In this document: piece after piece, positions 1-64,000 of the stretch
Position numbering within the stretch: position 1 is the stretch's first letter
Layout of the letters: each line of letters begins with the position of its first letter
NCBI RefSeq assembly: GCF_900107995.1
Contig: NZ_FNUM01000001.1
Coordinates: 259,695 to 323,694, forward strand
Length of the DNA: 64,000 nt
Reading direction: 5' to 3'
Source of the DNA: Alcanivorax sp. DSM 26293
GTDB taxonomy: Bacteria; Pseudomonadota; Gammaproteobacteria; Pseudomonadales; Alcanivoracaceae
Notes under the pieces: model-generated
What the model saw: the letters and a program-made list of their open reading frames with translations, nothing else
Database searches by the model: none
What the model was told of the DNA's origin: nothing
Position numbers and translations under genes: made by a program

Positions 1-206
1 GTATCGACAAGGCCGATGCAGGAGTTCCGATTGAGGGACGAATCCGAGCCTTGGCGAGGAAAAAGGCGATGTGGATGTCACATGGCCACTCTGGAGAGCC
101 CGATTGCTCTGCTGCTCCGGACCGAATCAGGGGTAGATCGGCGGATGATTTCCACGCTGACGCGTGGTTCGTCCCTCAAGCGGAACTCCTACAGTGGCTT
201 CGTCAT
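1..206. repeat. Palindromic MITE/REP-like element, copy A
   Basis: An imperfect inverted repeat: the left arm (about 9-42) pairs with the right arm (about 168-200). Both arms carry the words GGAGTTCC and GAGGGACGAA or their complements. The same element, in opposite orientation and with perfect 33-bp arms, is at 5966-6157, and the interior is conserved too (for example the CCACGCTGACGCGTGG stretch near 152-167). Open frames through it are conserved only because the repeat is. I see no transposase. The left end may run off the window. Confidence 0.7.
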
Positions 207-228
207 AAACATGCGGGCATGACTCTAG

Positions 229-257
229 TGATCGCGCCGCCAGCGACGCTCCTACGG
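229..257. repeat. 29-bp repeat shared with 42363-42391
   Basis: The 29 bases starting TGATCGCGCCGCCAGCGACG and ending CTCCTACGG occur identically at 42363-42391. The GCTCCTACGG tail also ends other intergenic repeats (near 36870 and 62470). It looks like one half of a REP-type hairpin. Together with copy A and the 343-372 repeat it fills the 373-bp gene-free left end of the window. Confidence 0.6.
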
Positions 258-342
258 AGAGCCCCCCCTTACGCAAAAAGCCGTGCCCAAACATTGGACG
301 CGGCCTCTTGCGGGGCAAAACCGGAAACCCCGTTTCGCGCGC

Positions 343-372
343 TGTTAACTGTTCACTATTAACTGTTAACTG
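343..372. repeat. GTTAACTGTTCACTATTAAC repeat
   Basis: A short AT-rich repeat of GTTAACTG / CACTATTAAC words lies directly against the stop codon of the downstream minus-strand gene. Near-identical copies are at 1630-1660 (same orientation) and 1507-1529 (inverted), so the gene at 374-1483 is bracketed by copies. Function unknown; it could help form a transcription-stop structure. Confidence 0.6.
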
Positions 373-373
373 A

Positions 374-1483
374 TCAATCCAGCTCTGCCAGCGGGTGCTT
401 CGGCGCCGGGCACCGGAAGAAGCCCTCAATATACGACCGGGGTACATCGTTGACGCTGCGGTGGCGGAAGGCCGGTTTGCCATCCTTGTCGATCAACAGG
501 GCGCGCACCCCTTCGCGGAAGTCGCCGTGCAGGGAACACTGCACTGCCAGACACCATTCCATGCGGAAAATATCGGCCAGGGACAGATAGGTGGACCGGG
601 CCAGCTGCTCCCAGACCAGGTGTGCGGTTTGCGGGCAGCCCCGCTCCAGGTTACCCAGCGCCTTGTCCAGCCAGCTGTCGCGATCCTTCGCGGCGAGCAA
701 CTGCTCCACCACCACTGGCAAGGTCTCGCCATCGCACAGGCGATTGATCTGCGGCAGGTGATCAATCAGTGGATGATTCAGCTCACTCATGTCAGCGGCC
801 TGCTGCTTGAACAGACGATACAGCACGGCCCGGTTGTCGGTGACATCATCGGCAAATGCCTGCTCTGCCAACGCCGCCAGCAGGGACTCTGCATCGCCAT
901 CCACCATGCGGTCGGCCATGCCGATTTCCACCGCTTCACGACCGTTGATGTGCACGCCGGTCAAGCCCAGGAACAACCCGGCCCGGCCCGGCAGCCGGTT
1001 CAGGAACCAGCTGCCGCCCACATCCGGGAACAGACCGATGGTGATTTCCGGCATGGCCATGCGTGAGCGCGATGTCACCAGGCGGAAATCCGCGCCCTGC
1101 AGCAGCCCCATGCCGCCCCCCATGACGATGCCATCACCGAACACCACCACCGGAATCCGGCTGGTGTGGATGCGGTAATCCAGGGCGTATTCCTCGGCGA
1201 AATACTGCTCGGTAAAGGGGTTTCTGCCTTCCCCGGCATGTTTCACCATGGACTTGTGCATCTGCACGATGTCACCGCCGGCACAGAAGGCCTTGCCTCC
1301 GGCCCCATCCAGCCAGATCGCTACCACATCATCACGCTGCTCCCACTGATCCATCTGCTGGCTCAGGGCCTGGATCATTTCCAGGCTCAGGGCATTGAGC
1401 GCCTTGGGGGCATTCAGGGTAGCGCGGGCGATCACTCGACCGCAGCGGGTTTCGATTTCGGAAAACAACACGCAGTCAGACAC
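374..1483 (-). CDS. Enoyl-CoA hydratase/isomerase family protein, 3-hydroxyisobutyryl-CoA hydrolase-like
   Basis: A 369-residue crotonase-fold protein. Its length and C-terminal extension fit the 3-hydroxyisobutyryl-CoA hydrolase subgroup rather than a plain 260-residue enoyl-CoA hydratase. The oxyanion-hole region GGGMGLLQGADFRLV (about residue 121) is followed by MPEITIGLFPDVGGSWFL, the Glu and Asp-Val-Gly-Gly signature of the HIBYL-CoA hydrolase group. That enzyme acts in valine breakdown; the exact substrate is inference. It is last in a minus-strand run after ung, separated from it by nested palindromes, so it may have its own promoter. Confidence 0.85.
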   Translation of the reverse strand: MSDCVLFSEIETRCGRVIARATLNAPKALNALSLEMIQALSQQMDQWEQRDDVVAIWLDGAGGKAFCAGGDIVQMHKSMVKHAGEGRNPFTEQYFAEEYALDYRIHTSRIPVVVFGDGIVMGGGMGLLQGADFRLVTSRSRMAMPEITIGLFPDVGGSWFLNRLPGRAGLFLGLTGVHINGREAVEIGMADRMVDGDAESLLAALAEQAFADDVTDNRAVLYRLFKQQAADMSELNHPLIDHLPQINRLCDGETLPVVVEQLLAAKDRDSWLDKALGNLERGCPQTAHLVWEQLARSTYLSLADIFRMEWCLAVQCSLHGDFREGVRALLIDKDGKPAFRHRSVNDVPRSYIEGFFRCPAPKHPLAELD

Positions 1484-1506
1484 GAAAACTCCATAAAGCA
1501 GTGAAT

Positions 1507-1660
1507 AGTTAATAGTGAACAGTTAACAGCGCGCGGGCTAGCGTCGCTGATGTTCACAGCCAAGAGGCCGCGCCAACATTCTGGGCGCGGCCTCTTGGGC
1601 TGAGAAACAACAGAATCTCTCGCGAGCTATTCACTGTTAACTGTTCACTATTAACTGATC
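1507..1660. repeat. Nested inverted repeats between ung and the crotonase gene
   Basis: The outer arms, AGTTAATAGTGAACAGTTAA-type at 1507-1529 and its complement at about 1634-1656, enclose an inner perfect 15-bp hairpin (CCAAGAGGCCGCGCC at 1560-1574 and GGCGCGGCCTCTTGG at 1584-1598, 9-base loop). A related GCGGCCTCTTG word is near 299-309. The inner hairpin has no T tract. It may be a mobile palindromic element. Confidence 0.7.
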
Positions 1661-2343
1661 GTCCAGTCGATGGCCGTCTTGCCCTGCTGCAACAAGTACT
1701 GATTGGCACGGGAAAAATGGCCGCAGCCGAGGAAGCCCCGGTGGGCGGATAGCGGCGACGGGTGCGGGGCCGTGAGCACGCAGTGTTTATTGCGGTCGAT
1801 CAGCTTGCCCTTCTTCTGGGCATGACTGCCCCAGAGCAGAAACACCAGCCCCTCACGCTCACGATTCAGATGCTCGATGGCCTGGTCGGTAAACTGCTCC
1901 CAGCCCTGCTTCTGGTGGGAGGCAGCCTGGCCGGCTTCCACGGTAAGCACCGCATTGAGCAGCAGCACGCCCTGCTCTGCCCAATGGGTCAGGTTGCCAT
2001 GGGACGGTATCTCGATTCCCAGATCCCGATGGATTTCCTTGTAGATATTGACCAGCGACGGCGGGGTTTTGACCCCACGCTGCACGGAAAAACACAGGCC
2101 ATGGGCCTGGTTCGGGCCGTGGTAAGGATCCTGCCCCAGGATCACCACCTTCACCTTGTCGAAGGGGGTCAGGTTGAAGGCGTTGAAGATATCCGGGCCG
2201 GGCGGGAACACGGTTTTTCCGGCCCGCTTTTCGCTCGCCAGGAAAGCCCGCAGCCGGACCATGTAATCCTGTTCGAACTCTCCGGCCAGATGCTGCTTCC
2301 AGCCGGGCTCCAGCTGCACGTTCTGGGCACTGCTCTCAGCCAT
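1651..2343 (-). CDS. ung: Uracil-DNA glycosylase
   Basis: Family 1 uracil-DNA glycosylase, which removes uracil from DNA to start base excision repair. The active-site motif GQDPYHG carries the catalytic Asp, and the DNA-contact motif [13 protein letters not shown] contains the conserved His. From the ATG at 2343 ([15 protein letters not shown]) the protein is 230 residues, normal for the family; a longer upstream start would lie inside the TetR gene. The start overlaps the end of the TetR gene by 8 bp, so the two are probably translationally coupled. Confidence 0.95.
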
Positions 2344-3004
2344 GGGGCAACAACTTGTCCAGCAAGTTACACATGCGCACCTCAACGAAGCTCTGTTCGA
2401 TCTTCTCCGGGTGCACCAGCAGGCGCTGCTCGATGGAGATCATGGCCATGAGAATCAACTCCGCATCCAGGCGGGGGTGCTCACTGCCGAACAGTTCCGT
2501 GGCGATGATCAGGCTCTCCAGCTGCTGCTGCAGGTACAGGTCCGCCAGCTCACGCAGGCGGCTGTCCATGATGGCTTCCTGCATGAACGCCTGCTCGGCC
2601 ACCAGATGGCCACGCCGCGTGTTCAGCTCGTCCACAATGAAGGCCGCCATCATCTTGCCCATCATGTCGATCAGACGCTGGCGCTCATCGGCATCGGCAA
2701 GACTGTCACGGGAAAATTGGGATAACAGCGCAAAGGCCTGCTGCTTGAACGGTTCAATCACTTCCTTTAATGCCCGCTCGGCAAACAGGGTAAAGGTATC
2801 GGCAATCAGGTCGGAGATATCTTTGAAGTAGTAAGTGGTTGCCGACAGGGGCACATCCGCCTCACGGGCGACCGCCCGGTGGCGCACTGCGCGAATGCCC
2901 TCTTTGACAATAATGTTCAGCGCGGCCTCAAGAATCGCCTGACGACGTTGTTCACTGCCGGCACGGCGCGCTTTTCTTCCTTGGTATTGAATTGCACTAC
3001 TCAT
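2336..3004 (-). CDS. TetR/AcrR family transcriptional regulator
   Basis: A 222-residue regulator starting at the ATG at 3004 ([16 protein letters not shown]). The N-terminal helix-turn-helix runs from [17 protein letters not shown] through [21 protein letters not shown] to FKDISDLI, a standard TetR DNA-binding domain. The C-terminal ligand-binding part is generic, so the effector cannot be named. It sits between lysS and ung and overlaps ung, an unusual setting for a local regulator. I see no obvious divergent target, so it may act elsewhere or autoregulate. Confidence 0.85.
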
Positions 3005-3116
3005 GGACACAGTCAGCCTTTGTTGTTTCAGCCCGTTACCCCCCGGGGGGATGTGTTGTGTCGCTCTCCCACTCGCTACCCGCAAGCCGGGGCACAAAAT
3101 GTGCCCCAATCAAGCC

Positions 3117-4619
3117 TCAGCGCCCCTGGGGACGCATGTGCGGGAACAAGATCACGTCCCGAATGGACGGTGAATCCGTAAACAACATTACCAGTCGGTC
3201 GATACCAATACCCTCACCGGCTGTCGGCGGCAGGCCATGTTCCAGAGCGGTCACGTAATCCTCGTCGTAGAACATGGCTTCGTCATCACCGGCATCCTTT
3301 TCCGCCACCTGCTGGCGGAAACGCTCGGCCTGATCTTCCGCGTCATTGAGCTCCGAGAAACCGTTGGCGATTTCACGGCCACCCACAAAGAATTCGAAAC
3401 GCTCGGTCACAAACGGATTGTCATCCATGCGACGGGCCAGCGGCGACACCTCGGTGGGGTATTCGGTGATAAAGGTCGGGTCCTTCAGGCGGTGCTCCAC
3501 CGTCTTCTCGAAGATCTCGATCTGCACCTTGCCCAGGCCATAGCTGTCTTTCAGTGGAATCCCCAGTGACTCGGCAATGGCGCGGGCCCCATCCAGGTCC
3601 GCCAGCTTCGCCGGGTCTATTTCAGGATTAAAATGCAAAATCGAATCGAAAACCGTTATCCGGGTAAAAGGTTTACCAAAATCGTACACATCCCCCTGAT
3701 AACTCACCTCCGTGGTGCCCAGTACATCCTGGGCCAGCTTGCGCAGCATCTCTTCGGTCAGGTTCATCAGGTCGTGGTAATCACCAAAGGCCTGGTAGAA
3801 CTCCAGCATGGTGAATTCCGGGTTGTGCCGGGTGGAAAGCCCTTCGTTACGGAAGTTGCGGTTGATTTCGAACACCTTCTCGAAACCACCCACCACCAGG
3901 CGCTTCAGGTACAGTTCCGGCGCGATGCGCAGGTACATGTCCATATCCAGGCTGTTGTGGTGAGTAATGAAGGGCCGCGCAGTGGCGCCACCGGGGATCA
4001 CCTGCAGCATGGGGGTTTCCGCTTCCACGAAGCCTTTTTCCACCAGGAAGTTGCGGATTCCCGCCACCATTTTCGAGCGGATCTGGAAGGCCTTGCGGGT
4101 CTCTTCGTTGACGATCAGGTCCACGTAACGCTGGCGGTAACGGGCTTCCGTATCAGTGAGGCCCTTGTGCTTTTCCGGCAGCGGACGCAACGCCTTGGTC
4201 AGCAGCAGGTACTCATCCATCATCACATACAGGTCACCCTTGCCCGATTTGCACAGGGTGCCTTTCACACCAACGATATCGCCCAGGTCCCAATGTTTGG
4301 TGTCTTTCTGCACGTCCTTGGAGGCATAAATCTGGATGCGCCCGGACATGTCCTGCAGCACCTTGAACGCCTTGCGATCAAGCATCATGCGGCCAGCAAC
4401 AGCGACCTGAATATTCTTCTCTGCCAGCTCTTCCTTGCTGAACTCGCCATACTGCGCCTGCAGGTCGGCAGCCAGGAAGTCGCGACGGAAGTGATTGGGG
4501 AACGCATTGCCCGCCTCACGGAGTTCGGCCAGTTTGGCCCGGCGCTCGGCGATCAGGCGATTCTCTTCATGCGCCCCTTCCTGAGAATCGATCTGTGTCT
4601 GCTGCTCGTCGTTGGACAT
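3117..4619 (-). CDS. lysS: Lysyl-tRNA synthetase, class II
   Basis: A cytosolic enzyme that charges tRNA-Lys. The 500 residues match the bacterial class II form (E. coli about 505). The N-terminal OB-fold anticodon-binding domain (about 55-165) is followed by the class II core, with RYRQRYVDL, the motif 2 region [20 protein letters not shown], and motif 3 [20 protein letters not shown] near the C terminus. prfB lies 97 bp upstream on the same strand, the classical prfB-lysS order. Confidence 0.97.
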
Positions 4620-4715
4620 TGGGGTACCTTGATTTCTTTAATGCCATTGCAGTGGCATTTTTTGCTCATTAAACCACTGAGAGTCAGGTAACTGCCTACC
4701 CTCACCAGTCAGTTT

Positions 4716-5832
4716 TTACAATCCAGCCTTCAGCGACGCTTCAATAAACGGGTCCAGCGCGCCGTCCAGTACCTGCTGGGTGTTGTGGCTTTCCACGCCC
4801 GTACGCAGGTCCTTGATGCGACCGTCATCCAGCACGTAGGAACGGATCTGGCTGCCCCAGCCGATGTCCGACTTGTTGCTTTCCTGGGCCTGCTTTTCCG
4901 CATTGCGGCGCTGCATTTCCACTTCATAGACCTTGGCCTGCATCATTTTCAGGGCCTGGTCCTTGTTCTGGTGCTGGCTGCGCCCGCTCTGACACTGGGT
5001 TACCAGGGTGTGCTTCTCGCCACCCTCGTCGGTGTATTCATAGGTCAAGCGCACCGCGGAATCGGTCCGGTTAACGTGCTGCCCCCCGGCACCGGAGGCC
5101 CGGTAGGTGTCCACCCGCATGCTGCCCACATCGATATTCACGTCGATATCGTCGTCCACTTCCGGGGACACGAACACCGAGCTGAATGAGGTATGGCGAC
5201 GACCGCCGGAATCGAACGGGCTCTTGCGCACCAGCCGGTGCACGCCGGTTTCGGTGCGCAGCCAGCCATAGGCGTACTCGCCTTCAAAACGGATGGTGGC
5301 CGACTTGATACCGGCCACATCGCCGGCGGACGCTTCCACCAGCTCGGTCTTGAAACCGTGGGCCTCGCCCCAGCGCAGGTACATGCGCAGCAGCATCTCT
5401 CCCCAGTCCTGGGCTTCGGTACCTCCGGACCCGGCCTGGATATCCAGGTAGGCGTTACAGGCATCCATCTGGCCGGAGAACATGCGACGGAACTCCAGAT
5501 CCGCCACCATCTTCTCCAGCCGGTCCAGCTCGCTTTCCACTTCCGGCAGGCTGTCTTCGTCGCCCTCTTCCACCACCAGCTCCAGCAGCCCGGAGGTGTC
5601 TTCCACCCCCTGGGAGGCCTCATTGATGGTGTTGACGACCAGCTCCAGCTGGGCCCGTTCCTTGCCCAGCCCCCGGGCATAGTCCGGATCGCTCCAGACA
5701 TCCGGGCTTTCGAGCTCGCGCTCGACTTCGGTCAGACGTTCACTCTTCTGATCATAGTCAAAGATACCCCCTAAGCGCTTCGACACGCTCAGACAGGTCG
5801 GAAAGATGGGTTCGCAGCGGATTGACTTCCAT
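4716..5832 (-). CDS. prfB: Peptide chain release factor 2 with programmed +1 frameshift
   Basis: RF2 recognises UGA/UAA stops. Translation starts at the ATG at 5830-5832 ([20 protein letters not shown]) behind an AGAGAG Shine-Dalgarno. It meets an in-frame TGA as codon 25 (5758-5760) and must shift +1 at CTT-TGA-C to continue as DYDQKSER to 4716. The product is about 371 residues. The anticodon-mimic SPF (KSPFDSGG) and the catalytic GGQ ([13 protein letters not shown]) are both present. A start at 5786 in the downstream frame is an artefact. Confidence 0.96.
5757..5774 (-). promoter_or_regulatory. prfB: prfB autoregulatory +1 frameshift site
   Basis: On the minus strand the order is AGGGGG (internal Shine-Dalgarno-like, about 5768-5773), TAT, CTT, TGA, C. 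The slippery CTT is at 5761-5763, the in-frame TGA at 5758-5760 and the shifted frame resumes with GAC at 5757-5759. Low RF2 lets the ribosome slip and make more RF2, the well-known autoregulation of prfB. Confidence 0.95.
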
Positions 5833-5965
5833 TACGTCTCTCTAGAATTAGTGCTTGGCAGAATGGATACGTGGAAAACAGCGCAGTCTAACGGTTTGCG
5901 GGTTGGCTGACGAGGGGCGGCACCGCCCGCTTCACCGCAAGAGCGCGGCCCGCACGTTTATAACG

Positions 5966-6157
5966 AAGCCGCTGTAGGAGTTCCTCTTGAGGGACGAACC
6001 ACGCGTCAGCGTGGAAATCGCCCGCAGAGTCTGCCCCGGATTCGGTTCGGAGCAGCAGAGCAACCGGGGTCTCCAGAATGATCAGGTGACACCCGCATCG
6101 CCTGTTTCCTCGCCAGGGCTCGGATTCGTCCCTCAAGAGGAACTCCTACAGCGGCTT
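5966..6157. repeat. Palindromic MITE/REP-like element, copy B (33-bp perfect arms)
   Basis: The left arm 5966-5998 (AAGCCGCTGTAGGAGTTCCT...) and right arm 6125-6157 are perfect 33-bp inverted complements enclosing about 126 bp. The interior matches copy A at 1-206 in inverted orientation. It fills most of the 349-bp gap between prfB and the small gene at 6182. It has MITE features (terminal inverted repeats, no coding content) and could fold into a very stable hairpin. No target-site duplication was established. Confidence 0.8.
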
Positions 6158-6181
6158 TGTCGATGTCCCGGGCGCGCTATG

Positions 6182-6466
6182 TCAGTCTCTCAGTTCGTAG
6201 ACGTGGTAGGCATCCGGCTTCATTTGATTGATGGTGGTGCCGATATAACGGGCATTATTGGGAATGCCGGACCCGGTGTTGAACACCTTGAAGGTACGCA
6301 CTTCTTTGGGGGTGTCGATCACGGTGTCCGCGTCCACTTCCACCCACATGAAAATAATGGCTTCCTGGGGGATATAATCCACCCGCAGAACCTTGCCTTC
6401 TTCGGGCAGGCGCAACTCCTGCACCTCGTTCACCACCTTCAGGCGGTGCTTGTGTATGGTCTTCAT
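6182..6466 (-). CDS. Small conserved protein, DUF7352-like
   Basis: A 94-residue soluble protein starting MKTIHKHRLKVVNEVQELRL at the ATG at 6466, with a strong GGAGGGG Shine-Dalgarno ahead of it. The MKTIHKxRL opening and the xFKVFNTGxxIP segment resemble the small DUF7352 family found on phage and bacterial genomes; its biochemical role is unknown. It stands alone between two repeat-rich gaps. The family assignment is from memory of the motif. Confidence 0.65.
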   Translation of the reverse strand: MKTIHKHRLKVVNEVQELRLPEEGKVLRVDYIPQEAIIFMWVEVDADTVIDTPKEVRTFKVFNTGSGIPNNARYIGTTINQMKPDAYHVYELRD

Positions 6467-6671
6467 CTTCGTCCCCTCCGTTAAGGACACAACACAGCGG
6501 TGGACGATAGCCACCCCGCGCAGTCAATGCCGGCACGGCCTTTTGGGCCGTACCCCAGTAAAAAAGGCGCCCGATGGTGAGCGCGAAGCGCAATGCTAGC
6601 AAAAACCGGCACCGCCGACAGCATTGTCGACAATTTTGCGGGGCGACAGGGTGTGCCAGATCAATCCCCAC

Positions 6672-6753
6672 CCGTTGGAGCCTTGCTCGCAAGGCGAAAT
6701 GCGAGCCCAGGCTAGCCTTCGACCCTTTCGCCTTGCGAGCAAGGCTCCAACGG
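6672..6753. repeat. REP-like hairpin, 28-bp perfect arms
   Basis: Arms 6672-6699 (CCGTTGGAGCCTTGCTCGCA...) and 6726-6753 are exact reverse complements with a 26-base loop. The same family occurs at 8556-8644 and 21804-21867, and a related one at 36811-36877. It occupies the 337-bp gap downstream of recJ. The rest of that gap (6467-6671) shows nothing I recognise. Confidence 0.8.
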
Positions 6754-6803
6754 TGAATCGGGTAGTTTGGGTAGCCCGGATAGCTCCGGGGAGGTTGGCA
6801 GCG

Positions 6804-8528
6804 TTACAGCGGAATCAGATGCTCGAACAGCAGCTGCGGGTTGCGCTGGCCGCGGAATTCGTTGACTTCCAGACGGTAGACGCCGCGCACCCGGGCGATA
6901 CGGCTGGGCAAGGCCTCCACCGGCACATTGAAGTGGATGGCATCGATGATGCCGTTGACGCCGGGCAGGCCCAGGGTCAGCTTCAGGTGGCGCTCGCCGA
7001 CAATACGGTGCTTGAGCACCTCAAATTCTCCATCGAAGCACGGCGCCGGAAAACCCTGTCCCCAGGGGAAGCGGTGGCTGAGCAGTTCCGCGTTGCTGAG
7101 GGACAGCTCGTGGTCATCCAGCTCGCCGTCGGTCTCCACCACTTTTTCCAGGGCCCTGGGGGACAACAGCTCACTGACCGCCTTCTCGAAGGCCACCTTG
7201 AACTGATCCAGTTTGTCCCGCTCCAGGGACAGCCCCGCCGCCATGGCGTGGCCACCGAACTTGCTCAGCAGTCCCGGGTTAGCAGTGGCCACCGCATCCA
7301 GGGCATCGCGCAGGTGCAAGCCGGGAATGGAACGGCCGGAGCCTTTCAGGGTGCCGGGCTGCTGGGCCGGCGCAAAGGCGATCACCGGGCGGTGAATGAT
7401 TTCCTTCACCCGTGAGGCAAGAATCCCCACCACCCCTTCGTGCCACTCCTTGCCGTACAGACACATCCCTGCCGGCAGGTTCTCCGGGTTCAGCCGCGAC
7501 ACCTCGACCATGGCCGCGTCACGCATGCCGTGCTCGATGGAGCGGCGCTCGCGGTTGATGGTGTCCAGCTCCTGGGCCATATCCAGCGCCTCCGCCTCGG
7601 TCTCTGCCAGCAGACAGGCAATGCCATGGGTCATATCCGACAGGCGTCCCGCCGCATTCAGCCTCGGGCCCACCGCAAACCCCATGTCCGCCGCCAGCGC
7701 CCGGCTCGGATCGCGCCCGGCCACCTGCAACAGGGCCCGGATACCCGGGCAGCCCTTGCCGGCGCGGATACGACGCAGGCCCTGCTCCACCAGCACCCGG
7801 TTGGCGTCGTCCAGGGACACCACATCCGCCACGGTCCCCAGGGCCACCAGATCCAGCAAATCGGTGATCGGCTGCGTGGGGGTGAAACCCTGATCGCGCA
7901 GGGCCCGCTGCAGGTCCATCAATAAATAGAAGGCCACGCCCACCCCGGCCAGGTTGGCGGCGGGGAAATCCTCGCAGCCCGGCAGGCGCGGGTTCACCAG
8001 GGCATCCGCGTCCGGCAGGGTATCGCCGGGCAGGTGATGATCGGTGATCAGCACCTTGATGCCCCGGGCCCGGGCGGCGGCCACGCCGTCCACGCTGGCG
8101 ATGCCGTTATCCACGGTGATAATCAGGTCCGGCTGGTACTGCTGCTGGGCCAGCTCAACGATGGCCGGCGACAGGCCGTAGCCGTATTCGAAGCGGTCCG
8201 GCACCAGGAAATCCGGGCGCGGGAAGCCCAGCAACTCAAGGCCTCGCACCATCAGGGTGGTGGCGGTGGCACCATCCGCGTCGTAGTCGCCGACAATACA
8301 GATACGCCAGTGGTCGGATCGCCCTTGTAACAGCAGCTCCACGGCCCCACGCAATCCTGTGAAGGCAGACGGATGGGGCAAACGCTTGAGCGCCAACTCC
8401 AGCTGCGCCGGGTCGTCCACGCCCCGCCCCGCCAGAATCCGCGCCAGCAAGGGCGGCACATCCGGCCAGTCCGGCGTGTGCTGCGGTCGGCGGGTGATGT
8501 TGGGCAGGCTGAGCTTGTCTACGGGCAT
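6804..8528 (-). CDS. recJ: Single-stranded-DNA-specific 5'-3' exonuclease RecJ
   Basis: RecJ degrades single-stranded DNA 5' to 3' in recombination, mismatch and base-excision repair. With the ATG at 8528 (MPVDKLSLPNITRR) the protein is 574 residues, as expected (E. coli 577). The DHH-family metal motifs are visible: DYDADGATAT, VDNG, ITDHHLPGD and, in the DHHA1 domain, GSGRSIPGLHL and GGHAMAAGLSL. A longer reading would run through the REP repeat at 8556-8644 and is rejected. The gene is divergent from fadBA. Confidence 0.93.
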   Translation of the reverse strand: MPVDKLSLPNITRRPQHTPDWPDVPPLLARILAGRGVDDPAQLELALKRLPHPSAFTGLRGAVELLLQGRSDHWRICIVGDYDADGATATTLMVRGLELLGFPRPDFLVPDRFEYGYGLSPAIVELAQQQYQPDLIITVDNGIASVDGVAAARARGIKVLITDHHLPGDTLPDADALVNPRLPGCEDFPAANLAGVGVAFYLLMDLQRALRDQGFTPTQPITDLLDLVALGTVADVVSLDDANRVLVEQGLRRIRAGKGCPGIRALLQVAGRDPSRALAADMGFAVGPRLNAAGRLSDMTHGIACLLAETEAEALDMAQELDTINRERRSIEHGMRDAAMVEVSRLNPENLPAGMCLYGKEWHEGVVGILASRVKEIIHRPVIAFAPAQQPGTLKGSGRSIPGLHLRDALDAVATANPGLLSKFGGHAMAAGLSLERDKLDQFKVAFEKAVSELLSPRALEKVVETDGELDDHELSLSNAELLSHRFPWGQGFPAPCFDGEFEVLKHRIVGERHLKLTLGLPGVNGIIDAIHFNVPVEALPSRIARVRGVYRLEVNEFRGQRNPQLLFEHLIPL

Positions 8529-8967
8529 TAATGGGCTCGGTAAAGAATCACGCCACCGTTGGAGCCTTGCTTGCAAGGCGAAGGGTTTCAAGCTGGCCAT
8601 ATGCCAGAGGATATCTCTTCGCCTTGCAAGCAAGGCTCCAACGGAAATGTTGGGAGGGGCAGTCTGCCATGGTTGCCGCAATACGGCACTAACCGCCACG
8701 CCTATCAGCACTATCACAGGGAGCAAGTGATGAAATTTTCACCAACCGCAGCAGCCCCGGAGGGCCCACGACCAATTAGTCACAAATTGGGGCTAAAAAA
8801 GTCATTCACCTTCCCTATACTTGCGGGCCTACAAGTTTCGTTGTTTATGTAAGCAAACACTCACATGAATGCTTATATGAAGGACGCCGCCTCCCCCATT
8901 TTCGGGGGCCGGGCAATACCAAAGCGGCCTGATTCGCCGCGTACTTTGGGACTGGAGAGCAGAAGCT
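8529..8967. other. recJ-fadB intergenic region with a REP-like hairpin
   Basis: A gap of 439 bp between divergent recJ and fadB. It contains a hairpin with perfect 27-bp arms (8556-8582 and 8618-8644, GTTGGAGCCTTGCTTGCAAG-type) of the same family as 6672-6753. The remaining ~320 bp should hold the fadBA promoter. A TATACT hexamer at 8816-8821 is a possible -10, but I find no well-spaced -35 and no convincing FadR or PsrA palindrome. fadB has a GGAG ribosome-binding site before 8968. Confidence 0.6.
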
Positions 8968-12317
<3,350 letters not shown>

Positions 12318-12411
12318 CGCTTGATACCCGAAGCCTGACGCCGGACGCGCTCCGGTGTTCAGGCCCGGAGCCAATTTCCGGGCTCGCCTCACAAGGGCGG
12401 GATTGGAAACA

Positions 12412-12441
12412 AAAAACCCCGGCTTATCCGCCGGGGTTTTT
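12412..12441. terminator. Rho-independent terminator after fadBA
   Basis: The stem CCCCGGC (12417-12423) and GCCGGGG (12430-12436) has a 6-base loop, flanked by AAAAA and TTTTT. It would work in either direction. Confidence 0.9.
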
Positions 12442-12676
12442 CTTTGTGTGGCACATGTCGATTCTCATCAGGACTGTAACAGCCAGATGCCCCATCAGAG
12501 CGCACGGGGCAACATTTGACCTCGAATTTAGTGAAAAGTAAGAACCGGACAATCAAAAGAAATAGCAATGTCATGTAGGATACGCGGTCGGCTCAGGGAC
12601 ACAAAAAACGGACGATGAAGCCGATTAAATTTCCAGTGCTCTTAAACCCCACACTCAAGGAAGGGAAGCATCAGCA

Positions 12677-13411
12677 ATGCCTACTATTAACAATACAATT
12701 ACAGCTTTACTGATAGTGTCGCTCACATTTTCACTCAACGCCTGCGTGCAAATCGCAGCCACAGCACCAAAGGTTGATGAAAATTATGATGGAAAGTTTG
12801 GTTATGTGATGGGATCTGTCGGGGGACACCCCTGGGACCAGGACATAAAGGTCTTCTTTGCTCAAGAACTCACCAACACTCAACCCCTGATCATCACACG
12901 AAAGATGGGGAAACCTCACTTTATTAAGCAGTGCGGTGATGGTAGCAGTCACGAGAAAACCTATGCACGCGCCTATCTAGTAAAAGCTCCAGTGGGTGAA
13001 TACTTTTTCTCAAGCTATCACATGAAGGTAGCCACAGGAATTTTCCATACTGCGGGCCCCTACAACCGCCTCCCCTATTCTTCAACGTTTGAGGTTGAAG
13101 AAAACACTATTACTTATATCGGCCGTTTTACCGGGACGTTATCTTTCAAGGAAGGAACAAAGGCCCCATCTGCTGAAAATGTAAAGCAACTATATGTCTC
13201 AGTAGCAGACAAATATGATGATGACCTTGCCATGGTCAAACAGCTTTCTAGCGTTGAATATCGATATATGAATCTGGCATTTCCACAGAGCCTCCCTATT
13301 AAAAAATCAATTGTCGAGCCAAAGATTCCGTTTCTCAAGCAAGAAGATGTGGACCAGACAATCGGCTCGGAGGACTGTTCGATTGAAAAAATGGAAATCA
13401 ATAACGGGTAA
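12677..13411 (+). CDS. Hypothetical exported lipoprotein, AT-rich
   Basis: A 244-residue protein with a lipoprotein signal peptide: a hydrophobic stretch ends in the lipobox SLNAC (Cys about 22). The mature part has two further Cys (IKQCGDG and SEDCSIEK). Its gene is visibly AT-richer than its neighbours, with codons such as ATA, TCA and AAA, suggesting horizontal acquisition. I do not recognise the family; a DUF2846-like outer-membrane lipoprotein is possible but unproven. A GGAAGGGAAG stretch upstream could serve as ribosome-binding site. Confidence 0.7.
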   Translation: MPTINNTITALLIVSLTFSLNACVQIAATAPKVDENYDGKFGYVMGSVGGHPWDQDIKVFFAQELTNTQPLIITRKMGKPHFIKQCGDGSSHEKTYARAYLVKAPVGEYFFSSYHMKVATGIFHTAGPYNRLPYSSTFEVEENTITYIGRFTGTLSFKEGTKAPSAENVKQLYVSVADKYDDDLAMVKQLSSVEYRYMNLAFPQSLPIKKSIVEPKIPFLKQEDVDQTIGSEDCSIEKMEINNG

Positions 13412-14171
13412 CATCATCGAGGCATGAGCCCGAAGGCGGGCAAACCTGTGTTTTCAACAGCCTTTGAGCACTGGGGGCAGGACCTTAATTCGTGCATAAA
13501 AACGTGACATTTAAGACCTGCCCCAAACCAATACACCAAGCCAGGGCAACATTAAAATTTCAAGCTAGGACACCCATAACTTTATATCGCCAAATGCCTC
13601 AACCCGTCACCAGTCAATCCGAGCCAGCCCCCTTTTGGCTTCATGGCTGAGCTTATACCTCATCCCTTCCCAATCCGTTCTGGATGTCCTTCAGCAGCCC
13701 CGCAGGGCGTGCCGCTCCGTTTCGCTGCTCGCAATATAGCGCGGATCAATGCCATTTCCCGAGCGCCTTCCTTCTCTCGCAACTGGCACTCACGGATAAG
13801 CTCACGCACCACTTCACGCAGACGCCCATACGATTTAGTAGCATAAAATCCGCAGACAAGGAGGAAAACGTCGCTCGTCTAGCTATAAATGCAGAGGGAG
13901 TACGACGTGTCGGCCAGTGAGACAGGTTGATAACGCGCCCGGGACGCGGTTGGCTCTTTGCTAATCCATGACCCCGGCGTGCGGACCTTGCGGACAGCCA
14001 CACATCAGCCAACAACCAACAGATCCGTAGCAGGTCTGCCAAGCTGTGGGTGTTCTGTTGTTCTTGGTTGCTGTCCGCTACGCAGGCAGCGTAATGTTGT
14101 CAAAATTCATCAAGTCAGTGGGTCCAACTCCAGGGTAGGTCACCCTGGACAAGCAGAGAGGTCGCTCATTA
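13412..14171. other. 760-bp gene-poor, degenerate region
   Basis: It contains (i) an imperfect inverted repeat at about 13471-13527, GGGGGCAGGACCTTAA facing TTTAAGACCTGCCCC, of the GGGG-CAGGTCTT type I associate with Y1/REP-associated transposase relics; (ii) a minus-strand frame open over 13660-13878, with coding-like text such as GRLREVVRELIRECQLREKE but no start codon, possibly a gene fragment; (iii) 13930-14171, in which I recognise nothing except the likely promoter region of the amidoligase gene. No transposase is present. Confidence 0.45.
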
Positions 14172-15146
14172 ATGGATGCTTACAGTTCCCGGTTGGAATC
14201 ACTGAATGCACTGAAAAATACCGCAGGAAAAGTCCGCACTGTGGGCTTCGAGCTTGAGTTCTCCGGCATTGCATTCCGCGATACCGCCCGCGTGGTGTGC
14301 GATACGCTCAATGGAAAAGTGACAGACGAAACCGCCGCGGAAGTATGTGTAAAAACCGATTACGGTGATTTCAATGTCGAGCTCGACTGGGATTTTCTCA
14401 AGACTATGGCGGCCAACGCGGGCAAGGCCGTGGATGAGCTGCTGCATCCGTTGTCAAAGGCCGCAGAGCTCCTGGTACCCGTCGAAGTGGTGTGCCCGCC
14501 ACTGCCCGTCACATCACTGCATATACTTGACGATCTGGTCGAGGCGCTGCGCAAGGCCGGCGCAAACGGTACCGAAGAATCATTGATTGCGGCCTACGGC
14601 GTGCATATCAATACGGAAATTCCGGCACTGGATGCGCCCACCATTCACCGTTACCTGCGCGCGTTCGTGTTGCTCCAGTGGTGGCAGGTCGAGGCCAACG
14701 ATGTCAACCTGGCAAGACGGATCAGCCCTTACATCGACTTGTTCGAAGAGTCCTATATCAAGGTCCTGCTGACGCGAGAGGCCCCGGATATCAATACCCT
14801 GATCGACGATTATCTTGAGCATAACCCCAGCCGCAACCGTGCACTGGACATGCTGCCCCTGTTTGCCGAAATCGATGCCGACCGTGTTCGCGACACTGTC
14901 GATGACGCGAAGATCAAATCACGGCCGACCTTTCATTACCGATTGCCCAATTGCCAGATTGACGACCCGCAATGGAGCCTCGCGTCCTCCTGGATACGCT
15001 GGTGTCGGGTTGAACAACTCGCCAACGACGACGCCTCGCTCCATCAGCTGGGCGACGAATTCCTGGCCGCAGACAGACCGCTGCTTGGTGTAGATCGCGG
15101 CGCCTGGGTGAAAAGGATAGCCCGATGGATGGAAAACCACGCATAG
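14172..15146 (+). CDS. Putative amidoligase (PF12224-like, glutamine-synthetase fold)
   Basis: A 324-residue protein. The opening TVGFELEFSGI carries the ExE metal-binding pair typical of the amidoligase_2 family, a COOH-NH2 ligase branch with a glutamine-synthetase-like fold. Further family-like elements are VELDWDF (about 73-79) and AYGVHINTEIP (about 139-149), whose His and Glu would complete the active site. It probably forms an amide between a carboxylate and an amine using ATP; the substrate is unknown. An AGAGAGG sequence precedes the start. The next gene overlaps it by 22 bp, so they are likely coupled. Confidence 0.8.
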   Translation: MDAYSSRLESLNALKNTAGKVRTVGFELEFSGIAFRDTARVVCDTLNGKVTDETAAEVCVKTDYGDFNVELDWDFLKTMAANAGKAVDELLHPLSKAAELLVPVEVVCPPLPVTSLHILDDLVEALRKAGANGTEESLIAAYGVHINTEIPALDAPTIHRYLRAFVLLQWWQVEANDVNLARRISPYIDLFEESYIKVLLTREAPDINTLIDDYLEHNPSRNRALDMLPLFAEIDADRVRDTVDDAKIKSRPTFHYRLPNCQIDDPQWSLASSWIRWCRVEQLANDDASLHQLGDEFLAADRPLLGVDRGAWVKRIARWMENHA

Positions 15147-15808
15147 GAGTGACCGGCAACCACCGTCGCTGGGCGCCGGCCTGGTGGTGTACGGCGCTGG
15201 CATTACGCCTGTGCGGTGCTGTTCCTCAACGCATTTCGGTTGATCATCCGTGGCAGGGGGCGCCGCCGGATGCACTGGTGATCGGTGGCGGCAACGACAT
15301 CAGTCCGGAGCATTACGGTGGTGAAGTCGATGCCAGGGTCAAGCTCGATCCTGAACGAGACACACTGGAAATCGAATGGATTCGGTACGCGCTGAAACAC
15401 GGCATCCCCATGATTGGCATATGCCGCGGTGCGCAACTGATCAACACCGTCCTCGGCGGCACCCTTCACAATGATATCCGCCATATTCGCCGTCTGACCT
15501 ACAACCGCCCCGGGCTGCTGCCGACAAAACAGGTCTGGCTCGAACCCGATTCCAGACTCGCCCACATCACCGGCAAGACCAAGCTCCGCGTCAACAGCCT
15601 GCACCATCAGGCCGTGGAACGGCCCGCCGACGCCCTGCACCGCACAGGCTGGGATCTGGACAAGATCACCCAGGCCATTGAGCCCACCGACAATGCCCCC
15701 ATCATCGGCGTCCAGTGGCACCCTGAATACATGATCTACCTGCGGTCACAATTCAGGATCTTCCACTGGTTGGTGGACAATGCACGCAATCGATTAACCC
15801 AGCCTTGA
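15125..15808 (+). CDS. Class I glutamine-amidotransferase-like hydrolase (peptidase C26 / PuuD-like)
   Basis: A 227-residue protein with the nucleophile elbow GICRGAQLIN (Cys about 101) and the His-Glu of the triad in VQWHPEYM, diagnostic of gamma-glutamyl-gamma-aminobutyrate hydrolase-like enzymes. The N-terminal ALVIGGGNDISPEHYG also fits this family. It probably cleaves a gamma-glutamyl amide or supplies ammonia. The ATG at 15125 lies inside the amidoligase gene. Pairing of such a hydrolase with a PF12224 amidoligase implies a make-and-break cycle on one small molecule; the compound is unknown. Confidence 0.85.
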   Translation: MDGKPRIGVTGNHRRWAPAWWCTALALRLCGAVPQRISVDHPWQGAPPDALVIGGGNDISPEHYGGEVDARVKLDPERDTLEIEWIRYALKHGIPMIGICRGAQLINTVLGGTLHNDIRHIRRLTYNRPGLLPTKQVWLEPDSRLAHITGKTKLRVNSLHHQAVERPADALHRTGWDLDKITQAIEPTDNAPIIGVQWHPEYMIYLRSQFRIFHWLVDNARNRLTQP

Positions 15809-15897
15809 TAGGGAAATACAGAGTGAATAATGGGCGAGGTTTCACTCGCGCTGGTAGTGGATTGACGCATGGGGCAGCTCCCCAAGAGAGACATCGC

Positions 15898-16551
15898 TCA
15901 GGTGCGGGAAGGAAACACCACCACATCATCGCCCTCCTGCCATACCGGTAGCTTGATCATGGTTTGCATAAAAAGTGGGTGCTCCAACCAGCGCTGTAAC
16001 CACCGCTGCAGATTCGGGTAAGGCAGCTGGCCAAACACATCGCGATCGACATGGGCGAATTGGCGGACAAACGGCATAACACCAATATCCGCGATGGTTG
16101 GGTCATCCCCGAGCAGGTAAGCATTTCTCTCCAACAACGCCTCCAGAACCTGAAGAAAGGCCTCTCCTCGTTGCCGATACTCGGTCTGCGTCACGTCAAC
16201 ATGGCGGTCGGCGTATTTATAACGGTCCAGCCAGTGCTTGAACTCGTTATCGTTTTGCTCAATCAGCGCATTCGCCTGATCCAGGATCGTTGCGTCTAAC
16301 AGCCCTTGTGGATCCTGCTGCTCAAGCGCCCACACCATGATGTCCCGGCTTTCATCTATCACAGCCCCATCCGCCAGCCGCAACACAGGCACGGTGCCTT
16401 TCGGGCTGATTGCCAGCATTTGCGCAGGCTTGTTTTTCAGGGTTACTTCCCGCAGCTCAACGTGCAGACCCGCGAACAACACCGCCAGGCGGGCCCGCAT
16501 GGCATAGGGGCAGCGACGAAAGGAATACAGACAATCCAATGAGATCGTCAT
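15898..16551 (-). CDS. Glutathione S-transferase family protein
   Basis: A 217-residue protein with the N-terminal thioredoxin-fold domain (LYSFRRCPYAMRARLAV, then KGTVPVLRLADGAVIDESRDI with the cis-Pro and the Glu-Ser that bind glutathione) and an all-helical C-terminal domain containing the N-capping-like ADIGVMPFVRQFA. The CPYA motif suggests a Cys-type (omega/beta-like) enzyme able to do thiol reduction rather than classical conjugation; this is inference. It is a single gene facing away from the CBS gene. Confidence 0.88.
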   Translation of the reverse strand: MTISLDCLYSFRRCPYAMRARLAVLFAGLHVELREVTLKNKPAQMLAISPKGTVPVLRLADGAVIDESRDIMVWALEQQDPQGLLDATILDQANALIEQNDNEFKHWLDRYKYADRHVDVTQTEYRQRGEAFLQVLEALLERNAYLLGDDPTIADIGVMPFVRQFAHVDRDVFGQLPYPNLQRWLQRWLEHPLFMQTMIKLPVWQEGDDVVVFPSRT

Positions 16552-16924
16552 AGGAATACTTCACAACTGAACCGGGGGTGTAATTCCGCAACGGGGCGAC
16601 CGGTATTTCTGCACATCGCGAAATGGTTGTCGATGGACGCAACTCATCAGGTGCGCACTGGGGCAGAATACTATTTAAGGGGCGCCCCGTCCCGATAGTC
16701 TGGATCGATCACGATGTTTTGGGTGTTCTCTTCTTTGGCCGCAATGTTCCGGGAGAAATCCTTATTGTTGATAAACAGGAGGGGTAAGCGGCAGCTCCCT
16801 TTCCCTGAAGCCGGAAAACCCACTCCCCATTGTTGGCATGGTTCCCGCAGTAATCCAATGCAGCAGTCAGCAAAAACGCTGGCAGAAATGTTGTCGTTTC
16901 CCGGCAAGCAAAGAGAGGTAACCC
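16552..16924. other. Intergenic region with a possible small minus-strand reading frame
   Basis: A 373-bp gap between the GST and CBS genes. A 78-codon minus-strand frame (16671-16907) ends in coding-like text (LPLLFINNKDFSRNIAAKEE onward), but its first part is not convincing and I recognise no family. It could be a small gene or a 3' gene remnant. The start of the CBS gene has an AGAGAGG ribosome-binding site. Confidence 0.3.
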
Positions 16925-17344
16925 ATGAATTCTGTCTCGATCAAAGACCTGATGTGTACCCGTTTTGCGGCGATCCACCCGGAGATGCCGGTGGTGGAGG
17001 CGTCCAGCAAGCTGATCAAACTGGATATGCTTGGCAGCCCGGTCACCGACAAGGCCGGTACCCTGGTGGGCTGGATCAGCGAGCGTGAATGCCTGCAGGC
17101 CGCACTACAGGTGGTCTACCACAACCAGCGCGTGGCCACGGTGAGAGACCTGATGCAGACCGAAGTTCTGACCGTATCGCTGGACGATGAGGTGCTGGGG
17201 CTGGCCCAGCAGATGCTGGCCGCCAAGCCCAAGATCTACCCGGTGGTGGATAGCACCAACAAGGTGGTCGGCGTGATCAGCCGCCGGCATATTCTGACTA
17301 TGCTGGATCAGAAGTTGGCGGAGTTGAGCAGGAAAGTTGGGTAA
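16925..17344 (+). CDS. Tandem CBS-domain protein
   Basis: A 139-residue protein made of one CBS pair: the first repeat spans about 8-60 (KDLMCTRFAAIHPEMPVVEA ... GSPVTDKAGTLVGWISERE) and the second about 78-130 (VRDLMQTEVLTVSLDDEVLG ... YPVVDSTNKVVGVISRRHIL). Stand-alone CBS pairs bind adenine nucleotides such as AMP or ATP and act as sensors; the partner is not evident from the neighbours. Single gene, cytosolic. Confidence 0.9.
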   Translation: MNSVSIKDLMCTRFAAIHPEMPVVEASSKLIKLDMLGSPVTDKAGTLVGWISERECLQAALQVVYHNQRVATVRDLMQTEVLTVSLDDEVLGLAQQMLAAKPKIYPVVDSTNKVVGVISRRHILTMLDQKLAELSRKVG

Positions 17345-17524
17345 TCTGGCTTTTTTCCTCTTTTCTAGGGCGCCGTGACAACCCTTCTTCGCACTAGATT
17401 AGTGCATAGCCCTCGGGCGGCTACCGCCTTTGGCGATTTCGGTAATTGGCAGGATTTGCCCGTTGGTCACCGCCGTATTCGTCATGCAAGCATAGCTCCA
17501 ACGAAAAGGGAGATAACCAGCGGA
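17345..17524. other. Short gap with a half REP unit
   Basis: Convergent gap between the CBS gene and dbpA. Around 17484-17505 the sequence CATGCAAGCATAGCTCCAAC matches one arm of the repeats at 36811-36877 and 6672-6753, but the opposing arm is missing. It looks like a decayed or single REP unit. No terminator was found. Confidence 0.4.
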
Positions 17525-18904
17525 CTAAAGCTTCTTCACCCGCCGATTCTTGCCCTTGATCTTGCCACGCATTAATCGCTGCAGTGCCAGGTCGGCGCTA
17601 TCGCGCTCGATGGCTACGTAGGCCTGGTAGTCGGTGACGGTGATCTTGCCCACCTGGTTGCCGGGGATGCCCGCGTCGCCGGTGAGAGCGCCGAGAATAT
17701 CGCCGGGCCGCAGCTTGTCCTTGCGGCCAGCGCCGATGCACAGGGTTACCGTGGGCGGCAGCATGGGCTCGCCGGCGCGAGGTTTCAGGCTGGACACCGG
17801 GTGCCAGTTGAGTGTTTCGCCCTGCAGTTCTTCAATGGCCATGGCCCGGCGGCTTTCACGGGGCGCCACCAGGTTGATGGCCAGGCCCTTCTCCCCCGCC
17901 CGGCCAGTGCGGCCGACCCGGTGAATGTGGGTCTGCGGGTCGTGGGACAGTTCCGCGTTGATGACAATGTCCAGGCTGTCGATATCCAGCCCTCTTGCGG
18001 CCACGTCCGTGGCGACCAGTACAGACAGACTTCGGTTGGCGAACAGGGTGAGCACTTCATCCCGCTCGCGCTGCTCCAGGTCGCTGTTCAGGGCTCGGGC
18101 GGCCAGGCCCTGCCGGCAGAGCTGGCTGACCACATCCTGGCACTGCTGCTTGGTGACACAGAACACCACGCAGCTGGTGGGCCGGAAGCAGGCAATGGCG
18201 TCGGCAACGGCTTCGTAGCGTTGCATGGGCTCCACTTCGTAGAAACGCTGCTCGATGCGGGTGTTGTCGTGCATGGCCGCCACTTCCACATGCTCCGGGT
18301 CACGCATGAAGGTTTCTGCCAGCTGCTTGATGCCCGCCGGGTAAGTGGCGGAGAACAGCAGGGTCTGGCGACGGGCCGGAGTCTGGCGAATCACTTCCGC
18401 AATATCATCGAAGAAGCCCATGTCGAGCATGCGGTCCGCTTCGTCCAGCACCAGGGTGTTGAGCCCGTCGAGGCTGAGCGTGCCTTTGCTCAGGTGCTTG
18501 AGGATGCGCCCGGGTGTGCCCACCACCACCTGGGCACCATGCTCCAGGGAGCCGATTTGCGGGCCGATGGGCTGGCCGCCGCAGAGGGTCAGCACCTTGA
18601 TGTTGCCGGCACCCCGGGCCAGACGACGAATCTCGGCAGCCACCTGGTCTGCCAGCTCCCGCGTGGGGCAAAGCACCAAGGCCTGGCAGCCGTAGTAGCG
18701 CAGGTTGAGTGGGTGCAGCAGAGCGATGCCGAAGGCAGCCGTTTTGCCGCTGCCGGTGCTGGCCTGGGCAATCACATCCCGGCCTTTCAGCAGGGGCGGC
18801 AGGCTGGCCGCCTGTACCGGTGTCATGGCCGTATAGCCCAGTGTGTCCAGGTTGGCGAGCATGTCGCTGCTCAGTGGCAGGGAGGAAAACAGGGAATCAG
18901 TCAC
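17525..18904 (-). CDS. dbpA: ATP-dependent RNA helicase DbpA
   Basis: A DEAD-box helicase that remodels 23S rRNA during large-subunit assembly. Motifs: Q-motif region YTAMTPVQAASL, ASTGSGKTAAF (I), PTRELADQ (Ia), VLDEADRMLDMGF (II, DEAD), LFSATYP (III), VATDVAARGLDI and HRVGRTGRAGEKG (VI). The C-terminal RNA-recognition domain (PTVTLCIGAGRKDKLRPGDI onward) is the DbpA hairpin-92 binding module. I choose the GTG at 18904 (VTDSLFSSLPLS), giving 459 residues as in known DbpA proteins. The region upstream of it is not family-like. Confidence 0.93.
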   Translation of the reverse strand: MTDSLFSSLPLSSDMLANLDTLGYTAMTPVQAASLPPLLKGRDVIAQASTGSGKTAAFGIALLHPLNLRYYGCQALVLCPTRELADQVAAEIRRLARGAGNIKVLTLCGGQPIGPQIGSLEHGAQVVVGTPGRILKHLSKGTLSLDGLNTLVLDEADRMLDMGFFDDIAEVIRQTPARRQTLLFSATYPAGIKQLAETFMRDPEHVEVAAMHDNTRIEQRFYEVEPMQRYEAVADAIACFRPTSCVVFCVTKQQCQDVVSQLCRQGLAARALNSDLEQRERDEVLTLFANRSLSVLVATDVAARGLDIDSLDIVINAELSHDPQTHIHRVGRTGRAGEKGLAINLVAPRESRRAMAIEELQGETLNWHPVSSLKPRAGEPMLPPTVTLCIGAGRKDKLRPGDILGALTGDAGIPGNQVGKITVTDYQAYVAIERDSADLALQRLMRGKIKGKNRRVKKL

Positions 18905-19363
18905 GTCAGGGCCCGGGTGGCAGAAAATCAGGGGTGCAGTGTACCAACTGTTGGGCGGGGGGCGATGGATTTCATGGCGGGTTTGGTTTTTAGCGGCAGA
19001 AGGCTCGGCATCTCGCTTTGTGAGCCAGGCGCCAACGTGTTTGGCGCGGGGTAGTCGCCGTATCAAAAAAACAGGGTGGACAAGCCGGGCGTTGTCATTT
19101 TAGTCTTGTAAACACTTGTTCACGCACAAGTGTGCACATTTATGCTGCCCCGATTGTATGCCTTGACGGGCATTCCGTTGGGATTGCGTAAAGCAGGTTG
19201 GTCAGCTCGCCCTGCACAGGCGGATACTGACATTGACCCTGATACGCGCTACCACAACTGAACAGACAAAACGGACGATGGCGGGCCGCCCTTGCTGCCC
19301 GTCGCCAGCCTGGTCCGCCAGGCGAGCAACACCTCATAAAATGACAACGAACGAGGAACCGTT
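18905..19363. other. dbpA-desaturase operon intergenic region
   Basis: A divergent 459-bp gap. It holds the 22-bp inverted repeat at 19112-19133 (listed separately) and presumably the promoters of dbpA and the desaturase operon. I could not identify a convincing -35/-10 pair. No coding sequence is supported here. Confidence 0.5.
19112..19133. promoter_or_regulatory. Operator-like palindrome upstream of the desaturase operon
   Basis: The perfect 8-bp arms ACACTTGT (19112-19119) and ACAAGTGT (19126-19133) are separated by 6 bases, about 230 bp ahead of the reductase start. The size and place suit a TetR-type regulator such as the acyl-CoA-responsive DesT, which controls the homologous desCB pair in Pseudomonas. 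Binding is inference; no TetR gene is adjacent here. Confidence 0.5.
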
Positions 19364-20482
19364 ATGCGTCAACCCGCCCAGCCCGAGCCAGGTGCGTCAC
19401 CCTCTATCTGGTCTCGTCTGAGTACCATCACCGATTACTTTGCCTGGCCCCTGCGCACCTCCCATTATCTGGAGCTGGTGAATCCGCTGTGGACCACCCA
19501 CAAGCTGCAGGCCAGGGTGGTCAAGGTATGGGATGAAACCAAGGATGCCCGCACCCTGACCCTGCGCCCCGGCCTGAACTGGCGGGGCCACCGTGCCGGT
19601 CAGCATGTGCGGGTAGGGATTCCCGCCAACGGCAAGCATTACACCCGCACCTACACCATCTCCTCCCCGCCGGAGCGGGAGGACGACTGCTTCACCATCA
19701 CCGTGAAGGCCATCGACAAGGGCACCATTTCCCATCACATCGTGCGCAATATCAAGGTGGGCGATTACCTGCCCATCGGCTTGCCCCAGGGGGACTTTTA
19801 CCTGCCTGACGCCCAGCCGATCCAGCCGCTGTTTATCACCGCCGGCAGCGGTATCACGCCAGCTTTCAGCATGGTCAACAGCCTGATTGCCCAGGGGCGC
19901 CTGCCGGATACCCACCATATCCACTATGCGCCCCATGAATTTGATGTGGTGCTGGGCAAGGAACTGAAGGCGATGGATCGCTACAACGATCGCTATCACC
20001 TGCACCTGATTTATAGCCGCGAGGGCGACGACCCGAGCCGCAACCGGTTTTCCGCCGCCCAACTGGATGCACTCTGCCCGGACTGGAAAGAACGGGATGT
20101 GTACGCCTGCGGCCCCCCTTCCCTGCTGGAAGCCATCGAGCAATGCATGGAAGACGCGGGTTGTATCCGCCGGTTGCATGTGGAGCGGTTCCGCGCCCCC
20201 TTTACCGAGGTGCCCGCCGATGCGGTGGGGGGCCGGGTGCGCTTCGCCCAGAGCGATGTGGAAACTGACGGCGACAGCGACACGCCGCTGCTGAAAGCGG
20301 CCGAGGAAGCCGGCATGAACCCGCCCCACGGCTGCCGCATGGGCATCTGCCATACCTGCAACACCACCCTGGTGTCCGGCTGTGTGCGTGACCTGCGTAC
20401 CGGCGAGGTACTGAACGAGGCAGGCAGCATTGTACAGACCTGCATCTGCGCCGCCGCCGGCGATTGCGAACTGGATTTGTGA
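19364..20482 (+). CDS. Ferredoxin/flavin oxidoreductase, electron donor for fatty acid desaturase
   Basis: A 372-residue three-domain reductase. The FAD-binding domain has HYTRTYTISSPPE (RxYS-like), the NAD(P)H domain has FITAGSGITPAFSM and DVYACGPPSLLEA, and the C-terminal plant-type 2Fe-2S domain has HGCRMGICHTCN (C-x4-C-x2-C) with the fourth Cys in IVQTCICAA. It passes electrons from NAD(P)H to the desaturase encoded next, 10 bp downstream, the same order as desC-desB in Pseudomonas. Cytosolic or membrane-peripheral. Confidence 0.9.
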   Translation: MRQPAQPEPGASPSIWSRLSTITDYFAWPLRTSHYLELVNPLWTTHKLQARVVKVWDETKDARTLTLRPGLNWRGHRAGQHVRVGIPANGKHYTRTYTISSPPEREDDCFTITVKAIDKGTISHHIVRNIKVGDYLPIGLPQGDFYLPDAQPIQPLFITAGSGITPAFSMVNSLIAQGRLPDTHHIHYAPHEFDVVLGKELKAMDRYNDRYHLHLIYSREGDDPSRNRFSAAQLDALCPDWKERDVYACGPPSLLEAIEQCMEDAGCIRRLHVERFRAPFTEVPADAVGGRVRFAQSDVETDGDSDTPLLKAAEEAGMNPPHGCRMGICHTCNTTLVSGCVRDLRTGEVLNEAGSIVQTCICAAAGDCELDL

Positions 20483-20492
20483 GGGAACAATA

Positions 20493-21692
20493 ATGAAAAC
20501 CCATCAATACCCGGTCGACCTGACCGACGAGCAGATCGAAGAATTCGGAAACGAGCTGGAAGCCATTCGCAACGAGGTGTTTGATTCCCGCGGCGACCGG
20601 GACCGCGCCTATATCCTCAAGGTTATCAAGACCCAGCGCACCATGGCGGTCAGCGCCCGCTTCATCATTTACCTGTCACTGTTTTTCATCCCCGCCTGGG
20701 GCCATGCGCTGGCCGCCTGGCCGGTGATGCTCACTATCCTGGGGCTGGGCGTGTTCATGCTCGGTATCGCCAAGATTCTGGAAAACATGGAAATCGCCCA
20801 CAACGTGCTGCACGCCCAGTGGGACTGGATGAAGGACCCGGAGATTCAATCCAACACCTGGGAGTGGGACACCATGAGCCCCTCGGACCGCTGGATGCAT
20901 TCCCACAATGTGGTGCATCACACCTGGACCAATGTGCTGGAGAAGGACCTGGATGTGGGCTACGGCATCATGCGGGTAACGCCCATGCAGAAGTGGAAAC
21001 CGGCGTTTCTGTTGCAGCCGATCTATTTCATTCTGCTGATGCTGTTGTTCGAAGAAGGCGTGGCCGTCCATGAGCAAGCCATCGATGACCACCTGAAAGG
21101 CAAGAACAAGCTCAAGGATTTCACGCCGTTGTTAAAACGGATTGGCTACAAGGTATGGCGGCAGGTGGCCAAGGATTACATCGCCTGGCCGCTGGCAGCG
21201 GCGCTGGTGGCGATCCCGATTTCCTTCTACGTGCCCTTCTCGCCGCTGCTGGTGTTCGGGATAGTGGCTGGCGCCAATGCGGTGGCTAACCTGATCCGCA
21301 ATATCTGGGCCTTCACCATTATCTTCTGCGGGCACTTCCCGGCCGGGGCGCACAACTTCACCCTGGAACAGGTGGAAGGCGAAACCCGTGGGCGCTGGTA
21401 TCTGCGCCAGATGCTGGGTTCCTGCAACATCGAGGGTGGCAAGCTGTTCCATATACTGTCCGGTAACCTGTCACACCAGATCGAACACCACCTGTTCCCG
21501 GACATGTGCAGCAACCGCTATCAGGAAGTGGCGCCACGGGTTCGCGCGCTGGCGGATCGCTATGGCATCCCCTACAACAGCGCCTCCCTGTTCCGCCAGT
21601 TCGGCACCACCTGGCTGAACAACCTGCGCCTGGCCTTCCCCGGTGGCGGCGAGCCCTACGAGCCGCGCCGCGAGCAGGCCAGTCAGTCCTGA
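20493..21692 (+). CDS. Membrane acyl (acyl-CoA-type) fatty acid desaturase
   Basis: A 399-residue integral membrane di-iron desaturase starting at the ATG at 20493. The three histidine boxes are HNVLHAQWDW (about 106), HSHNVVHHTW (about 139) and HQIEHHLFPD (about 330), plus GHFPAGAHNF. Hydrophobic segments occur around 50-95 and 215-290. It introduces a double bond into saturated acyl chains; delta-9 acyl-CoA specificity, as for DesB, is inferred from the pairing. It takes electrons from the reductase gene just upstream. Confidence 0.9.
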   Translation: MKTHQYPVDLTDEQIEEFGNELEAIRNEVFDSRGDRDRAYILKVIKTQRTMAVSARFIIYLSLFFIPAWGHALAAWPVMLTILGLGVFMLGIAKILENMEIAHNVLHAQWDWMKDPEIQSNTWEWDTMSPSDRWMHSHNVVHHTWTNVLEKDLDVGYGIMRVTPMQKWKPAFLLQPIYFILLMLLFEEGVAVHEQAIDDHLKGKNKLKDFTPLLKRIGYKVWRQVAKDYIAWPLAAALVAIPISFYVPFSPLLVFGIVAGANAVANLIRNIWAFTIIFCGHFPAGAHNFTLEQVEGETRGRWYLRQMLGSCNIEGGKLFHILSGNLSHQIEHHLFPDMCSNRYQEVAPRVRALADRYGIPYNSASLFRQFGTTWLNNLRLAFPGGGEPYEPRREQASQS

Positions 21693-21700
21693 TGTCGACC

Positions 21701-21738
21701 GCAGGGTGGATTGACGCCTTCCGGCTAATCCACCCTGC
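21701..21738. terminator. Hairpin after the desaturase operon
   Basis: The perfect 12-bp arms GCAGGGTGGATT (21701-21712) and AATCCACCCTGC (21727-21738) have a 14-base loop, 9 bp after the desaturase stop. No long T tract follows, so it could be an intergenic repeat that also stops transcription. Confidence 0.55.
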
Positions 21739-21803
21739 GTTTTGGTGATGAGGCAGGATCAAGGTTGGGGAGATCTGGAAAGGCTTTCCCGACTTTGCCC
21801 CTC

Positions 21804-21867
21804 GCTTTGCAAGCAAAGCTCCAACGGTCAAGGCGAGTCGTTGGAGCCTTGCTCGCAAGGCGAAGGT
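21804..21867. repeat. REP-like inverted repeat
   Basis: The arm CTTTGCAAGCAAAGCTCCAA (from 21804) faces CGTTGGAGCCTTGCTCGCAA (from 21839), head to head. It belongs to the same family as 6672-6753 and 8556-8644, though the arms are less perfect. It lies just past the 3' end of the minus-strand reductase gene. Confidence 0.7.
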
Positions 21868-21886
21868 TTTCAGCAAGCCACCACGT

Positions 21887-22936
21887 TTACCGACGCCGTA
21901 CCAGCCCGTCTTCCAGCACCTGCTCGAAGTGGTCTTTCAGGGTGTCAGCGGCCGGGCGGTAGCTAACGCCCAGTGCCTTGCTGCGGCTGTTGTCGAAGCG
22001 CAGGGGGTAGCCCACGTTACGGCTGATGAACTTGCGGGTGACCGGGCCCATGAACGGGCCGACAGCCCATACCACCGGCTTGGGCACCTTCATCATCGGG
22101 AAGGGATACTGCTTGCCGAATTGTTTGCGCAGCATGCCGGCGATGTCGAGCATGGACACGGACTGGCTGACCAGAATGTAGCGCCCCTCCGCTTCCGGTT
22201 TGAACGCCCCCAGCAAATGCGCCTGGGCCACTTCGCGCACGTCCACCATGCCGTATTCCAAAGCCGGCACACCGGTTTTCAGCTTGCCACGGCCCATATC
22301 CAGCAGGGTGCCAATGCTGGCAGAGTTACTGGCGTTGGTCAGGGAAGGCCCGTAGACCATGCCCGGGTTGATGGTTACCAGGTCCCACTGAGACTGACCG
22401 TCGTGGATTTTCCAGGCCTCCCGTTCGGCGGCTACCTTGGAATACTGGTACGGGTTATGGTCAACGCTGCTGGTGGTGTTCCAGTCGGCTTCGGTGAAGG
22501 CGCTTTTGCCTTTCATGTCCGTGGCATCCCCGTACACGGAGGCCACGCTGCTGGTCAGCACCACTCGCTTGAGGGTTTCGCAGCGGTTGGCGGCGTTGAG
22601 CACATTGCGGGTCCCTTCCACCGCCGGGCGAACCAGGGCCTCGTAGGCATCGGTGAAGCCATCCAGCACGAACGGCGAGGCGGTATGCATGAGGATGTCG
22701 CAGCCCTGCATGGGTGCATCGAAGCTTTCTGCATCAAGCAGGTCGGCCTTGAACAGTTTCAGGGTACCGGGCGCCGCATCGGCAATGCGCTTGAGGTGAT
22801 CCACGCTTTTCGCCTTGTTGGGATCACGCACGGTGGCGTGGACCGTATGGCCTGCCTCCAGCAGGTATTTCACAATCCAGCCGGCAATATAGCCGGAAGC
22901 GCCGGTGACCATCACGGTATGGGTGTTACTGGGCAT
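21887..22936 (-). CDS. NAD(P)-dependent epimerase/dehydratase, dihydroflavonol-4-reductase-like
   Basis: A 349-residue extended short-chain dehydrogenase. The ATG at 22936 (MPSNTHTVMVTGASGYIAGW) gives the Rossmann motif TGASGYIAG at the expected N-terminal place, and a GGGAG Shine-Dalgarno precedes it. The catalytic YxxxK is in NPYQYSKVAAE (about 167-176) and the Ser is in LTSSVASVYGD. It probably reduces or oxidises an aldehyde, ketone or hydroxy group on a small molecule, substrate unknown. Single gene, convergent with the desaturase operon. Confidence 0.88.
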   Translation of the reverse strand: MPSNTHTVMVTGASGYIAGWIVKYLLEAGHTVHATVRDPNKAKSVDHLKRIADAAPGTLKLFKADLLDAESFDAPMQGCDILMHTASPFVLDGFTDAYEALVRPAVEGTRNVLNAANRCETLKRVVLTSSVASVYGDATDMKGKSAFTEADWNTTSSVDHNPYQYSKVAAEREAWKIHDGQSQWDLVTINPGMVYGPSLTNASNSASIGTLLDMGRGKLKTGVPALEYGMVDVREVAQAHLLGAFKPEAEGRYILVSQSVSMLDIAGMLRKQFGKQYPFPMMKVPKPVVWAVGPFMGPVTRKFISRNVGYPLRFDNSRSKALGVSYRPAADTLKDHFEQVLEDGLVRRR

Positions 22937-23041
22937 GCTTGGCTCCCGCCGATAAAAGGAAGCGCCTACGCTAGCACGATGTGGCAACCGGACAACTAGG
23001 GCTGTTCGTGCCATTTCGCCGCGCGGCCCCTCCCTGCATCC

Positions 23042-24076
23042 TTATTCGGGGTCGGGGCCCTTCTGACGATATTCGCTGGGAGAGAGGCCGGTCATCTGTC
23101 TGAACCAGCGCGTGAAAGAGTGTGCCTCATCAAACCCCGCATCCCGGGCTATTGCCTGCACAGACTGAGCGCCTTGTCGCAACAAATCGCAGGACCGCTC
23201 CAGCCGTAACCGGGAAAGCAGATCGCCATAGCTGGTCCCCTCTTGACGCAATTTCCGGTGCAGGGTTCGGCTGGTGATATTCAGCATGGCAGCCACGTTT
23301 TCACGTGACACATTGCCGTCCTGAAGCAGTTTCTGAATATGCAGGCGGACCTCATCGGTAAATGAAGCGGGCTTGGCCCTCTCTTCAAGCAGCTTTTGCG
23401 CATGCTCAGTCAGCACCGTATTGAGCAAGGGGTCGGCCGTGTTGACTGAAAGATCGACGGCTGTCGCGGGAAACAGGACCCGATAATTCCGGGCATTGAA
23501 AATCACCGGGCAATTAAAGGCGTTGCGATAGACATCCAGGGTCGCCCTGTCCTTGGGCGCAGGGTGGGCCATATGCACTTCATGCACCAGATGCCCGGCT
23601 TGCGTTCCCGTGTTAATCAACTGCGTATAGGTAAACAGGATAAAACTGCCGACATGGGTGCGAACAAATGGGTCCTGGAGATGACAATGCCATATCAGCT
23701 GGGCCTCACCCGGTGAATATTCCAGGCGGGTCTTGCCCGTATTGCTGATCAGCGGCTCCAACTGCATGATTTTTTCCAGACAAGCACCAACGGTACTGGA
23801 CGTTTGTGCCAGAAAGGCAACCAGACCAAACAATTGCTGTTGCGATACCACTCCCAGTGTCAAACCGGGCAAGGGGTCTGACATCTGTCGTAACCCCACA
23901 GACAACATAAACTCCACATCCTCAGCAGGCATGTAAGCCGGATCTCCCTTTATCGGCTGAATACGAAAATCGTATTCCTTCAGGAGTCCATCAACGTCCA
24001 CGCCATATTGCCGCCCAAGATCGAGCACCTTTTTTACAATTTCAATGGAAACCTTAAAACCTGCCGATACTGCCAT
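23042..24076 (-). CDS. AraC family transcriptional regulator (OruR/ArgR-like architecture)
   Basis: A 344-residue regulator with an N-terminal arabinose-binding-like effector domain of the PF12625 type (about 20-210) and a C-terminal AraC DNA-binding domain with two helix-turn-helix units: NVSRENVAAMLNITSRTLHR and VQAIARDAGFDEAHSFTRWF, ending in the family signature RQMTGLSPSEYRQ. It is divergent from the lipase-foldase operon at 24290, so a role in controlling lipase 1 in response to lipid is plausible; that link is inference from position. Confidence 0.88.
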   Translation of the reverse strand: MAVSAGFKVSIEIVKKVLDLGRQYGVDVDGLLKEYDFRIQPIKGDPAYMPAEDVEFMLSVGLRQMSDPLPGLTLGVVSQQQLFGLVAFLAQTSSTVGACLEKIMQLEPLISNTGKTRLEYSPGEAQLIWHCHLQDPFVRTHVGSFILFTYTQLINTGTQAGHLVHEVHMAHPAPKDRATLDVYRNAFNCPVIFNARNYRVLFPATAVDLSVNTADPLLNTVLTEHAQKLLEERAKPASFTDEVRLHIQKLLQDGNVSRENVAAMLNITSRTLHRKLRQEGTSYGDLLSRLRLERSCDLLRQGAQSVQAIARDAGFDEAHSFTRWFRQMTGLSPSEYRQKGPDPE

Positions 24077-24286
24077 GATGCTTTGAAGCTCGCTTATTTT
24101 TTAAGTGTTATGGGCCTTGGGAGCGAAATTTTCAAAAAAATCCCCAGTCTGACAATCGCTGTCTTAATAAGATTATAACAACGTCCCTTTCCGCTATGTC
24201 TCCACTTCGGCAATGCCACCATCATAAGCCTTTCACAAGATTGGCCATAAAAAAACCGGCAATATAAACAGAATTGCATTAGGTGA

Positions 24287-25252
<966 letters not shown>

Positions 25253-25255
25253 GTC

Positions 25256-26302
25256 ATGGAACGCTCAGAGAAACTGTCCGTGGTTACGGTGCATGTTACT
25301 TTTGTCTTGTTCACCCTGGTGATTATTTTTTCCGGGGCAGGCAGACAATCAGAATCGCCAATGCATCGGCAGGCCGAAGTGACGCCTCCCACCCCCTTGC
25401 CACTGACGGCGCCCTTGCTTACCCCCGCCGCCAGCCGCTCGGTCACTGTCCGCAATGGCCTGGAAGCGCTTCCCGCCTCACTGGAAGGAACGACGGTTCC
25501 TGATGGGCTGGCGGTGACGCCCGACGGCAGCCTGGCGGTGACACCGCAACTTCGAGACGTCTTGGACTATTTCCTCTCCACCCTGGGCGAAGAGAGCCTG
25601 GATACCATTGAGCAACGATTGCGAGCGTATTTTGCCAGTCAACTACCCGGCACCGCCGCACGGGAGGCCGGCCAGATTCTGGAAGGCTATATGGCGTGGA
25701 AAAGGAACCTGGCCTCGCGCTCCGAGGCAGGTGGCGTCAGCACCGACACGCTGGACCTGGGTGCCCTTCGGGAGCAACAACAGTGGGTACGAGACAGTTG
25801 TCATCTCTATCTGGATCGCCAGGTATGCACGGCTTTCTTTGCCCGCCAGCAAGTCAGTGAGGACTATGCCCTGGCCCGACTTACCGTGGTCAGCGACGAT
25901 ACCCTGACAAGCCAGCAGAAGGCAAAACAGCTTGAGGCGCTCACCGCATCACTCCCGCATGACATGCAGAACAACATAGCCCAGATAAGCCGTTACCAGG
26001 AACTGCAGCGCAGGAGCGCGCAGCTTCGCCAAGACGGTGGCGACGAGGCAACCCTCAGAAAGATTCGCGAGCAATGGGTGGGCGCAGACGCAGCCGCTCG
26101 CCTGGAGCAACTGGATAGCCGGCGAGAAGAGTTCGATCGACGGATGTCGCAGTGGCTAAGGGAGCGCGAATCGCTGCTGGGCAATACCAACCTGTCGCGT
26201 TCTGATCGGCAGCAGCAGGTAGAACAACTGCGGGAAGCGCATTTCTCTTCCCGGGAGGAGGTCCGGGTAAAAGCCCGGGAGCGCATCGCCGACCGGTCAT
26301 AA
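25256..26302 (+). CDS. Lipase-specific foldase (lipase chaperone) 1
   Basis: A 348-residue steric chaperone anchored to the inner membrane by one N-terminal helix (about 10-28, VTVHVTFVLFTLVIIFSG). A Pro/Thr-rich linker follows, then the helical minidomain with the foldase motif region SLEGTTVPDGLAVTPDGSLA (RxxFDY-type area, here VLDYFLSTLGEE) and a long charged helical C terminus that wraps the lipase. It folds the lipase encoded 3 bp upstream. No T-rich terminator follows, only a hairpin at 26346-26375. Confidence 0.9.
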   Translation: MERSEKLSVVTVHVTFVLFTLVIIFSGAGRQSESPMHRQAEVTPPTPLPLTAPLLTPAASRSVTVRNGLEALPASLEGTTVPDGLAVTPDGSLAVTPQLRDVLDYFLSTLGEESLDTIEQRLRAYFASQLPGTAAREAGQILEGYMAWKRNLASRSEAGGVSTDTLDLGALREQQQWVRDSCHLYLDRQVCTAFFARQQVSEDYALARLTVVSDDTLTSQQKAKQLEALTASLPHDMQNNIAQISRYQELQRRSAQLRQDGGDEATLRKIREQWVGADAAARLEQLDSRREEFDRRMSQWLRERESLLGNTNLSRSDRQQQVEQLREAHFSSREEVRVKARERIADRS

Positions 26303-26382
26303 CAGGCTCCCGGCAAGGCCCGCAACGCTTGGCGCTCGGCCAATACCGGCAGCAGACTCACTTGCATGCTGCCGGCGGATTG

Positions 26383-26805
26383 TCAGGCGTTGCCGCGTGA
26401 CCGATCAAACCACATCCAGGCGGCGAGCCCCACTCCCCAGGCACCGTTAACAATCAGGCCGCCAACCACCTTGGCGGCGTTCACGTCCAGCCCTTTCAGG
26501 GGAAACACCAGCAGCATGGCAACCAGCGTCGGGCCGATGGCGCCGATGATCAGCGCGCCGAGCCAGTGCCGGATGCCCTGCCAGCGACGGATCAACCACC
26601 AGACTGGCACACCCCAGACACCGCCCCAGAATGCCAGCGACAATACCTGGGGAATACCGAAGGGCGGCACCGGTGTCATGTTCCAGGGCGCCGCCGGGAC
26701 CAGACCGCCCAGCCAGAACAGCGCCAGCACCCCTTGGTGAAACAGCAGAGTGGCGATAAAGCCCCCGGTGAAAGCCTGCAACCATTGTTGTGGCGAGTTG
26801 GACAT
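26383..26805 (-). CDS. Hypothetical four-helix inner-membrane protein
   Basis: A 140-residue protein starting MSNSPQQWLQAFTGGF at the ATG at 26805, preceded by CGGAGTG. Four hydrophobic segments are visible (about 9-30, 48-66, 75-95 and 105-130), with an arginine-rich cytoplasmic loop (IRRWQGIRHW). I do not recognise a named family, and the neighbours give no clear functional hint. It is convergent with the lipase operon. Confidence 0.7.
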   Translation of the reverse strand: MSNSPQQWLQAFTGGFIATLLFHQGVLALFWLGGLVPAAPWNMTPVPPFGIPQVLSLAFWGGVWGVPVWWLIRRWQGIRHWLGALIIGAIGPTLVAMLLVFPLKGLDVNAAKVVGGLIVNGAWGVGLAAWMWFDRSRGNA

Positions 26806-26911
26806 GGTCACTCCGACGTTGAGACGTTTTGGTAAAAGATTCCCTGGCAACTCTACACCATCCCCCTACCCCGCGCGTGAACAGGCATGGCCTTACCGGG
26901 ACAAGATTCGA

Positions 26912-27364
26912 TCACCCTTCGTCCGGGATTTCCGGGGTCACCCGTTGCGCCAGCATTTCCAGAGATTCCTGCCAGCCCTGATAACAGCACTCCACCGGTA
27001 TCACCTTGGGCACGCCCTCCTGGGTAATGGTCAGCTCGGTGCCGCACAGCACGTTTTTCAGCGAAATGGTGACCGGCATTTCACCGGGCAAGTTGGGGTC
27101 GTCGAACTGGTCGGTGTGGCGTATCCGTTCGTTGGGCTTGAGTTCCAGGTAGCGGACGCTGAAGCAGTGGCTTTTGCCGGTGGAGAAGTTGGTGAACGAC
27201 ATGCGATAGCCGCCCCCTTCACGGGCGTCCATTTCATGGACCTTGCCGGTAAAGCCATGGGGCGGCAGCCATTTGACCATGGCATCGGCATCCAGAAAGG
27301 CGCGGTAGACGCGATCCGGGGTGGCGCGCAGGACGCGGTGCAAGCGGACGGTATTAGCGGACAT
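26912..27364 (-). CDS. SRPBCC / AHSA1-like START-fold protein
   Basis: A 150-residue protein starting MSANTVRLHRVLRATPDRVY at the ATG at 27364 behind a strong AAGGAG. The pattern TPDRVYRAFLDADAMVKWLP, MDAREGGGYRMSF and TELTITQEGVP matches the AHSA1/SRPBCC family of hydrophobic-ligand-binding proteins. The ligand is unknown. It is divergent from the pirin gene with a 247-bp shared promoter region, in which I see no clear operator. Confidence 0.85.
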   Translation of the reverse strand: MSANTVRLHRVLRATPDRVYRAFLDADAMVKWLPPHGFTGKVHEMDAREGGGYRMSFTNFSTGKSHCFSVRYLELKPNERIRHTDQFDDPNLPGEMPVTISLKNVLCGTELTITQEGVPKVIPVECCYQGWQESLEMLAQRVTPEIPDEG

Positions 27365-27611
27365 GATGGCTCTCCTTGTTGGGTGTGATGCCTCCGTTCT
27401 TGGAGGGGGCATCCTCTTATCGGATGTGGCGGCCATCATTCGACAGGAAGATGCCGGTTCATCGTTTGCCGGGAATGCCGTCCGGTAAGCGTCCGAAACA
27501 TCAACCAAGCTGATTGTATTCCCCAAAAATAACCCGTTTTTAATCAGGCATTCTAATCATATAGTGACGCCATCGACAGACAGGCAATGGAGCCTGTTAC
27601 AGGAGGACGTC

Positions 27612-28310
27612 ATGATCGAGCTGCGCACACGCAATGAACTGGGCCATGCCCGACACGGCTGGCTGGATACCCGGCACCACTTTTCCTTCGCCAATTATCA
27701 CGATCCCAAACGGGTCCACTGGGGTGACCTGCGGGTATGGAACGATGACACCATCGCACCACACACGGGCTTCCCGGCGCACTTTCACCGGGAGATGGAG
27801 ATCATCACCTATGTGCGCAAGGGTGCCATTACCCACCAGGACAGCCTGGGTAACAGTGGGCGCACGGAAGCCGGCGATGTGCAGGTGATGTCCGCCGGTA
27901 CCGGGATTACTCATAGCGAGCAAAACCTGGAGGATACGGAGACCCGGATCTTTCAGATCTGGATCATTCCGAATGCCACCGGTTTGCCACCCACCTGGGG
28001 CAGCAAGCCCTTCCCGAAGGCATCCCGCGAGGGACATTTCGAGATACTCGCCAGTGGCTACCCGGATGACGGCGATGCCCTGCCGATTCAGGCGGATGCC
28101 CGTGTCGTGGCCGCCAACCTGAGCGAGGGCCAGACGGTGACCTACCCGGTGGAGGCGGGTCGCAAGGTCTATCTAGTGCCCGCCAAGGGACGGGTCAGGG
28201 TGAATGAGGTGTTGGCCGATACCGGCGATGGCCTGGCCATCAGTGACGAGACACATCTGACCGTGGTGGCAGAAGCGGACAGCGAGATCGTGCTGGTGGA
28301 AACTGTCTAG
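27612..28310 (+). CDS. Pirin family protein (YhhW-like quercetinase)
   Basis: A 232-residue bicupin starting MIELRTRNELGHARHGWLDT at the ATG at 27612, preceded by AGGAGG. The N-terminal cupin holds the metal ligands in HTGFPAHFHREMEIITYV (His, His, Glu) and THSEQN. Similar proteins, such as E. coli YhhW, bind a metal and can oxidise quercetin in vitro; the physiological role is usually stress-related and unclear. A terminator follows at 28353-28385. Confidence 0.9.
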   Translation: MIELRTRNELGHARHGWLDTRHHFSFANYHDPKRVHWGDLRVWNDDTIAPHTGFPAHFHREMEIITYVRKGAITHQDSLGNSGRTEAGDVQVMSAGTGITHSEQNLEDTETRIFQIWIIPNATGLPPTWGSKPFPKASREGHFEILASGYPDDGDALPIQADARVVAANLSEGQTVTYPVEAGRKVYLVPAKGRVRVNEVLADTGDGLAISDETHLTVVAEADSEIVLVETV

Positions 28311-28352
28311 CCAGGAGACAATCCAGCCTACCTTCCAACACACTACCTCCAC

Positions 28353-28385
28353 AAAAAAGGCCCGGAGCGTTTCCGGGCCTTTCAC
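28353..28385. terminator. Rho-independent terminator after the pirin gene
   Basis: The stem AGGCCCGGA (28358-28366) and TCCGGGCCT (28372-28380) has a GCGTT loop, an A tract before it and TTTCACTTTT after it. Confidence 0.85.
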
Positions 28386-28436
28386 TTTTCCTGTAGGAAC
28401 TTGCCTGCAAGCGCCTACAGCCATTTCATGCCGGCA

Positions 28437-29285
28437 TTATTGATCCGCCTTTCTCTGTAGGGCGGTTTCCAGCGCGGCAATCTTTTCATGCATGGCACGC
28501 ATCAGGTCGAGCATTTCCTGACGTTCGTCATGGGCGATCTGGTTGTTGGCATCCCGTTCGGCGCGCTGTTCGCTTTCGTGCACTTCCTGGGTGGCGCTGA
28601 CGATGATGGCAATAAACAGATTCAGCACCATAAAGCTGGAGATCAGGATAAAGGGCACGAAGAAGATCCAGGCAAAGGGGTAGACCTCCATCACCGGACG
28701 GGCAATGCCCATGGACCAGCTTTCCAGAGTCATGATCTGGAACAGGCTGTAGATGCTGGCGCCGAGCGTGCCGAACCACTGCGGGAACGCCTCACCGAAC
28801 AGCTCGGTACCCATCACCGCAAAGATGTAGAACATCATCAACAATAATGCCGCCGTCCAGCCGATCCCCGGCAGGGCCTGCATCAATGACTCCACCAGCA
28901 TGCGCAACCGCCTCACCGATGACAGCAGGCGCAATACCCGCAAAATCCGCAGGCTGCGCAGAATCGCCAGGGGCCCGGACGTTGGAGCCAGAGAAATGGC
29001 AACGATCAGAAAATCGAACACATTCCAGCCGGAGCGGAAGAAGCGTGGCCCGAAGGCAACCAGCTTGAGCACGATTTCCAACACGAACGCGGCCAGCACC
29101 ACCTGGTTAAGCAGGTTTAGCCACTGCCCTGCCCGCTCCTGGGCTACCGCGGAGGTTTCCACGCCCAGAATAATGGCATTGAGAAGGATCAAAGCTGTAA
29201 TGGTGTGTCCGAAAAGCGGGGTATTCAGCAGAGCAGCCAGTCGTTGCCGCCAGCCGGGGGATACGGACGTTGAAGTGGCCTGCAT
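28437..29285 (-). CDS. Voltage-gated ion channel, NaChBac-type bacterial sodium channel
   Basis: A 282-residue six-helix channel subunit. S4 carries regularly spaced arginines (LRSLRILRVLRLLSSVRRLR, about 108-127). The pore loop has the selectivity filter MTLESWSMG (about residue 196), matching the TLESW filter of Na+-selective bacterial channels. S6 is FILISSFMVLNLFIAIIVSA and the C terminus (about 238-282) is a charged coiled-coil-like tetramerisation tail. Na+ selectivity is inferred from the filter. Single gene next to the Liv operon. Confidence 0.92.
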   Translation of the reverse strand: MQATSTSVSPGWRQRLAALLNTPLFGHTITALILLNAIILGVETSAVAQERAGQWLNLLNQVVLAAFVLEIVLKLVAFGPRFFRSGWNVFDFLIVAISLAPTSGPLAILRSLRILRVLRLLSSVRRLRMLVESLMQALPGIGWTAALLLMMFYIFAVMGTELFGEAFPQWFGTLGASIYSLFQIMTLESWSMGIARPVMEVYPFAWIFFVPFILISSFMVLNLFIAIIVSATQEVHESEQRAERDANNQIAHDERQEMLDLMRAMHEKIAALETALQRKADQ

Positions 29286-29350
29286 GGAGAGTCACCAAAT
29301 AATCCAGGAGGCGCGAGTATACCTGATACGGGAGGGGGGATTGATAGGGG

Positions 29351-29382
29351 CCGCAGGCGCTTTGCGAGCAAAGCGCCTGCGG
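29351..29382. repeat. Perfect intergenic hairpin
   Basis: The 15-bp perfect arms CCGCAGGCGCTTTGC (29351-29365) and GCAAAGCGCCTGCGG (29368-29382) are separated by 2 bases, between the 3' end of the Liv operon and the start of the channel gene. There is no T tract in either direction; it could end the Liv transcript or be another REP-type unit. Confidence 0.6.
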
Positions 29383-29394
29383 CAAAGCGGGTGG

Positions 29395-30588
29395 TCAGTC
29401 TTCCAGGGTCACCACCGGCTCCCAGACACCGTCGATGACTTTGGAGAGAATCATGTCGTTGCCGGCACGATGATTGGTGGCGCTCATCTTGATATCCACC
29501 CCGGTGACCGGATCATTGAAATCCAGAGACTCCATGGCCGCCAGGAAGGAATCGGTGGTCAGATCCGGGCCCGCCTTGCGCAGTGCCTCGATGGTCACCA
29601 TGGCACCCACACGCCCGAGCACGGCACCGCCGCTGGGCACAGAGCCGTATTGCGCCTGGTACTCTTCCGCCCATTGTTTAGCTTCCGGTACATCCTTCAT
29701 GCGGCTGACAATATCCTGCCAGGGAGACACACCGTAAAGCCCTTCGGTGACACCCCCGGGGGCCGCGGCAACGGCGGAATGGAAGCCGGCCTGGGAGACC
29801 ACAAACTTCACCTCATCCCAGCCCATTTCCTTGGCGGTGGCCACCACGGAAATGATCGGCCGCACCGGCAGGGCCACGGCGACCAGCTGGCAACCGGCAT
29901 CCTTCAGGCGCGCCAGGGTGCCGGTGAAATCACTCTCGTCCGGTCGGTGGGAGGTGCTTTCCGCCAGGGTCAGGGAATCCTTGCCCGCCGCGGCGTCGTT
30001 AATGGCCTGGTTCACCTCCTCGCCGAAATCCGAGGGAATGTACATCACACAGATTTTCTCGATGCCGTACTCGTCCGTCATCCAGTTGACGCCTTTCAGT
30101 ACCCCTTCATAGTAACTGGGGCCAAAGACGAAACGGTGGGAGAAGTCCCCCTCCTCTTCCATCTGACGTGAAAGTGCCAGAGGAAGAATGCTGGGCACGT
30201 TATTGCGATCCATCACCGGGAACGCGGCCAGGTTATGGGGCGTGCCCAGACTCATCACCATGGCAAATACTTCATCCCGGCTGATCAGCTTGTTGGTGGC
30301 CTGGGTGGCCTTGGGTACCTGGTAGGCATGATCCTCGACGATATAGCGGATCTCACGGCCATGAATCCCGCCCTCGGCATTCACGTCGGCAAACATGTCG
30401 TTGGCCACCTGCACCGCCGGGGAGGAAAACGCGGCAAACACCCCGGACAGATCGTGCATGCCGCCCAGTTTGATTTCGGTATCACTGACACCACGCACCG
30501 ACTCGGCGGCGGCGCTCTCTTCTTCCTTGTTATCACTGCACCCGATCAGGGTGGCTGCGGCGAGAGCCGCCAGACAAAGCTTCTTCAT
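29395..30588 (-). CDS. ABC transporter substrate-binding lipoprotein, branched-chain-amino-acid (Liv) type
   Basis: A 397-residue periplasmic binding protein starting MKKLCLAALAAATLIGCSDN at the ATG at 30588, preceded by GAGGAG. The lipobox LIGC (Cys about 17) means membrane anchoring. The mature part is a Peripla_BP_6 fold (SDTEIKLGGMHDLSGVFAA, with GGIHGREIRYIVEDHAY). It should deliver ligand to the LivHMGF permease encoded upstream in the same operon. The acyl-CoA ligase in the operon suggests a carboxylic acid rather than an amino acid ligand (inference). Confidence 0.88.
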   Translation of the reverse strand: MKKLCLAALAAATLIGCSDNKEEESAAAESVRGVSDTEIKLGGMHDLSGVFAAFSSPAVQVANDMFADVNAEGGIHGREIRYIVEDHAYQVPKATQATNKLISRDEVFAMVMSLGTPHNLAAFPVMDRNNVPSILPLALSRQMEEEGDFSHRFVFGPSYYEGVLKGVNWMTDEYGIEKICVMYIPSDFGEEVNQAINDAAAGKDSLTLAESTSHRPDESDFTGTLARLKDAGCQLVAVALPVRPIISVVATAKEMGWDEVKFVVSQAGFHSAVAAAPGGVTEGLYGVSPWQDIVSRMKDVPEAKQWAEEYQAQYGSVPSGGAVLGRVGAMVTIEALRKAGPDLTTDSFLAAMESLDFNDPVTGVDIKMSATNHRAGNDMILSKVIDGVWEPVVTLED

Positions 30589-30642
30589 GATGCATTCTCC
30601 TCTCGAATTCATACCTGAAGCCGTGACTTCAGGTAATTGCAA

Positions 30643-32457
30643 TCAGTACATGGAATCAATCAGGTGCTTGTGTTTTTTCTCCACGAAGGAACGCTTCAGC
30701 TTCATGGTGGCAGTCAGCTCCTCATCCTCGGCGGTGAGCAGCACGTCGATCAGGCGGAAATACTTGATCTGTTCCACCTGGGCGAACTGTTTATTCACAT
30801 CCGTAATGATGCTGTCGATCAGGTCGATCACCTCCTTGGCACGACACAGGGAGGCGAAGTTGGAAAACGGGACCTGACGATCCTGGGCATATTTCTCCAC
30901 GTTTTCCTGATCAATCATGATCAGGCAGGTGAGGTACTTGCGCTGGTCGCCAATGACCACGGCATCGGAAATATACGGAGAAAACTTTATGCGGCTTTCA
31001 ATTTCCGCCGGGGTAATATTCTTGCCGCCGGCGGTGATGATGATGTCTTTCAGGCGACCGGTAATGGTGAGCATGCCGTCTTGCAGACGCCCCACATCGC
31101 CGGTGTGCAGCCAGCCATCGCGGATATCTTCCGCGGTTTTTTCCGGCTTGCGCCAGTAACCGGCGAACACATGGTCACCGCGTACCAGCACTTCACCGTT
31201 GTCGGCAATGCGCACCTCGGTCTCGGGCAGCGGCTCGCCCACGGAACCCACCCGGGCCCGGTCCTTGCTGTTGAGCGATACCACGCCGGTGGTTTCGGTC
31301 ATGCCATAGCCTTCATAAAGCGGCACGCCCAGGGACTGGAACCAGCGAATCAGGTCCGGGGAGATGGGTGCCGCGCCGGTGGTGCCCCGACGCAGGCGCG
31401 CCATACCGATCAGGTCCCGGACATTGCGCAACACCAACAGGTTCCAGAACTGGTAATGCAGCCAGGAAAGTGGTGACCGTTTACGCTCACAGTGCCAGCT
31501 ATCGCCGGCGGCCAGGGCCCGGTCAAAACACCAGCGGCCAAAACCGGTGGCTTCGTCCCGCAGGGTCATCATGGAGCTGTAGATCTTTTCCCACAGACGC
31601 GGTACGGCGGCAAAGGTATGGGGCGACACTTCGCGCAGGTTCTCGAACACGGTCTCCGGGCTCTCCGCAAAGTTCACGGTACACCCCTTGTAGATCGGTA
31701 CTTCCACCGATACCAGCCGCTCCAGAATATGGCAAAGGGGAAGGAAGCAGAGCTGGTCATCGTCTTCATGGGCTTCCAGCACCTGCTCACCAGCCGCCAG
31801 CTGGAACAGCACATTGCGGTGGCTGATCATGGCGCCCTTGGGGGCACCGGTGGTGCCGGAGGTGTAGATCAGCATGCGGATGTCATCCGGCTGACTCTCG
31901 GCGATGCTGGCGCTGAACCGGGCTTCGGCATCGGCAATGCCCTCGCCCAGGGCGTAGAGTTCATCCAGGAACATGACCATGGGATCACTGAAATCCCGCA
32001 GCCCCTTGCGATCAAACACGATCACTTTTTTCAGGGTGGGCACCTGGTCGCGTACGGTCAGGTATTTGTCCAGCTGTTCATCGTTTTCCACGAACAGGAA
32101 GGCGGAGCCACTGTCATTGACCAGGTAGGCCAGCTGCTCGGCGCTGTCGGTGGTATAGACGCCATTGCTGATGCCGCCCGCGCCGGCGATACCCAGATCG
32201 CAGTAGAGCCATTCCTTGTTGTCTTCACTGAGAATGGAGACCGGCTGGCCCCGCTCCAGGCCGAGAGACAGCAGCGCTACGCCGATGGCACGGGCCTTTT
32301 CGTAATAGTCCTGCCAGCTGTAGCTCTGCCAGATGCCCAGGTCCTTTTCCCGGTGCGCAATTTGCGCTCCCCGCTCCAGGCATTGCTGGCGCCACAGTTT
32401 GACCACGGTGTCGCAACCGTGGAGACGGGTTGGTGCGTTGTTGGTTGTTGTCATCAT
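30643..32457 (-). CDS. AMP-forming long-chain acyl-CoA synthetase family protein
   Basis: A 604-residue adenylate-forming ligase. The P-loop-like motif IYTSGTTGAPKGAMISH (about 198-214), GYGMTETTGVVSLN (A5-like), the A7 region WLHTGDVGRLQDGMLTITGR with the hinge Asp, and the A8 KDIIITAGGKNITPAEIE are all present. Length and motifs fit FadD15/FACS-type ligases. It activates a carboxylic acid to its CoA ester. Its ATG overlaps the stop of the upstream livF-type gene, so it belongs to the transporter operon and may trap the imported acid as CoA thioester. Confidence 0.9.
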   Translation of the reverse strand: MMTTTNNAPTRLHGCDTVVKLWRQQCLERGAQIAHREKDLGIWQSYSWQDYYEKARAIGVALLSLGLERGQPVSILSEDNKEWLYCDLGIAGAGGISNGVYTTDSAEQLAYLVNDSGSAFLFVENDEQLDKYLTVRDQVPTLKKVIVFDRKGLRDFSDPMVMFLDELYALGEGIADAEARFSASIAESQPDDIRMLIYTSGTTGAPKGAMISHRNVLFQLAAGEQVLEAHEDDDQLCFLPLCHILERLVSVEVPIYKGCTVNFAESPETVFENLREVSPHTFAAVPRLWEKIYSSMMTLRDEATGFGRWCFDRALAAGDSWHCERKRSPLSWLHYQFWNLLVLRNVRDLIGMARLRRGTTGAAPISPDLIRWFQSLGVPLYEGYGMTETTGVVSLNSKDRARVGSVGEPLPETEVRIADNGEVLVRGDHVFAGYWRKPEKTAEDIRDGWLHTGDVGRLQDGMLTITGRLKDIIITAGGKNITPAEIESRIKFSPYISDAVVIGDQRKYLTCLIMIDQENVEKYAQDRQVPFSNFASLCRAKEVIDLIDSIITDVNKQFAQVEQIKYFRLIDVLLTAEDEELTATMKLKRSFVEKKHKHLIDSMY

Positions 32458-33260
32458 CAGCGCCAGGTCTTCTTTCGTTTCCAGCGTTTTTCCGGTCGGT
32501 CATCCCCCGCCGACTGGCCCAGATAGAATTCGCGAATGTCGTCGCTGGCGAGCAACGCCTCGGCGCTGCCGTCCATGACGATGCGGCCGGTTTCCAGCAC
32601 ATAGCCATGGTCCGCCGTGTTCAGTGCCACCTGGGCATTCTGCTCCACCAGCAACAGGGTCACGCCCTGCTCTTTATTCAGCCGACGGACGATGGCGAAG
32701 ATTTCCTGCACCAGCAGCGGCGACAGCCCCAGGGACGGTTCATCCAGCAACATCAGCGACGGCCGCGACATCAGCCCGCGACCGATGGCCAGCATCTGCT
32801 GCTGACCGCCAGACAGGGTGCCGGCGGGCTGGTTGCGGCGCTCCAGCAGGATCGGGAAATAGTCATACACCATTTCCATGTCCTGGCGGATACCCGCCTT
32901 GTCGCGGCGGATGTAAGCCCCCATGGCCAGATTCTCTTCCACGGTGAGAAACGGAAACACTTCCCGCCCTTCCGGCACGTGGGCGATACCCTGACGGACC
33001 AGGGCATCCGGTTCGCGCCCCTCGATGGCTTCGCCAGCCAGGCTGATGCTGCCCTTGCGCGGCGCCAGGGCGCCGGAAATGGTTTTCATCAGGGTGGTCT
33101 TGCCGGCGCCGTTGGCCCCAAGGATGGCAACCACCTTGCCTTCGAACACATCGATGGATACCCCGCGCAGGGCCATCACCGGGCCGTAGAAGGCTTCCAG
33201 ATTTTTGACCTGCAGCAGCGGCTGGGCATCATTCATGGTGTCTTTCTGTACTGCACTCAT
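32457..33260 (-). CDS. livF: Liv-type ABC transporter ATP-binding protein (LivF-like)
   Basis: A 267-residue ATPase starting MSAVQKDTMNDAQP at the ATG at 33260, which overlaps the stop of the LivG-like gene (ATGA). Walker A ILGANGAGKTTLMKT, signature LSGGQQQMLAIGRGLM and Walker B LMLLDEPSLGLSP are intact. It energises import with the LivG-like subunit. LivF is the best-fitting name by order and length; the transported ligand may not be an amino acid. Confidence 0.9.
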   Translation of the reverse strand: MSAVQKDTMNDAQPLLQVKNLEAFYGPVMALRGVSIDVFEGKVVAILGANGAGKTTLMKTISGALAPRKGSISLAGEAIEGREPDALVRQGIAHVPEGREVFPFLTVEENLAMGAYIRRDKAGIRQDMEMVYDYFPILLERRNQPAGTLSGGQQQMLAIGRGLMSRPSLMLLDEPSLGLSPLLVQEIFAIVRRLNKEQGVTLLLVEQNAQVALNTADHGYVLETGRIVMDGSAEALLASDDIREFYLGQSAGDDRPEKRWKRKKTWR

Positions 33261-34027
33261 GAGGTTGCCTCCGTGCCCAGATAGGCTTCGATCACCTTGG
33301 GGTCTGCCTGTACGTCGGCGGCCGAGCCCATGGCCAACGGCCGGCCTTCCGACACCGCCAGCACCCGGTTGGATACCCGCGATACCAGGCTCATGTCGTG
33401 CTCTACCATCAGTACGGTCAGGCCCAGATCTTTCTGCATGTCCTCGATCCACCAGGCCATGTTCTGGGTTTCTTCCACGCTGAGGCCGGAAGCCGGTTCA
33501 TCCAGCAGGATCAGTTTCGGCTGGCTGGACAGGGCCCGGGCAATTTCCACCACCTTGCGCACCCCATAGGGCAGGCCGGCGATCAGCTTGTCCCGGTAGG
33601 GAGCCAGGTCGAGGAAATCAATCACCTCTTCCACCAGCAGCCGATGCTCCCGTTCACTGCGCCGCACCTTGGGCAGGAACAACAGCTCCTCGAACCAGCG
33701 GGTATTGCGCCGGCAATGACGGCCGATCAACAGGTTCTGCAGTACCGAGGAGTGATCGAACAATTCAATATTCTGGAAAGTGCGGGCGATACCCAGCCCG
33801 GCCACCTTATGCGCCGGCAGGGAAGTAATGTCCTGCCCGTCAAAGAGGATCTGCCCGCCGCCCGGTTCATAAAGACGGCTAATCAGATTGAAGATGGTGG
33901 ATTTCCCTGCCCCGTTGGGGCCAACCAGGGTGAACACTTCGCCGGGCTCCACGGTGAAACTGACACCGTCCACCGCTTTCACCCCGCCGAAAGAAATGGA
34001 GAGATCCTTTACCTGTAACAGACTCAT
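33257..34027 (-). CDS. livG: Liv-type ABC transporter ATP-binding protein (LivG-like)
   Basis: A 256-residue ATPase. Walker A LVGPNGAGKSTIFNLI and Walker B LILLDEPASGLSVEE are present. The signature region reads LPYGVRKVVEIARAL, the variant usual for LivG-type subunits in place of LSGGQ. It forms the ATPase pair with the LivF-like protein on the cytoplasmic face of the permease. Its start overlaps the permease gene end by 4 bp. Confidence 0.9.
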   Translation of the reverse strand: MSLLQVKDLSISFGGVKAVDGVSFTVEPGEVFTLVGPNGAGKSTIFNLISRLYEPGGGQILFDGQDITSLPAHKVAGLGIARTFQNIELFDHSSVLQNLLIGRHCRRNTRWFEELLFLPKVRRSEREHRLLVEEVIDFLDLAPYRDKLIAGLPYGVRKVVEIARALSSQPKLILLDEPASGLSVEETQNMAWWIEDMQKDLGLTVLMVEHDMSLVSRVSNRVLAVSEGRPLAMGSAADVQADPKVIEAYLGTEATS

Positions 34028-35121
34028 CGTTGGCGCTCCGTTTTCAGGTAGGTACGGGTACGGCGGAACATGCCCTTGCGATACAGCGGGAACAGCTGCA
34101 ACCAGGTACGCACCTTGAACCAGACGCCGTAGAGGCCACGCGGTTCGTAAATCACCATAAGCAGAATCAGCAGGGCGAACAGGGCCGTATCCAGGCCCGG
34201 GTAGGCCGCAATCTGGATGCCGGCGGTGTTATCCAGGTAATCACTGGCGATGGCGATCAATTGTGGCAGCAACACCACCACAATGGCGCCGAAGAAGGCC
34301 CCGTGCACCGAGCCCAGTCCGCCGATCACGATCTGCAACAGCAAGGTGATGGAGATCAGTACCAGGAAGCTTTCATAGTTCACCGCCTGGGCCAGGTGGG
34401 CATAGAGCGCCCCGGCCAGGCCGGTGATAGCGCAGGACAGGCTGAAAGACAGGGTCTTGGCGCGGGCCACATTGACCCCCAGGGCCCGGGCGGACACTTC
34501 ACTGTCACGCACGGCCAGGAAAGAGCGGCCCGAGGCACTGCGCAGCAGGTTCAGATACCCCAGGGTGACCAGCACCAGTACCGCCAGGCAGAGATAGTAG
34601 AAGGCTTCCGGGGTGGCATACCGGTCGATCTCCATGCCGAACATGGCAATCGGCGGGGCAAACACCCCGGCCACCCCACCGGTAATCGGCTCGGCCATAA
34701 TCGCCACGTCCTCGATAATGATGCTCAGTGCGAGAGTGGCGATGGCCAGATAGATGCCGCTCATACGCAGGATCGGCCGGGAGATGATCGCACCGATCAC
34801 TCCGGAGGTGACTGCACTGGCCAGCAAGGCAGGCAGAAAGTGCCAGCCACGCAGCATCAACGCCAGATTGGTAAAGGCCCCAATGGCCATGAAGGCCGCA
34901 TGCCCCAGGCTGACCTGGCCGGTATGGCCACTGATCAGCATCAGGCCCAGCCCCGCCAGGGACCACACCAGCACGGCAGTGAGCTCACCTAGATAGTAGG
35001 TGCCCAGCAGCCAGGGCGCGGCCAACAATAGCGCCATCAGGATGGCGTACTGGGCCAGGTGCCAGCGCCCTTCAAACAGATTGATATCGTCGTCGTAACG
35101 GCTTTTGAATCGGTTGCTCAT
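34024..35121 (-). CDS. livM: Liv-type ABC transporter permease (LivM-like)
   Basis: A 365-residue inner-membrane permease with about nine hydrophobic segments. It carries the typical LivM text LGLMLISGHTGQVSLGHAAF near the N terminus and YLNLLRSASGRSFLAVRDSE, the cytoplasmic EAA-type loop that contacts the ATPases. The C-terminal tail beyond about 330 is basic and cytoplasmic. It follows livH by 3 bp on the same strand and forms a heterodimeric channel with it. Confidence 0.9.
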   Translation of the reverse strand: MSNRFKSRYDDDINLFEGRWHLAQYAILMALLLAAPWLLGTYYLGELTAVLVWSLAGLGLMLISGHTGQVSLGHAAFMAIGAFTNLALMLRGWHFLPALLASAVTSGVIGAIISRPILRMSGIYLAIATLALSIIIEDVAIMAEPITGGVAGVFAPPIAMFGMEIDRYATPEAFYYLCLAVLVLVTLGYLNLLRSASGRSFLAVRDSEVSARALGVNVARAKTLSFSLSCAITGLAGALYAHLAQAVNYESFLVLISITLLLQIVIGGLGSVHGAFFGAIVVVLLPQLIAIASDYLDNTAGIQIAAYPGLDTALFALLILLMVIYEPRGLYGVWFKVRTWLQLFPLYRKGMFRRTRTYLKTERQR

Positions 35122-35124
35122 GGC

Positions 35125-36003
35125 CTACACCTTCTTCTGGCTGATCTGCGCGAACAGGCCGCCGGGGCGCAGGATCAGCACCAGCAACATCAACACATAG
35201 GGGGCAATCTGGCCGACGCCGGACGGCAGATAGCGACCGGCGAAGGGTTCCACGATGCCCACCAGCAGGCCGCCCAGCAGCGCCCCGGGCAAAGAGCCCA
35301 GGCCGCCGATCACCGCCGCCGCAAACGCCTTGATACCGAACAGCAGCCCCACGGAAGGCTCCACCGCCCCCTTGGCGGCAAACATGACCCCGGCAATGGC
35401 CGCCACCACCCCGGACAGGGCCCAGACAATGGCATTGATGCGTTTCACCGGAATGCCCATGTAGTAAGCCGCCATCTGGTTCTGGCTACTGGCCTGCATG
35501 GCCACGCCAAGACGGGTACGGGCAAAGAAGAAGTAGAGAATGGAGGTAAGCGCCACGGTGGTAATGATGATCACCGCGTCCACCACCGGGATCATCAGTT
35601 CCCCCAGTGTCCAGACCCGGCCAATAAAGGGCGTTTCCAGGGAGGTGGGATCATGCCCCCAGATCACCCCGGCCACGAAGCGGATCAGAAACCCGAGGGC
35701 GATGGTCAGGATCACCATGGCAAATTGCGGTTGGCCAAAGATGGCTCGCAGCACGAAACGATCAAGGAGGTAGCCGAACAGGCCGAGGATCAGGGCGGCC
35801 AAGGTGATGCCCACCAGAAAAGGCAGGTCCGCGTAGCTGGCATTGATGAAGGTAACGCCGAGAAAGGCTCCCAGCATCATCATGTCGCCCTGGGCGAAGT
35901 TGACCGCTTCGGATGCCTTGTAAATCAGTACAAAACCCAGCGCCAACAGCCCGTAAATGCAGCCATTGGCAATCCCGCCGACCAGCAGCTGGAGTATATC
36001 CAT
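35125..36003 (-). CDS. livH: Liv-type ABC transporter permease (LivH-like)
   Basis: A 292-residue inner-membrane permease, first gene of the six-gene minus-strand operon livH-livM-livG-livF-acyl-CoA ligase-binding protein (36003 down to 29395). It begins MDILQLLVGGIANGCIYGLL and contains VLIYKASEAVNFAQGDMMML and the ATPase-contact loop RTRLGVAMQASSQNQMAAYY, all characteristic of LivH. About eight hydrophobic helices. The promoter should lie in 36004-36197, a divergent gap shared with the GNAT gene. Confidence 0.9.
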   Translation of the reverse strand: MDILQLLVGGIANGCIYGLLALGFVLIYKASEAVNFAQGDMMMLGAFLGVTFINASYADLPFLVGITLAALILGLFGYLLDRFVLRAIFGQPQFAMVILTIALGFLIRFVAGVIWGHDPTSLETPFIGRVWTLGELMIPVVDAVIIITTVALTSILYFFFARTRLGVAMQASSQNQMAAYYMGIPVKRINAIVWALSGVVAAIAGVMFAAKGAVEPSVGLLFGIKAFAAAVIGGLGSLPGALLGGLLVGIVEPFAGRYLPSGVGQIAPYVLMLLVLILRPGGLFAQISQKKV

Positions 36004-36197
36004 GGTCCCTCTCTCCCGGGGGGTTATTATTCTGTTGCTTTTTTATTCAAGTGTTCCCGAGCCTAGCGGAAGTCCGACATTCTCACCAGTATGTAAAATG
36101 TAACAGGATCAGAACAGGCCGGAGGGCTATCCGTTATACCTGTATTTTTCGCCGCTTCCGGTATGCTTGGCTGCCGTTTAGCAAACCCCACCCGCTC

Positions 36198-36794
36198 ATG
36201 AATGTAAATGATCCCCTTCGCATTGATGCCATCGCCCGAGTCCTCAGTCTGGCTTTTTACCGGGACCCTCTGTTTTGCTATTTCTTTCCGGATGACTCGC
36301 GCCGGCTGGCCCAGTCCCGCCATACCTTCCTGTTTCTGGCTCGCCATGCTCAGCACCGGGGAGAAATCTGTACCCCACCGGGTTCCGTAGACGGCGCTGC
36401 GCTGTGGCTGCCCTCCGACGCACTGCATCGGAGTGTGATGGATATGCTGCGCTTTGGGGCTCTGCCCATGTTGCGTCAAGGGCCGGCGGCAGTGAAACGG
36501 CAACTGGATGCTGGAGACGCCATGCAGAAAGTCCACGACGGTCTGATGAGCAAGCCCCATGCCTACCTGTTATTACTGGGGATTGATCCGCAGCATCAGG
36601 GCCGGGGTTTGGCCACACGGCTGCTGGAGCCAACGCTGGAGCGGTTGGACCGGGAAGGGTTGCCCGCTTATCTGGACACCCATAACCCGGACAATGTATC
36701 GCTGTACCGGCGGTTCGGGTTCGAGGTGGTGCATGAAGCGCCGATGCCGGGAACGCAGGTGCGGCATTGGGCGATGGTGCGGGGAAACCGCTAG
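36198..36794 (+). CDS. GNAT family N-acetyltransferase
   Basis: A 198-residue protein starting MNVNDPLRIDAIARVLSLAF at the ATG at 36198; longer readings upstream are not family-like. The acetyl-CoA-binding motif A is LLLLGIDPQHQGRGLATRLL (Q/RxxGxG/A, about 134-153), followed by YLDTHNPDNVSLYRRFGFEV, the usual GNAT C-terminal motif. No Shine-Dalgarno is obvious. The acceptor substrate is unknown. Followed by a REP hairpin. Confidence 0.85.
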   Translation: MNVNDPLRIDAIARVLSLAFYRDPLFCYFFPDDSRRLAQSRHTFLFLARHAQHRGEICTPPGSVDGAALWLPSDALHRSVMDMLRFGALPMLRQGPAAVKRQLDAGDAMQKVHDGLMSKPHAYLLLLGIDPQHQGRGLATRLLEPTLERLDREGLPAYLDTHNPDNVSLYRRFGFEVVHEAPMPGTQVRHWAMVRGNR

Positions 36795-36810
36795 CCAACA
36801 CGCCCCCTGT

Positions 36811-36877
36811 CCGTAGGAGCTATGCTTGCATGGCGAACAGGGGTCGCGGGTTCGCCATGCAAGCATAGCTCCTACGG
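36811..36877. repeat. REP-like hairpin, 28-bp perfect arms
   Basis: Arms 36811-36838 (CCGTAGGAGCTATGCTTGCA...) and 36850-36877 are exact reverse complements with an 11-base loop, lying between the convergent GNAT and ybiT genes. The sequence is related to the GTTGGAGCCTTGC family elsewhere in the window, and one arm recurs near 17484-17505. Confidence 0.85.
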
Positions 36878-36891
36878 CGAGGAAGACAGGC

Positions 36892-38481
36892 TCAGCCCAC
36901 GCCCTGACTTTTCAGATAGTCGTCGTAGCTGCCGTGGAAGTCGACGATGCCGGTGGGGGTGATTTCGATAATCCGGGAGGCCAGGGAGGACACGAATTCC
37001 CGGTCATGACTGACGAACAGCAAGGTACCCGGGTAATTTTCCAGCGCCAGATTCAGAGACTCGATGCACTCCATATCCATGTGGTTGGTGGGCTCATCCA
37101 GCAGCAGGATGTTGGGCCGTTGCAGCATGATCTTGCCGAACAGCATGCGCCCCTGCTCCCCCCCGGAGATCACCTTCACGGACTTGCCGATATCTTTCTG
37201 GGAAAACAGCAAGCGGCCCAGGGTGCCACGGATCACCTGCTCGTCGTCCTTCTCCTGCCCCCACTGGTTCATCCAGGCGAACAGGTCCATATCGTCGGCG
37301 AAGTCGTGGGCATGGTCCTGGGCGTAGTAACCCAGTTCACTGTTCTCGGACCATTTCACTTCCCCGGCGGTGGGTGCCAGATCCCCCACCAGACAGCGCA
37401 GCAAGGTGGATTTGCCAATGCCGTTGGGACCGATGATGGCGATGCGCTCGCCCACTTCCACGCGCAGGTCGAGGCCGGAGAACAGCGCCTCATCAAAGGA
37501 TTTGGCCAGCCCCTTCACTTCCAGCGCGTTGCGGAACAGCTTCTTGTCCTGCTCGAAAATAATGTAGGGGTTCTGGCGACTGGAGGGTTTCACCTCATCC
37601 AGCTTGATCTTGTCGATCTGCTTGGCGCGGCTGGTGGCCTGCTTGGACTTGGAAGCGTTGGCGCTGAAGCGGCTGACAAAGGTTTTCAACTCGGCGATTT
37701 GCTGTTTCTTTTTCGCATTGTCCGCATGCAGGCGCTCACGGGCCTGGGTAGCCGCGGTCATGTATTCATCATAGTTGCCCGGGTACAGGCGCACTTCGCC
37801 GTAATCCAGGTCTGCCATATGGGTGCAGACACTGTTCAGGAAGTGGCGATCGTGGGAAATGATGATCATGGTGCACTGACGCTGGTTGAGCACGTCTTCC
37901 AGCCAGCGAATGGTATTGATGTCCAGGTTGTTGGTAGGCTCGTCCAGCAACATGATGTCCGGATCGGCAAACAGGGCCTGGGCCAGCAGCACGCGCAGTT
38001 TCCAGCCGGGGGCAATCTCACTCATGGGCCCGAAGTGCTGCTCCACCGGAATATCCAGGCCCAACAGCAGCTCACCGGCGCGGGATTCGGCGGTGTAGCC
38101 GTCCAGCTCGGCGAATTCCGCCTCCAGCTCGCCGGCGCGAATGCCATCTTCCTCGCTCATTTCCGCCTTGGCGTAGATGCCGTCGCGCTCTTCCTTGATC
38201 TTCCACAACTCTTCGTTGCCCATGATCACGGTGTCCACCACCGAGTATTTCTCGTAGGCGAACTGATCCTGGCGCAGCTTGCCGATGCGCTCGTCCGGGT
38301 CCTTGGACACATTGCCAGAGGACGGCTCCAGATCTCCCCCGAGAATCTTCATCAGGGTGGATTTGCCGCAGCCGTTGGCGCCGATCAGGCCGTAGCGGTT
38401 GCCGTTGCCGAATTTCACGGACACGTTCTCAAACAGCGGCTTGGCACCGAACTGCATGGTTAGGTTGGCGGTTGTGAGCAA
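36892..38481 (-). CDS. ybiT: ABC-F ATPase YbiT
   Basis: A 529-residue soluble ABC-F protein of the ribosome-associated type (E. coli YbiT 530). Two ABC domains: [16 protein letters not shown] with [11 protein letters not shown], and [16 protein letters not shown] with [14 protein letters not shown] and [11 protein letters not shown]. The inter-domain linker (about 240-320) is Lys/Arg-rich helical ([20 protein letters not shown]). It probably acts at the ribosomal E site in translation quality control. The start is TTG at 38481, judged by alignment with the YbiT N terminus; the ribosome-binding site is weak. Confidence 0.92.
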
Positions 38482-38603
38482 TGTTTTGATCCGGTTGGAA
38501 AAGCGAAAAGCGCGGCTGATGAGAGATATCAGCGGCGAGAGTGCGCGCGAGGCGCGCGCATTGTCGCACAGCGACTGGCATCAGGACAGGGCTGGAAACG
38601 AGT

Positions 38604-38640
38604 GTAGGGTGCACTGAGCCTAAGGCGAACTGCACCCTAC
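38604..38640. repeat. Short hairpin repeat (GTGCACTGAGCC family)
   Basis: The arms GTAGGGTGCA (38604-38613) and TGCACCCTAC (38631-38640) enclose CTGAGCCTAAGGCGAAC. The same text forms a much longer inverted repeat at 51967-52035. Located just past the 3' end of the zinc-transport operon. Confidence 0.7.
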
Positions 38641-38666
38641 GGGGAGATCAAGAAGGAGGAACAGTG

Positions 38667-39200
38667 CTAGTAGCCGCTGAACATTTCGGCGGATTCGCCT
38701 TCCAGCACATAGCCGGCGGTGCCGTATTCGGTATCCTGGCTGGACACCTTGAGGGTGCCTTCCAACCACAGGGCTTCAAAGACCAGATCCAGGGGCACGC
38801 CCTGCCCTTTCATCTTCACCAGAACGATCTGGTTGCGGGGCGGGGGCGGGGTGTGGATACAGGCGCCGAAGTACGGCACCAGCAGAAATTCACGTACGTA
38901 TTCCTCATCACCATCCAGCGGCACGCCATAGCCGGGCAGACGCACAACCGTATTGTCCAATTCCGACTTCAGGGGCGCTTCGCGCCAGGCCTTGTCGATG
39001 GCTTCCATCATCTGCTCGCCACGGGCATCGCCATCGTCCACGTCTTCCGGTGGCTTATCTCCATAGATCTTGTTGAAGAGCTGTTCGTAGACCTGATTGA
39101 CGTCGTAATCGGCGGGCACCAGGTCATCCCATTCCAGTTCACGGGCTGCCCAGCCGGGCAGACTGACCAGCAGGCAGAGACAGATAATCAGACTACGCAT
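38667..39200 (-). CDS. Exported DUF3299 family protein
   Basis: A 177-residue secreted protein with a signal peptide (MRSLIICLCLLVSLPGWA, cleavage after about residue 19). The core PLDGDEEYVREFLLVPYFGA followed by CIHTPPPPRNQIVLV is the DUF3299 signature; this periplasmic family of unknown function usually sits beside ABC transporters for metals. It is last in the minus-strand operon MerC-like / ZrgA / ABC ATPase / FtsX permease / DUF3299, following the permease gene by 1 bp. A part in zinc handling is inferred from context. Confidence 0.85.
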   Translation of the reverse strand: MRSLIICLCLLVSLPGWAARELEWDDLVPADYDVNQVYEQLFNKIYGDKPPEDVDDGDARGEQMMEAIDKAWREAPLKSELDNTVVRLPGYGVPLDGDEEYVREFLLVPYFGACIHTPPPPRNQIVLVKMKGQGVPLDLVFEALWLEGTLKVSSQDTEYGTAGYVLEGESAEMFSGY

Positions 39201-39201
39201 G

Positions 39202-40440
39202 TCAGTTCCTCGGGGTCAGGCCATCGGCCAGACTGTTGCGGAAGGCCTTTTCCGCCGGAATCATGCCGGCCAGGGAACCGGCCAGCAGGATGGCCGCCAG
39301 GGTCGGCAATTCGCGCAGGGACAGGAAGCTGTCCGGCAGACGCAGGGACCATTCGGCCAGGGCCAGCGGAGCCAGCGCCCACTGTGCCACAAACAACAGC
39401 GTCAGACCCAGCAGGCTGCCGATCAGAGTGAGGAACAGGCTTTCCCCTACGATCACGCCATAGACAGCAAGCCGGCCGGCACCGGCGGCACGCAGTACCG
39501 CCAGTTCGTGTCGGCGGCCTTCCAGGGCGGCCAGAATAGTGGACACCAGCACCAGTAGCGCCACCAACAGAACCGCCAGGGACGTGGCACGCAGGGCATT
39601 TTCCCCCACCGCTGTCATGCGCCACAGGCGCTGCAGCTGGACACCGGGAATGATGGCGCTGAGCGGCTCGGCCTTATAACGGGACAGTTCCCGCTGCAGG
39701 CTGAGCACGGCGGTACGTCGTTGCAGACCCAGCATGACCGCATTCACGGAATCCGGGGTATCGGCCCGCTGACCCGGCAGCGGCGGCAACCCGGAACGAA
39801 ACTGGCCACCGCTGTGAATGGCGGCCATGCCGGCCAGGGAAATATGCACACTCTGATCCACCGGCGTGCCGGTGGCTGCCAGCACCCCCACTACAGTAAA
39901 GGGGTGGTTGTCGTGTTCGATAATGGCCGGGCCGCTGGCGCCGTGGGCCAGCACGATATCGTCACCGAGCCGGTAACCGAGACGCTGGGCCACGGCACTG
40001 CCCAGTACCACCTGATCCGCCCCGGCAAACCACTCGCCGCTTGCCAGCGACAGGGCCCGGTCCCGCCCATAGCGGTAGTGGGCCAGATAACTGTCGTTGG
40101 TGGCCACCACCGGAAAGCCACGATGGGAATCCCCCAGGGCGATGGGAATCCACCATTTCACATCCGGATGATCCGCCAGATGCTGCACGGTTTGCCAGCG
40201 AATCCCGGCGGTGGGATCGCTGAGCCGGAACACGCTGTACAGCAGGATATTCATGGGACCGCCGCGGGCACTGACGATCAGATCGATACCGGACACGGTG
40301 CTGGCAAAGTTGGCGCGCACCTGGTGACGCAGACGCTCGATGCCCACGATCATCACCAGACTCAACGCGATGGCCACAACAATCAGTGTTGCCGAGGTTT
40401 TCCGGGTACGCAACGAGGCAAGAATGATCCTAGGCAGCAT
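39202..40440 (-). CDS. ABC transporter permease, FtsX/MacB-like
   Basis: A 412-residue inner-membrane protein with one N-terminal helix (about 17-35), a large extracytoplasmic MacB-type domain (about 40-270) and three C-terminal helices forming the FtsX-like domain (about 285-400), with the characteristic ALEGRRHELAVLRAAGAGRL. Such permeases usually perform mechanotransmission or export rather than import. The gene overlaps that of its ATPase by 11 bp. In this operon it probably belongs to a zinc-linked ZrgABCDE-like system. Confidence 0.87.
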   Translation of the reverse strand: MLPRIILASLRTRKTSATLIVVAIALSLVMIVGIERLRHQVRANFASTVSGIDLIVSARGGPMNILLYSVFRLSDPTAGIRWQTVQHLADHPDVKWWIPIALGDSHRGFPVVATNDSYLAHYRYGRDRALSLASGEWFAGADQVVLGSAVAQRLGYRLGDDIVLAHGASGPAIIEHDNHPFTVVGVLAATGTPVDQSVHISLAGMAAIHSGGQFRSGLPPLPGQRADTPDSVNAVMLGLQRRTAVLSLQRELSRYKAEPLSAIIPGVQLQRLWRMTAVGENALRATSLAVLLVALLVLVSTILAALEGRRHELAVLRAAGAGRLAVYGVIVGESLFLTLIGSLLGLTLLFVAQWALAPLALAEWSLRLPDSFLSLRELPTLAAILLAGSLAGMIPAEKAFRNSLADGLTPRN

Positions 40441-41131
40441 GGTGCCCTCCCCCGTTCAGTGCGGAAAACGCCACGCTGCGATGGAAACGGTCTGCCACCT
40501 GACTGTCATGGCTGACCATCAGCAAGGCACTGCCCGCGTCTTCGCATTGCTCGCAAAGCAGGGTCAACAGGGTATCGCGGCTATCGGTATCCAACGCGGA
40601 CGTGGGCTCGTCCGCGATGATCAGACCCGGCTTGCCGAACAGGGCCCGGGCCGCGGCCACCCGTTGTTGCTGCCCGAACGACAATTGCCAGGCCGGTAGT
40701 ACCGAGGTGGCGGCATCCAGCCCCAGCCGGTTGAGCAGGTCCTGGGCGGCGTCCCTGCGCTGGCGGTGATTGCTGGCCCCTGCACGCTCACAACGGCGTC
40801 GGGAAAAGCCGGCACTGAGGCAGACGTTCTCCACCCCGCTCAGATACGGCAACAGGTTGAAGGCCTGGAAGATGACACCAATATGGTCCGCCCGGAAAGC
40901 ATCCCGCCGTCGCTGTGACAGTGAGGAAAACGGTTTGCCGGCCACCCGGATATGGCCCTGCCGGGCCGGGCGAATCCCGGTGACCAGCGACAACAGGGTA
41001 CTTTTGCCACAACCACTGGGACCATGAAGCAGTACCCGCTCACCGGGCTGCAGGGCAAAGTGGTCGATATGAATAAAAGGCCGGGCTTGCCCCGGGTGCT
41101 GATAACGCAGGTTATCCAGTTCCAGTACCAC
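40430..41131 (-). CDS. ABC transporter ATP-binding protein, LolD/MacB-like
   Basis: A 233-residue ATPase with a GTG start at 41131 behind GGAG. Walker A LLHGPSGCGKSTLLSL, Q-loop FQAFNLLPYL, Walker B LIIADEPTSALDTD and H-loop MVSHDSQVADRFH are intact. The signature is LSFGQQQRVAAARALF, with Phe-Gly replacing the usual Gly-Gly. It pairs with the FtsX-like permease and lies 2 bp after the zrgA stop. The partner set suggests a zinc-related task. Confidence 0.88.
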   Translation of the reverse strand: MVLELDNLRYQHPGQARPFIHIDHFALQPGERVLLHGPSGCGKSTLLSLVTGIRPARQGHIRVAGKPFSSLSQRRRDAFRADHIGVIFQAFNLLPYLSGVENVCLSAGFSRRRCERAGASNHRQRRDAAQDLLNRLGLDAATSVLPAWQLSFGQQQRVAAARALFGKPGLIIADEPTSALDTDSRDTLLTLLCEQCEDAGSALLMVSHDSQVADRFHRSVAFSALNGGGHHAA

Positions 41132-41133
41132 GA

Positions 41134-41686
<553 letters not shown>

Positions 41687-41709
<23 letters not shown>

Positions 41710-42097
41710 GATGCCCCTCGCAGTCACATTTCTTGCAGGCGCGAATATTGCCAATATGCGCAGTCACCAGACAGATTCCGACCAGAGTGGTGAGCAGGGG
41801 TTCCCACAGGGTGCCATGGAACGCCGATTCGAACACCGCAATCAGACACAACCCGATCAGAGCCATCAGACCGGGCAGCAACACCCAACGCCGACGGTGG
41901 TGACGATAGCCCACCACCATTGCCACTACACTGACCGGCACAATAATGACCAGCAGTGCCTGGTGAAACAGTTCACCCATGCCGCTAAACAGGGACAGTA
42001 AACCGATTGCAAACAGCCCGGCTACGCTGGCCACACAATGGATCATACACAAACCGGACAGGGCGATGGCCGCCTGGTCCAGACGTAAACGTGACAT
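41687..42097 (-). CDS. MerC-domain membrane protein
   Basis: A 136-residue protein starting MSRLRLDQAAIALSGLCMIH at the ATG at 42097. Four hydrophobic helices are visible, with the MerC-type pair SGLCMIHCVASV (Cys-x3-Cys, about 16-20) in the first. A Cys/His-rich cytoplasmic tail (ACKKCDCEGHHEE) ends the protein and could bind Zn. MerC proteins move Hg or other soft metals; small MerC-like proteins next to Zur-linked genes are thought to handle zinc. First gene of the transport operon; I found no Zur box directly upstream. Confidence 0.82.
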
Positions 42098-42458
42098 GGT
42101 TGTCTCCCGGTTTTGAGAATAGCTGCAAGCTACAACGCGAAGAAAGCTCAGCAGATAACGATAAGCTCGGCGCCCGCGCTTGATTGTGATATTCGCGATG
42201 GCAAGCATCGCTTCCCACATCGCCCGAGAGCTTTCCAGAGTCAGGTATTTACCTGTGGGAAGCGATGCTCGTATCGCGAAATCAACCTTGAAGCGCGGCA
42301 ATCAAAAGTCTCGTATGTCCCCGGACTTTCCCGCGTTGCAACTTTGAACTTGAAACTGGTTTTGATCGCGCCGCCAGCGACGCTCCTACGGCAGAGATTG
42401 CAAACCATCGTGCGCTCGCTATCGCCATAGGGGTTTTATAAACGCGTGTTACCTGTAT
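42098..42458. repeat. Intergenic region with REP-like hairpin and shared 29-mer
   Basis: A 361-bp gap between zur and the MerC-like gene. Near-perfect inverted arms at 42193-42219 (TCGCGATGGCAAGCATCGCT...) and 42254-42279 could form a long hairpin. The 29-mer at 42363-42391 is identical to 229-257. The promoter of the MerC-like operon should lie in 42098-42190; I see no Zur-box-like palindrome there. Confidence 0.65.
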
Positions 42459-42917
42459 TTAACCCACGTTGCAGTTCGCACAACGGCCATGCACTTCCAG
42501 CAAGGGGTTCTGCTGGGTCACGAATCCCAGGCTCTTGATACTCTGCTGCAACTCGCTGATGGCCGCCCCCGCCATGGGGGTTTCCTGCACCGCACCGCAA
42601 TCATCACAGAGCAGGAACACGGTGCCCTGGTGACCGTGGTGGCAGGTGATGTGATCGCAGGCCAGGTACTGGTTGGTGGAGCTGAGCCGGTGGGCCAGCC
42701 CCTGCTGCACCAGAAACTCCAGCGCCCGGTAGATGGTGGGCGGCTGGGCGTTTTCCTGATATTGCGCCTTGAACTGGTCCAGCAACTGGTAGGCACTCTG
42801 CGGGCCAGATTGGGCCAGCAGCAACGTCATCACCTGACGCCGCTGGGGGGTCATGCGCACGCCCTGCTCGCGGCAATGCTGTTCGGCGCTGGCGAGAATG
42901 CGGTCGGTGCGGTTCAT
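42459..42917 (-). CDS. zur: Zinc uptake regulator Zur (Fur family)
   Basis: A 152-residue Fur-family repressor starting MNRTDRILASAEQHCREQGV at the ATG at 42917. The winged-helix domain (MTPQRRQVMTLLLAQSGPQS, then QPPTIYRALEFLVQQGLAHR) is followed by metal-binding residues CDHITCHHGHQGTVFLLCDD, with CDDC and a C-terminal CANC pair forming the structural Zn site. It is named Zur rather than Fur because it is last in an operon with a COG0523 GTPase and DUF1826 behind a Zur-box palindrome. It represses zinc-uptake genes when zinc is ample. Confidence 0.92.
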   Translation of the reverse strand: MNRTDRILASAEQHCREQGVRMTPQRRQVMTLLLAQSGPQSAYQLLDQFKAQYQENAQPPTIYRALEFLVQQGLAHRLSSTNQYLACDHITCHHGHQGTVFLLCDDCGAVQETPMAGAAISELQQSIKSLGFVTQQNPLLEVHGRCANCNVG

Positions 42918-42924
42918 GACAGTC

Positions 42925-43554
42925 CTATATATCCAGTGTGACCAGCAGGCGTTGCTGACCGGGAGACACGGGCGGAGACCGGTGGACCACACCCGAGCCC
43001 GGATTATCCCGCCAGGTGTCGCCTTTGAACAGGGCGACCTGCCCGGCCTGTAATTGCTGCACGCTGTCCGCGGCGTAGCGCCCTTCCTGGTCCACGCCCG
43101 GCACCAGCAGCCCGGCCGGCACAGAAGGTGCCGGCAACCACTGGCTACCCGGGCCGCCATAGGTGCACAACATGCGCACCGGGATACGGTCCACATGGAA
43201 GCGAGGGCACATGGGTTTCTCAAGGGCCGTGACGCGCAGGCCCACGCCGGTGGTACCGAACAAACAGGCCATCATCTCCGCCAGCAACGCCAGGTCCTCA
43301 CGCAATGGGGCGAAATCCTCGCCGGGCAACGACCGGGCAATGGAACCGGTCAGGTCGCTGGCATCCAGCCAGCTTTTTATGGCCATTTTCCTGCTGCAGG
43401 CCAGCGTTACCCGCTGCGGGTCAATCGGGCTGCGCCGGTCCCAGACGGCCACCTGTACCGGGTCCATCATCACATCGGTCAGAACGGCGGCATCATCACG
43501 CATGCTCAAACCCGGGGCCGCATAGGCCGCAGGCAATGTCCTTGCCTCGATCAT
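42925..43554 (-). CDS. DUF1826 family protein
   Basis: A 209-residue soluble protein starting MIEARTLPAAYAAPGLSMRD. The ATG at 43554 overlaps the COG0523 stop codon (ATGA) and the gene ends 7 bp before zur, so all three are one transcript. The pattern CPRFHVDRIPVRMLCTYGGP with ALFKGD and VVHRSPPV resembles a cupin-like / 2-oxoglutarate-oxygenase-like core with His and Asp that could bind metal. DUF1826 genes are recurrent Zur-regulon members; the function is unknown. Confidence 0.82.
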   Translation of the reverse strand: MIEARTLPAAYAAPGLSMRDDAAVLTDVMMDPVQVAVWDRRSPIDPQRVTLACSRKMAIKSWLDASDLTGSIARSLPGEDFAPLREDLALLAEMMACLFGTTGVGLRVTALEKPMCPRFHVDRIPVRMLCTYGGPGSQWLPAPSVPAGLLVPGVDQEGRYAADSVQQLQAGQVALFKGDTWRDNPGSGVVHRSPPVSPGQQRLLVTLDI

Positions 43555-44774
43555 CCTGCCATCTCCCACTGCGGGAACGGGTCCTCCAGTTGCTGCCAGA
43601 GTTCCTTGCCCGCGAGCATTTCTTCTTCCGTGAGCAGGCAGGCATCCAGGGCCTGCCGGGTGGCCTCCGGCTGCAGATTGTGGCCGATGAAAACCAGCTC
43701 CTGGCGCATGTCGCCAAAGGGCTCCTGCCATTTCTCCATGATCATGGCGCGATAGTCCGGGTCTGTGGGCCAGTGCTTGTCCGGCACGGTTTTCCAGAAC
43801 AGGCCGGCAGGGCCGTGGTGGGCGATCTCACCGGCCTGGCTCCAGTTGCCGGCAAATTGCGGGCGGCTGGCCAACCAGAAAAACCCCTTGGAGCGCAACA
43901 GCGTTCCGTAGGGCCAGGGCTGTTGCAGAAAGTCCCAGAACCGCTGCGGATGGAAAGGACGGCGGGCCTCATAACTGAAGCTGCTGATACCGTATTCCTC
44001 GGTTTCCGGCAGGTGCTCACCGCGCATTTCCTTGAGCCAGCCCGGCGCCTGCTGGGCTTTTTCAAAATCGAACAGGCCGGTGTCCAGCACCGCATCCAGC
44101 GGCACCATGCCGTGCCTGATGGGTATGATGCGAGCCTCCGGATTGAGCAACCGCAGGGTGGCGGTGAGGGTTTCCAGATCGGCCTCACTGACCAGGTCGG
44201 TTTTGCTGATAAGCAGCACATCGCAGAATTCCACCTGCTCCACCAGCAGATCCACCACATTGCGCTGGTCGTCCTCGCCCAGGCTTTCGCCCTCTTCCTG
44301 AAGGGTGCGGGCACTGCGGTAATCACGCAGAAAATTCACCGCATCTACCACGGTGACCATGGTATCCAGCCGAGCCACCGTAGACAGGCTGTCGCCGTTT
44401 TCGTCTTCGAAGGTAAAGGTTTCCGCCACCGGTAGCGGTTCGGAAATACCGGTGGATTCAATCACCAGATAATCAAAACGCCCCTCCCGGGACAGCCGGG
44501 TCACTTCCAGCAACAGGTCTTCGCGAAGCGTGCAACAGATGCAGCCGTTGCTCATTTCCACCAGCTTTTCTTCGGCGCGATTCAGGGACACCTCATTACT
44601 GACCAGCGCCGCGTCGATATTGATCTCGCTCATGTCATTGACAATCACGGCCACACGGAGCCCGGCACGGTTATTGAGGATATGGTTAAGAACGGTGGTT
44701 TTCCCGGCGCCGAGAAAGCCCGACAGTACAGTGACGGGTAGCTGGCGCGCGGGGGCAGCTGGCTGGGTAGTCAT
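43551..44774 (-). CDS. COG0523 (CobW/ZigA-like) GTPase, zinc metallochaperone
   Basis: A 407-residue G3E GTPase. Walker A LSGFLGAGKTTVLNHIL, the metal-binding CxCC motif SNGCICCTLREDL (about residue 77) and the guanine motif SKTD are present, with a C-terminal CobW_C domain (about 270-380). It probably delivers zinc to client enzymes under zinc limitation, as the Zur-regulated ZigA/ZNG1 group does. It heads the operon with DUF1826 and zur and follows the dksA-like stub and the Zur box. Confidence 0.92.
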   Translation of the reverse strand: MTTQPAAPARQLPVTVLSGFLGAGKTTVLNHILNNRAGLRVAVIVNDMSEINIDAALVSNEVSLNRAEEKLVEMSNGCICCTLREDLLLEVTRLSREGRFDYLVIESTGISEPLPVAETFTFEDENGDSLSTVARLDTMVTVVDAVNFLRDYRSARTLQEEGESLGEDDQRNVVDLLVEQVEFCDVLLISKTDLVSEADLETLTATLRLLNPEARIIPIRHGMVPLDAVLDTGLFDFEKAQQAPGWLKEMRGEHLPETEEYGISSFSYEARRPFHPQRFWDFLQQPWPYGTLLRSKGFFWLASRPQFAGNWSQAGEIAHHGPAGLFWKTVPDKHWPTDPDYRAMIMEKWQEPFGDMRQELVFIGHNLQPEATRQALDACLLTEEEMLAGKELWQQLEDPFPQWEMAG

Positions 44775-44828
44775 GGAATTATCCGGTTCGTGAATGGGCG
44801 TAGTGTCTTTCGTTGGCTTCCAGCCGGG

Positions 44829-44909
44829 TTAAGCAGGCTGCTGGGTTGCATTCATGTAATCCGCCTCGGGCATGGCCAGCAGGGCCTTTTCACTGAGCAC
44901 GTCCGACAT
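44829..44909 (-). pseudogene. Truncated dksA2-like gene (26 codons)
   Basis: A 26-codon frame MSDVLSEKALLAMPEADYMN plus ATQQPA, too short for normal gene calling, starts at the ATG at 44909 behind GGGAGG. The text LSEKALLAMPEADYMNATQQ closely resembles the N terminus of DksA-type proteins (xLLAxPExxYMNxxQ). A full DksA2 is about 130 residues, so some 100 codons are missing before the GTPase gene 54 bp on. In Pseudomonas, Zur-regulated dksA2 precedes the COG0523 gene, exactly this position. It could still be translated as a leader peptide. Confidence 0.6.
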
Positions 44910-44926
44910 GATGGCCTCCCTTTTAA

Positions 44927-44944
44927 GTTATGTTATAACATAAC
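44927..44944. promoter_or_regulatory. Zur box
   Basis: The perfect 18-bp palindrome GTTATGTTATAACATAAC matches the gammaproteobacterial Zur consensus core (ATGTTATAnnATAACAT type). It lies 18 bp ahead of the dksA-like stub and about 150 bp ahead of the COG0523 start, so it should repress the operon in zinc-replete cells. Confidence 0.88.
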
Positions 44945-45018
44945 AATTGACAGGTGCAATCACAGCAACGGAAATCACGCCCATGGCACTCCCGATTCCT
45001 GCCAGCTATGGCGAATGA

Positions 45019-45240
45019 CGACGTTGCATTACTGAGGTTTGCGGACTGGCTCTGACAGAAGCCTTCATACACCAGCGCCTGGCGGCGCTGGAAAATCCCG
45101 ATGACTACATGACCCGGAAATTTATCGCTCTGTACGGAGAAGCCCCACAGGCGACAGACCCGGACCTGGTTCGCCCGGGCTCTGAACGAGCTTACTGGCT
45201 CCCCTGCTCTGGACCGGCGTTGAAAGGCTCCACCTTGTAG
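45019..45240 (+). other. Open frame without start codon, possible gene remnant
   Basis: A plus-strand frame is open for 73 codons and reads like protein (LTEAFIHQRLAALENPDDYM, then TRKFIALYGEAPQA) up to a TAG at 45238. It has no plausible start codon or ribosome-binding site, and its end overlaps the 3' end of the TraB/GumN gene. I do not recognise the family. It may be a fragment left by the same deletion that removed dksA2. Confidence 0.35.
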
Positions 45241-46088
45241 CCCGCATCCTCGAACATCACCAGCAGGCTGTCCGGCCCGCCTAGATGCAGTGCGCCTACC
45301 AGCACCAGGCTCGGCGTGCCTTCCGTCATGGCCTGCTGGATTTTCGGATACCACTGGCGATTACGATCGATGATCAGATTCCGGTAGATACCGGGATATT
45401 CGCTCTCCATTTCATCCGCACCCAGCAGAATATAAAGGCCGTCCAGATCGCCTTCCCGCCAGGCATTAACCGCCTGTTCCATCATACCATCCATGTGCTC
45501 GATACCTTCCAGGGAAGACTCGATCAGGGCGTCGCCACTCTCCTCATTCAGTTGCGCCATGAATGACAGCAGGGTATCGCTGGATTCCAGAAAACCCATT
45601 GACTTGCCCTGCTCGCTCGCCCGGGTGAAATAGTATTCATCAACACCCCGGCCAAAGCCCTGACGCCCCAACTCATGGACCGTCATGGCCATGGCGACCA
45701 TGGCCGGCTTGAAGCTCTGGTAAGTGGCCAGCGGAAAGTTGGCCTGGGCGGCATAGTCCTGCAATTGCCCCCAGACAGGATCGGATAGATCCTTTTTCAG
45801 GGTGCGGCCATCTGGCTGCATCATCATCTGCGTCAGTCGCCGAGAAAAGGCCGGGGTGGCAGACTCAGCCAGATTCGATTCCAGATACAGCTGGTCCGCG
45901 TCCTTGTAGGCCTGCTGCATGGCCGTTGGTGGCGGCAGGTCCGCCGGGCGCAGAAAATGCACAGTGGCCCCCAGCCAGATACGCTTGCCCTCTTTGCTGA
46001 CTTCCCAGACCGGATCCGCCTGGAGGCCGGGTGCCAGAAACAGCAACACCGCCAGTACAGCAACCCGCCGAATAATCCATAACCCCAT
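45192..46088 (-). CDS. TraB/GumN family exported protein
   Basis: A 298-residue protein with an N-terminal signal peptide (RRVAVLAVLLFLAPGLQA, cleavage near ADP). The TraB/GumN motifs are KRIWLGATVHFLRPADLP near the N terminus (GxxH) and SLVLVGALHLGGPDSLLVMF near the C terminus (second GxxH). The family resembles Tiki-like metalloproteases, so it may be a periplasmic peptidase; substrate unknown. Three consecutive ATGs exist; the one at 46088 is best spaced from the ACGGGG site. Confidence 0.85.
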   Translation of the reverse strand: MGLWIIRRVAVLAVLLFLAPGLQADPVWEVSKEGKRIWLGATVHFLRPADLPPPTAMQQAYKDADQLYLESNLAESATPAFSRRLTQMMMQPDGRTLKKDLSDPVWGQLQDYAAQANFPLATYQSFKPAMVAMAMTVHELGRQGFGRGVDEYYFTRASEQGKSMGFLESSDTLLSFMAQLNEESGDALIESSLEGIEHMDGMMEQAVNAWREGDLDGLYILLGADEMESEYPGIYRNLIIDRNRQWYPKIQQAMTEGTPSLVLVGALHLGGPDSLLVMFEDAGYKVEPFNAGPEQGSQ

Positions 46089-46201
46089 CATCATGCCCCG
46101 TTGTTTTTCTTTCAGTGTGTCAGCTTGCGGAGAAAAAGAAAGATGACGGCCTCCTTTGCAGACCTGACCGCGCCATAAACGCCATGCTAGGGTTACGGAC
46201 C

Positions 46202-47578
46202 ATGGATACGATCAAACAACTCGAAACGGTCATGGGCCAGCTGGTCGGCTTTCTCTGGGGGCCACCGCTGGTGATCCTGCTGGTGGGTGGCGGCCTCTTT
46301 TTTCTGCTCTATTCCCGCTTGCTGCCCTACCGCTACCTGCCACAGAGCGTACGTTTGCTTTGGCGCAAACCGGACCGCGATGATCCCGGGCAACTGTCCC
46401 ATTTCCAGGCTCTCAGCACCGCCCTCTCCGGCACGCTGGGCATGGGTAATGTCTCCGGCGTGGCCATTGCCATTGCCATGGGCGGCCCCGGGGCCATCTT
46501 CTGGATGTGGGTCAGTGCGCTGGTCGGGATTGCCACCAAGTTCTATACCTGCACCCTGGCCGTGATGTTCCGTGGCCAGGACAGTGAAGGCCAGTGGCAA
46601 GGCGGCCCCATGTATGTGGTGCGCGAGGGGCTGGGAAAAAAATGGCTGCCGATGGCGTACTTCTTCGCCGTGGCCGGGCTGCTGGGTACCATGCCGATTT
46701 TCCAGATCAATCAACTGGTCCAGGTGCTGCGCGACACCCTGGCGATTCCAGCGGGCCTGGCCAGTGACAATGCCCATTTCACTTTCGACCTGTCGCTGGG
46801 CCTGGTGCTGGCACTGCTGGTAATGATGGTCGCGCTGGGGAAACTGCCACGGCTGGGACGGGTCACCGGCTTGCTGGTGCCGACCATGGTGGTCGGTTAT
46901 CTGCTGCTTACCGCTGTGGTGCTGATCAGCCATGCCAGTGACATCCCGGCGGCTTTTGCCATGATTTTCCAGGATGCGTTCAGTGGCAATGCCGTGGCCG
47001 GTGGCGTGGTGGGCAGCGTCATTATTACCGGCATCCGCCGGGCGGCCTTTTCCAATGAAGCCGGTATCGGTACCGAAGCCATGGCCCATGGCGCCGCCCA
47101 GACCAGGGAGCCCGTCCGCGAGGGCATGGTGGCCATGTTAGGGCCGGTGATTGATACGCTGATTGTCTGTACCTGCACCGCTCTGGTCATTCTCATCAGC
47201 GGCGTCTGGCAAAGCGGTGAAAGTAACGGTGTCACCCTCACTGCCAACGCGTTCGGGGACCTGTTCCCCCATGGTGGCGCCGTGATTCTCGCGGTACTGG
47301 TTTCCCTGCTCAGTCTGAGTACCGTTTTCACTTTCTGGTATTACGGCAGCAAATGTCTGGGCTTTCTGATCGGTGCAAAATACCAGCACTATTACATCTG
47401 GTGGTATCTGGTACTGGTGGTGCTGGGCTCAGTGGCATCGCTGAAACTGGTGGTGAGCCTGGTGGACTCCATGTATGCCCTGATGGCCATCCCCACCATG
47501 ACCTCTGCGCTGCTACTGGCTCCCAAAGTCAATCGGGCGGCGCGGCAATACCTGAAATCGTCTCAAGCATCGCCGTAA
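46202..47578 (+). CDS. Sodium:alanine (AGCS family) symporter
   Basis: A 458-residue inner-membrane symporter starting MDTIKQLETVMGQLVGFLWG at the ATG at 46202 (an in-frame ATG at 46184 is also possible). About eleven hydrophobic helices are visible, with the family signatures GMGNVSGVAIAIAMGGPGAI and AFSNEAGIGTEAMAHGAAQT. It takes up alanine or glycine with Na+. Its 3' end overlaps the convergent HAD gene by 50 bp. Confidence 0.92.
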   Translation: MDTIKQLETVMGQLVGFLWGPPLVILLVGGGLFFLLYSRLLPYRYLPQSVRLLWRKPDRDDPGQLSHFQALSTALSGTLGMGNVSGVAIAIAMGGPGAIFWMWVSALVGIATKFYTCTLAVMFRGQDSEGQWQGGPMYVVREGLGKKWLPMAYFFAVAGLLGTMPIFQINQLVQVLRDTLAIPAGLASDNAHFTFDLSLGLVLALLVMMVALGKLPRLGRVTGLLVPTMVVGYLLLTAVVLISHASDIPAAFAMIFQDAFSGNAVAGGVVGSVIITGIRRAAFSNEAGIGTEAMAHGAAQTREPVREGMVAMLGPVIDTLIVCTCTALVILISGVWQSGESNGVTLTANAFGDLFPHGGAVILAVLVSLLSLSTVFTFWYYGSKCLGFLIGAKYQHYYIWWYLVLVVLGSVASLKLVVSLVDSMYALMAIPTMTSALLLAPKVNRAARQYLKSSQASP

Positions 47579-48158
47579 GCTGTTCAAAGCCGGCAAGATG
47601 CCAGTCCGTCTCGGCCTGGTAGTTGCCAGTTTCCTGAGGGTCGTAAAAACAGCTGATCATCTCCGCCCGCCGGGCGGCCTGCAGGTCATAAATGAAATCC
47701 CCCACGTAGACCAGGTTGGCAGGCGGTAGCCCCCAGGCATCCGCAATCTGCAACAAGCCGTCGGGCACTGGCTTGGGGGCGCAGTCCTCACGGGCCAGCA
47801 TCATATCCACCCGGATGCCAAGACGCGTCAGGGTCAGATCTGCCACCTCCCGGGCGTTACGGGTCAGGATCGCCGTGGGCAGATTGGCCCGCTCGCAATA
47901 CTCAAGGCATTCCCGGGCACCGGGCATCCATTGGGCCCGTTCGGCGCCCCGGCGCTCATGCTGGAGAACGATTTTTTCCGCCGGGGACCGGTCCTCTTCC
48001 GGGAGCGATGCAATATACTCCAGCACCCCCACCCCTTCCGGGCAGGCCAGTTCGTGGCGGATGGCGGTAAAGTCCAGCCTGGAATCCACCAGGGTGCCAT
48101 CCAGATCGAAGATCAGTCCCTGTATCGATGTCAGGGTGTCAGTGTCAGGTGTTTTCAT
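47529..48158 (-). CDS. HAD superfamily phosphatase (phosphoglycolate phosphatase-like)
   Basis: A 209-residue HAD hydrolase. Motif I is GLIFDLDGTLVDSR (nucleophile Asp), motif II the Thr in PTAILTRNAREV, motif III Lys in REDCAPKPVPDGL and motif IV YVGDFIYDLQAA. The helical cap between motifs I and II is of the Gph type. It hydrolyses a small phosphate ester; the substrate is not determined. Single gene. Confidence 0.88.
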   Translation of the reverse strand: MKTPDTDTLTSIQGLIFDLDGTLVDSRLDFTAIRHELACPEGVGVLEYIASLPEEDRSPAEKIVLQHERRGAERAQWMPGARECLEYCERANLPTAILTRNAREVADLTLTRLGIRVDMMLAREDCAPKPVPDGLLQIADAWGLPPANLVYVGDFIYDLQAARRAEMISCFYDPQETGNYQAETDWHLAGFEQLTAMLETISGIAAPPD

Positions 48159-48264
48159 TCAACCAGTGTACCCCGCCAGGCTGTGAAGCCGGCAACAAGG
48201 GGCGCTACCCCCCACATCGGATCTGGGTAATACTGTCAGTCACATTGATTAGGGAGTGATGCTT

Positions 48265-48780
48265 ATGAAACGCTTTGGACAAGCACTCACCGGCCTGGCC
48301 CTGCTGACATTGGTACCTCTCGCCAATGCCGGCGGGATTTATATCGGGGGCGGCCTCTATAACGCCTCAGTGGATGAAAACGTCGACGATGTGAAGTTCG
48401 ATGACGATGACACCACCGGCGCCCTGTTTCTTGGTTGGCGCCCCATCGAGTTGATTGGTGCAGAAATCGGCTACTACGATTTCGGGGAACAGGAGGCTGA
48501 CAACGGTACCCGCATCGAAGGCGGCGCCTTTACCTTGGCTGGGTTGTTGAGTCTTGAGCTGGGCCCGGTCGGTCTGTATGGCAAGGCCGGGGTGGCAGAC
48601 ACTGATTTCGATATCCGCAATGCGGGCGGAGACGATGACGACTCATCCACAGACGCTTTTGGCGGGGTTGGCGCCACCGTTGACCTGCTCGACAAACTGT
48701 ACCTGTATGGCGAGTTCGTGCATTTCGATAATGATATCGGCGTCGATATGATCGGCGCGGGTTTGCGTTACCATTTCTGA
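48265..48780 (+). CDS. Outer-membrane beta-barrel protein (YfaZ/OmpA-like small porin fold)
   Basis: A 171-residue exported protein starting MKRFGQALTGLALLTLVPLA, chosen because AGGGAG is 8 bases upstream of the ATG at 48265; the signal is cleaved after LANA. The mature part alternates polar and aromatic residues in strands (GGIYIGGGLYNAS, IGAEIGYYDFGEQ, LYLYGEFVHF) and ends in RYHF with a terminal Phe, the mark of outer-membrane barrels. Acidic loops (DDDDTT, GGDDDDSS) may bind cations. A terminator follows. Confidence 0.82.
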   Translation: MKRFGQALTGLALLTLVPLANAGGIYIGGGLYNASVDENVDDVKFDDDDTTGALFLGWRPIELIGAEIGYYDFGEQEADNGTRIEGGAFTLAGLLSLELGPVGLYGKAGVADTDFDIRNAGGDDDDSSTDAFGGVGATVDLLDKLYLYGEFVHFDNDIGVDMIGAGLRYHF

Positions 48781-48789
48781 CCAGGCCTC

Positions 48790-48818
48790 TAAAGACGAGC
48801 CCACCGGGCTCGTCTTTA
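48790..48818. terminator. Bidirectional terminator
   Basis: The perfect 13-bp stem TAAAGACGAGCCC (48790-48802) and GGGCTCGTCTTTA (48806-48818) with loop ACC lies between the convergent beta-barrel and foldase 2 genes. Confidence 0.85.
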
Positions 48819-48842
48819 GGTCAGCCCCGAACCGTCCCCGGA

Positions 48843-49868
48843 TTAGCGGTCTTCGCTGTTGATCCGGTCCAGAGCCTGTACCCGGGCGAGTTCTTTCTCT
48901 TGGAAAAGTCGTTGCTGCAACCGGGCCAGCGCCACCTGTTGGTCCATGTGTGACAATCCACTGTTGATCAGCTGCAGGCGCTCCTGTCGATATGCCTGGT
49001 AACGCTGCTCCCAATCCTGACGCTGTTGCTCCAGGGCTTCGAAACGTTCTGCCGCCTGGGGCCCGAAAGTCTGCTCCCGTAATGCACGAATCTCCGCTTC
49101 GCTGGCGCCCTGCTCGCGCATTTCCCGGGTGCGCTGTTGCAGCCTTATCGGAGCGCGGGTTTCATTCAGCATCTGTTGCAGGCCCGCGGGCAGATTCTGT
49201 TCAAGGGCAGCCAGTTGCTGGTCCCGTTCCACCGCCGTCAAATTGTCATTCTCACGCACAGCCTGCTGTTCAATCATGTAGCGATCATAGGTCATATCCA
49301 GCCCGTAAAAAGCGTCGGCCACTTCCGGTCCCAGATACGCCTGCTGCATATCGTGTCGCTGCGTGATGGCCTGACGCATGGCTGCGACACTGCCATCGTG
49401 CTCCGGCAATTGCTCCATGGCTTCCCGCAAGGCCATGTACTGCTGGTAAATCGTCCAGGCCTGGCGTGCGGCCTGGGGAGGAAGTTGTTCTGACAAATAC
49501 CCGGCAAGACGTGCCTGAATATCTTCCAGGGGCTCTTCACCCACAGCCGTCAGGAAATAGTCAAACACCTGACGGACAGCAGGATTGATAACCAGGTCTC
49601 CATTGGCGTTAACCAACAGTTGGCCATCAACACGGGTCCCCTGGAGCGACGCCGGTGTCGGCCCCACGCTCTGCGCCCGCTGACGGAAATGATCATAGCC
49701 TTCCGTGTCAGTCAGGCCGGCGATTTCAGGATCAGAAAGGGAGGTACTGGCGGTATCCCGTGCCGGCTTCGCTGTGCGGTGGCTCTCGGGGTCTCCCGGC
49801 AAACCCCAGATCAATAATACGGCCATCAAGAACAGCAGCAGTGCGCCAAAGAGGTAGCGTTTTTCCAT
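48843..49868 (-). CDS. Lipase-specific foldase (lipase chaperone) 2
   Basis: A 341-residue foldase starting MEKRYLFGALLLFLMAVLLI at the ATG at 49868, preceded by GGAAG. A single N-terminal membrane helix is followed by a linker, the N minidomain (ASLQGTRVDGQLLVNANGDL, then VRQVFDYFLTAVGEEPLEDI with the RxxFDY motif) and a long Gln/Arg/Glu-rich helical body. It should fold lipase 2, encoded divergently 1 kb away, with the TetR gene between. This split arrangement differs from the contiguous lipase 1 operon. Confidence 0.9.
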   Translation of the reverse strand: MEKRYLFGALLLFLMAVLLIWGLPGDPESHRTAKPARDTASTSLSDPEIAGLTDTEGYDHFRQRAQSVGPTPASLQGTRVDGQLLVNANGDLVINPAVRQVFDYFLTAVGEEPLEDIQARLAGYLSEQLPPQAARQAWTIYQQYMALREAMEQLPEHDGSVAAMRQAITQRHDMQQAYLGPEVADAFYGLDMTYDRYMIEQQAVRENDNLTAVERDQQLAALEQNLPAGLQQMLNETRAPIRLQQRTREMREQGASEAEIRALREQTFGPQAAERFEALEQQRQDWEQRYQAYRQERLQLINSGLSHMDQQVALARLQQRLFQEKELARVQALDRINSEDR

Positions 49869-49891
49869 GGTCACTTCCTTTATTGTTGTTT

Positions 49892-50584
49892 TTAGGAGCC
49901 TGTCTCTGATTCATTCTCTACCAGACCCAGCAGGCGACTGAAGAAAGGTGATGCCATCATCTCTTGCCAGTCGTGTCTGTTACCCAGCATGGCAATACAT
50001 AATCGCCCCATGACCTCAATGTAACGGGGCATCTCGGTATGCTCAGCCTGCATACAAAATTGATACCCGAGGTGTTCGATGCCCTGCACCAGGGAGGTTA
50101 ACGCCAGATCATCCGGCGGGGTTCGGCCGTGCCTGACCATGCTGCTGTGCAGGGTGGAAGCAATGCGTCGATTGTGCTCGTCACGATATCGCGAAACCGG
50201 GGAGGAACGATCATGCAATTCCCGAAATCGCGCTTCCATGAGCAATCCCTGTGAGCGGCCCCAGTTCAGATACCCGCTCAGGGCCATGGGCAGGTAGTCA
50301 TAAAACTCTTTCTGGGGTTGCTCGAAAATCCTGACAAATAACTGCTCCACTTCCTGGTTGCATTGGCGAACAACCTCATCAATCACATCCACGGCGGAAG
50401 AAAAGTATTTATAAAAGGTGGGCCGTGACACCTGCGCCTGCTTGAGTATCAATGCCACCGTTGTCCCGTAGGTGCCGTGCTCACCGTAGACTTCGCGGGC
50501 CGCATCAACGATGCGCTCACGGGTATCCGCGGTTTTTCCGGCAGGCCTTCCCCGCCGTTTCTTCTGCCCTGAAGCAGGCTCCAT
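49892..50584 (-). CDS. TetR family regulator beside lipase 2
   Basis: A 230-residue regulator starting MEPASGQKKRRGRPAGKTAD at the ATG at 50584, preceded by GGGTGAG. The helix-turn-helix domain is RERIVDAAREVYGEHGTYGT through QAQVSRPTFYKYFSSAVDVI. Its stop is 23 bp before foldase 2, so the two are probably co-transcribed, and it is divergent from lipase 2. Two near-identical operator-like sites in the shared promoter region suggest it controls both directions. Confidence 0.88.
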   Translation of the reverse strand: MEPASGQKKRRGRPAGKTADTRERIVDAAREVYGEHGTYGTTVALILKQAQVSRPTFYKYFSSAVDVIDEVVRQCNQEVEQLFVRIFEQPQKEFYDYLPMALSGYLNWGRSQGLLMEARFRELHDRSSPVSRYRDEHNRRIASTLHSSMVRHGRTPPDDLALTSLVQGIEHLGYQFCMQAEHTEMPRYIEVMGRLCIAMLGNRHDWQEMMASPFFSRLLGLVENESETGS

Positions 50585-50595
50585 ACAACTCACCC

Positions 50596-50611
50596 TTAAT
50601 ATCGGTGTTAC
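50596..50611. promoter_or_regulatory. Operator-like site 1 of the lipase 2 region
   Basis: TTAATATCGGTGTTAC matches 13 of 16 positions of site 2 at 50740-50755. It lies 12 bp upstream of the TetR start, fitting autoregulation. Binding is inference. Confidence 0.5.
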
Positions 50612-50739
50612 TTTACTACAGCTTGCCCGGTTAGCCAGACATCGGCCATGACCGTGGCTAAAACGCCTGGAATCAGGACCTTGTTGCTGACCTATGCACA
50701 ATTAAACCATTATTTTTGCACCTTTATAACAAATAGGTA

Positions 50740-50755
50740 TTAACATTGGTGTTAA
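50740..50755. promoter_or_regulatory. Operator-like site 2 of the lipase 2 region
   Basis: TTAACATTGGTGTTAA has perfect TTAACA/TGTTAA arms (7-bp arms if 50739 and 50756 are included). It lies about 100 bp ahead of the lipase 2 start, in AT-rich promoter-like DNA, and pairs with site 1. Confidence 0.5.
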
Positions 50756-50858
50756 TTAATGATTGAGATTCCTTTATGGTGGTCTCACTCCTGATCAGGG
50801 AGCGCTCGGCGAAGACTTGGCAGTACCGCCGATAATAATAAACAACAAGGTGATGCCA

Positions 50859-51827
50859 ATGATGAGATCCTCAAGAGCGCCCCTGGGCGCACTTACCCTA
50901 CCTCTATGTCTGCTGTTGTCCTCCCTCAGTCTGCCTGCCCATGCCGGCTGGTTCGATTGGCTGTTCAAGGACACCTATACCGAAACCCGTTACCCCATCG
51001 TGCTCAGCCACGGGCTGTTCGGCTTTGATGACATCGCCGGCTACAACTACTGGTACCGGATTCCCGAAGAACTGCGCCGCAGTGGCGCCAAGGTCTATGT
51101 CACCCAGGTCGCTGCCGCCAACAGTACGGAAGTGCGCGGCGAACAGCTGGCCCGTCAGGTGGAAGCCATTCTGGCTGCCACGGGCGCAGACAAGGTGAAT
51201 CTGATCGGTCACAGCCATGGCGGCCCGACGGTGCGTTATGTGGCATCGGTATATCCGGACTATGTGGCATCCGCCACCGCCGTTGCCGGCCCCCACACCG
51301 GGGCCCGCATGGCCGATGTATTACTCGGCTTGCAGGAAGCGCTGCCACTGACCGGGAATGTGATTGGCAATATCGTCAATGCAGCAACCGGTTTTCTGGA
51401 TCTGATTTCCGGCGGGGGCTACGACCAGGATTCCCTGGCCGCTCTCTATTCCCTGTCCACACCCGGCAGCACGGAATTCAACAGCCATTACCCGGAGGGA
51501 TTACCGGAAGATGCCTGCGGCCATGCACCGGAAGTGGCTGACAATGGCGTACGCTACTACTCCTGGTCTGGCGCCAAGCCGCTGACCAATGTGCTGGACA
51601 TCAGCGATGCCGGTATGGGTCTGCTTGCTCTGCTTTACCTTGGCGAGAAGAACGACGGTCTGGTTTCCAGCTGCTCCAGCCATCTGGGGCTGGTGATCCG
51701 GGATGACTATCGCATGAACCATCTGGATGAGGTGAATCAGATTGCCGGTCTGGTCAGCCCTTTCGAAACCAATCCCACCGCGGTATTCCGTCAACATGCC
51801 AACCGCCTGAAAAACCGCGGTCTCTGA
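50859..51827 (+). CDS. Secreted triacylglycerol lipase 2 (foldase-dependent, family I)
   Basis: A 322-residue lipase. I choose the ATG at 50859, 6 bases after AAGGTG; the signal peptide ends LSLPAHA-GWFDW. Catalytic Ser in LIGHSHGGPTVRYV, Asp in EKNDGLVSSCSSH, His in NHLDEVNQ; the Cys in PEDACGHAPE and SSCSSH form the likely disulfide. It clearly resembles lipase 1 (shared TEVRGEQL-like, [22 protein letters not shown] text), so the two are paralogues. A terminator follows at 51868-51893. Confidence 0.93.
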   Translation: MMRSSRAPLGALTLPLCLLLSSLSLPAHAGWFDWLFKDTYTETRYPIVLSHGLFGFDDIAGYNYWYRIPEELRRSGAKVYVTQVAAANSTEVRGEQLARQVEAILAATGADKVNLIGHSHGGPTVRYVASVYPDYVASATAVAGPHTGARMADVLLGLQEALPLTGNVIGNIVNAATGFLDLISGGGYDQDSLAALYSLSTPGSTEFNSHYPEGLPEDACGHAPEVADNGVRYYSWSGAKPLTNVLDISDAGMGLLALLYLGEKNDGLVSSCSSHLGLVIRDDYRMNHLDEVNQIAGLVSPFETNPTAVFRQHANRLKNRGL

Positions 51828-51867
51828 ATCCGGCATACGAGAACACAGCGGGAGAGCTGTTCTCTGG

Positions 51868-51893
51868 GGGCGCCTTTATGGCGCCCTTTTTCT
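51868..51893 (+). terminator. Rho-independent terminator after lipase 2
   Basis: The stem GGGCGCC (51868-51874) and GGCGCCC (51880-51886) has loop TTTAT, followed by TTTTTCTT. Confidence 0.9.
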
Positions 51894-51966
51894 TGGGTTT
51901 TTCGCGGATAGAGTGAAGAAATACTGCGATGGGTCTGCAGACATATGCGATATCAAGTACACAGGA

Positions 51967-52035
51967 TGCACTGAGCCTAGGGCGAACTGCACCGATCCGG
52001 CGTTTGATGGTGCAGTTCGCCTTAGGCTCAGTGCA
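51967..52035. repeat. Inverted repeat (GTGCACTGAGCC family)
   Basis: Arms 51967-51993 (TGCACTGAGCCTAGGGCGAA...) and 52009-52035 are 27-bp reverse complements with one mismatch and a 15-base loop. The same core forms the hairpin at 38604-38640. It lies in the 466-bp gap between lipase 2 and the efflux pump, and could be a REP/MITE unit. Confidence 0.8.
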
Positions 52036-52187
52036 CCCTACGCGATCTGCATCGGTGGTCATTCAGATTCAAGGTTCTGTCATCCTCACCGCTATTCCCG
52101 GGCAGGCATCACACTGTCATGGAACCGCCACTGGCTTTTGCGAAAACCAGGAAGGATACTGGTCGGCTGTTTTTTTGCGCAGCCAGC

Positions 52188-52218
52188 TTGACCTCAAGTC
52201 AGGTTGAGACTTTAGGGT
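52188..52218 (+). promoter_or_regulatory. SoxR-box-like promoter of the efflux pump
   Basis: The -35 TTGACC (52188-52193) and -10-like TAGGGT (52213-52218) are 19 bp apart, the over-long spacing typical of MerR/SoxR promoters. Within it CCTCAAGTCAGGTTGAGA (52192-52209) matches 14 of 18 positions of the SoxR operator CCTCAAGTTAACTTGAGG. The efflux gene starts 76 bp downstream. No soxR gene is in the window. Confidence 0.7.
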
Positions 52219-52293
52219 TCTTTAACCGCTCCCCTGTCGAAAAGCAGGCACCGGAAACGACAACCTGATACGCCCTGTTGCGAGGAAGACACC

Positions 52294-53838
52294 ATGCCCA
52301 CCCCCCAAGCCGCCACCCGTCGCGAGTGGCTGGGACTGACGGTGCTGATGCTACCCACCGTATTACTGGCACTGGATATGACCGTGCTGCATCTGGCGGC
52401 CCCCCACCTCAGTGCCGACCTGAAACCCACCAGCGCCGAGCTGCTGTGGATCCTGGATATCTATGGCTTCATGATCGCCGGCTTTCTGGTAACCATGGGC
52501 ACACTGGGTGATCGCATTGGTCGTCGTCGGCTGCTGCTGACCGGCGCCACCGCTTTTGGCGTTGCGTCAGCCCTGGCGGCCTTTGCCACCAGTGCGGAAA
52601 TGCTGATTGCCACCCGCGCGCTACTCGGCATTGCCGGGGCCACCCTGATGCCTTCGACTCTGTCGCTGCTGCGAAACATGTTTCAGCTGGAGCAGGAACG
52701 CACCGTGGCAATTACCGTGTGGATGACCGGTTTCATCGTCGGTAGCGCCATTGGCCCGCTGGTGGGTGGTGCGCTGCTGGAGTTCTTCTGGTGGGGCTCG
52801 GTGTTCCTGCTGGGGGTACCGGTGATGCTGTTGCTGCTGGTGTGCGGACCGCTGCTATTGCCGGAGTTTCGTGATGAGGAAGCCGGCGCCCAGGACTGGA
52901 CCAGCGCCCTGCTGTCGGTGGCCATGGTACTGGCGGTGATCTACGGTCTGAAAGACATGGCCCGCAACGGAGTATCACTGATACCGCTGCTGTCCATTGC
53001 GCTGGGCCTCGCGATCGGCGTGCTTTTTGTCCGTCGTCAGCGGCGGCTGGCCGAGCCCATGTTTGATCTGTCGCTGTTTGCCATCCGCACCTTCAGCACC
53101 TCGGTGGCGGCCATGATGCTCACCATCCTGGCCTTGTCCGGCGCCTGGCTGATGGTATTCCAGTACCTGCAGGGAGTCCTTGACCTGTCGCCACTGGAGG
53201 CCGGACTGGTGATGCTGCCGCCGGCCCTGGTGCAGACCGCAGCGTCCTTACTGATCCCCCGACTGACCCGTTATCTGCCCCACTGGCAGCTGGTCAGCGC
53301 CGGGCTGGTGACGGCAACCGCCGGCTTGCTGATTCTGCTGCTGGTGCACAGTCCCGCCCAGATTCCCTTGCTGATCGTGGGAATGACCGTGATGGGCGTG
53401 GGCGTGATGCCGATGATGATCCTGGGCACCGACATGGTGGTCAGCGCCGCACCGGCACGCAAAGCCGGTGCGGCGTCGGCCACCTCGGAAACCGCCACGG
53501 AACTGGGTATGGCGCTGGGTATCGCCGTGATCGGCAGTATTGGCGCGGCCGTGTACCGGCAACATATGCTGGAGCAGCTCCCTGCGGGATTGCCTGAGGA
53601 ACTGTTACTGGCTGCCGGGGATACCCTGGGCGGGGCCATCGGTGCCGCCGCGCAGCTAGGCCCGGAACTGGGCGCGCCGGTGATGGCCGCCGCCCGGGAG
53701 GGCTTCAGCCTGGCACTGCATACCAACTCCGCCATTGGTGCAGGGATTCTGGCGATGACCGCCGTATTGGTAGCCGTGATGCTGCACAACCGCACTCCGG
53801 ACGATGCCGCAACGCCTACTTCACCCGATCAACAATAA
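52294..53838 (+). CDS. MFS drug efflux transporter, DHA2 family (14 helices, SmvA-like)
   Basis: A 514-residue inner-membrane transporter, the right length for the 14-helix DHA2 drug:H+ antiporters. Motif A GTLGDRIGRRRLLLTGA follows helix 2; motif C-like GFIVGSAIGPLVGGALLEFF is in helix 5. GAGGAAG precedes the ATG. It exports cationic or redox-active toxic compounds. The SoxR-like promoter upstream suggests induction by redox-cycling agents, as for MFS pumps of the Pseudomonas SoxR regulon. Confidence 0.9.
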   Translation: MPTPQAATRREWLGLTVLMLPTVLLALDMTVLHLAAPHLSADLKPTSAELLWILDIYGFMIAGFLVTMGTLGDRIGRRRLLLTGATAFGVASALAAFATSAEMLIATRALLGIAGATLMPSTLSLLRNMFQLEQERTVAITVWMTGFIVGSAIGPLVGGALLEFFWWGSVFLLGVPVMLLLLVCGPLLLPEFRDEEAGAQDWTSALLSVAMVLAVIYGLKDMARNGVSLIPLLSIALGLAIGVLFVRRQRRLAEPMFDLSLFAIRTFSTSVAAMMLTILALSGAWLMVFQYLQGVLDLSPLEAGLVMLPPALVQTAASLLIPRLTRYLPHWQLVSAGLVTATAGLLILLLVHSPAQIPLLIVGMTVMGVGVMPMMILGTDMVVSAAPARKAGAASATSETATELGMALGIAVIGSIGAAVYRQHMLEQLPAGLPEELLLAAGDTLGGAIGAAAQLGPELGAPVMAAAREGFSLALHTNSAIGAGILAMTAVLVAVMLHNRTPDDAATPTSPDQQ

Positions 53839-54217
53839 CCCGGGTGTCACCGGCCCCGCTCGGGCCTGCAGCGAAGGCCGCCACCAGGGTGGGGCCTTCG
53901 TGCAAGCGCACCTGCTGGCGAATTCTGTGGCGCCCGTCACCACTGCTGCCGTAGGCGATATCGAGAGAGAAGCTGTCCTTGCCCAGGCGGTCAATTGCCA
54001 CGGCATAGCCCTTGCCGCTGACTTGCCAATGGTGACGGCGGTCACTCTGGTAGAGACGAATCACCCAGTCGCGGCCGCCCTCGTCATTACCCTGCTCCAC
54101 CACGCGGATACCACTGTCCGGTACCCAATGGCGCTCCATCACCAGAAAGTGGAAGGCACTACCAATCGCCACCAGGCACACAACAGCGCTTAACAATAGA
54201 CGCCACTTTCCCGTCAT
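53816..54217 (-). CDS. Small membrane-anchored hypothetical protein
   Basis: A 133-residue protein with one N-terminal hydrophobic helix (WRLLLSAVVCLVAIGSAFHF), then a soluble, probably periplasmic, strand-rich part (WVIRLYQSDRRHHWQVSGKG, VAAFAAGPSGAGDTRVIVDR). The helix could be an uncleaved signal or an anchor. No family recognised. Its 3' end overlaps the 3' end of the efflux gene by 23 bp, convergent. Confidence 0.65.
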   Translation of the reverse strand: MTGKWRLLLSAVVCLVAIGSAFHFLVMERHWVPDSGIRVVEQGNDEGGRDWVIRLYQSDRRHHWQVSGKGYAVAIDRLGKDSFSLDIAYGSSGDGRHRIRQQVRLHEGPTLVAAFAAGPSGAGDTRVIVDRVK

Positions 54218-54347
54218 TGCCGACCTCTATCAGCTAACTAAAACCCATTGTTTCAATTCCGTGATCGACTGTCACAGTGGAATTGTAATTTTCGGCCAAC
54301 AGGCGTTAAGTGGATGACAGGATCATTGGAGAAAAGGTGGTATAACA

Positions 54348-55196
54348 ATGAAAATGCATATCATGCCAATTCGCCGGAATCTCAAATTTCATGTTCCGGA
54401 TGAGAAGGTACTCAATTGGCACAGTTGGGGCCCCACGGTCACCCAGTTCTTCAACACGCTTTCGCTGTTTTTCCCGGAAGGCGAGCGCTTCTTCATCAAT
54501 AGCGTGCGCAAGTATCGCGACCGCATTGACGACCCGGAACTGCAGGAAGCCGTGCGAGCCTTTATTGGTCAGGAGGCCATGCACGGGCGCGAGCATGAGG
54601 ACTACAACAAGAAGATGGTGGAAGCCGGGCTGCCGGTGGATACCCAGGAAGCCATTGTTTCCAAACTGCTGGATGTGATTTCCAAATACACACCCAATGC
54701 TCTGCAACTCTCCGCCACCGTGGCACTGGAACACCTGACCGCCATTCTCGCCGATATCCTGCTGCGTGAGCCGGACCTGATTGACGATTCGGATGAGTCC
54801 TACCAGCGTCTGTGGCACTGGCACGCCCTGGAAGAAACCGAGCACAAGGCGGTCGCCTTTGATGTGTACCAGACCGTATTCGGTACCGGCATCAAGGCGT
54901 GGGCCCTGCGCAGTGTGGGCCTGGTCCTGGCCACCACCATTTTCTTCTCGCTGTTCTATCCCTTCTACCTGATCAACACCTGGAAGGTGGGCCAGTTGTT
55001 CAATCTGAAAGGCTGGTGGCTCTCGTTCAAGTTCCAGTGGCTGAAACCGGGCGGCCTGCGCCGGGTGGTGATTCCCTGGCTGGACTGGTTCAAGCCGGGC
55101 TTCCACCCCTGGGACCACGACAACCGGGAATTTCTGGCAGAAATGGATAGCCTGATCGGCGATGCGGACGGTTACCAGAAAAACGAAGCCGCCTGA
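54348..55196 (+). CDS. Predicted metal-dependent hydrolase (PF10118 family)
   Basis: A 282-residue protein of the Metal_hydrol family. Conserved acidic/His residues resemble a ferritin-like di-iron site: IGQEAMHGREHEDYN (ExxxHxxxH, about 73-87), ALEHLTAILADI and WHWHALEETEHKAVAFDVYQ (ExxH, about 158). A hydrophobic stretch (LVLATTIFFSLFYPFYLI, about 192) suggests membrane contact. The reaction is unknown; di-iron chemistry on a lipid-like substrate is my inference. A terminator follows. Confidence 0.85.
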   Translation: MKMHIMPIRRNLKFHVPDEKVLNWHSWGPTVTQFFNTLSLFFPEGERFFINSVRKYRDRIDDPELQEAVRAFIGQEAMHGREHEDYNKKMVEAGLPVDTQEAIVSKLLDVISKYTPNALQLSATVALEHLTAILADILLREPDLIDDSDESYQRLWHWHALEETEHKAVAFDVYQTVFGTGIKAWALRSVGLVLATTIFFSLFYPFYLINTWKVGQLFNLKGWWLSFKFQWLKPGGLRRVVIPWLDWFKPGFHPWDHDNREFLAEMDSLIGDADGYQKNEAA

Positions 55197-55219
55197 CACA
55201 ACCCCCTACGGCATCCACA

Positions 55220-55248
55220 AAAAAGCCCCGGAATGTCCGGGGCTTTTT
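55220..55248. terminator. Bidirectional terminator
   Basis: The stem AGCCCCGGA (55224-55232) and TCCGGGGCT (55236-55244) with loop ATG is flanked by A and T tracts, between convergent genes. Confidence 0.9.
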
Positions 55249-55268
55249 GATTCACTATGTCGCCCTGT

Positions 55269-58200
55269 TTATTCCCGTTTCACTTCCACCCACTGGCCTT
55301 TGCTGCGGGCCTGACGGCGGCCGTCGTACATGGCTTCCACGGTCCAGGCCGGCAGGTAGAAACGGCCGGCGAAAGAGGCGTTCAGGTCCACGCTCAGGGT
55401 CAGGGCATTGTTGCTGCCGGGCTTCAGGTCGAAGTAATGCATGACCCGGTCGTCGCGCAGATCCTGGTACGTCACCTTCTCGTTATTGCCCGCACTGCCA
55501 TCCAGACGGCTGCTGGTCAGCTGCCAGCCGGACGGCAGGATCTGGGTCAGCGCCACATCCTCCAGCAAGCGGGAGCCGGTGTTGGTCACCGTCACCTGCG
55601 CCGTGAAATCCTGCCCTTGCGTCAGGCTGGCCGGATTGATCGGCCTGTTATTAACCAGGAACCGTACGGCCAGACTCAAGCCTTCGCTCACCGGCGCCTC
55701 GTTGCCCGGTAGCGGAGTACCGGTCTGGCTGAGGGTAACGAACAGCTTGCGATCGCTGTCATTGCGTACACTGAGCGACTGTTTGTCATCCCCTTCCCGG
55801 CCGCCGGCGTTGAGCGGCTGGCGGGTGACCGGCGAGGTGGCGGCAATATCCTGCCAGCCCTGTTTGCCTTCCTGCCAGGCAAAGCGGTAACCATGATCGC
55901 CCCCCTGACTGCCCGCATAACGGGCCATGGCCATCAGTGACCAGGCGGTGGTCTGGGTGCTGTACCAGCTCTGCCCGGACAATTGATCGGCAATGTCCTG
56001 GGCCAGCGACCAGGCCTCCTGCTCCCGATTCAGAGCCTGAGCCACCGTCAGGCGAATGGCCTGATCACGCAGGGAGGAGCCGTAGGTGTAACTGGCACCG
56101 TCATAGTCCAGATCATCCACATTCAATGTGGTGAGTTCAGCGGCCACATCACTGAGCCCCATCTGCTGATAGGCCGCCGCCAGCAACCAGCGACCGCTGT
56201 GGTAACTGGCACTGCGGGGATAGTCCTGCTTCGCCATCTGCAGGCGCTCACGCAGGCGGTTCATGGCACCCACCTGGGGCTTGCCGGCCAGAGCCAGGGT
56301 GTACTGGCGATAGGCCTCGGCGCTCCATTCCCAGGGACGATCCCCCAGGGTCTGACTACGACGGGTTTGGTATTCGACCCAGTCATCCATCATGCCGGCG
56401 GGCACCGCATACCCCAGCCTTCTGGCTTCCAGCAGGAAGTGCCCGGCATAGGTAGACCCCCAGTCATTGGCCTGGGCCTGACCGGGCCAGTAGCCAAAGC
56501 CGCCGTTGGCCAGCTGGAAGCGCTTGAGCCGTTCGATGCCGGCGGTAATGTTCGTTTGGATCTCCTGTTGCTGCTGCGCATCCAGTTGCACCAGCTGTTT
56601 CAAGTACAACTGCGGCAACACCGACGACGTGGTTTGCTCAACGCAGCCGTGGGGGTAGCGCAGCAGATAATTCAACCGTCGCTCCAGCCCCATGGCCGGC
56701 AGGGCACTCACTGCCAATGTCGCGCTGTTGGTACCGGTCATGCCATGGGGCTGATAATCCAGCGCCCAGGTTTCCCCTTTCTCCAGCACCTTGAAGGTAT
56801 CGCGGGTGGTGGGCGGATTGGCTGCCCGTACCGGCAGGTGCACGGTTTCGCTGGCGCGATGCTTGCCCCCCGTGGCCGTCACCGTGACCGAGCCGGTGCC
56901 TACCCGGTCGTTGGCGCGCAGGCGCAGCATGGCGATCTGGTCCGACGGTCCGGTAAAGGTCATCGCCGCCTCACCGGTTTCCACGCTGAACAGGTCATCA
57001 TCTGCCTGCACGGACAGCGCGACCTGCTTCACCGCGTCGTCGGTGACGAACACCGTTACCGGCAAATCCACGGTTTCTCCCGGGCCCATGACCCTCGGCA
57101 AGGTACTGAGCACTGCCAGTGGCTGGGTCACGGTGATGTCCTGATCCGCCTTGCCGTAGGCGCCATTGTCACCGGCCACCACCATGGCCCTGACCTGCCC
57201 CATATAGGGCGGCAGGCTGATCTCGTGACTGGCGCTATCACCCGCATCCAGGGTGAAGGGGCCGAGGAATTTCACCACCGGAGGGAAACGCCGGCGCTGT
57301 TTTTCACGGCCGTCATCGGCGCCATCGGAGCCGCCCAGGGCCAACAGCCGGTCCAGCTCGGCGCCGTAGGCACCGACCACCATGTCGAACAGATCCCAGG
57401 TGAGCACACCCAGGGCCTCGCGACGATAGAAGGCGCCGTGGGGGTCCGGGGTGCGGTAGTTGGTGAGGCCAAGCAGGCCCTCGTCCACCAGCGCCAGGGT
57501 ATAGGTCATGGCCTTGCCCTGCTTTTCGCTGACCTCCACGGTGAAGCTTTCTTCCGGTTTCACTGTTTCCGGGGCGTTTATCTGTGGCTGCAATCGGGTG
57601 GCCGGGTCTTCCACCAGTAACGGCACGATACCGTACAGACGGATGGGCCGGTCGTTGTCGCGCTGGTGCGGTTGCAGCAAAGCTACATGCACATACACGT
57701 TGGGCGCCATCTCGGCAGTCACCGGAATCTCCAAAGTCTGAGCCTGGCCACTGGCCGGCAGCCAGTAGTGATCCAGCACCCGGGAACCGTTTTCCAGGCT
57801 CACCAACAGGCGGCCTTCGCTGACCGCAGGCAGTTCTACACGGGCGGTCTCTCCCACCTGGTAACCTTCCTTGTCCGCAGAGAGGGACAAACGGGTAGCC
57901 GCATCCTGACTGCCACTGGCCTGGTCGCTGCTCCAGCCCAGATACACGGTCTGCGAGGTGCAGTGATCACTTTGCCGGTCACAGACGCGAATCAGGTGGC
58001 GACCCCAGTCATAGTTGTTGCCATCCAGCGTCCATTGGCCCCGGCCTTGTGCATCCGTGGTCAGCTGTGCCTGGGTAACCACCTTGGTATTGGGGTCGCT
58101 GATGAAATTGCTCAGGTCGTCGCCGGAGCGGTCCCACCACCAGCGCCAGTCAATTTGGTAGATAGTGATATCCAGCGGCCGGCCGTTCACCGGCTTGCCC

Positions 58201-60860
58201 TGGCTGTTCACGCTGATCAGGTCGATCGGGTGCTTGCCATCACGGGACAACGCACCGCCCCAACCATTGCCCTGCGGCACCTGCATGCCGACCCAATGTT
58301 TGAAAGGGTAGACCGGCACACTGCGAACCTGGGTACTGTAATCACCGCTGTTTTCGAACACCCGGGTGGTCAGGGTAGCGCGCAGCATGCCCGGGGTCTG
58401 TTCCACCGGGATGGTGAGCGGGAAGCGGGCCTTGCCCTGCCCGTCTACATTGGCTTCGAAGGCGGTAAAGGGCTCGCTACTGAGGGCGCGGGTGCTGTCA
58501 TCGAAATGATAGGCATTGAGGCCATCAAAGCGGGTCGTGGTCGCAGCCACCCGCACTTTCACATCCGCTTTCAGGTTGGCGGCGGTGGCGCCATTGAGCC
58601 ACTGGGCAAACAGGCCCACCTGCGCCGCTTCATTGGCAGGAAGCTGCTCGGGCAGTTCCAGGTCAATCTTCAGCCGGTTGGGCTTGATGGCTTCTACCCG
58701 CACCGGGGTATCGAAATAGCGCTGCCCCAGCCGGGCCACGGCGCGCCAGTTGCCAGTGGGTGCGTCTTCGCGGGTGCTCAGGGTAAAGGCATAAAAGTCC
58801 CCCACCGGCTGATCCAGGCTGTAGCTTTTCACCTTGTTTCCACGGGGATCGAACCAGTCCAGAGTGAGCGGGTGGTCGTCGGGCAGCACATCGTTTTTAT
58901 CTTCGAGAATAAAGGTCAGGTGGATGTCATCGCCCGGGCGCCACACATCCCGTTCCCCGTAGAAAAACCCTTTCAGACCATCGCGCACGGTCTGGCCGCT
59001 GGTGTTGAACTGGTTGGTGGGCAAAGCCCGGTTGCGGGCCACTTTCAGGAAACCGGTGTCGCGATCTTTTACCGCCTGCAGATAGAAAGGCGTGCCATCC
59101 AGCTTGAGGCTGGCCATGCCCTCTTTATCGGTAAGGCCCATGCCCACCTGTTGCTGCTGGTAATTGTAGGCCTTCACCACCACCTCGGCGGCGGGCTCAT
59201 TGTTGTCCAGGGTGGTGGCCACCACGTGCAGGGTATCGTCCTGGCCACGCTTGGCGATCAAGCCCAGATTGGAGGCAAGAAAGGCACGGGTGGTGCTGGC
59301 CAGATCGTTATAGCGGTAGTAGCTGTCTGAGCAGGGGTTGTCCTGTTCGTACCAGCTCAGGTAGCCCGCATCACGGTAATAATCCGCCAACCGGTCCGGT
59401 TGTTGCGCCTCCTGCCCCGGGCCTTCGTAGTTGTCCGGCAGGGTTGTCTCACGGGTCAAGGCATTGTCCGGGCAGGTATAAGTGATGTCGTCCCCATCAA
59501 TGGTCAGGGTGAGATGGACCAGACCATTGGGGTGTTTGGCCATCAGCTCGGTCAGGTCCAGATGATAGCGCTGCCAGCCGTCGCCGTTCGCGGGAAGCTC
59601 AAGGGTTTTCTGCCACAGATAGCGGCCAGTGCGGGTATCCATGTCACCCTCATCCAGCTCACTGCCCTGCAGATAATTGCCAATATTGTCGTCAAACACC
59701 CGGAAGGCCTGCACCTTCACTGAGCGAATACCGACGGCCTCAAAAGGGACGCTGAGCTGCTTGCCATCCGGCAGGATGGTGCCCTTGCCGACAAAGCGCA
59801 CACCGGGCTTGGTCATCATCAGGGTGACGGTTTTTTCCAGCTTTTCCGCCAGCCGGCCATGACTGGCGGAGCGCAGACCGGCGTCGATCACCAGTGCCAC
59901 ATTCTCTTCCTTGTCATCCTGGGGATAGACCCGCAAGCGACTGCCGTCCACTTCCAGGCGTGGCGTCTTGCCATTCAGGGTGACCAGGCCGCTGAGGTTC
60001 TGGGAGCCTTGCAGGGCCTCGGAAAAATTCACTTCCACATGGGGTTTCGGGTAGTTCACTGCCCGCACATTGGTGACTGCAAACGCAGCCACCGCAGGGA
60101 CGTTGTAGTGGCGCTCGCCCTGGTTTTCCACGCCAAGAGGGCTGCCATCCCAGCTCAGGGTCACCTGGCTGGCCTGGTCACCCCGACGGATACCGGATAC
60201 GGTGAAAGCATGGCCCAGGCCGGCCTTGTCGTGCTCCCAGCGTACCGGCAGGTTTTGCTTGTCCTGGCTGGCACGCAGGCTTTTTTCCACCTTGTCCTGA
60301 TCTGCCAGATCCCGGGTTTCCAGGCTGCCGGTGAGCACCATCTGCTCGCCATCATCCGCCGGCAGCAGGGATTGCACGGTCAGGCTCAGTTGCTGGCGCA
60401 TGACCTGCAGGGGGAATTCCGCCGGGGGTAGCGTTTCATCCACACCGTTCAGGCCCTGGGCATAGAGCATCAGGGTCAGGTTTTCACCGGCGGGCAGTGG
60501 TTCCGAGGGGTGGATTTCCAGCCGGTCTTCGGCAGTAAAGCGAATGTCCGCCGGTATTTCCGGCACCAGCCGGGCGACACCGGAAACCGATTGATCAAGC
60601 TTCCCGGCAGACGCTACCGGATGATTAAAACGCACCACCAATGGCGCCCGGGCACTGATTACCCCGGAGTGAGAAGAGGCCAGGTGCGCCTGCCAGCGTT
60701 CGTCCAGCTGTGCCTGTGCCGGCTGCGCAGTTTGCGTATCGGCTTTATTCTGGTCGGAGGGAGAGCCACTGCCCCCCTTCTCTCCGGTATCACAGGCGCC
60801 CAGTGACAATGCCAGGCACAGCATCAGTAACCGAAAAAACGGCAATCCCCTCGTTGACAT
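55269..60860 (-). CDS. Bacterial alpha-2-macroglobulin lipoprotein (YfhM/ECAM-like)
   Basis: A 1863-residue periplasmic lipoprotein starting MSTRGLPFFRLLMLCLALSL at the ATG at 60860, with lipobox LSLGAC (Cys about 23). Several MG beta-sandwich domains are followed by the thioester motif YPHGCVEQTTSS (C-x-E-Q, about residue 1390) and a helical thioester/complement-like domain. It traps attacking proteases by a covalent thioester. In many proteobacteria the next gene is pbpC (penicillin-binding protein 1C); here both flanks are other genes, so it is an orphan in this window. Confidence 0.93.
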   Translation of the reverse strand: MSTRGLPFFRLLMLCLALSLGACDTGEKGGSGSPSDQNKADTQTAQPAQAQLDERWQAHLASSHSGVISARAPLVVRFNHPVASAGKLDQSVSGVARLVPEIPADIRFTAEDRLEIHPSEPLPAGENLTLMLYAQGLNGVDETLPPAEFPLQVMRQQLSLTVQSLLPADDGEQMVLTGSLETRDLADQDKVEKSLRASQDKQNLPVRWEHDKAGLGHAFTVSGIRRGDQASQVTLSWDGSPLGVENQGERHYNVPAVAAFAVTNVRAVNYPKPHVEVNFSEALQGSQNLSGLVTLNGKTPRLEVDGSRLRVYPQDDKEENVALVIDAGLRSASHGRLAEKLEKTVTLMMTKPGVRFVGKGTILPDGKQLSVPFEAVGIRSVKVQAFRVFDDNIGNYLQGSELDEGDMDTRTGRYLWQKTLELPANGDGWQRYHLDLTELMAKHPNGLVHLTLTIDGDDITYTCPDNALTRETTLPDNYEGPGQEAQQPDRLADYYRDAGYLSWYEQDNPCSDSYYRYNDLASTTRAFLASNLGLIAKRGQDDTLHVVATTLDNNEPAAEVVVKAYNYQQQQVGMGLTDKEGMASLKLDGTPFYLQAVKDRDTGFLKVARNRALPTNQFNTSGQTVRDGLKGFFYGERDVWRPGDDIHLTFILEDKNDVLPDDHPLTLDWFDPRGNKVKSYSLDQPVGDFYAFTLSTREDAPTGNWRAVARLGQRYFDTPVRVEAIKPNRLKIDLELPEQLPANEAAQVGLFAQWLNGATAANLKADVKVRVAATTTRFDGLNAYHFDDSTRALSSEPFTAFEANVDGQGKARFPLTIPVEQTPGMLRATLTTRVFENSGDYSTQVRSVPVYPFKHWVGMQVPQGNGWGGALSRDGKHPIDLISVNSQGKPVNGRPLDITIYQIDWRWWWDRSGDDLSNFISDPNTKVVTQAQLTTDAQGRGQWTLDGNNYDWGRHLIRVCDRQSDHCTSQTVYLGWSSDQASGSQDAATRLSLSADKEGYQVGETARVELPAVSEGRLLVSLENGSRVLDHYWLPASGQAQTLEIPVTAEMAPNVYVHVALLQPHQRDNDRPIRLYGIVPLLVEDPATRLQPQINAPETVKPEESFTVEVSEKQGKAMTYTLALVDEGLLGLTNYRTPDPHGAFYRREALGVLTWDLFDMVVGAYGAELDRLLALGGSDGADDGREKQRRRFPPVVKFLGPFTLDAGDSASHEISLPPYMGQVRAMVVAGDNGAYGKADQDITVTQPLAVLSTLPRVMGPGETVDLPVTVFVTDDAVKQVALSVQADDDLFSVETGEAAMTFTGPSDQIAMLRLRANDRVGTGSVTVTATGGKHRASETVHLPVRAANPPTTRDTFKVLEKGETWALDYQPHGMTGTNSATLAVSALPAMGLERRLNYLLRYPHGCVEQTTSSVLPQLYLKQLVQLDAQQQQEIQTNITAGIERLKRFQLANGGFGYWPGQAQANDWGSTYAGHFLLEARRLGYAVPAGMMDDWVEYQTRRSQTLGDRPWEWSAEAYRQYTLALAGKPQVGAMNRLRERLQMAKQDYPRSASYHSGRWLLAAAYQQMGLSDVAAELTTLNVDDLDYDGASYTYGSSLRDQAIRLTVAQALNREQEAWSLAQDIADQLSGQSWYSTQTTAWSLMAMARYAGSQGGDHGYRFAWQEGKQGWQDIAATSPVTRQPLNAGGREGDDKQSLSVRNDSDRKLFVTLSQTGTPLPGNEAPVSEGLSLAVRFLVNNRPINPASLTQGQDFTAQVTVTNTGSRLLEDVALTQILPSGWQLTSSRLDGSAGNNEKVTYQDLRDDRVMHYFDLKPGSNNALTLSVDLNASFAGRFYLPAWTVEAMYDGRRQARSKGQWVEVKRE

Positions 60861-60970
60861 AATACGCGTCCAATGCAAATTGATGATCAGGCCAAACATA
60901 GCACAGCCGTCCTGCAATACGCGGACAGATCGACCACAGTGTCAACGGTTTGGCAAAAGAGAGGCACCGG

Positions 60971-62029
60971 ATGAAGCGGAGTCCTGTCGTGATGCAGAAA
61001 AAGACAGCCTGGGGGCTGGTAGTCCTGGCCATGGCGTCGCTACTGGTCATCGGGTGGCTGGTCCCTCAGGACCCGGATGAGGCGCGCTGGGAGGACTACC
61101 TTGACCGCATTGCCCGACTGAGTCGACAGGCGCTTCCCGAACGTGCCCCGCTTCCCCTCCTGCCCTACCCCGGTGCCAGTGAATTGCGGCTGTCACTCCC
61201 GGAACACCGGGTGAATTTGCTCGACTATCTGGAGCTTCGACACTGCGGCCTGATGGAATTGATCAGCCAGCGCAACAGCTCGCTGGGCAAGCTGCAGGCG
61301 GATTCCTTACGGCTCAGTCACGAGCTCGCGTTCATTGAACAGGCGCGCGCCTGCCTGGAGAGAGAAAAGCTGGACGACCCTGAGCTGGTAACGGTCATGT
61401 CGCAGGTGGTGGCCGAAAAGGAAGCCGCGTTGCCAGCCCTGTACTGGAATGTACTTGCCAGCAGCGAGGAAATACGACGCTTTTTCAGTCAGTCGCCGTC
61501 CGCCAGTGTCGGCGACACCAGCGCAGCCTTGCAGAGCCTGGAGCAACTGAGTCACACCCTGGTTGACCACAAACAACGCGGCGCGGTGACGCCACTGAAT
61601 CTGGAGCTGCTGCTGGAAACCCTGGCCCATAATCAATCCGGCGGGTACCTGCTGCGACGCATGGCGCTTTCATTGCGTGAGCTGGAGCGCGGCAACCAAC
61701 TACTGGAAGGCATTGATCCGCAACGCCTTTGCCCCCGCAACCAGGCCAGCACCCGGGCCCGGCGGCTGCGCAATGTGCTGGACAAGGTGTGGGGCCCCAG
61801 GGTGCAGCAGGCCCTGGCGGAAAGCCGCCGCCAGCGCCAGTCACTGGCTGACAGCCTCGAACAGATGAACGGTCTGCTGGATTCGCCCCCCGCCGCCTTC
61901 ACCCGCTGGCACCGCCATTACTTCGGCCAGAATGGCGTGGAAAGCCGCATGGAGACTGCCCTGGAGCGCCATGTGACCCTGTGGCAGGAGCACCTGGGCG
62001 CCTGCGGACTGATGCCGGGGAAGCCATGA
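60971..62029 (+). CDS. DUF3080 family membrane-anchored protein
   Basis: A 352-residue protein starting MKRSPVVMQKKTAWGLVVLA at the ATG at 60971 (GAGAGG 6 bases ahead). One N-terminal helix (about 14-34) precedes an all-helical body. RLSLPEHRVNLLDYLELRHC and LISQRNSSLGKLQ are, as I recall, the DUF3080 signature. A pair of Cys (EQARACLE, IDPQRLCPRN) is visible. Function unknown; it is divergent from the macroglobulin gene with a 110-bp shared promoter region. Confidence 0.75.
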   Translation: MKRSPVVMQKKTAWGLVVLAMASLLVIGWLVPQDPDEARWEDYLDRIARLSRQALPERAPLPLLPYPGASELRLSLPEHRVNLLDYLELRHCGLMELISQRNSSLGKLQADSLRLSHELAFIEQARACLEREKLDDPELVTVMSQVVAEKEAALPALYWNVLASSEEIRRFFSQSPSASVGDTSAALQSLEQLSHTLVDHKQRGAVTPLNLELLLETLAHNQSGGYLLRRMALSLRELERGNQLLEGIDPQRLCPRNQASTRARRLRNVLDKVWGPRVQQALAESRRQRQSLADSLEQMNGLLDSPPAAFTRWHRHYFGQNGVESRMETALERHVTLWQEHLGACGLMPGKP

Positions 62030-62510
62030 CTGGCGGGCTTATATGCACTTTCGTGCAAAAATTGACCTGGCGGGCTAAACAGAAAGTCTACAAAGCGAAT
62101 GTTTCGGCGAACAACTGTCCACATAATGCCAGGCGTCGATGAGGTCCCATCCATCGACTCCGGAGTTTTACTCCGTGATAGCTCTCCCGAGCCAAACTAT
62201 TACGGCGCCTTATGGCGCCGTTTTTTTTTGGGGGGGAACTCACAGGTTGCTACGAAGCCGCTGTAGGAGCGGAGTAACGCACGTAGTTCCGTGCGGCCCG
62301 AAGGGTGAGCGTAGCGATTAACATCGCTTGAGGCGCGAATCACCCAGGTTCGAGTTGCGAGAAGCCAGTTTCGAAAATCAAAACCCAACTCATGAATTGC
62401 GCTTTTCGCAACTCGCTCCTCGTGACTCGCATCTCTTCTCTGCTAAGCCGGTTCGCGCCTCGAGAGGCGCTCCTACGGCGGATTCCAGAAAAGTTAGCGG
62501 CTAATATCAA
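62030..62510. other. 481-bp intergenic region with terminator and repeat remnants
   Basis: A terminator (62203-62229) is preceded by small hairpins (CCGGAGTTTTACTCCG near 62159, GCTCTCCCGAGC near 62181), a layout that could be a short terminated RNA. Downstream, 62250-62480 contains REP-like pieces (GAAGCCGCTGTAGGAGCGGA near 62255, CGAGAGGCGCTCCTACGGCG near 62460) and repeated CAACTCG/CGAGTTGCGA words. No coding sequence is supported. Confidence 0.5.
62203..62229 (+). terminator. Rho-independent terminator
   Basis: The stem CGGCGCC (62203-62209) and GGCGCCG (62214-62220) with loop TTAT is followed by nine T. It ends the DUF3080 transcript or a small RNA. Confidence 0.9.
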
Positions 62511-63881
62511 TCAATGCAGCATAAATGTGCTGTACTCCAGCTCCCCCATCTTCCGGTTCACCAGCCACAACCCCAGCATTACACACACCGCCAGCGACAA
62601 CAGGAAACCGAAACCGAAAAACTGCGGGCCCAGGTACAGACTTATGGCAGTGAAAAACACGTTCAACACAAAGAACAGACCGGTGAGCAACACCAGCATG
62701 CGGCGCTGGTCCAGATAACAGAACACGTTGATGATAGCCAGGAATACCACCTGCAGCGCGGTGGCCACCAGCTGTACCTTGAGCAAAGGCAAGTAGAGAT
62801 CCGTAATCCCCAGCGCGGCGAAAATCTGTGCGCCGGCCACCATGATCAGCAGGGCGGAAATGGCCTGAATCTTGAGAATCTGAAAGATCCCCTGGCGGAT
62901 CACGAACACCATCTGGTTGCGCATGTCCTCGATATAGGACAACGAGCCCCCTTCCCGAACCGCGTCGTAGAAGTTGCTGTAGTACTCCACAAAATCGGTT
63001 TCCATGCGCACCAGAAACACGGCCATGCCGGGAATCAGGGACAGGTAGGACAGGAATACCGGAACGTCATAGATCAGCGAGGCGCGCAACGGACCAATCA
63101 CATCACTGCCGGTACCGCTGTAAAACCAGAACATGGCCTTGTCCGCCCACACCCCGGCATTATAGAACAGGCCCACCAGCATCAGACTGGGATACAGATA
63201 AAGGGGGCTGAACATCTGAAAAGACACCATGCTGCGCGCCGGATAGCCACGCACAATCAAAACCAGCATGCCGGCCAGCAAGGTCACCTGCCCCAGCAAA
63301 AAGCCCAGCAACAGGCCCTCCAGATCCAGAAAGCGCAACAACAGGGCGCCCACCACGGTAATCCCGTAACCCAGGGCGTACAGCGTCAAGATCGCCTTGT
63401 ATTGCTTCATACCGGACAGGAACACGGTGGCAATCCAGATATTGCACAACACCACAAAACTGGCCGCCAGCAGCACCCGGAACAGAATGCTCTGTTCCGG
63501 AAACAGGAACAGCGCTACCAGCAACGAAAGCACGCCGGAAATCACCGTCACCAGCAAGGTAACGCCGCCATAATTGGGGAGGATCAGATCCTCTCGCTGC
63601 TCGAAAGCACGGTCGGCACAGAAGCGGGTAAACGCCAGCTGTACGGTACCGGTGAGCACAAGACTGGTGGCGATCAGATACGTCACCGTAACCTGGAACT
63701 GGGACACGGCGATATCCGGTACCACTGCGCCCAGACTGAAAATACCGATGATCAGGATGCCGATAATTGACAACACCCAGGGACCCGAGCTGATGACACC
63801 GGCGTAGGTGTAGGCACGGATCAGCCCCAGCAAGGTATCCTTGCGCAGCAGTTTTCGCAGTTCGAAACCAATACCTGCCAT
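62511..63881 (-). CDS. pelG: Pel exopolysaccharide inner-membrane protein PelG
   Basis: A 456-residue polytopic protein starting MAGIGFELRKLLRKDTLLGL, the characteristic PelG N terminus, with about twelve hydrophobic segments as in the MATE/Wzx-like flippase family. It forms the transport part of the Pel synthase with PelD, PelE and the glycosyltransferase PelF. Its ATG overlaps the pelF stop (ATGA), so they are translationally coupled. It is last in the pel operon, the usual place. Confidence 0.93.
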   Translation of the reverse strand: MAGIGFELRKLLRKDTLLGLIRAYTYAGVISSGPWVLSIIGILIIGIFSLGAVVPDIAVSQFQVTVTYLIATSLVLTGTVQLAFTRFCADRAFEQREDLILPNYGGVTLLVTVISGVLSLLVALFLFPEQSILFRVLLAASFVVLCNIWIATVFLSGMKQYKAILTLYALGYGITVVGALLLRFLDLEGLLLGFLLGQVTLLAGMLVLIVRGYPARSMVSFQMFSPLYLYPSLMLVGLFYNAGVWADKAMFWFYSGTGSDVIGPLRASLIYDVPVFLSYLSLIPGMAVFLVRMETDFVEYYSNFYDAVREGGSLSYIEDMRNQMVFVIRQGIFQILKIQAISALLIMVAGAQIFAALGITDLYLPLLKVQLVATALQVVFLAIINVFCYLDQRRMLVLLTGLFFVLNVFFTAISLYLGPQFFGFGFLLSLAVCVMLGLWLVNRKMGELEYSTFMLH

Positions 63882-64000
63882 CAGCTATCCTCCCCCAGCA
63901 GGCCCTGATAAAGCGCACGGTAGGAAGCAAACATTTGCTGCTGGGTATACAGGTTCTCCACACGGCGAATACCGGCCTGCTGGGCCTGATGCCAGGTGTC
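63881..64000 (-). CDS. pelF: Pel polysaccharide glycosyltransferase PelF, C-terminal fragment
   Basis: Partial: the last 39 codons of a minus-strand gene that continues past the window end (DTWHQAQQAGIRRVENLYTQ, then QQMFASYRALYQGL to a TGA at 63881-63883). The text fits the C terminus of the GT4 enzyme PelF, and the 4-bp overlap with pelG supports it. PelF polymerises the sugar chain in the cytosol. Confidence 0.85.
   Translation of the reverse strand, partial: DTWHQAQQAGIRRVENLYTQQQMFASYRALYQGLLGEDS

Follow-up and report, generated by a model that had tools for sequence, protein, structure and literature searches.

The question raised by this locus is why a Zur-box-type operator in Alcanivorax sp. 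DSM 26293 is followed by a frame of only 26 codons before the gene for a zinc metallochaperone GTPase begins. The locus lies in the window, that is, the whole stretch of 64,000 nucleotides that was analysed. On the minus strand, the operator, a strong ribosome-binding site, the short frame (the stub), a spacer, zigA, a DUF1826 gene and a zur-like gene follow one another (Table 1). The ATG of the stub is at 44909, and 54 nt separate its stop codon from the zigA ATG at 44774. An earlier reading of the letters alone (the sequence-only reading) had described the same palindrome, ribosome-binding site, 26-codon frame (44909-44829) and COG0523 GTPase 54 nt further on. It took the stub for a truncated dksA2, the gene of a zinc-independent DksA paralog, with the body of the gene deleted and the operator, ribosome-binding site and operon kept. 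Our comparison bears this out, both edges of the deletion being seen in the alignment. We are highly confident that the feature is a relic of dksA2, which has lost a net 292 bp from its interior. The energies of the ribosome-binding sites were calculated with an assumed 16S anti-Shine-Dalgarno sequence.

Table 1. Features of the dksA2-zigA locus, in window coordinates
Feature	Position	Strand	Basis
Zur-box-type operator, 18-bp perfect palindrome GTTATGTTATAACATAAC	44927..44944	.	sequence read directly; 18/18 self-complementary
dksA2 ribosome-binding site AAGGGAGGC	44914..44922	-	-11.3 kcal/mol, spacing 4
dksA2 5' relic, 26-codon frame MSDVLSEKALLAMPEADYMNATQQPA	44829..44909	-	residues 1-24 match intact DksA2
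dksA2 3' relic, residues 125-140 of intact DksA2, frame other than that of the stub	44782..44829	-	
Second 26-codon frame across the deletion junction, TGA overlaps zigA ATG (ATGA)	44771..44851	-	
zigA, COG0523 zinc metallochaperone GTPase, 407 aa	43551..44774	-	NF038288 (equivalog), 702.3 bits, cut-off 600
DUF1826 protein	42925..43554	-	PF08856, 173 bits
Fur-family regulator, best match Zur	42459..42917	-	PF01475 over cut-off; NF008646 (Zur) 126 bits, below cut-off 167

In the tblastn comparison, the stub matched intact DksA2 with 87.5% identity across residues 1-24 (44838-44909), and it was 85% identical to the N-terminus of DksA2 from an intact relative, G016. The 3' end of dksA2, which the sequence-only reading had overlooked, is also present, within the apparent spacer and in another frame (93.8% identity across 16 residues, 125-140). 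When the whole genome was searched with the G016 DksA2, two adjacent matches came up, to residues 1-25 (E = 2e-5) and to residues 122-140 (E 0.008). The stub scored 23.2 bits against a DksA2 profile, and the best of 12,092 shuffled or reverse-strand control fragments scored 6.1 bits. Scanned with Pfam and NCBIfam, the 26-mer matched no family: the similarity appears only with a full-length DksA2 query or a custom DksA2 profile, and it was with the latter that the profile likeness to DksA, a test set beforehand, was found. The N-terminal segment (residues 1-24) is thus present, the coiled coil and the globular 2-Cys region (residues ~25-124) are absent from the locus, and the DNA for the C-terminal helix is kept out of frame with the stub. 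Because residues ~25-124 are absent, the locus is, as judged from these segments, a dksA2 relic and not a member of the DksA2 family. A chance open reading frame with an accidental likeness to DksA, to which the shortness of the frame and the silence of Pfam and NCBIfam might point, has a negligible probability, since the two ends of dksA2 lie there in the right order, the slot is filled by intact orthologs in relatives and the stub outscored every control fragment; the comparison with G016 refutes it.

The operator was searched for in seven of the ten zigA-bearing Alcanivorax genomes (G000, which is the window genome, G004, G012, G016, G003, G014 and G008). With up to 2 mismatches allowed, the palindrome GTTATGTTATAACATAAC occurred at a single place in each of the seven, always upstream of dksA2/zigA; it was perfect in six and had 2 mismatches in G008. 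The reversed control pattern did not occur in these genomes. Within 700 bp upstream of zigA, a match with at most 3 mismatches was found in 38 of 80 wider genome-contig loci and in 15 of 19 family loci, against none of 400 shuffles of the 80 wider loci. The stretch 44927-44944 has the features of a Zur operator, namely a palindromic box at the promoter of zinc genes and a zur-like gene (42459-42917) in the genome, and it is regarded as a putative Zur site. No sigma-70-like promoter passed in the scan of 44700-45250.

It should be mentioned that the row of genes with zur and zigA also encodes a zinc uptake protein of the ZrgA family, which has a long His-Asp repeat (41134-41754; PF10986, 132 bits; the NCBIfam ZrgA model gave 86 bits, less than its cut-off of 185). 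In G004 (L122; 10897-15355 and 855-4967), the module of ZrgA, ABC ATPase and FtsX-like permease next to zur occurs twice in tandem. The ATPase and permease matches are shortened in the first copy, and the pair of AGCS transporter and phosphatase is also partly repeated.

Related genomes were the check that the sequence-only reading had pointed to. Of 17 genomes of the genus, 10 carry a zigA gene (E <= 1e-80), among them the window genome. In seven of these ten, the slot upstream of zigA holds an intact dksA2, with two cysteines where the zinc-finger DksA has four; in the other three it holds the relic. A condition under which the sequence-only reading would have been refuted, namely that relatives never carry an intact dksA2 here, is clearly not borne out. 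The intact loci, such as those of G016 (L124) and of Alcanivorax sp. DG881 (G008, L042), have the same operator and the same order of dksA2, zigA, DUF1826 and zur as the window. They differ in that dksA2 has 137-140 codons and stops 3-4 nt before zigA (13 nt in G003). In G000, G004 and G012, DksA2 residues ~1-24 and ~125-140 are kept around the same net 292-bp deletion. The distance from the dksA2 start to the zigA start is 427 bp in G016, 135 bp in G000 and G004, and 134 bp in G012. In the nucleotide alignment the junction is common to the three genomes, with ~6 nt of uncertain origin; the three are therefore counted as one deletion allele, not as three events. An assembly artefact that dropped the middle of dksA2 could be thought of for an assembly of 22 contigs from one strain. 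This is very improbable, because the same junction is found in two other assemblies, of which G004 is a single contig, each with later changes of its own.

The relic does not seem to be compensated by a copy elsewhere in the genome, which the sequence-only reading had also proposed to look for. At E <= 1e-22, the G016 DksA2 matches nothing in G000, and besides the relic this genome has only the four-cysteine (zinc-finger) DksA. This supports loss of the zinc-free DksA backup at the genome level. The seven genomes of the genus that have no zigA have no dksA2 either, their best matches being canonical DksA. The gene for ribosomal protein L31, taken as a proxy for zinc-sparing paralogs, is single in each of seven genomes, with or without dksA2, and hence is uninformative.

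Two further observations were made on DksA-like proteins of the genus. Four of the 17 genomes (G004, G016, G003 and G014), G000 and G012 not being among them, have a further, third match of DksA/TraR type (E 3e-9 to 7e-6); the sole one that was read, from G004 (L036), has four cysteines. In addition, canonical DksA carries an N-terminal extension of 209-300 residues, rich in Lys, Ala and Pro (55-69%) and in one frame, in all 17 genomes (L001/L023 = G000:C20; L019-L035). This extension presumably resembles the tails of AlgP and histone H1-like proteins. Among the best 10 of 17 literature matches, no title was plainly on DksA with AlgP or with an N-terminal extension.

From the common junction it is clear that the deletion arose once. 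It may later have spread either by vertical descent or through interspecies recombination. The noncoding spacer upstream of the operator in G000 is 92-98% identical to those of G004 and G012 versus 82-88% to that of G016. In the 40 nt from the operator to the start codon, G000 is no nearer to its sisters than to G016, and in the 3' relic it is no nearer to G004 than to G016. Identity of the window to four relatives in 500-bp bins, some parts being covered by fewer than all four, ranges from ~73 to 100%, and the nearest relative shifts along the window. At 52.5-60 kb the identity is 93-99% to G004 and G012 and 88-93% to G016; at 30-36 kb a block of 95-99% identity to G012 stands amid a lower background. 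These blocks look like recent interspecies recombination, or like a patchwork in which imported segments interrupt the clonal frame. The trees of zigA, zur, DUF1826, gumN, ABC, ftsX and AGCS conflict, several of them with low support. As judged from the alignments and trees, the region is a recombination mosaic.

In the three genomes with the relic, zigA is under strong purifying selection (dN 0.011-0.016, dS 0.24-0.53, dN/dS 0.03-0.05). Between G000 and G004, codons 1-25 of the stub show just 3 substitutions in 75 nt, so that some constraint may act on them. Intact dksA2, compared in five of the seven genomes that have it, gave a higher dN/dS than zigA in all seven computable pairs of ten (0.05-0.25 versus 0.02-0.08). 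This difference is only a hint that dksA2 is less constrained, because dS of dksA2 was saturated in three pairs and near or above 1 in several others.

How zigA is translated bears on the last claim of the sequence-only reading, which was that the stub may act as a leader peptide coupled to the GTPase. According to the available part of PMC10666635, termination-reinitiation operates when the stop lies about -8 to +10 nt from the downstream start, and an overlap of -4 is among the commonest coupled geometries. The dksA2 stop falls within this range in six of the seven intact relatives (all except G003). The zigA ribosome-binding site itself is weak in all ten Alcanivorax (-3.1 to -4.1 kcal/mol; -3.1 to -3.3 in the deleted trio), versus a median of -7.4 in 18 other family loci without an adjacent dksA2 (p = 4e-4). 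In this comparison L089, which has no usable start, and the duplicate L042 were dropped, and L066 and L136 were listed apart. In the intact relatives, translation of dksA2 and zigA looks coupled from this arrangement. A general rule that a weak zigA site marks coupling to dksA2 was valid within the family and failed outside it: in 66 outside loci without an adjacent dksA2 the median was -3.75 kcal/mol, and therefore a weak site alone proves no coupling.

In the window, the stub stop lies 54 nt upstream of zigA, outside the coupling range. A working leader peptide, whose translation would control or couple that of zigA, might be suggested by the persistence, in each of the three genomes with the deletion, of the stub ATG and its ribosome-binding site (-11.3 kcal/mol in G000, -10.3 in G004 and -6.5 in G012) and by the weak zigA sites of the trio. 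The frame itself is not conserved. It ends after 26 codons in G000; in G004 it reads on through zigA for 452 codons; and in G012, because of a frameshift, it closes after 9 codons at a TGATG, the ATG of which opens a 442-codon frame that leads into zigA. RNA folding at the zigA start was no stabler than in shuffles in G000, G004 and G012 (z 0.26, -0.49 and -0.86; -1.68 in intact G016), and no consistent sequestration of this start was found. Moreover, of three E. coli gene pairs described in the same source, two already lost 80-90% of their reinitiation at a gap of 38 nt and one lost it entirely (PMC10666635). This argument from the gap is strong but not final, because earlier studies of phage genes and synthetic operons, cited in the available part of PMC10666635, reported scanning over longer ranges. 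With the peptide unconserved in the sisters and the gap beyond the measured range, the leader-peptide proposal is unsupported in the form in which it was made, and we regard it as quite unlikely.

Another possibility is that the deletion opened new routes for ribosomes into zigA. The second frame of Table 1, a candidate for translation, falls within the coupling range through its 4-nt overlap, which is the favoured -4 geometry (PMC10666635, in the part available), and has a Shine-Dalgarno energy of -7.3 kcal/mol in G000. Its upstream ATG, at -77, is present with an open frame in all three deleted genomes and in none of the seven intact ones. The ATGA at the zigA start occurs in all ten genomes; therefore only the upstream ATG and the openness of the frame are new after the deletion, and 26 open codons easily arise by chance. 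In G000 and G004 the dksA2 ATG also shares the zigA frame (135 nt), as does the stop/restart TGATG in G012, and in-frame N-terminal extensions of ZigA might thus be made in the two sisters. A stop intervenes in G000, which has no in-frame read-through, and in G012 the site before the restart ATG is weak (-3.2). We consider such new routes unlikely. The more specific proposal that the deletion rewired zigA translation, so that the ribosome-loading region of dksA2 would feed zigA through the 44851-44771 frame or, in the sisters, through a DksA2-derived extension of ZigA, seems rather unlikely. If it were true, a relic of a regulator would have turned into a translation launch pad for a metallochaperone.

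For the remnant survey, the sequence preceding zigA was taken, to a length of at most 700 bp, from 109 loci (10 from the genus, 80 wider genome-contig and 19 family loci), 108 of them distinct since L042 repeats L009. The profile was built from the 19 intact DksA2 (18 distinct) that adjoin zigA in the surveyed loci, and the listing omits the matches of more than 40 bits that these 19 loci gave. Remnants above the control maximum of 6.1 bits were counted in five loci: G000, G004, G012, L066 and L136. A weak match in L082 (7.7 bits versus the control maximum of 6.1) was left uncounted. In L066 (Modicisalibacter xianhensis, 2765-2980), the operator and both ends of dksA2 are kept upstream of zigA and the middle is gone, as in the window. 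The breakpoints, however, are other ones: ~36 N-terminal and ~28 C-terminal residues form a frame of 71 codons that is still open, and its stop overlaps the zigA start (TGATG). L136, from another genus of the family (G022), has a C-terminal stretch of dksA2 alone, directly after the operator. In a search restricted to four loci, this stretch was 59% identical over 17 residues to the DksA2 proteins of two members of the family (E 1e-5). Because the breakpoints differ, these loci represent at least three separate deletions of dksA2 before zigA; the loss is recurrent. In Grimontia celer (L052) and Photobacterium rosenbergii (L087), a dksA2-like gene lies after zigA, not before it.

The following picture would account for the relic. 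When zinc is low, Zur would leave the operator and the mRNA would be made. Its leader would be the dksA2 relic and its useful product ZigA, followed by the DUF1826 protein and Zur; the stub peptide itself is probably functionless. Under zinc shortage the cell, lacking a zinc-free substitute, would have to rely on the zinc-finger DksA. In the locus as it was before the deletion, ribosomes leaving dksA2 probably reached zigA by termination-reinitiation, because the dksA2 stop was 3-4 nt upstream and the zigA site is weak, although weak zigA sites are also common where no dksA2 adjoins, as in the 66 outside loci. After the deletion, zigA probably starts from its own weak site, perhaps aided by ribosomes that start inside the relic.

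The operon of PA5536 and PA5535 in P. aeruginosa presumably begins with dksA2, as judged from the gene numbers. In that species dksA2 is described as part of an operon with a cobW-like gene and its promoter as bound by Zur (PMC8531726, in the part available), so that dksA2 shares a Zur-controlled operon with a COG0523 gene as in the window. Unlike it, the window dksA2 lacks residues ~25-124 and cannot make DksA2, a protein that holds no zinc and can replace DksA1 according to the available part of PMC9213440. DksA paralogs without the four-cysteine motif after putative Zur sites were described in 2009, in the available part of PMC2770081, where Alcanivorax borkumensis is among the genomes listed. 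Among the matches listed from the open-licence literature (topics: dksA2/Zur, COG0523, Alcanivorax DksA, coupling and pseudogene), no title concerned the decay of dksA2.

The window locus is a case of genuine and recurrent gene erosion, ordinary but well documented, and not a new system. Its value is that both edges are visible: a zinc-sparing paralog was lost from a Zur operon, with the operator and the chaperone staying, at least three times and with different breakpoints. The genomes with dksA2 (G016) and without it (G000, G004 and G012) offer a natural comparison for asking whether zinc-free DksA matters to these bacteria. They also allow one to ask in what way a gene whose own ribosome-binding site is weak persists once the gene upstream of it has been lost.
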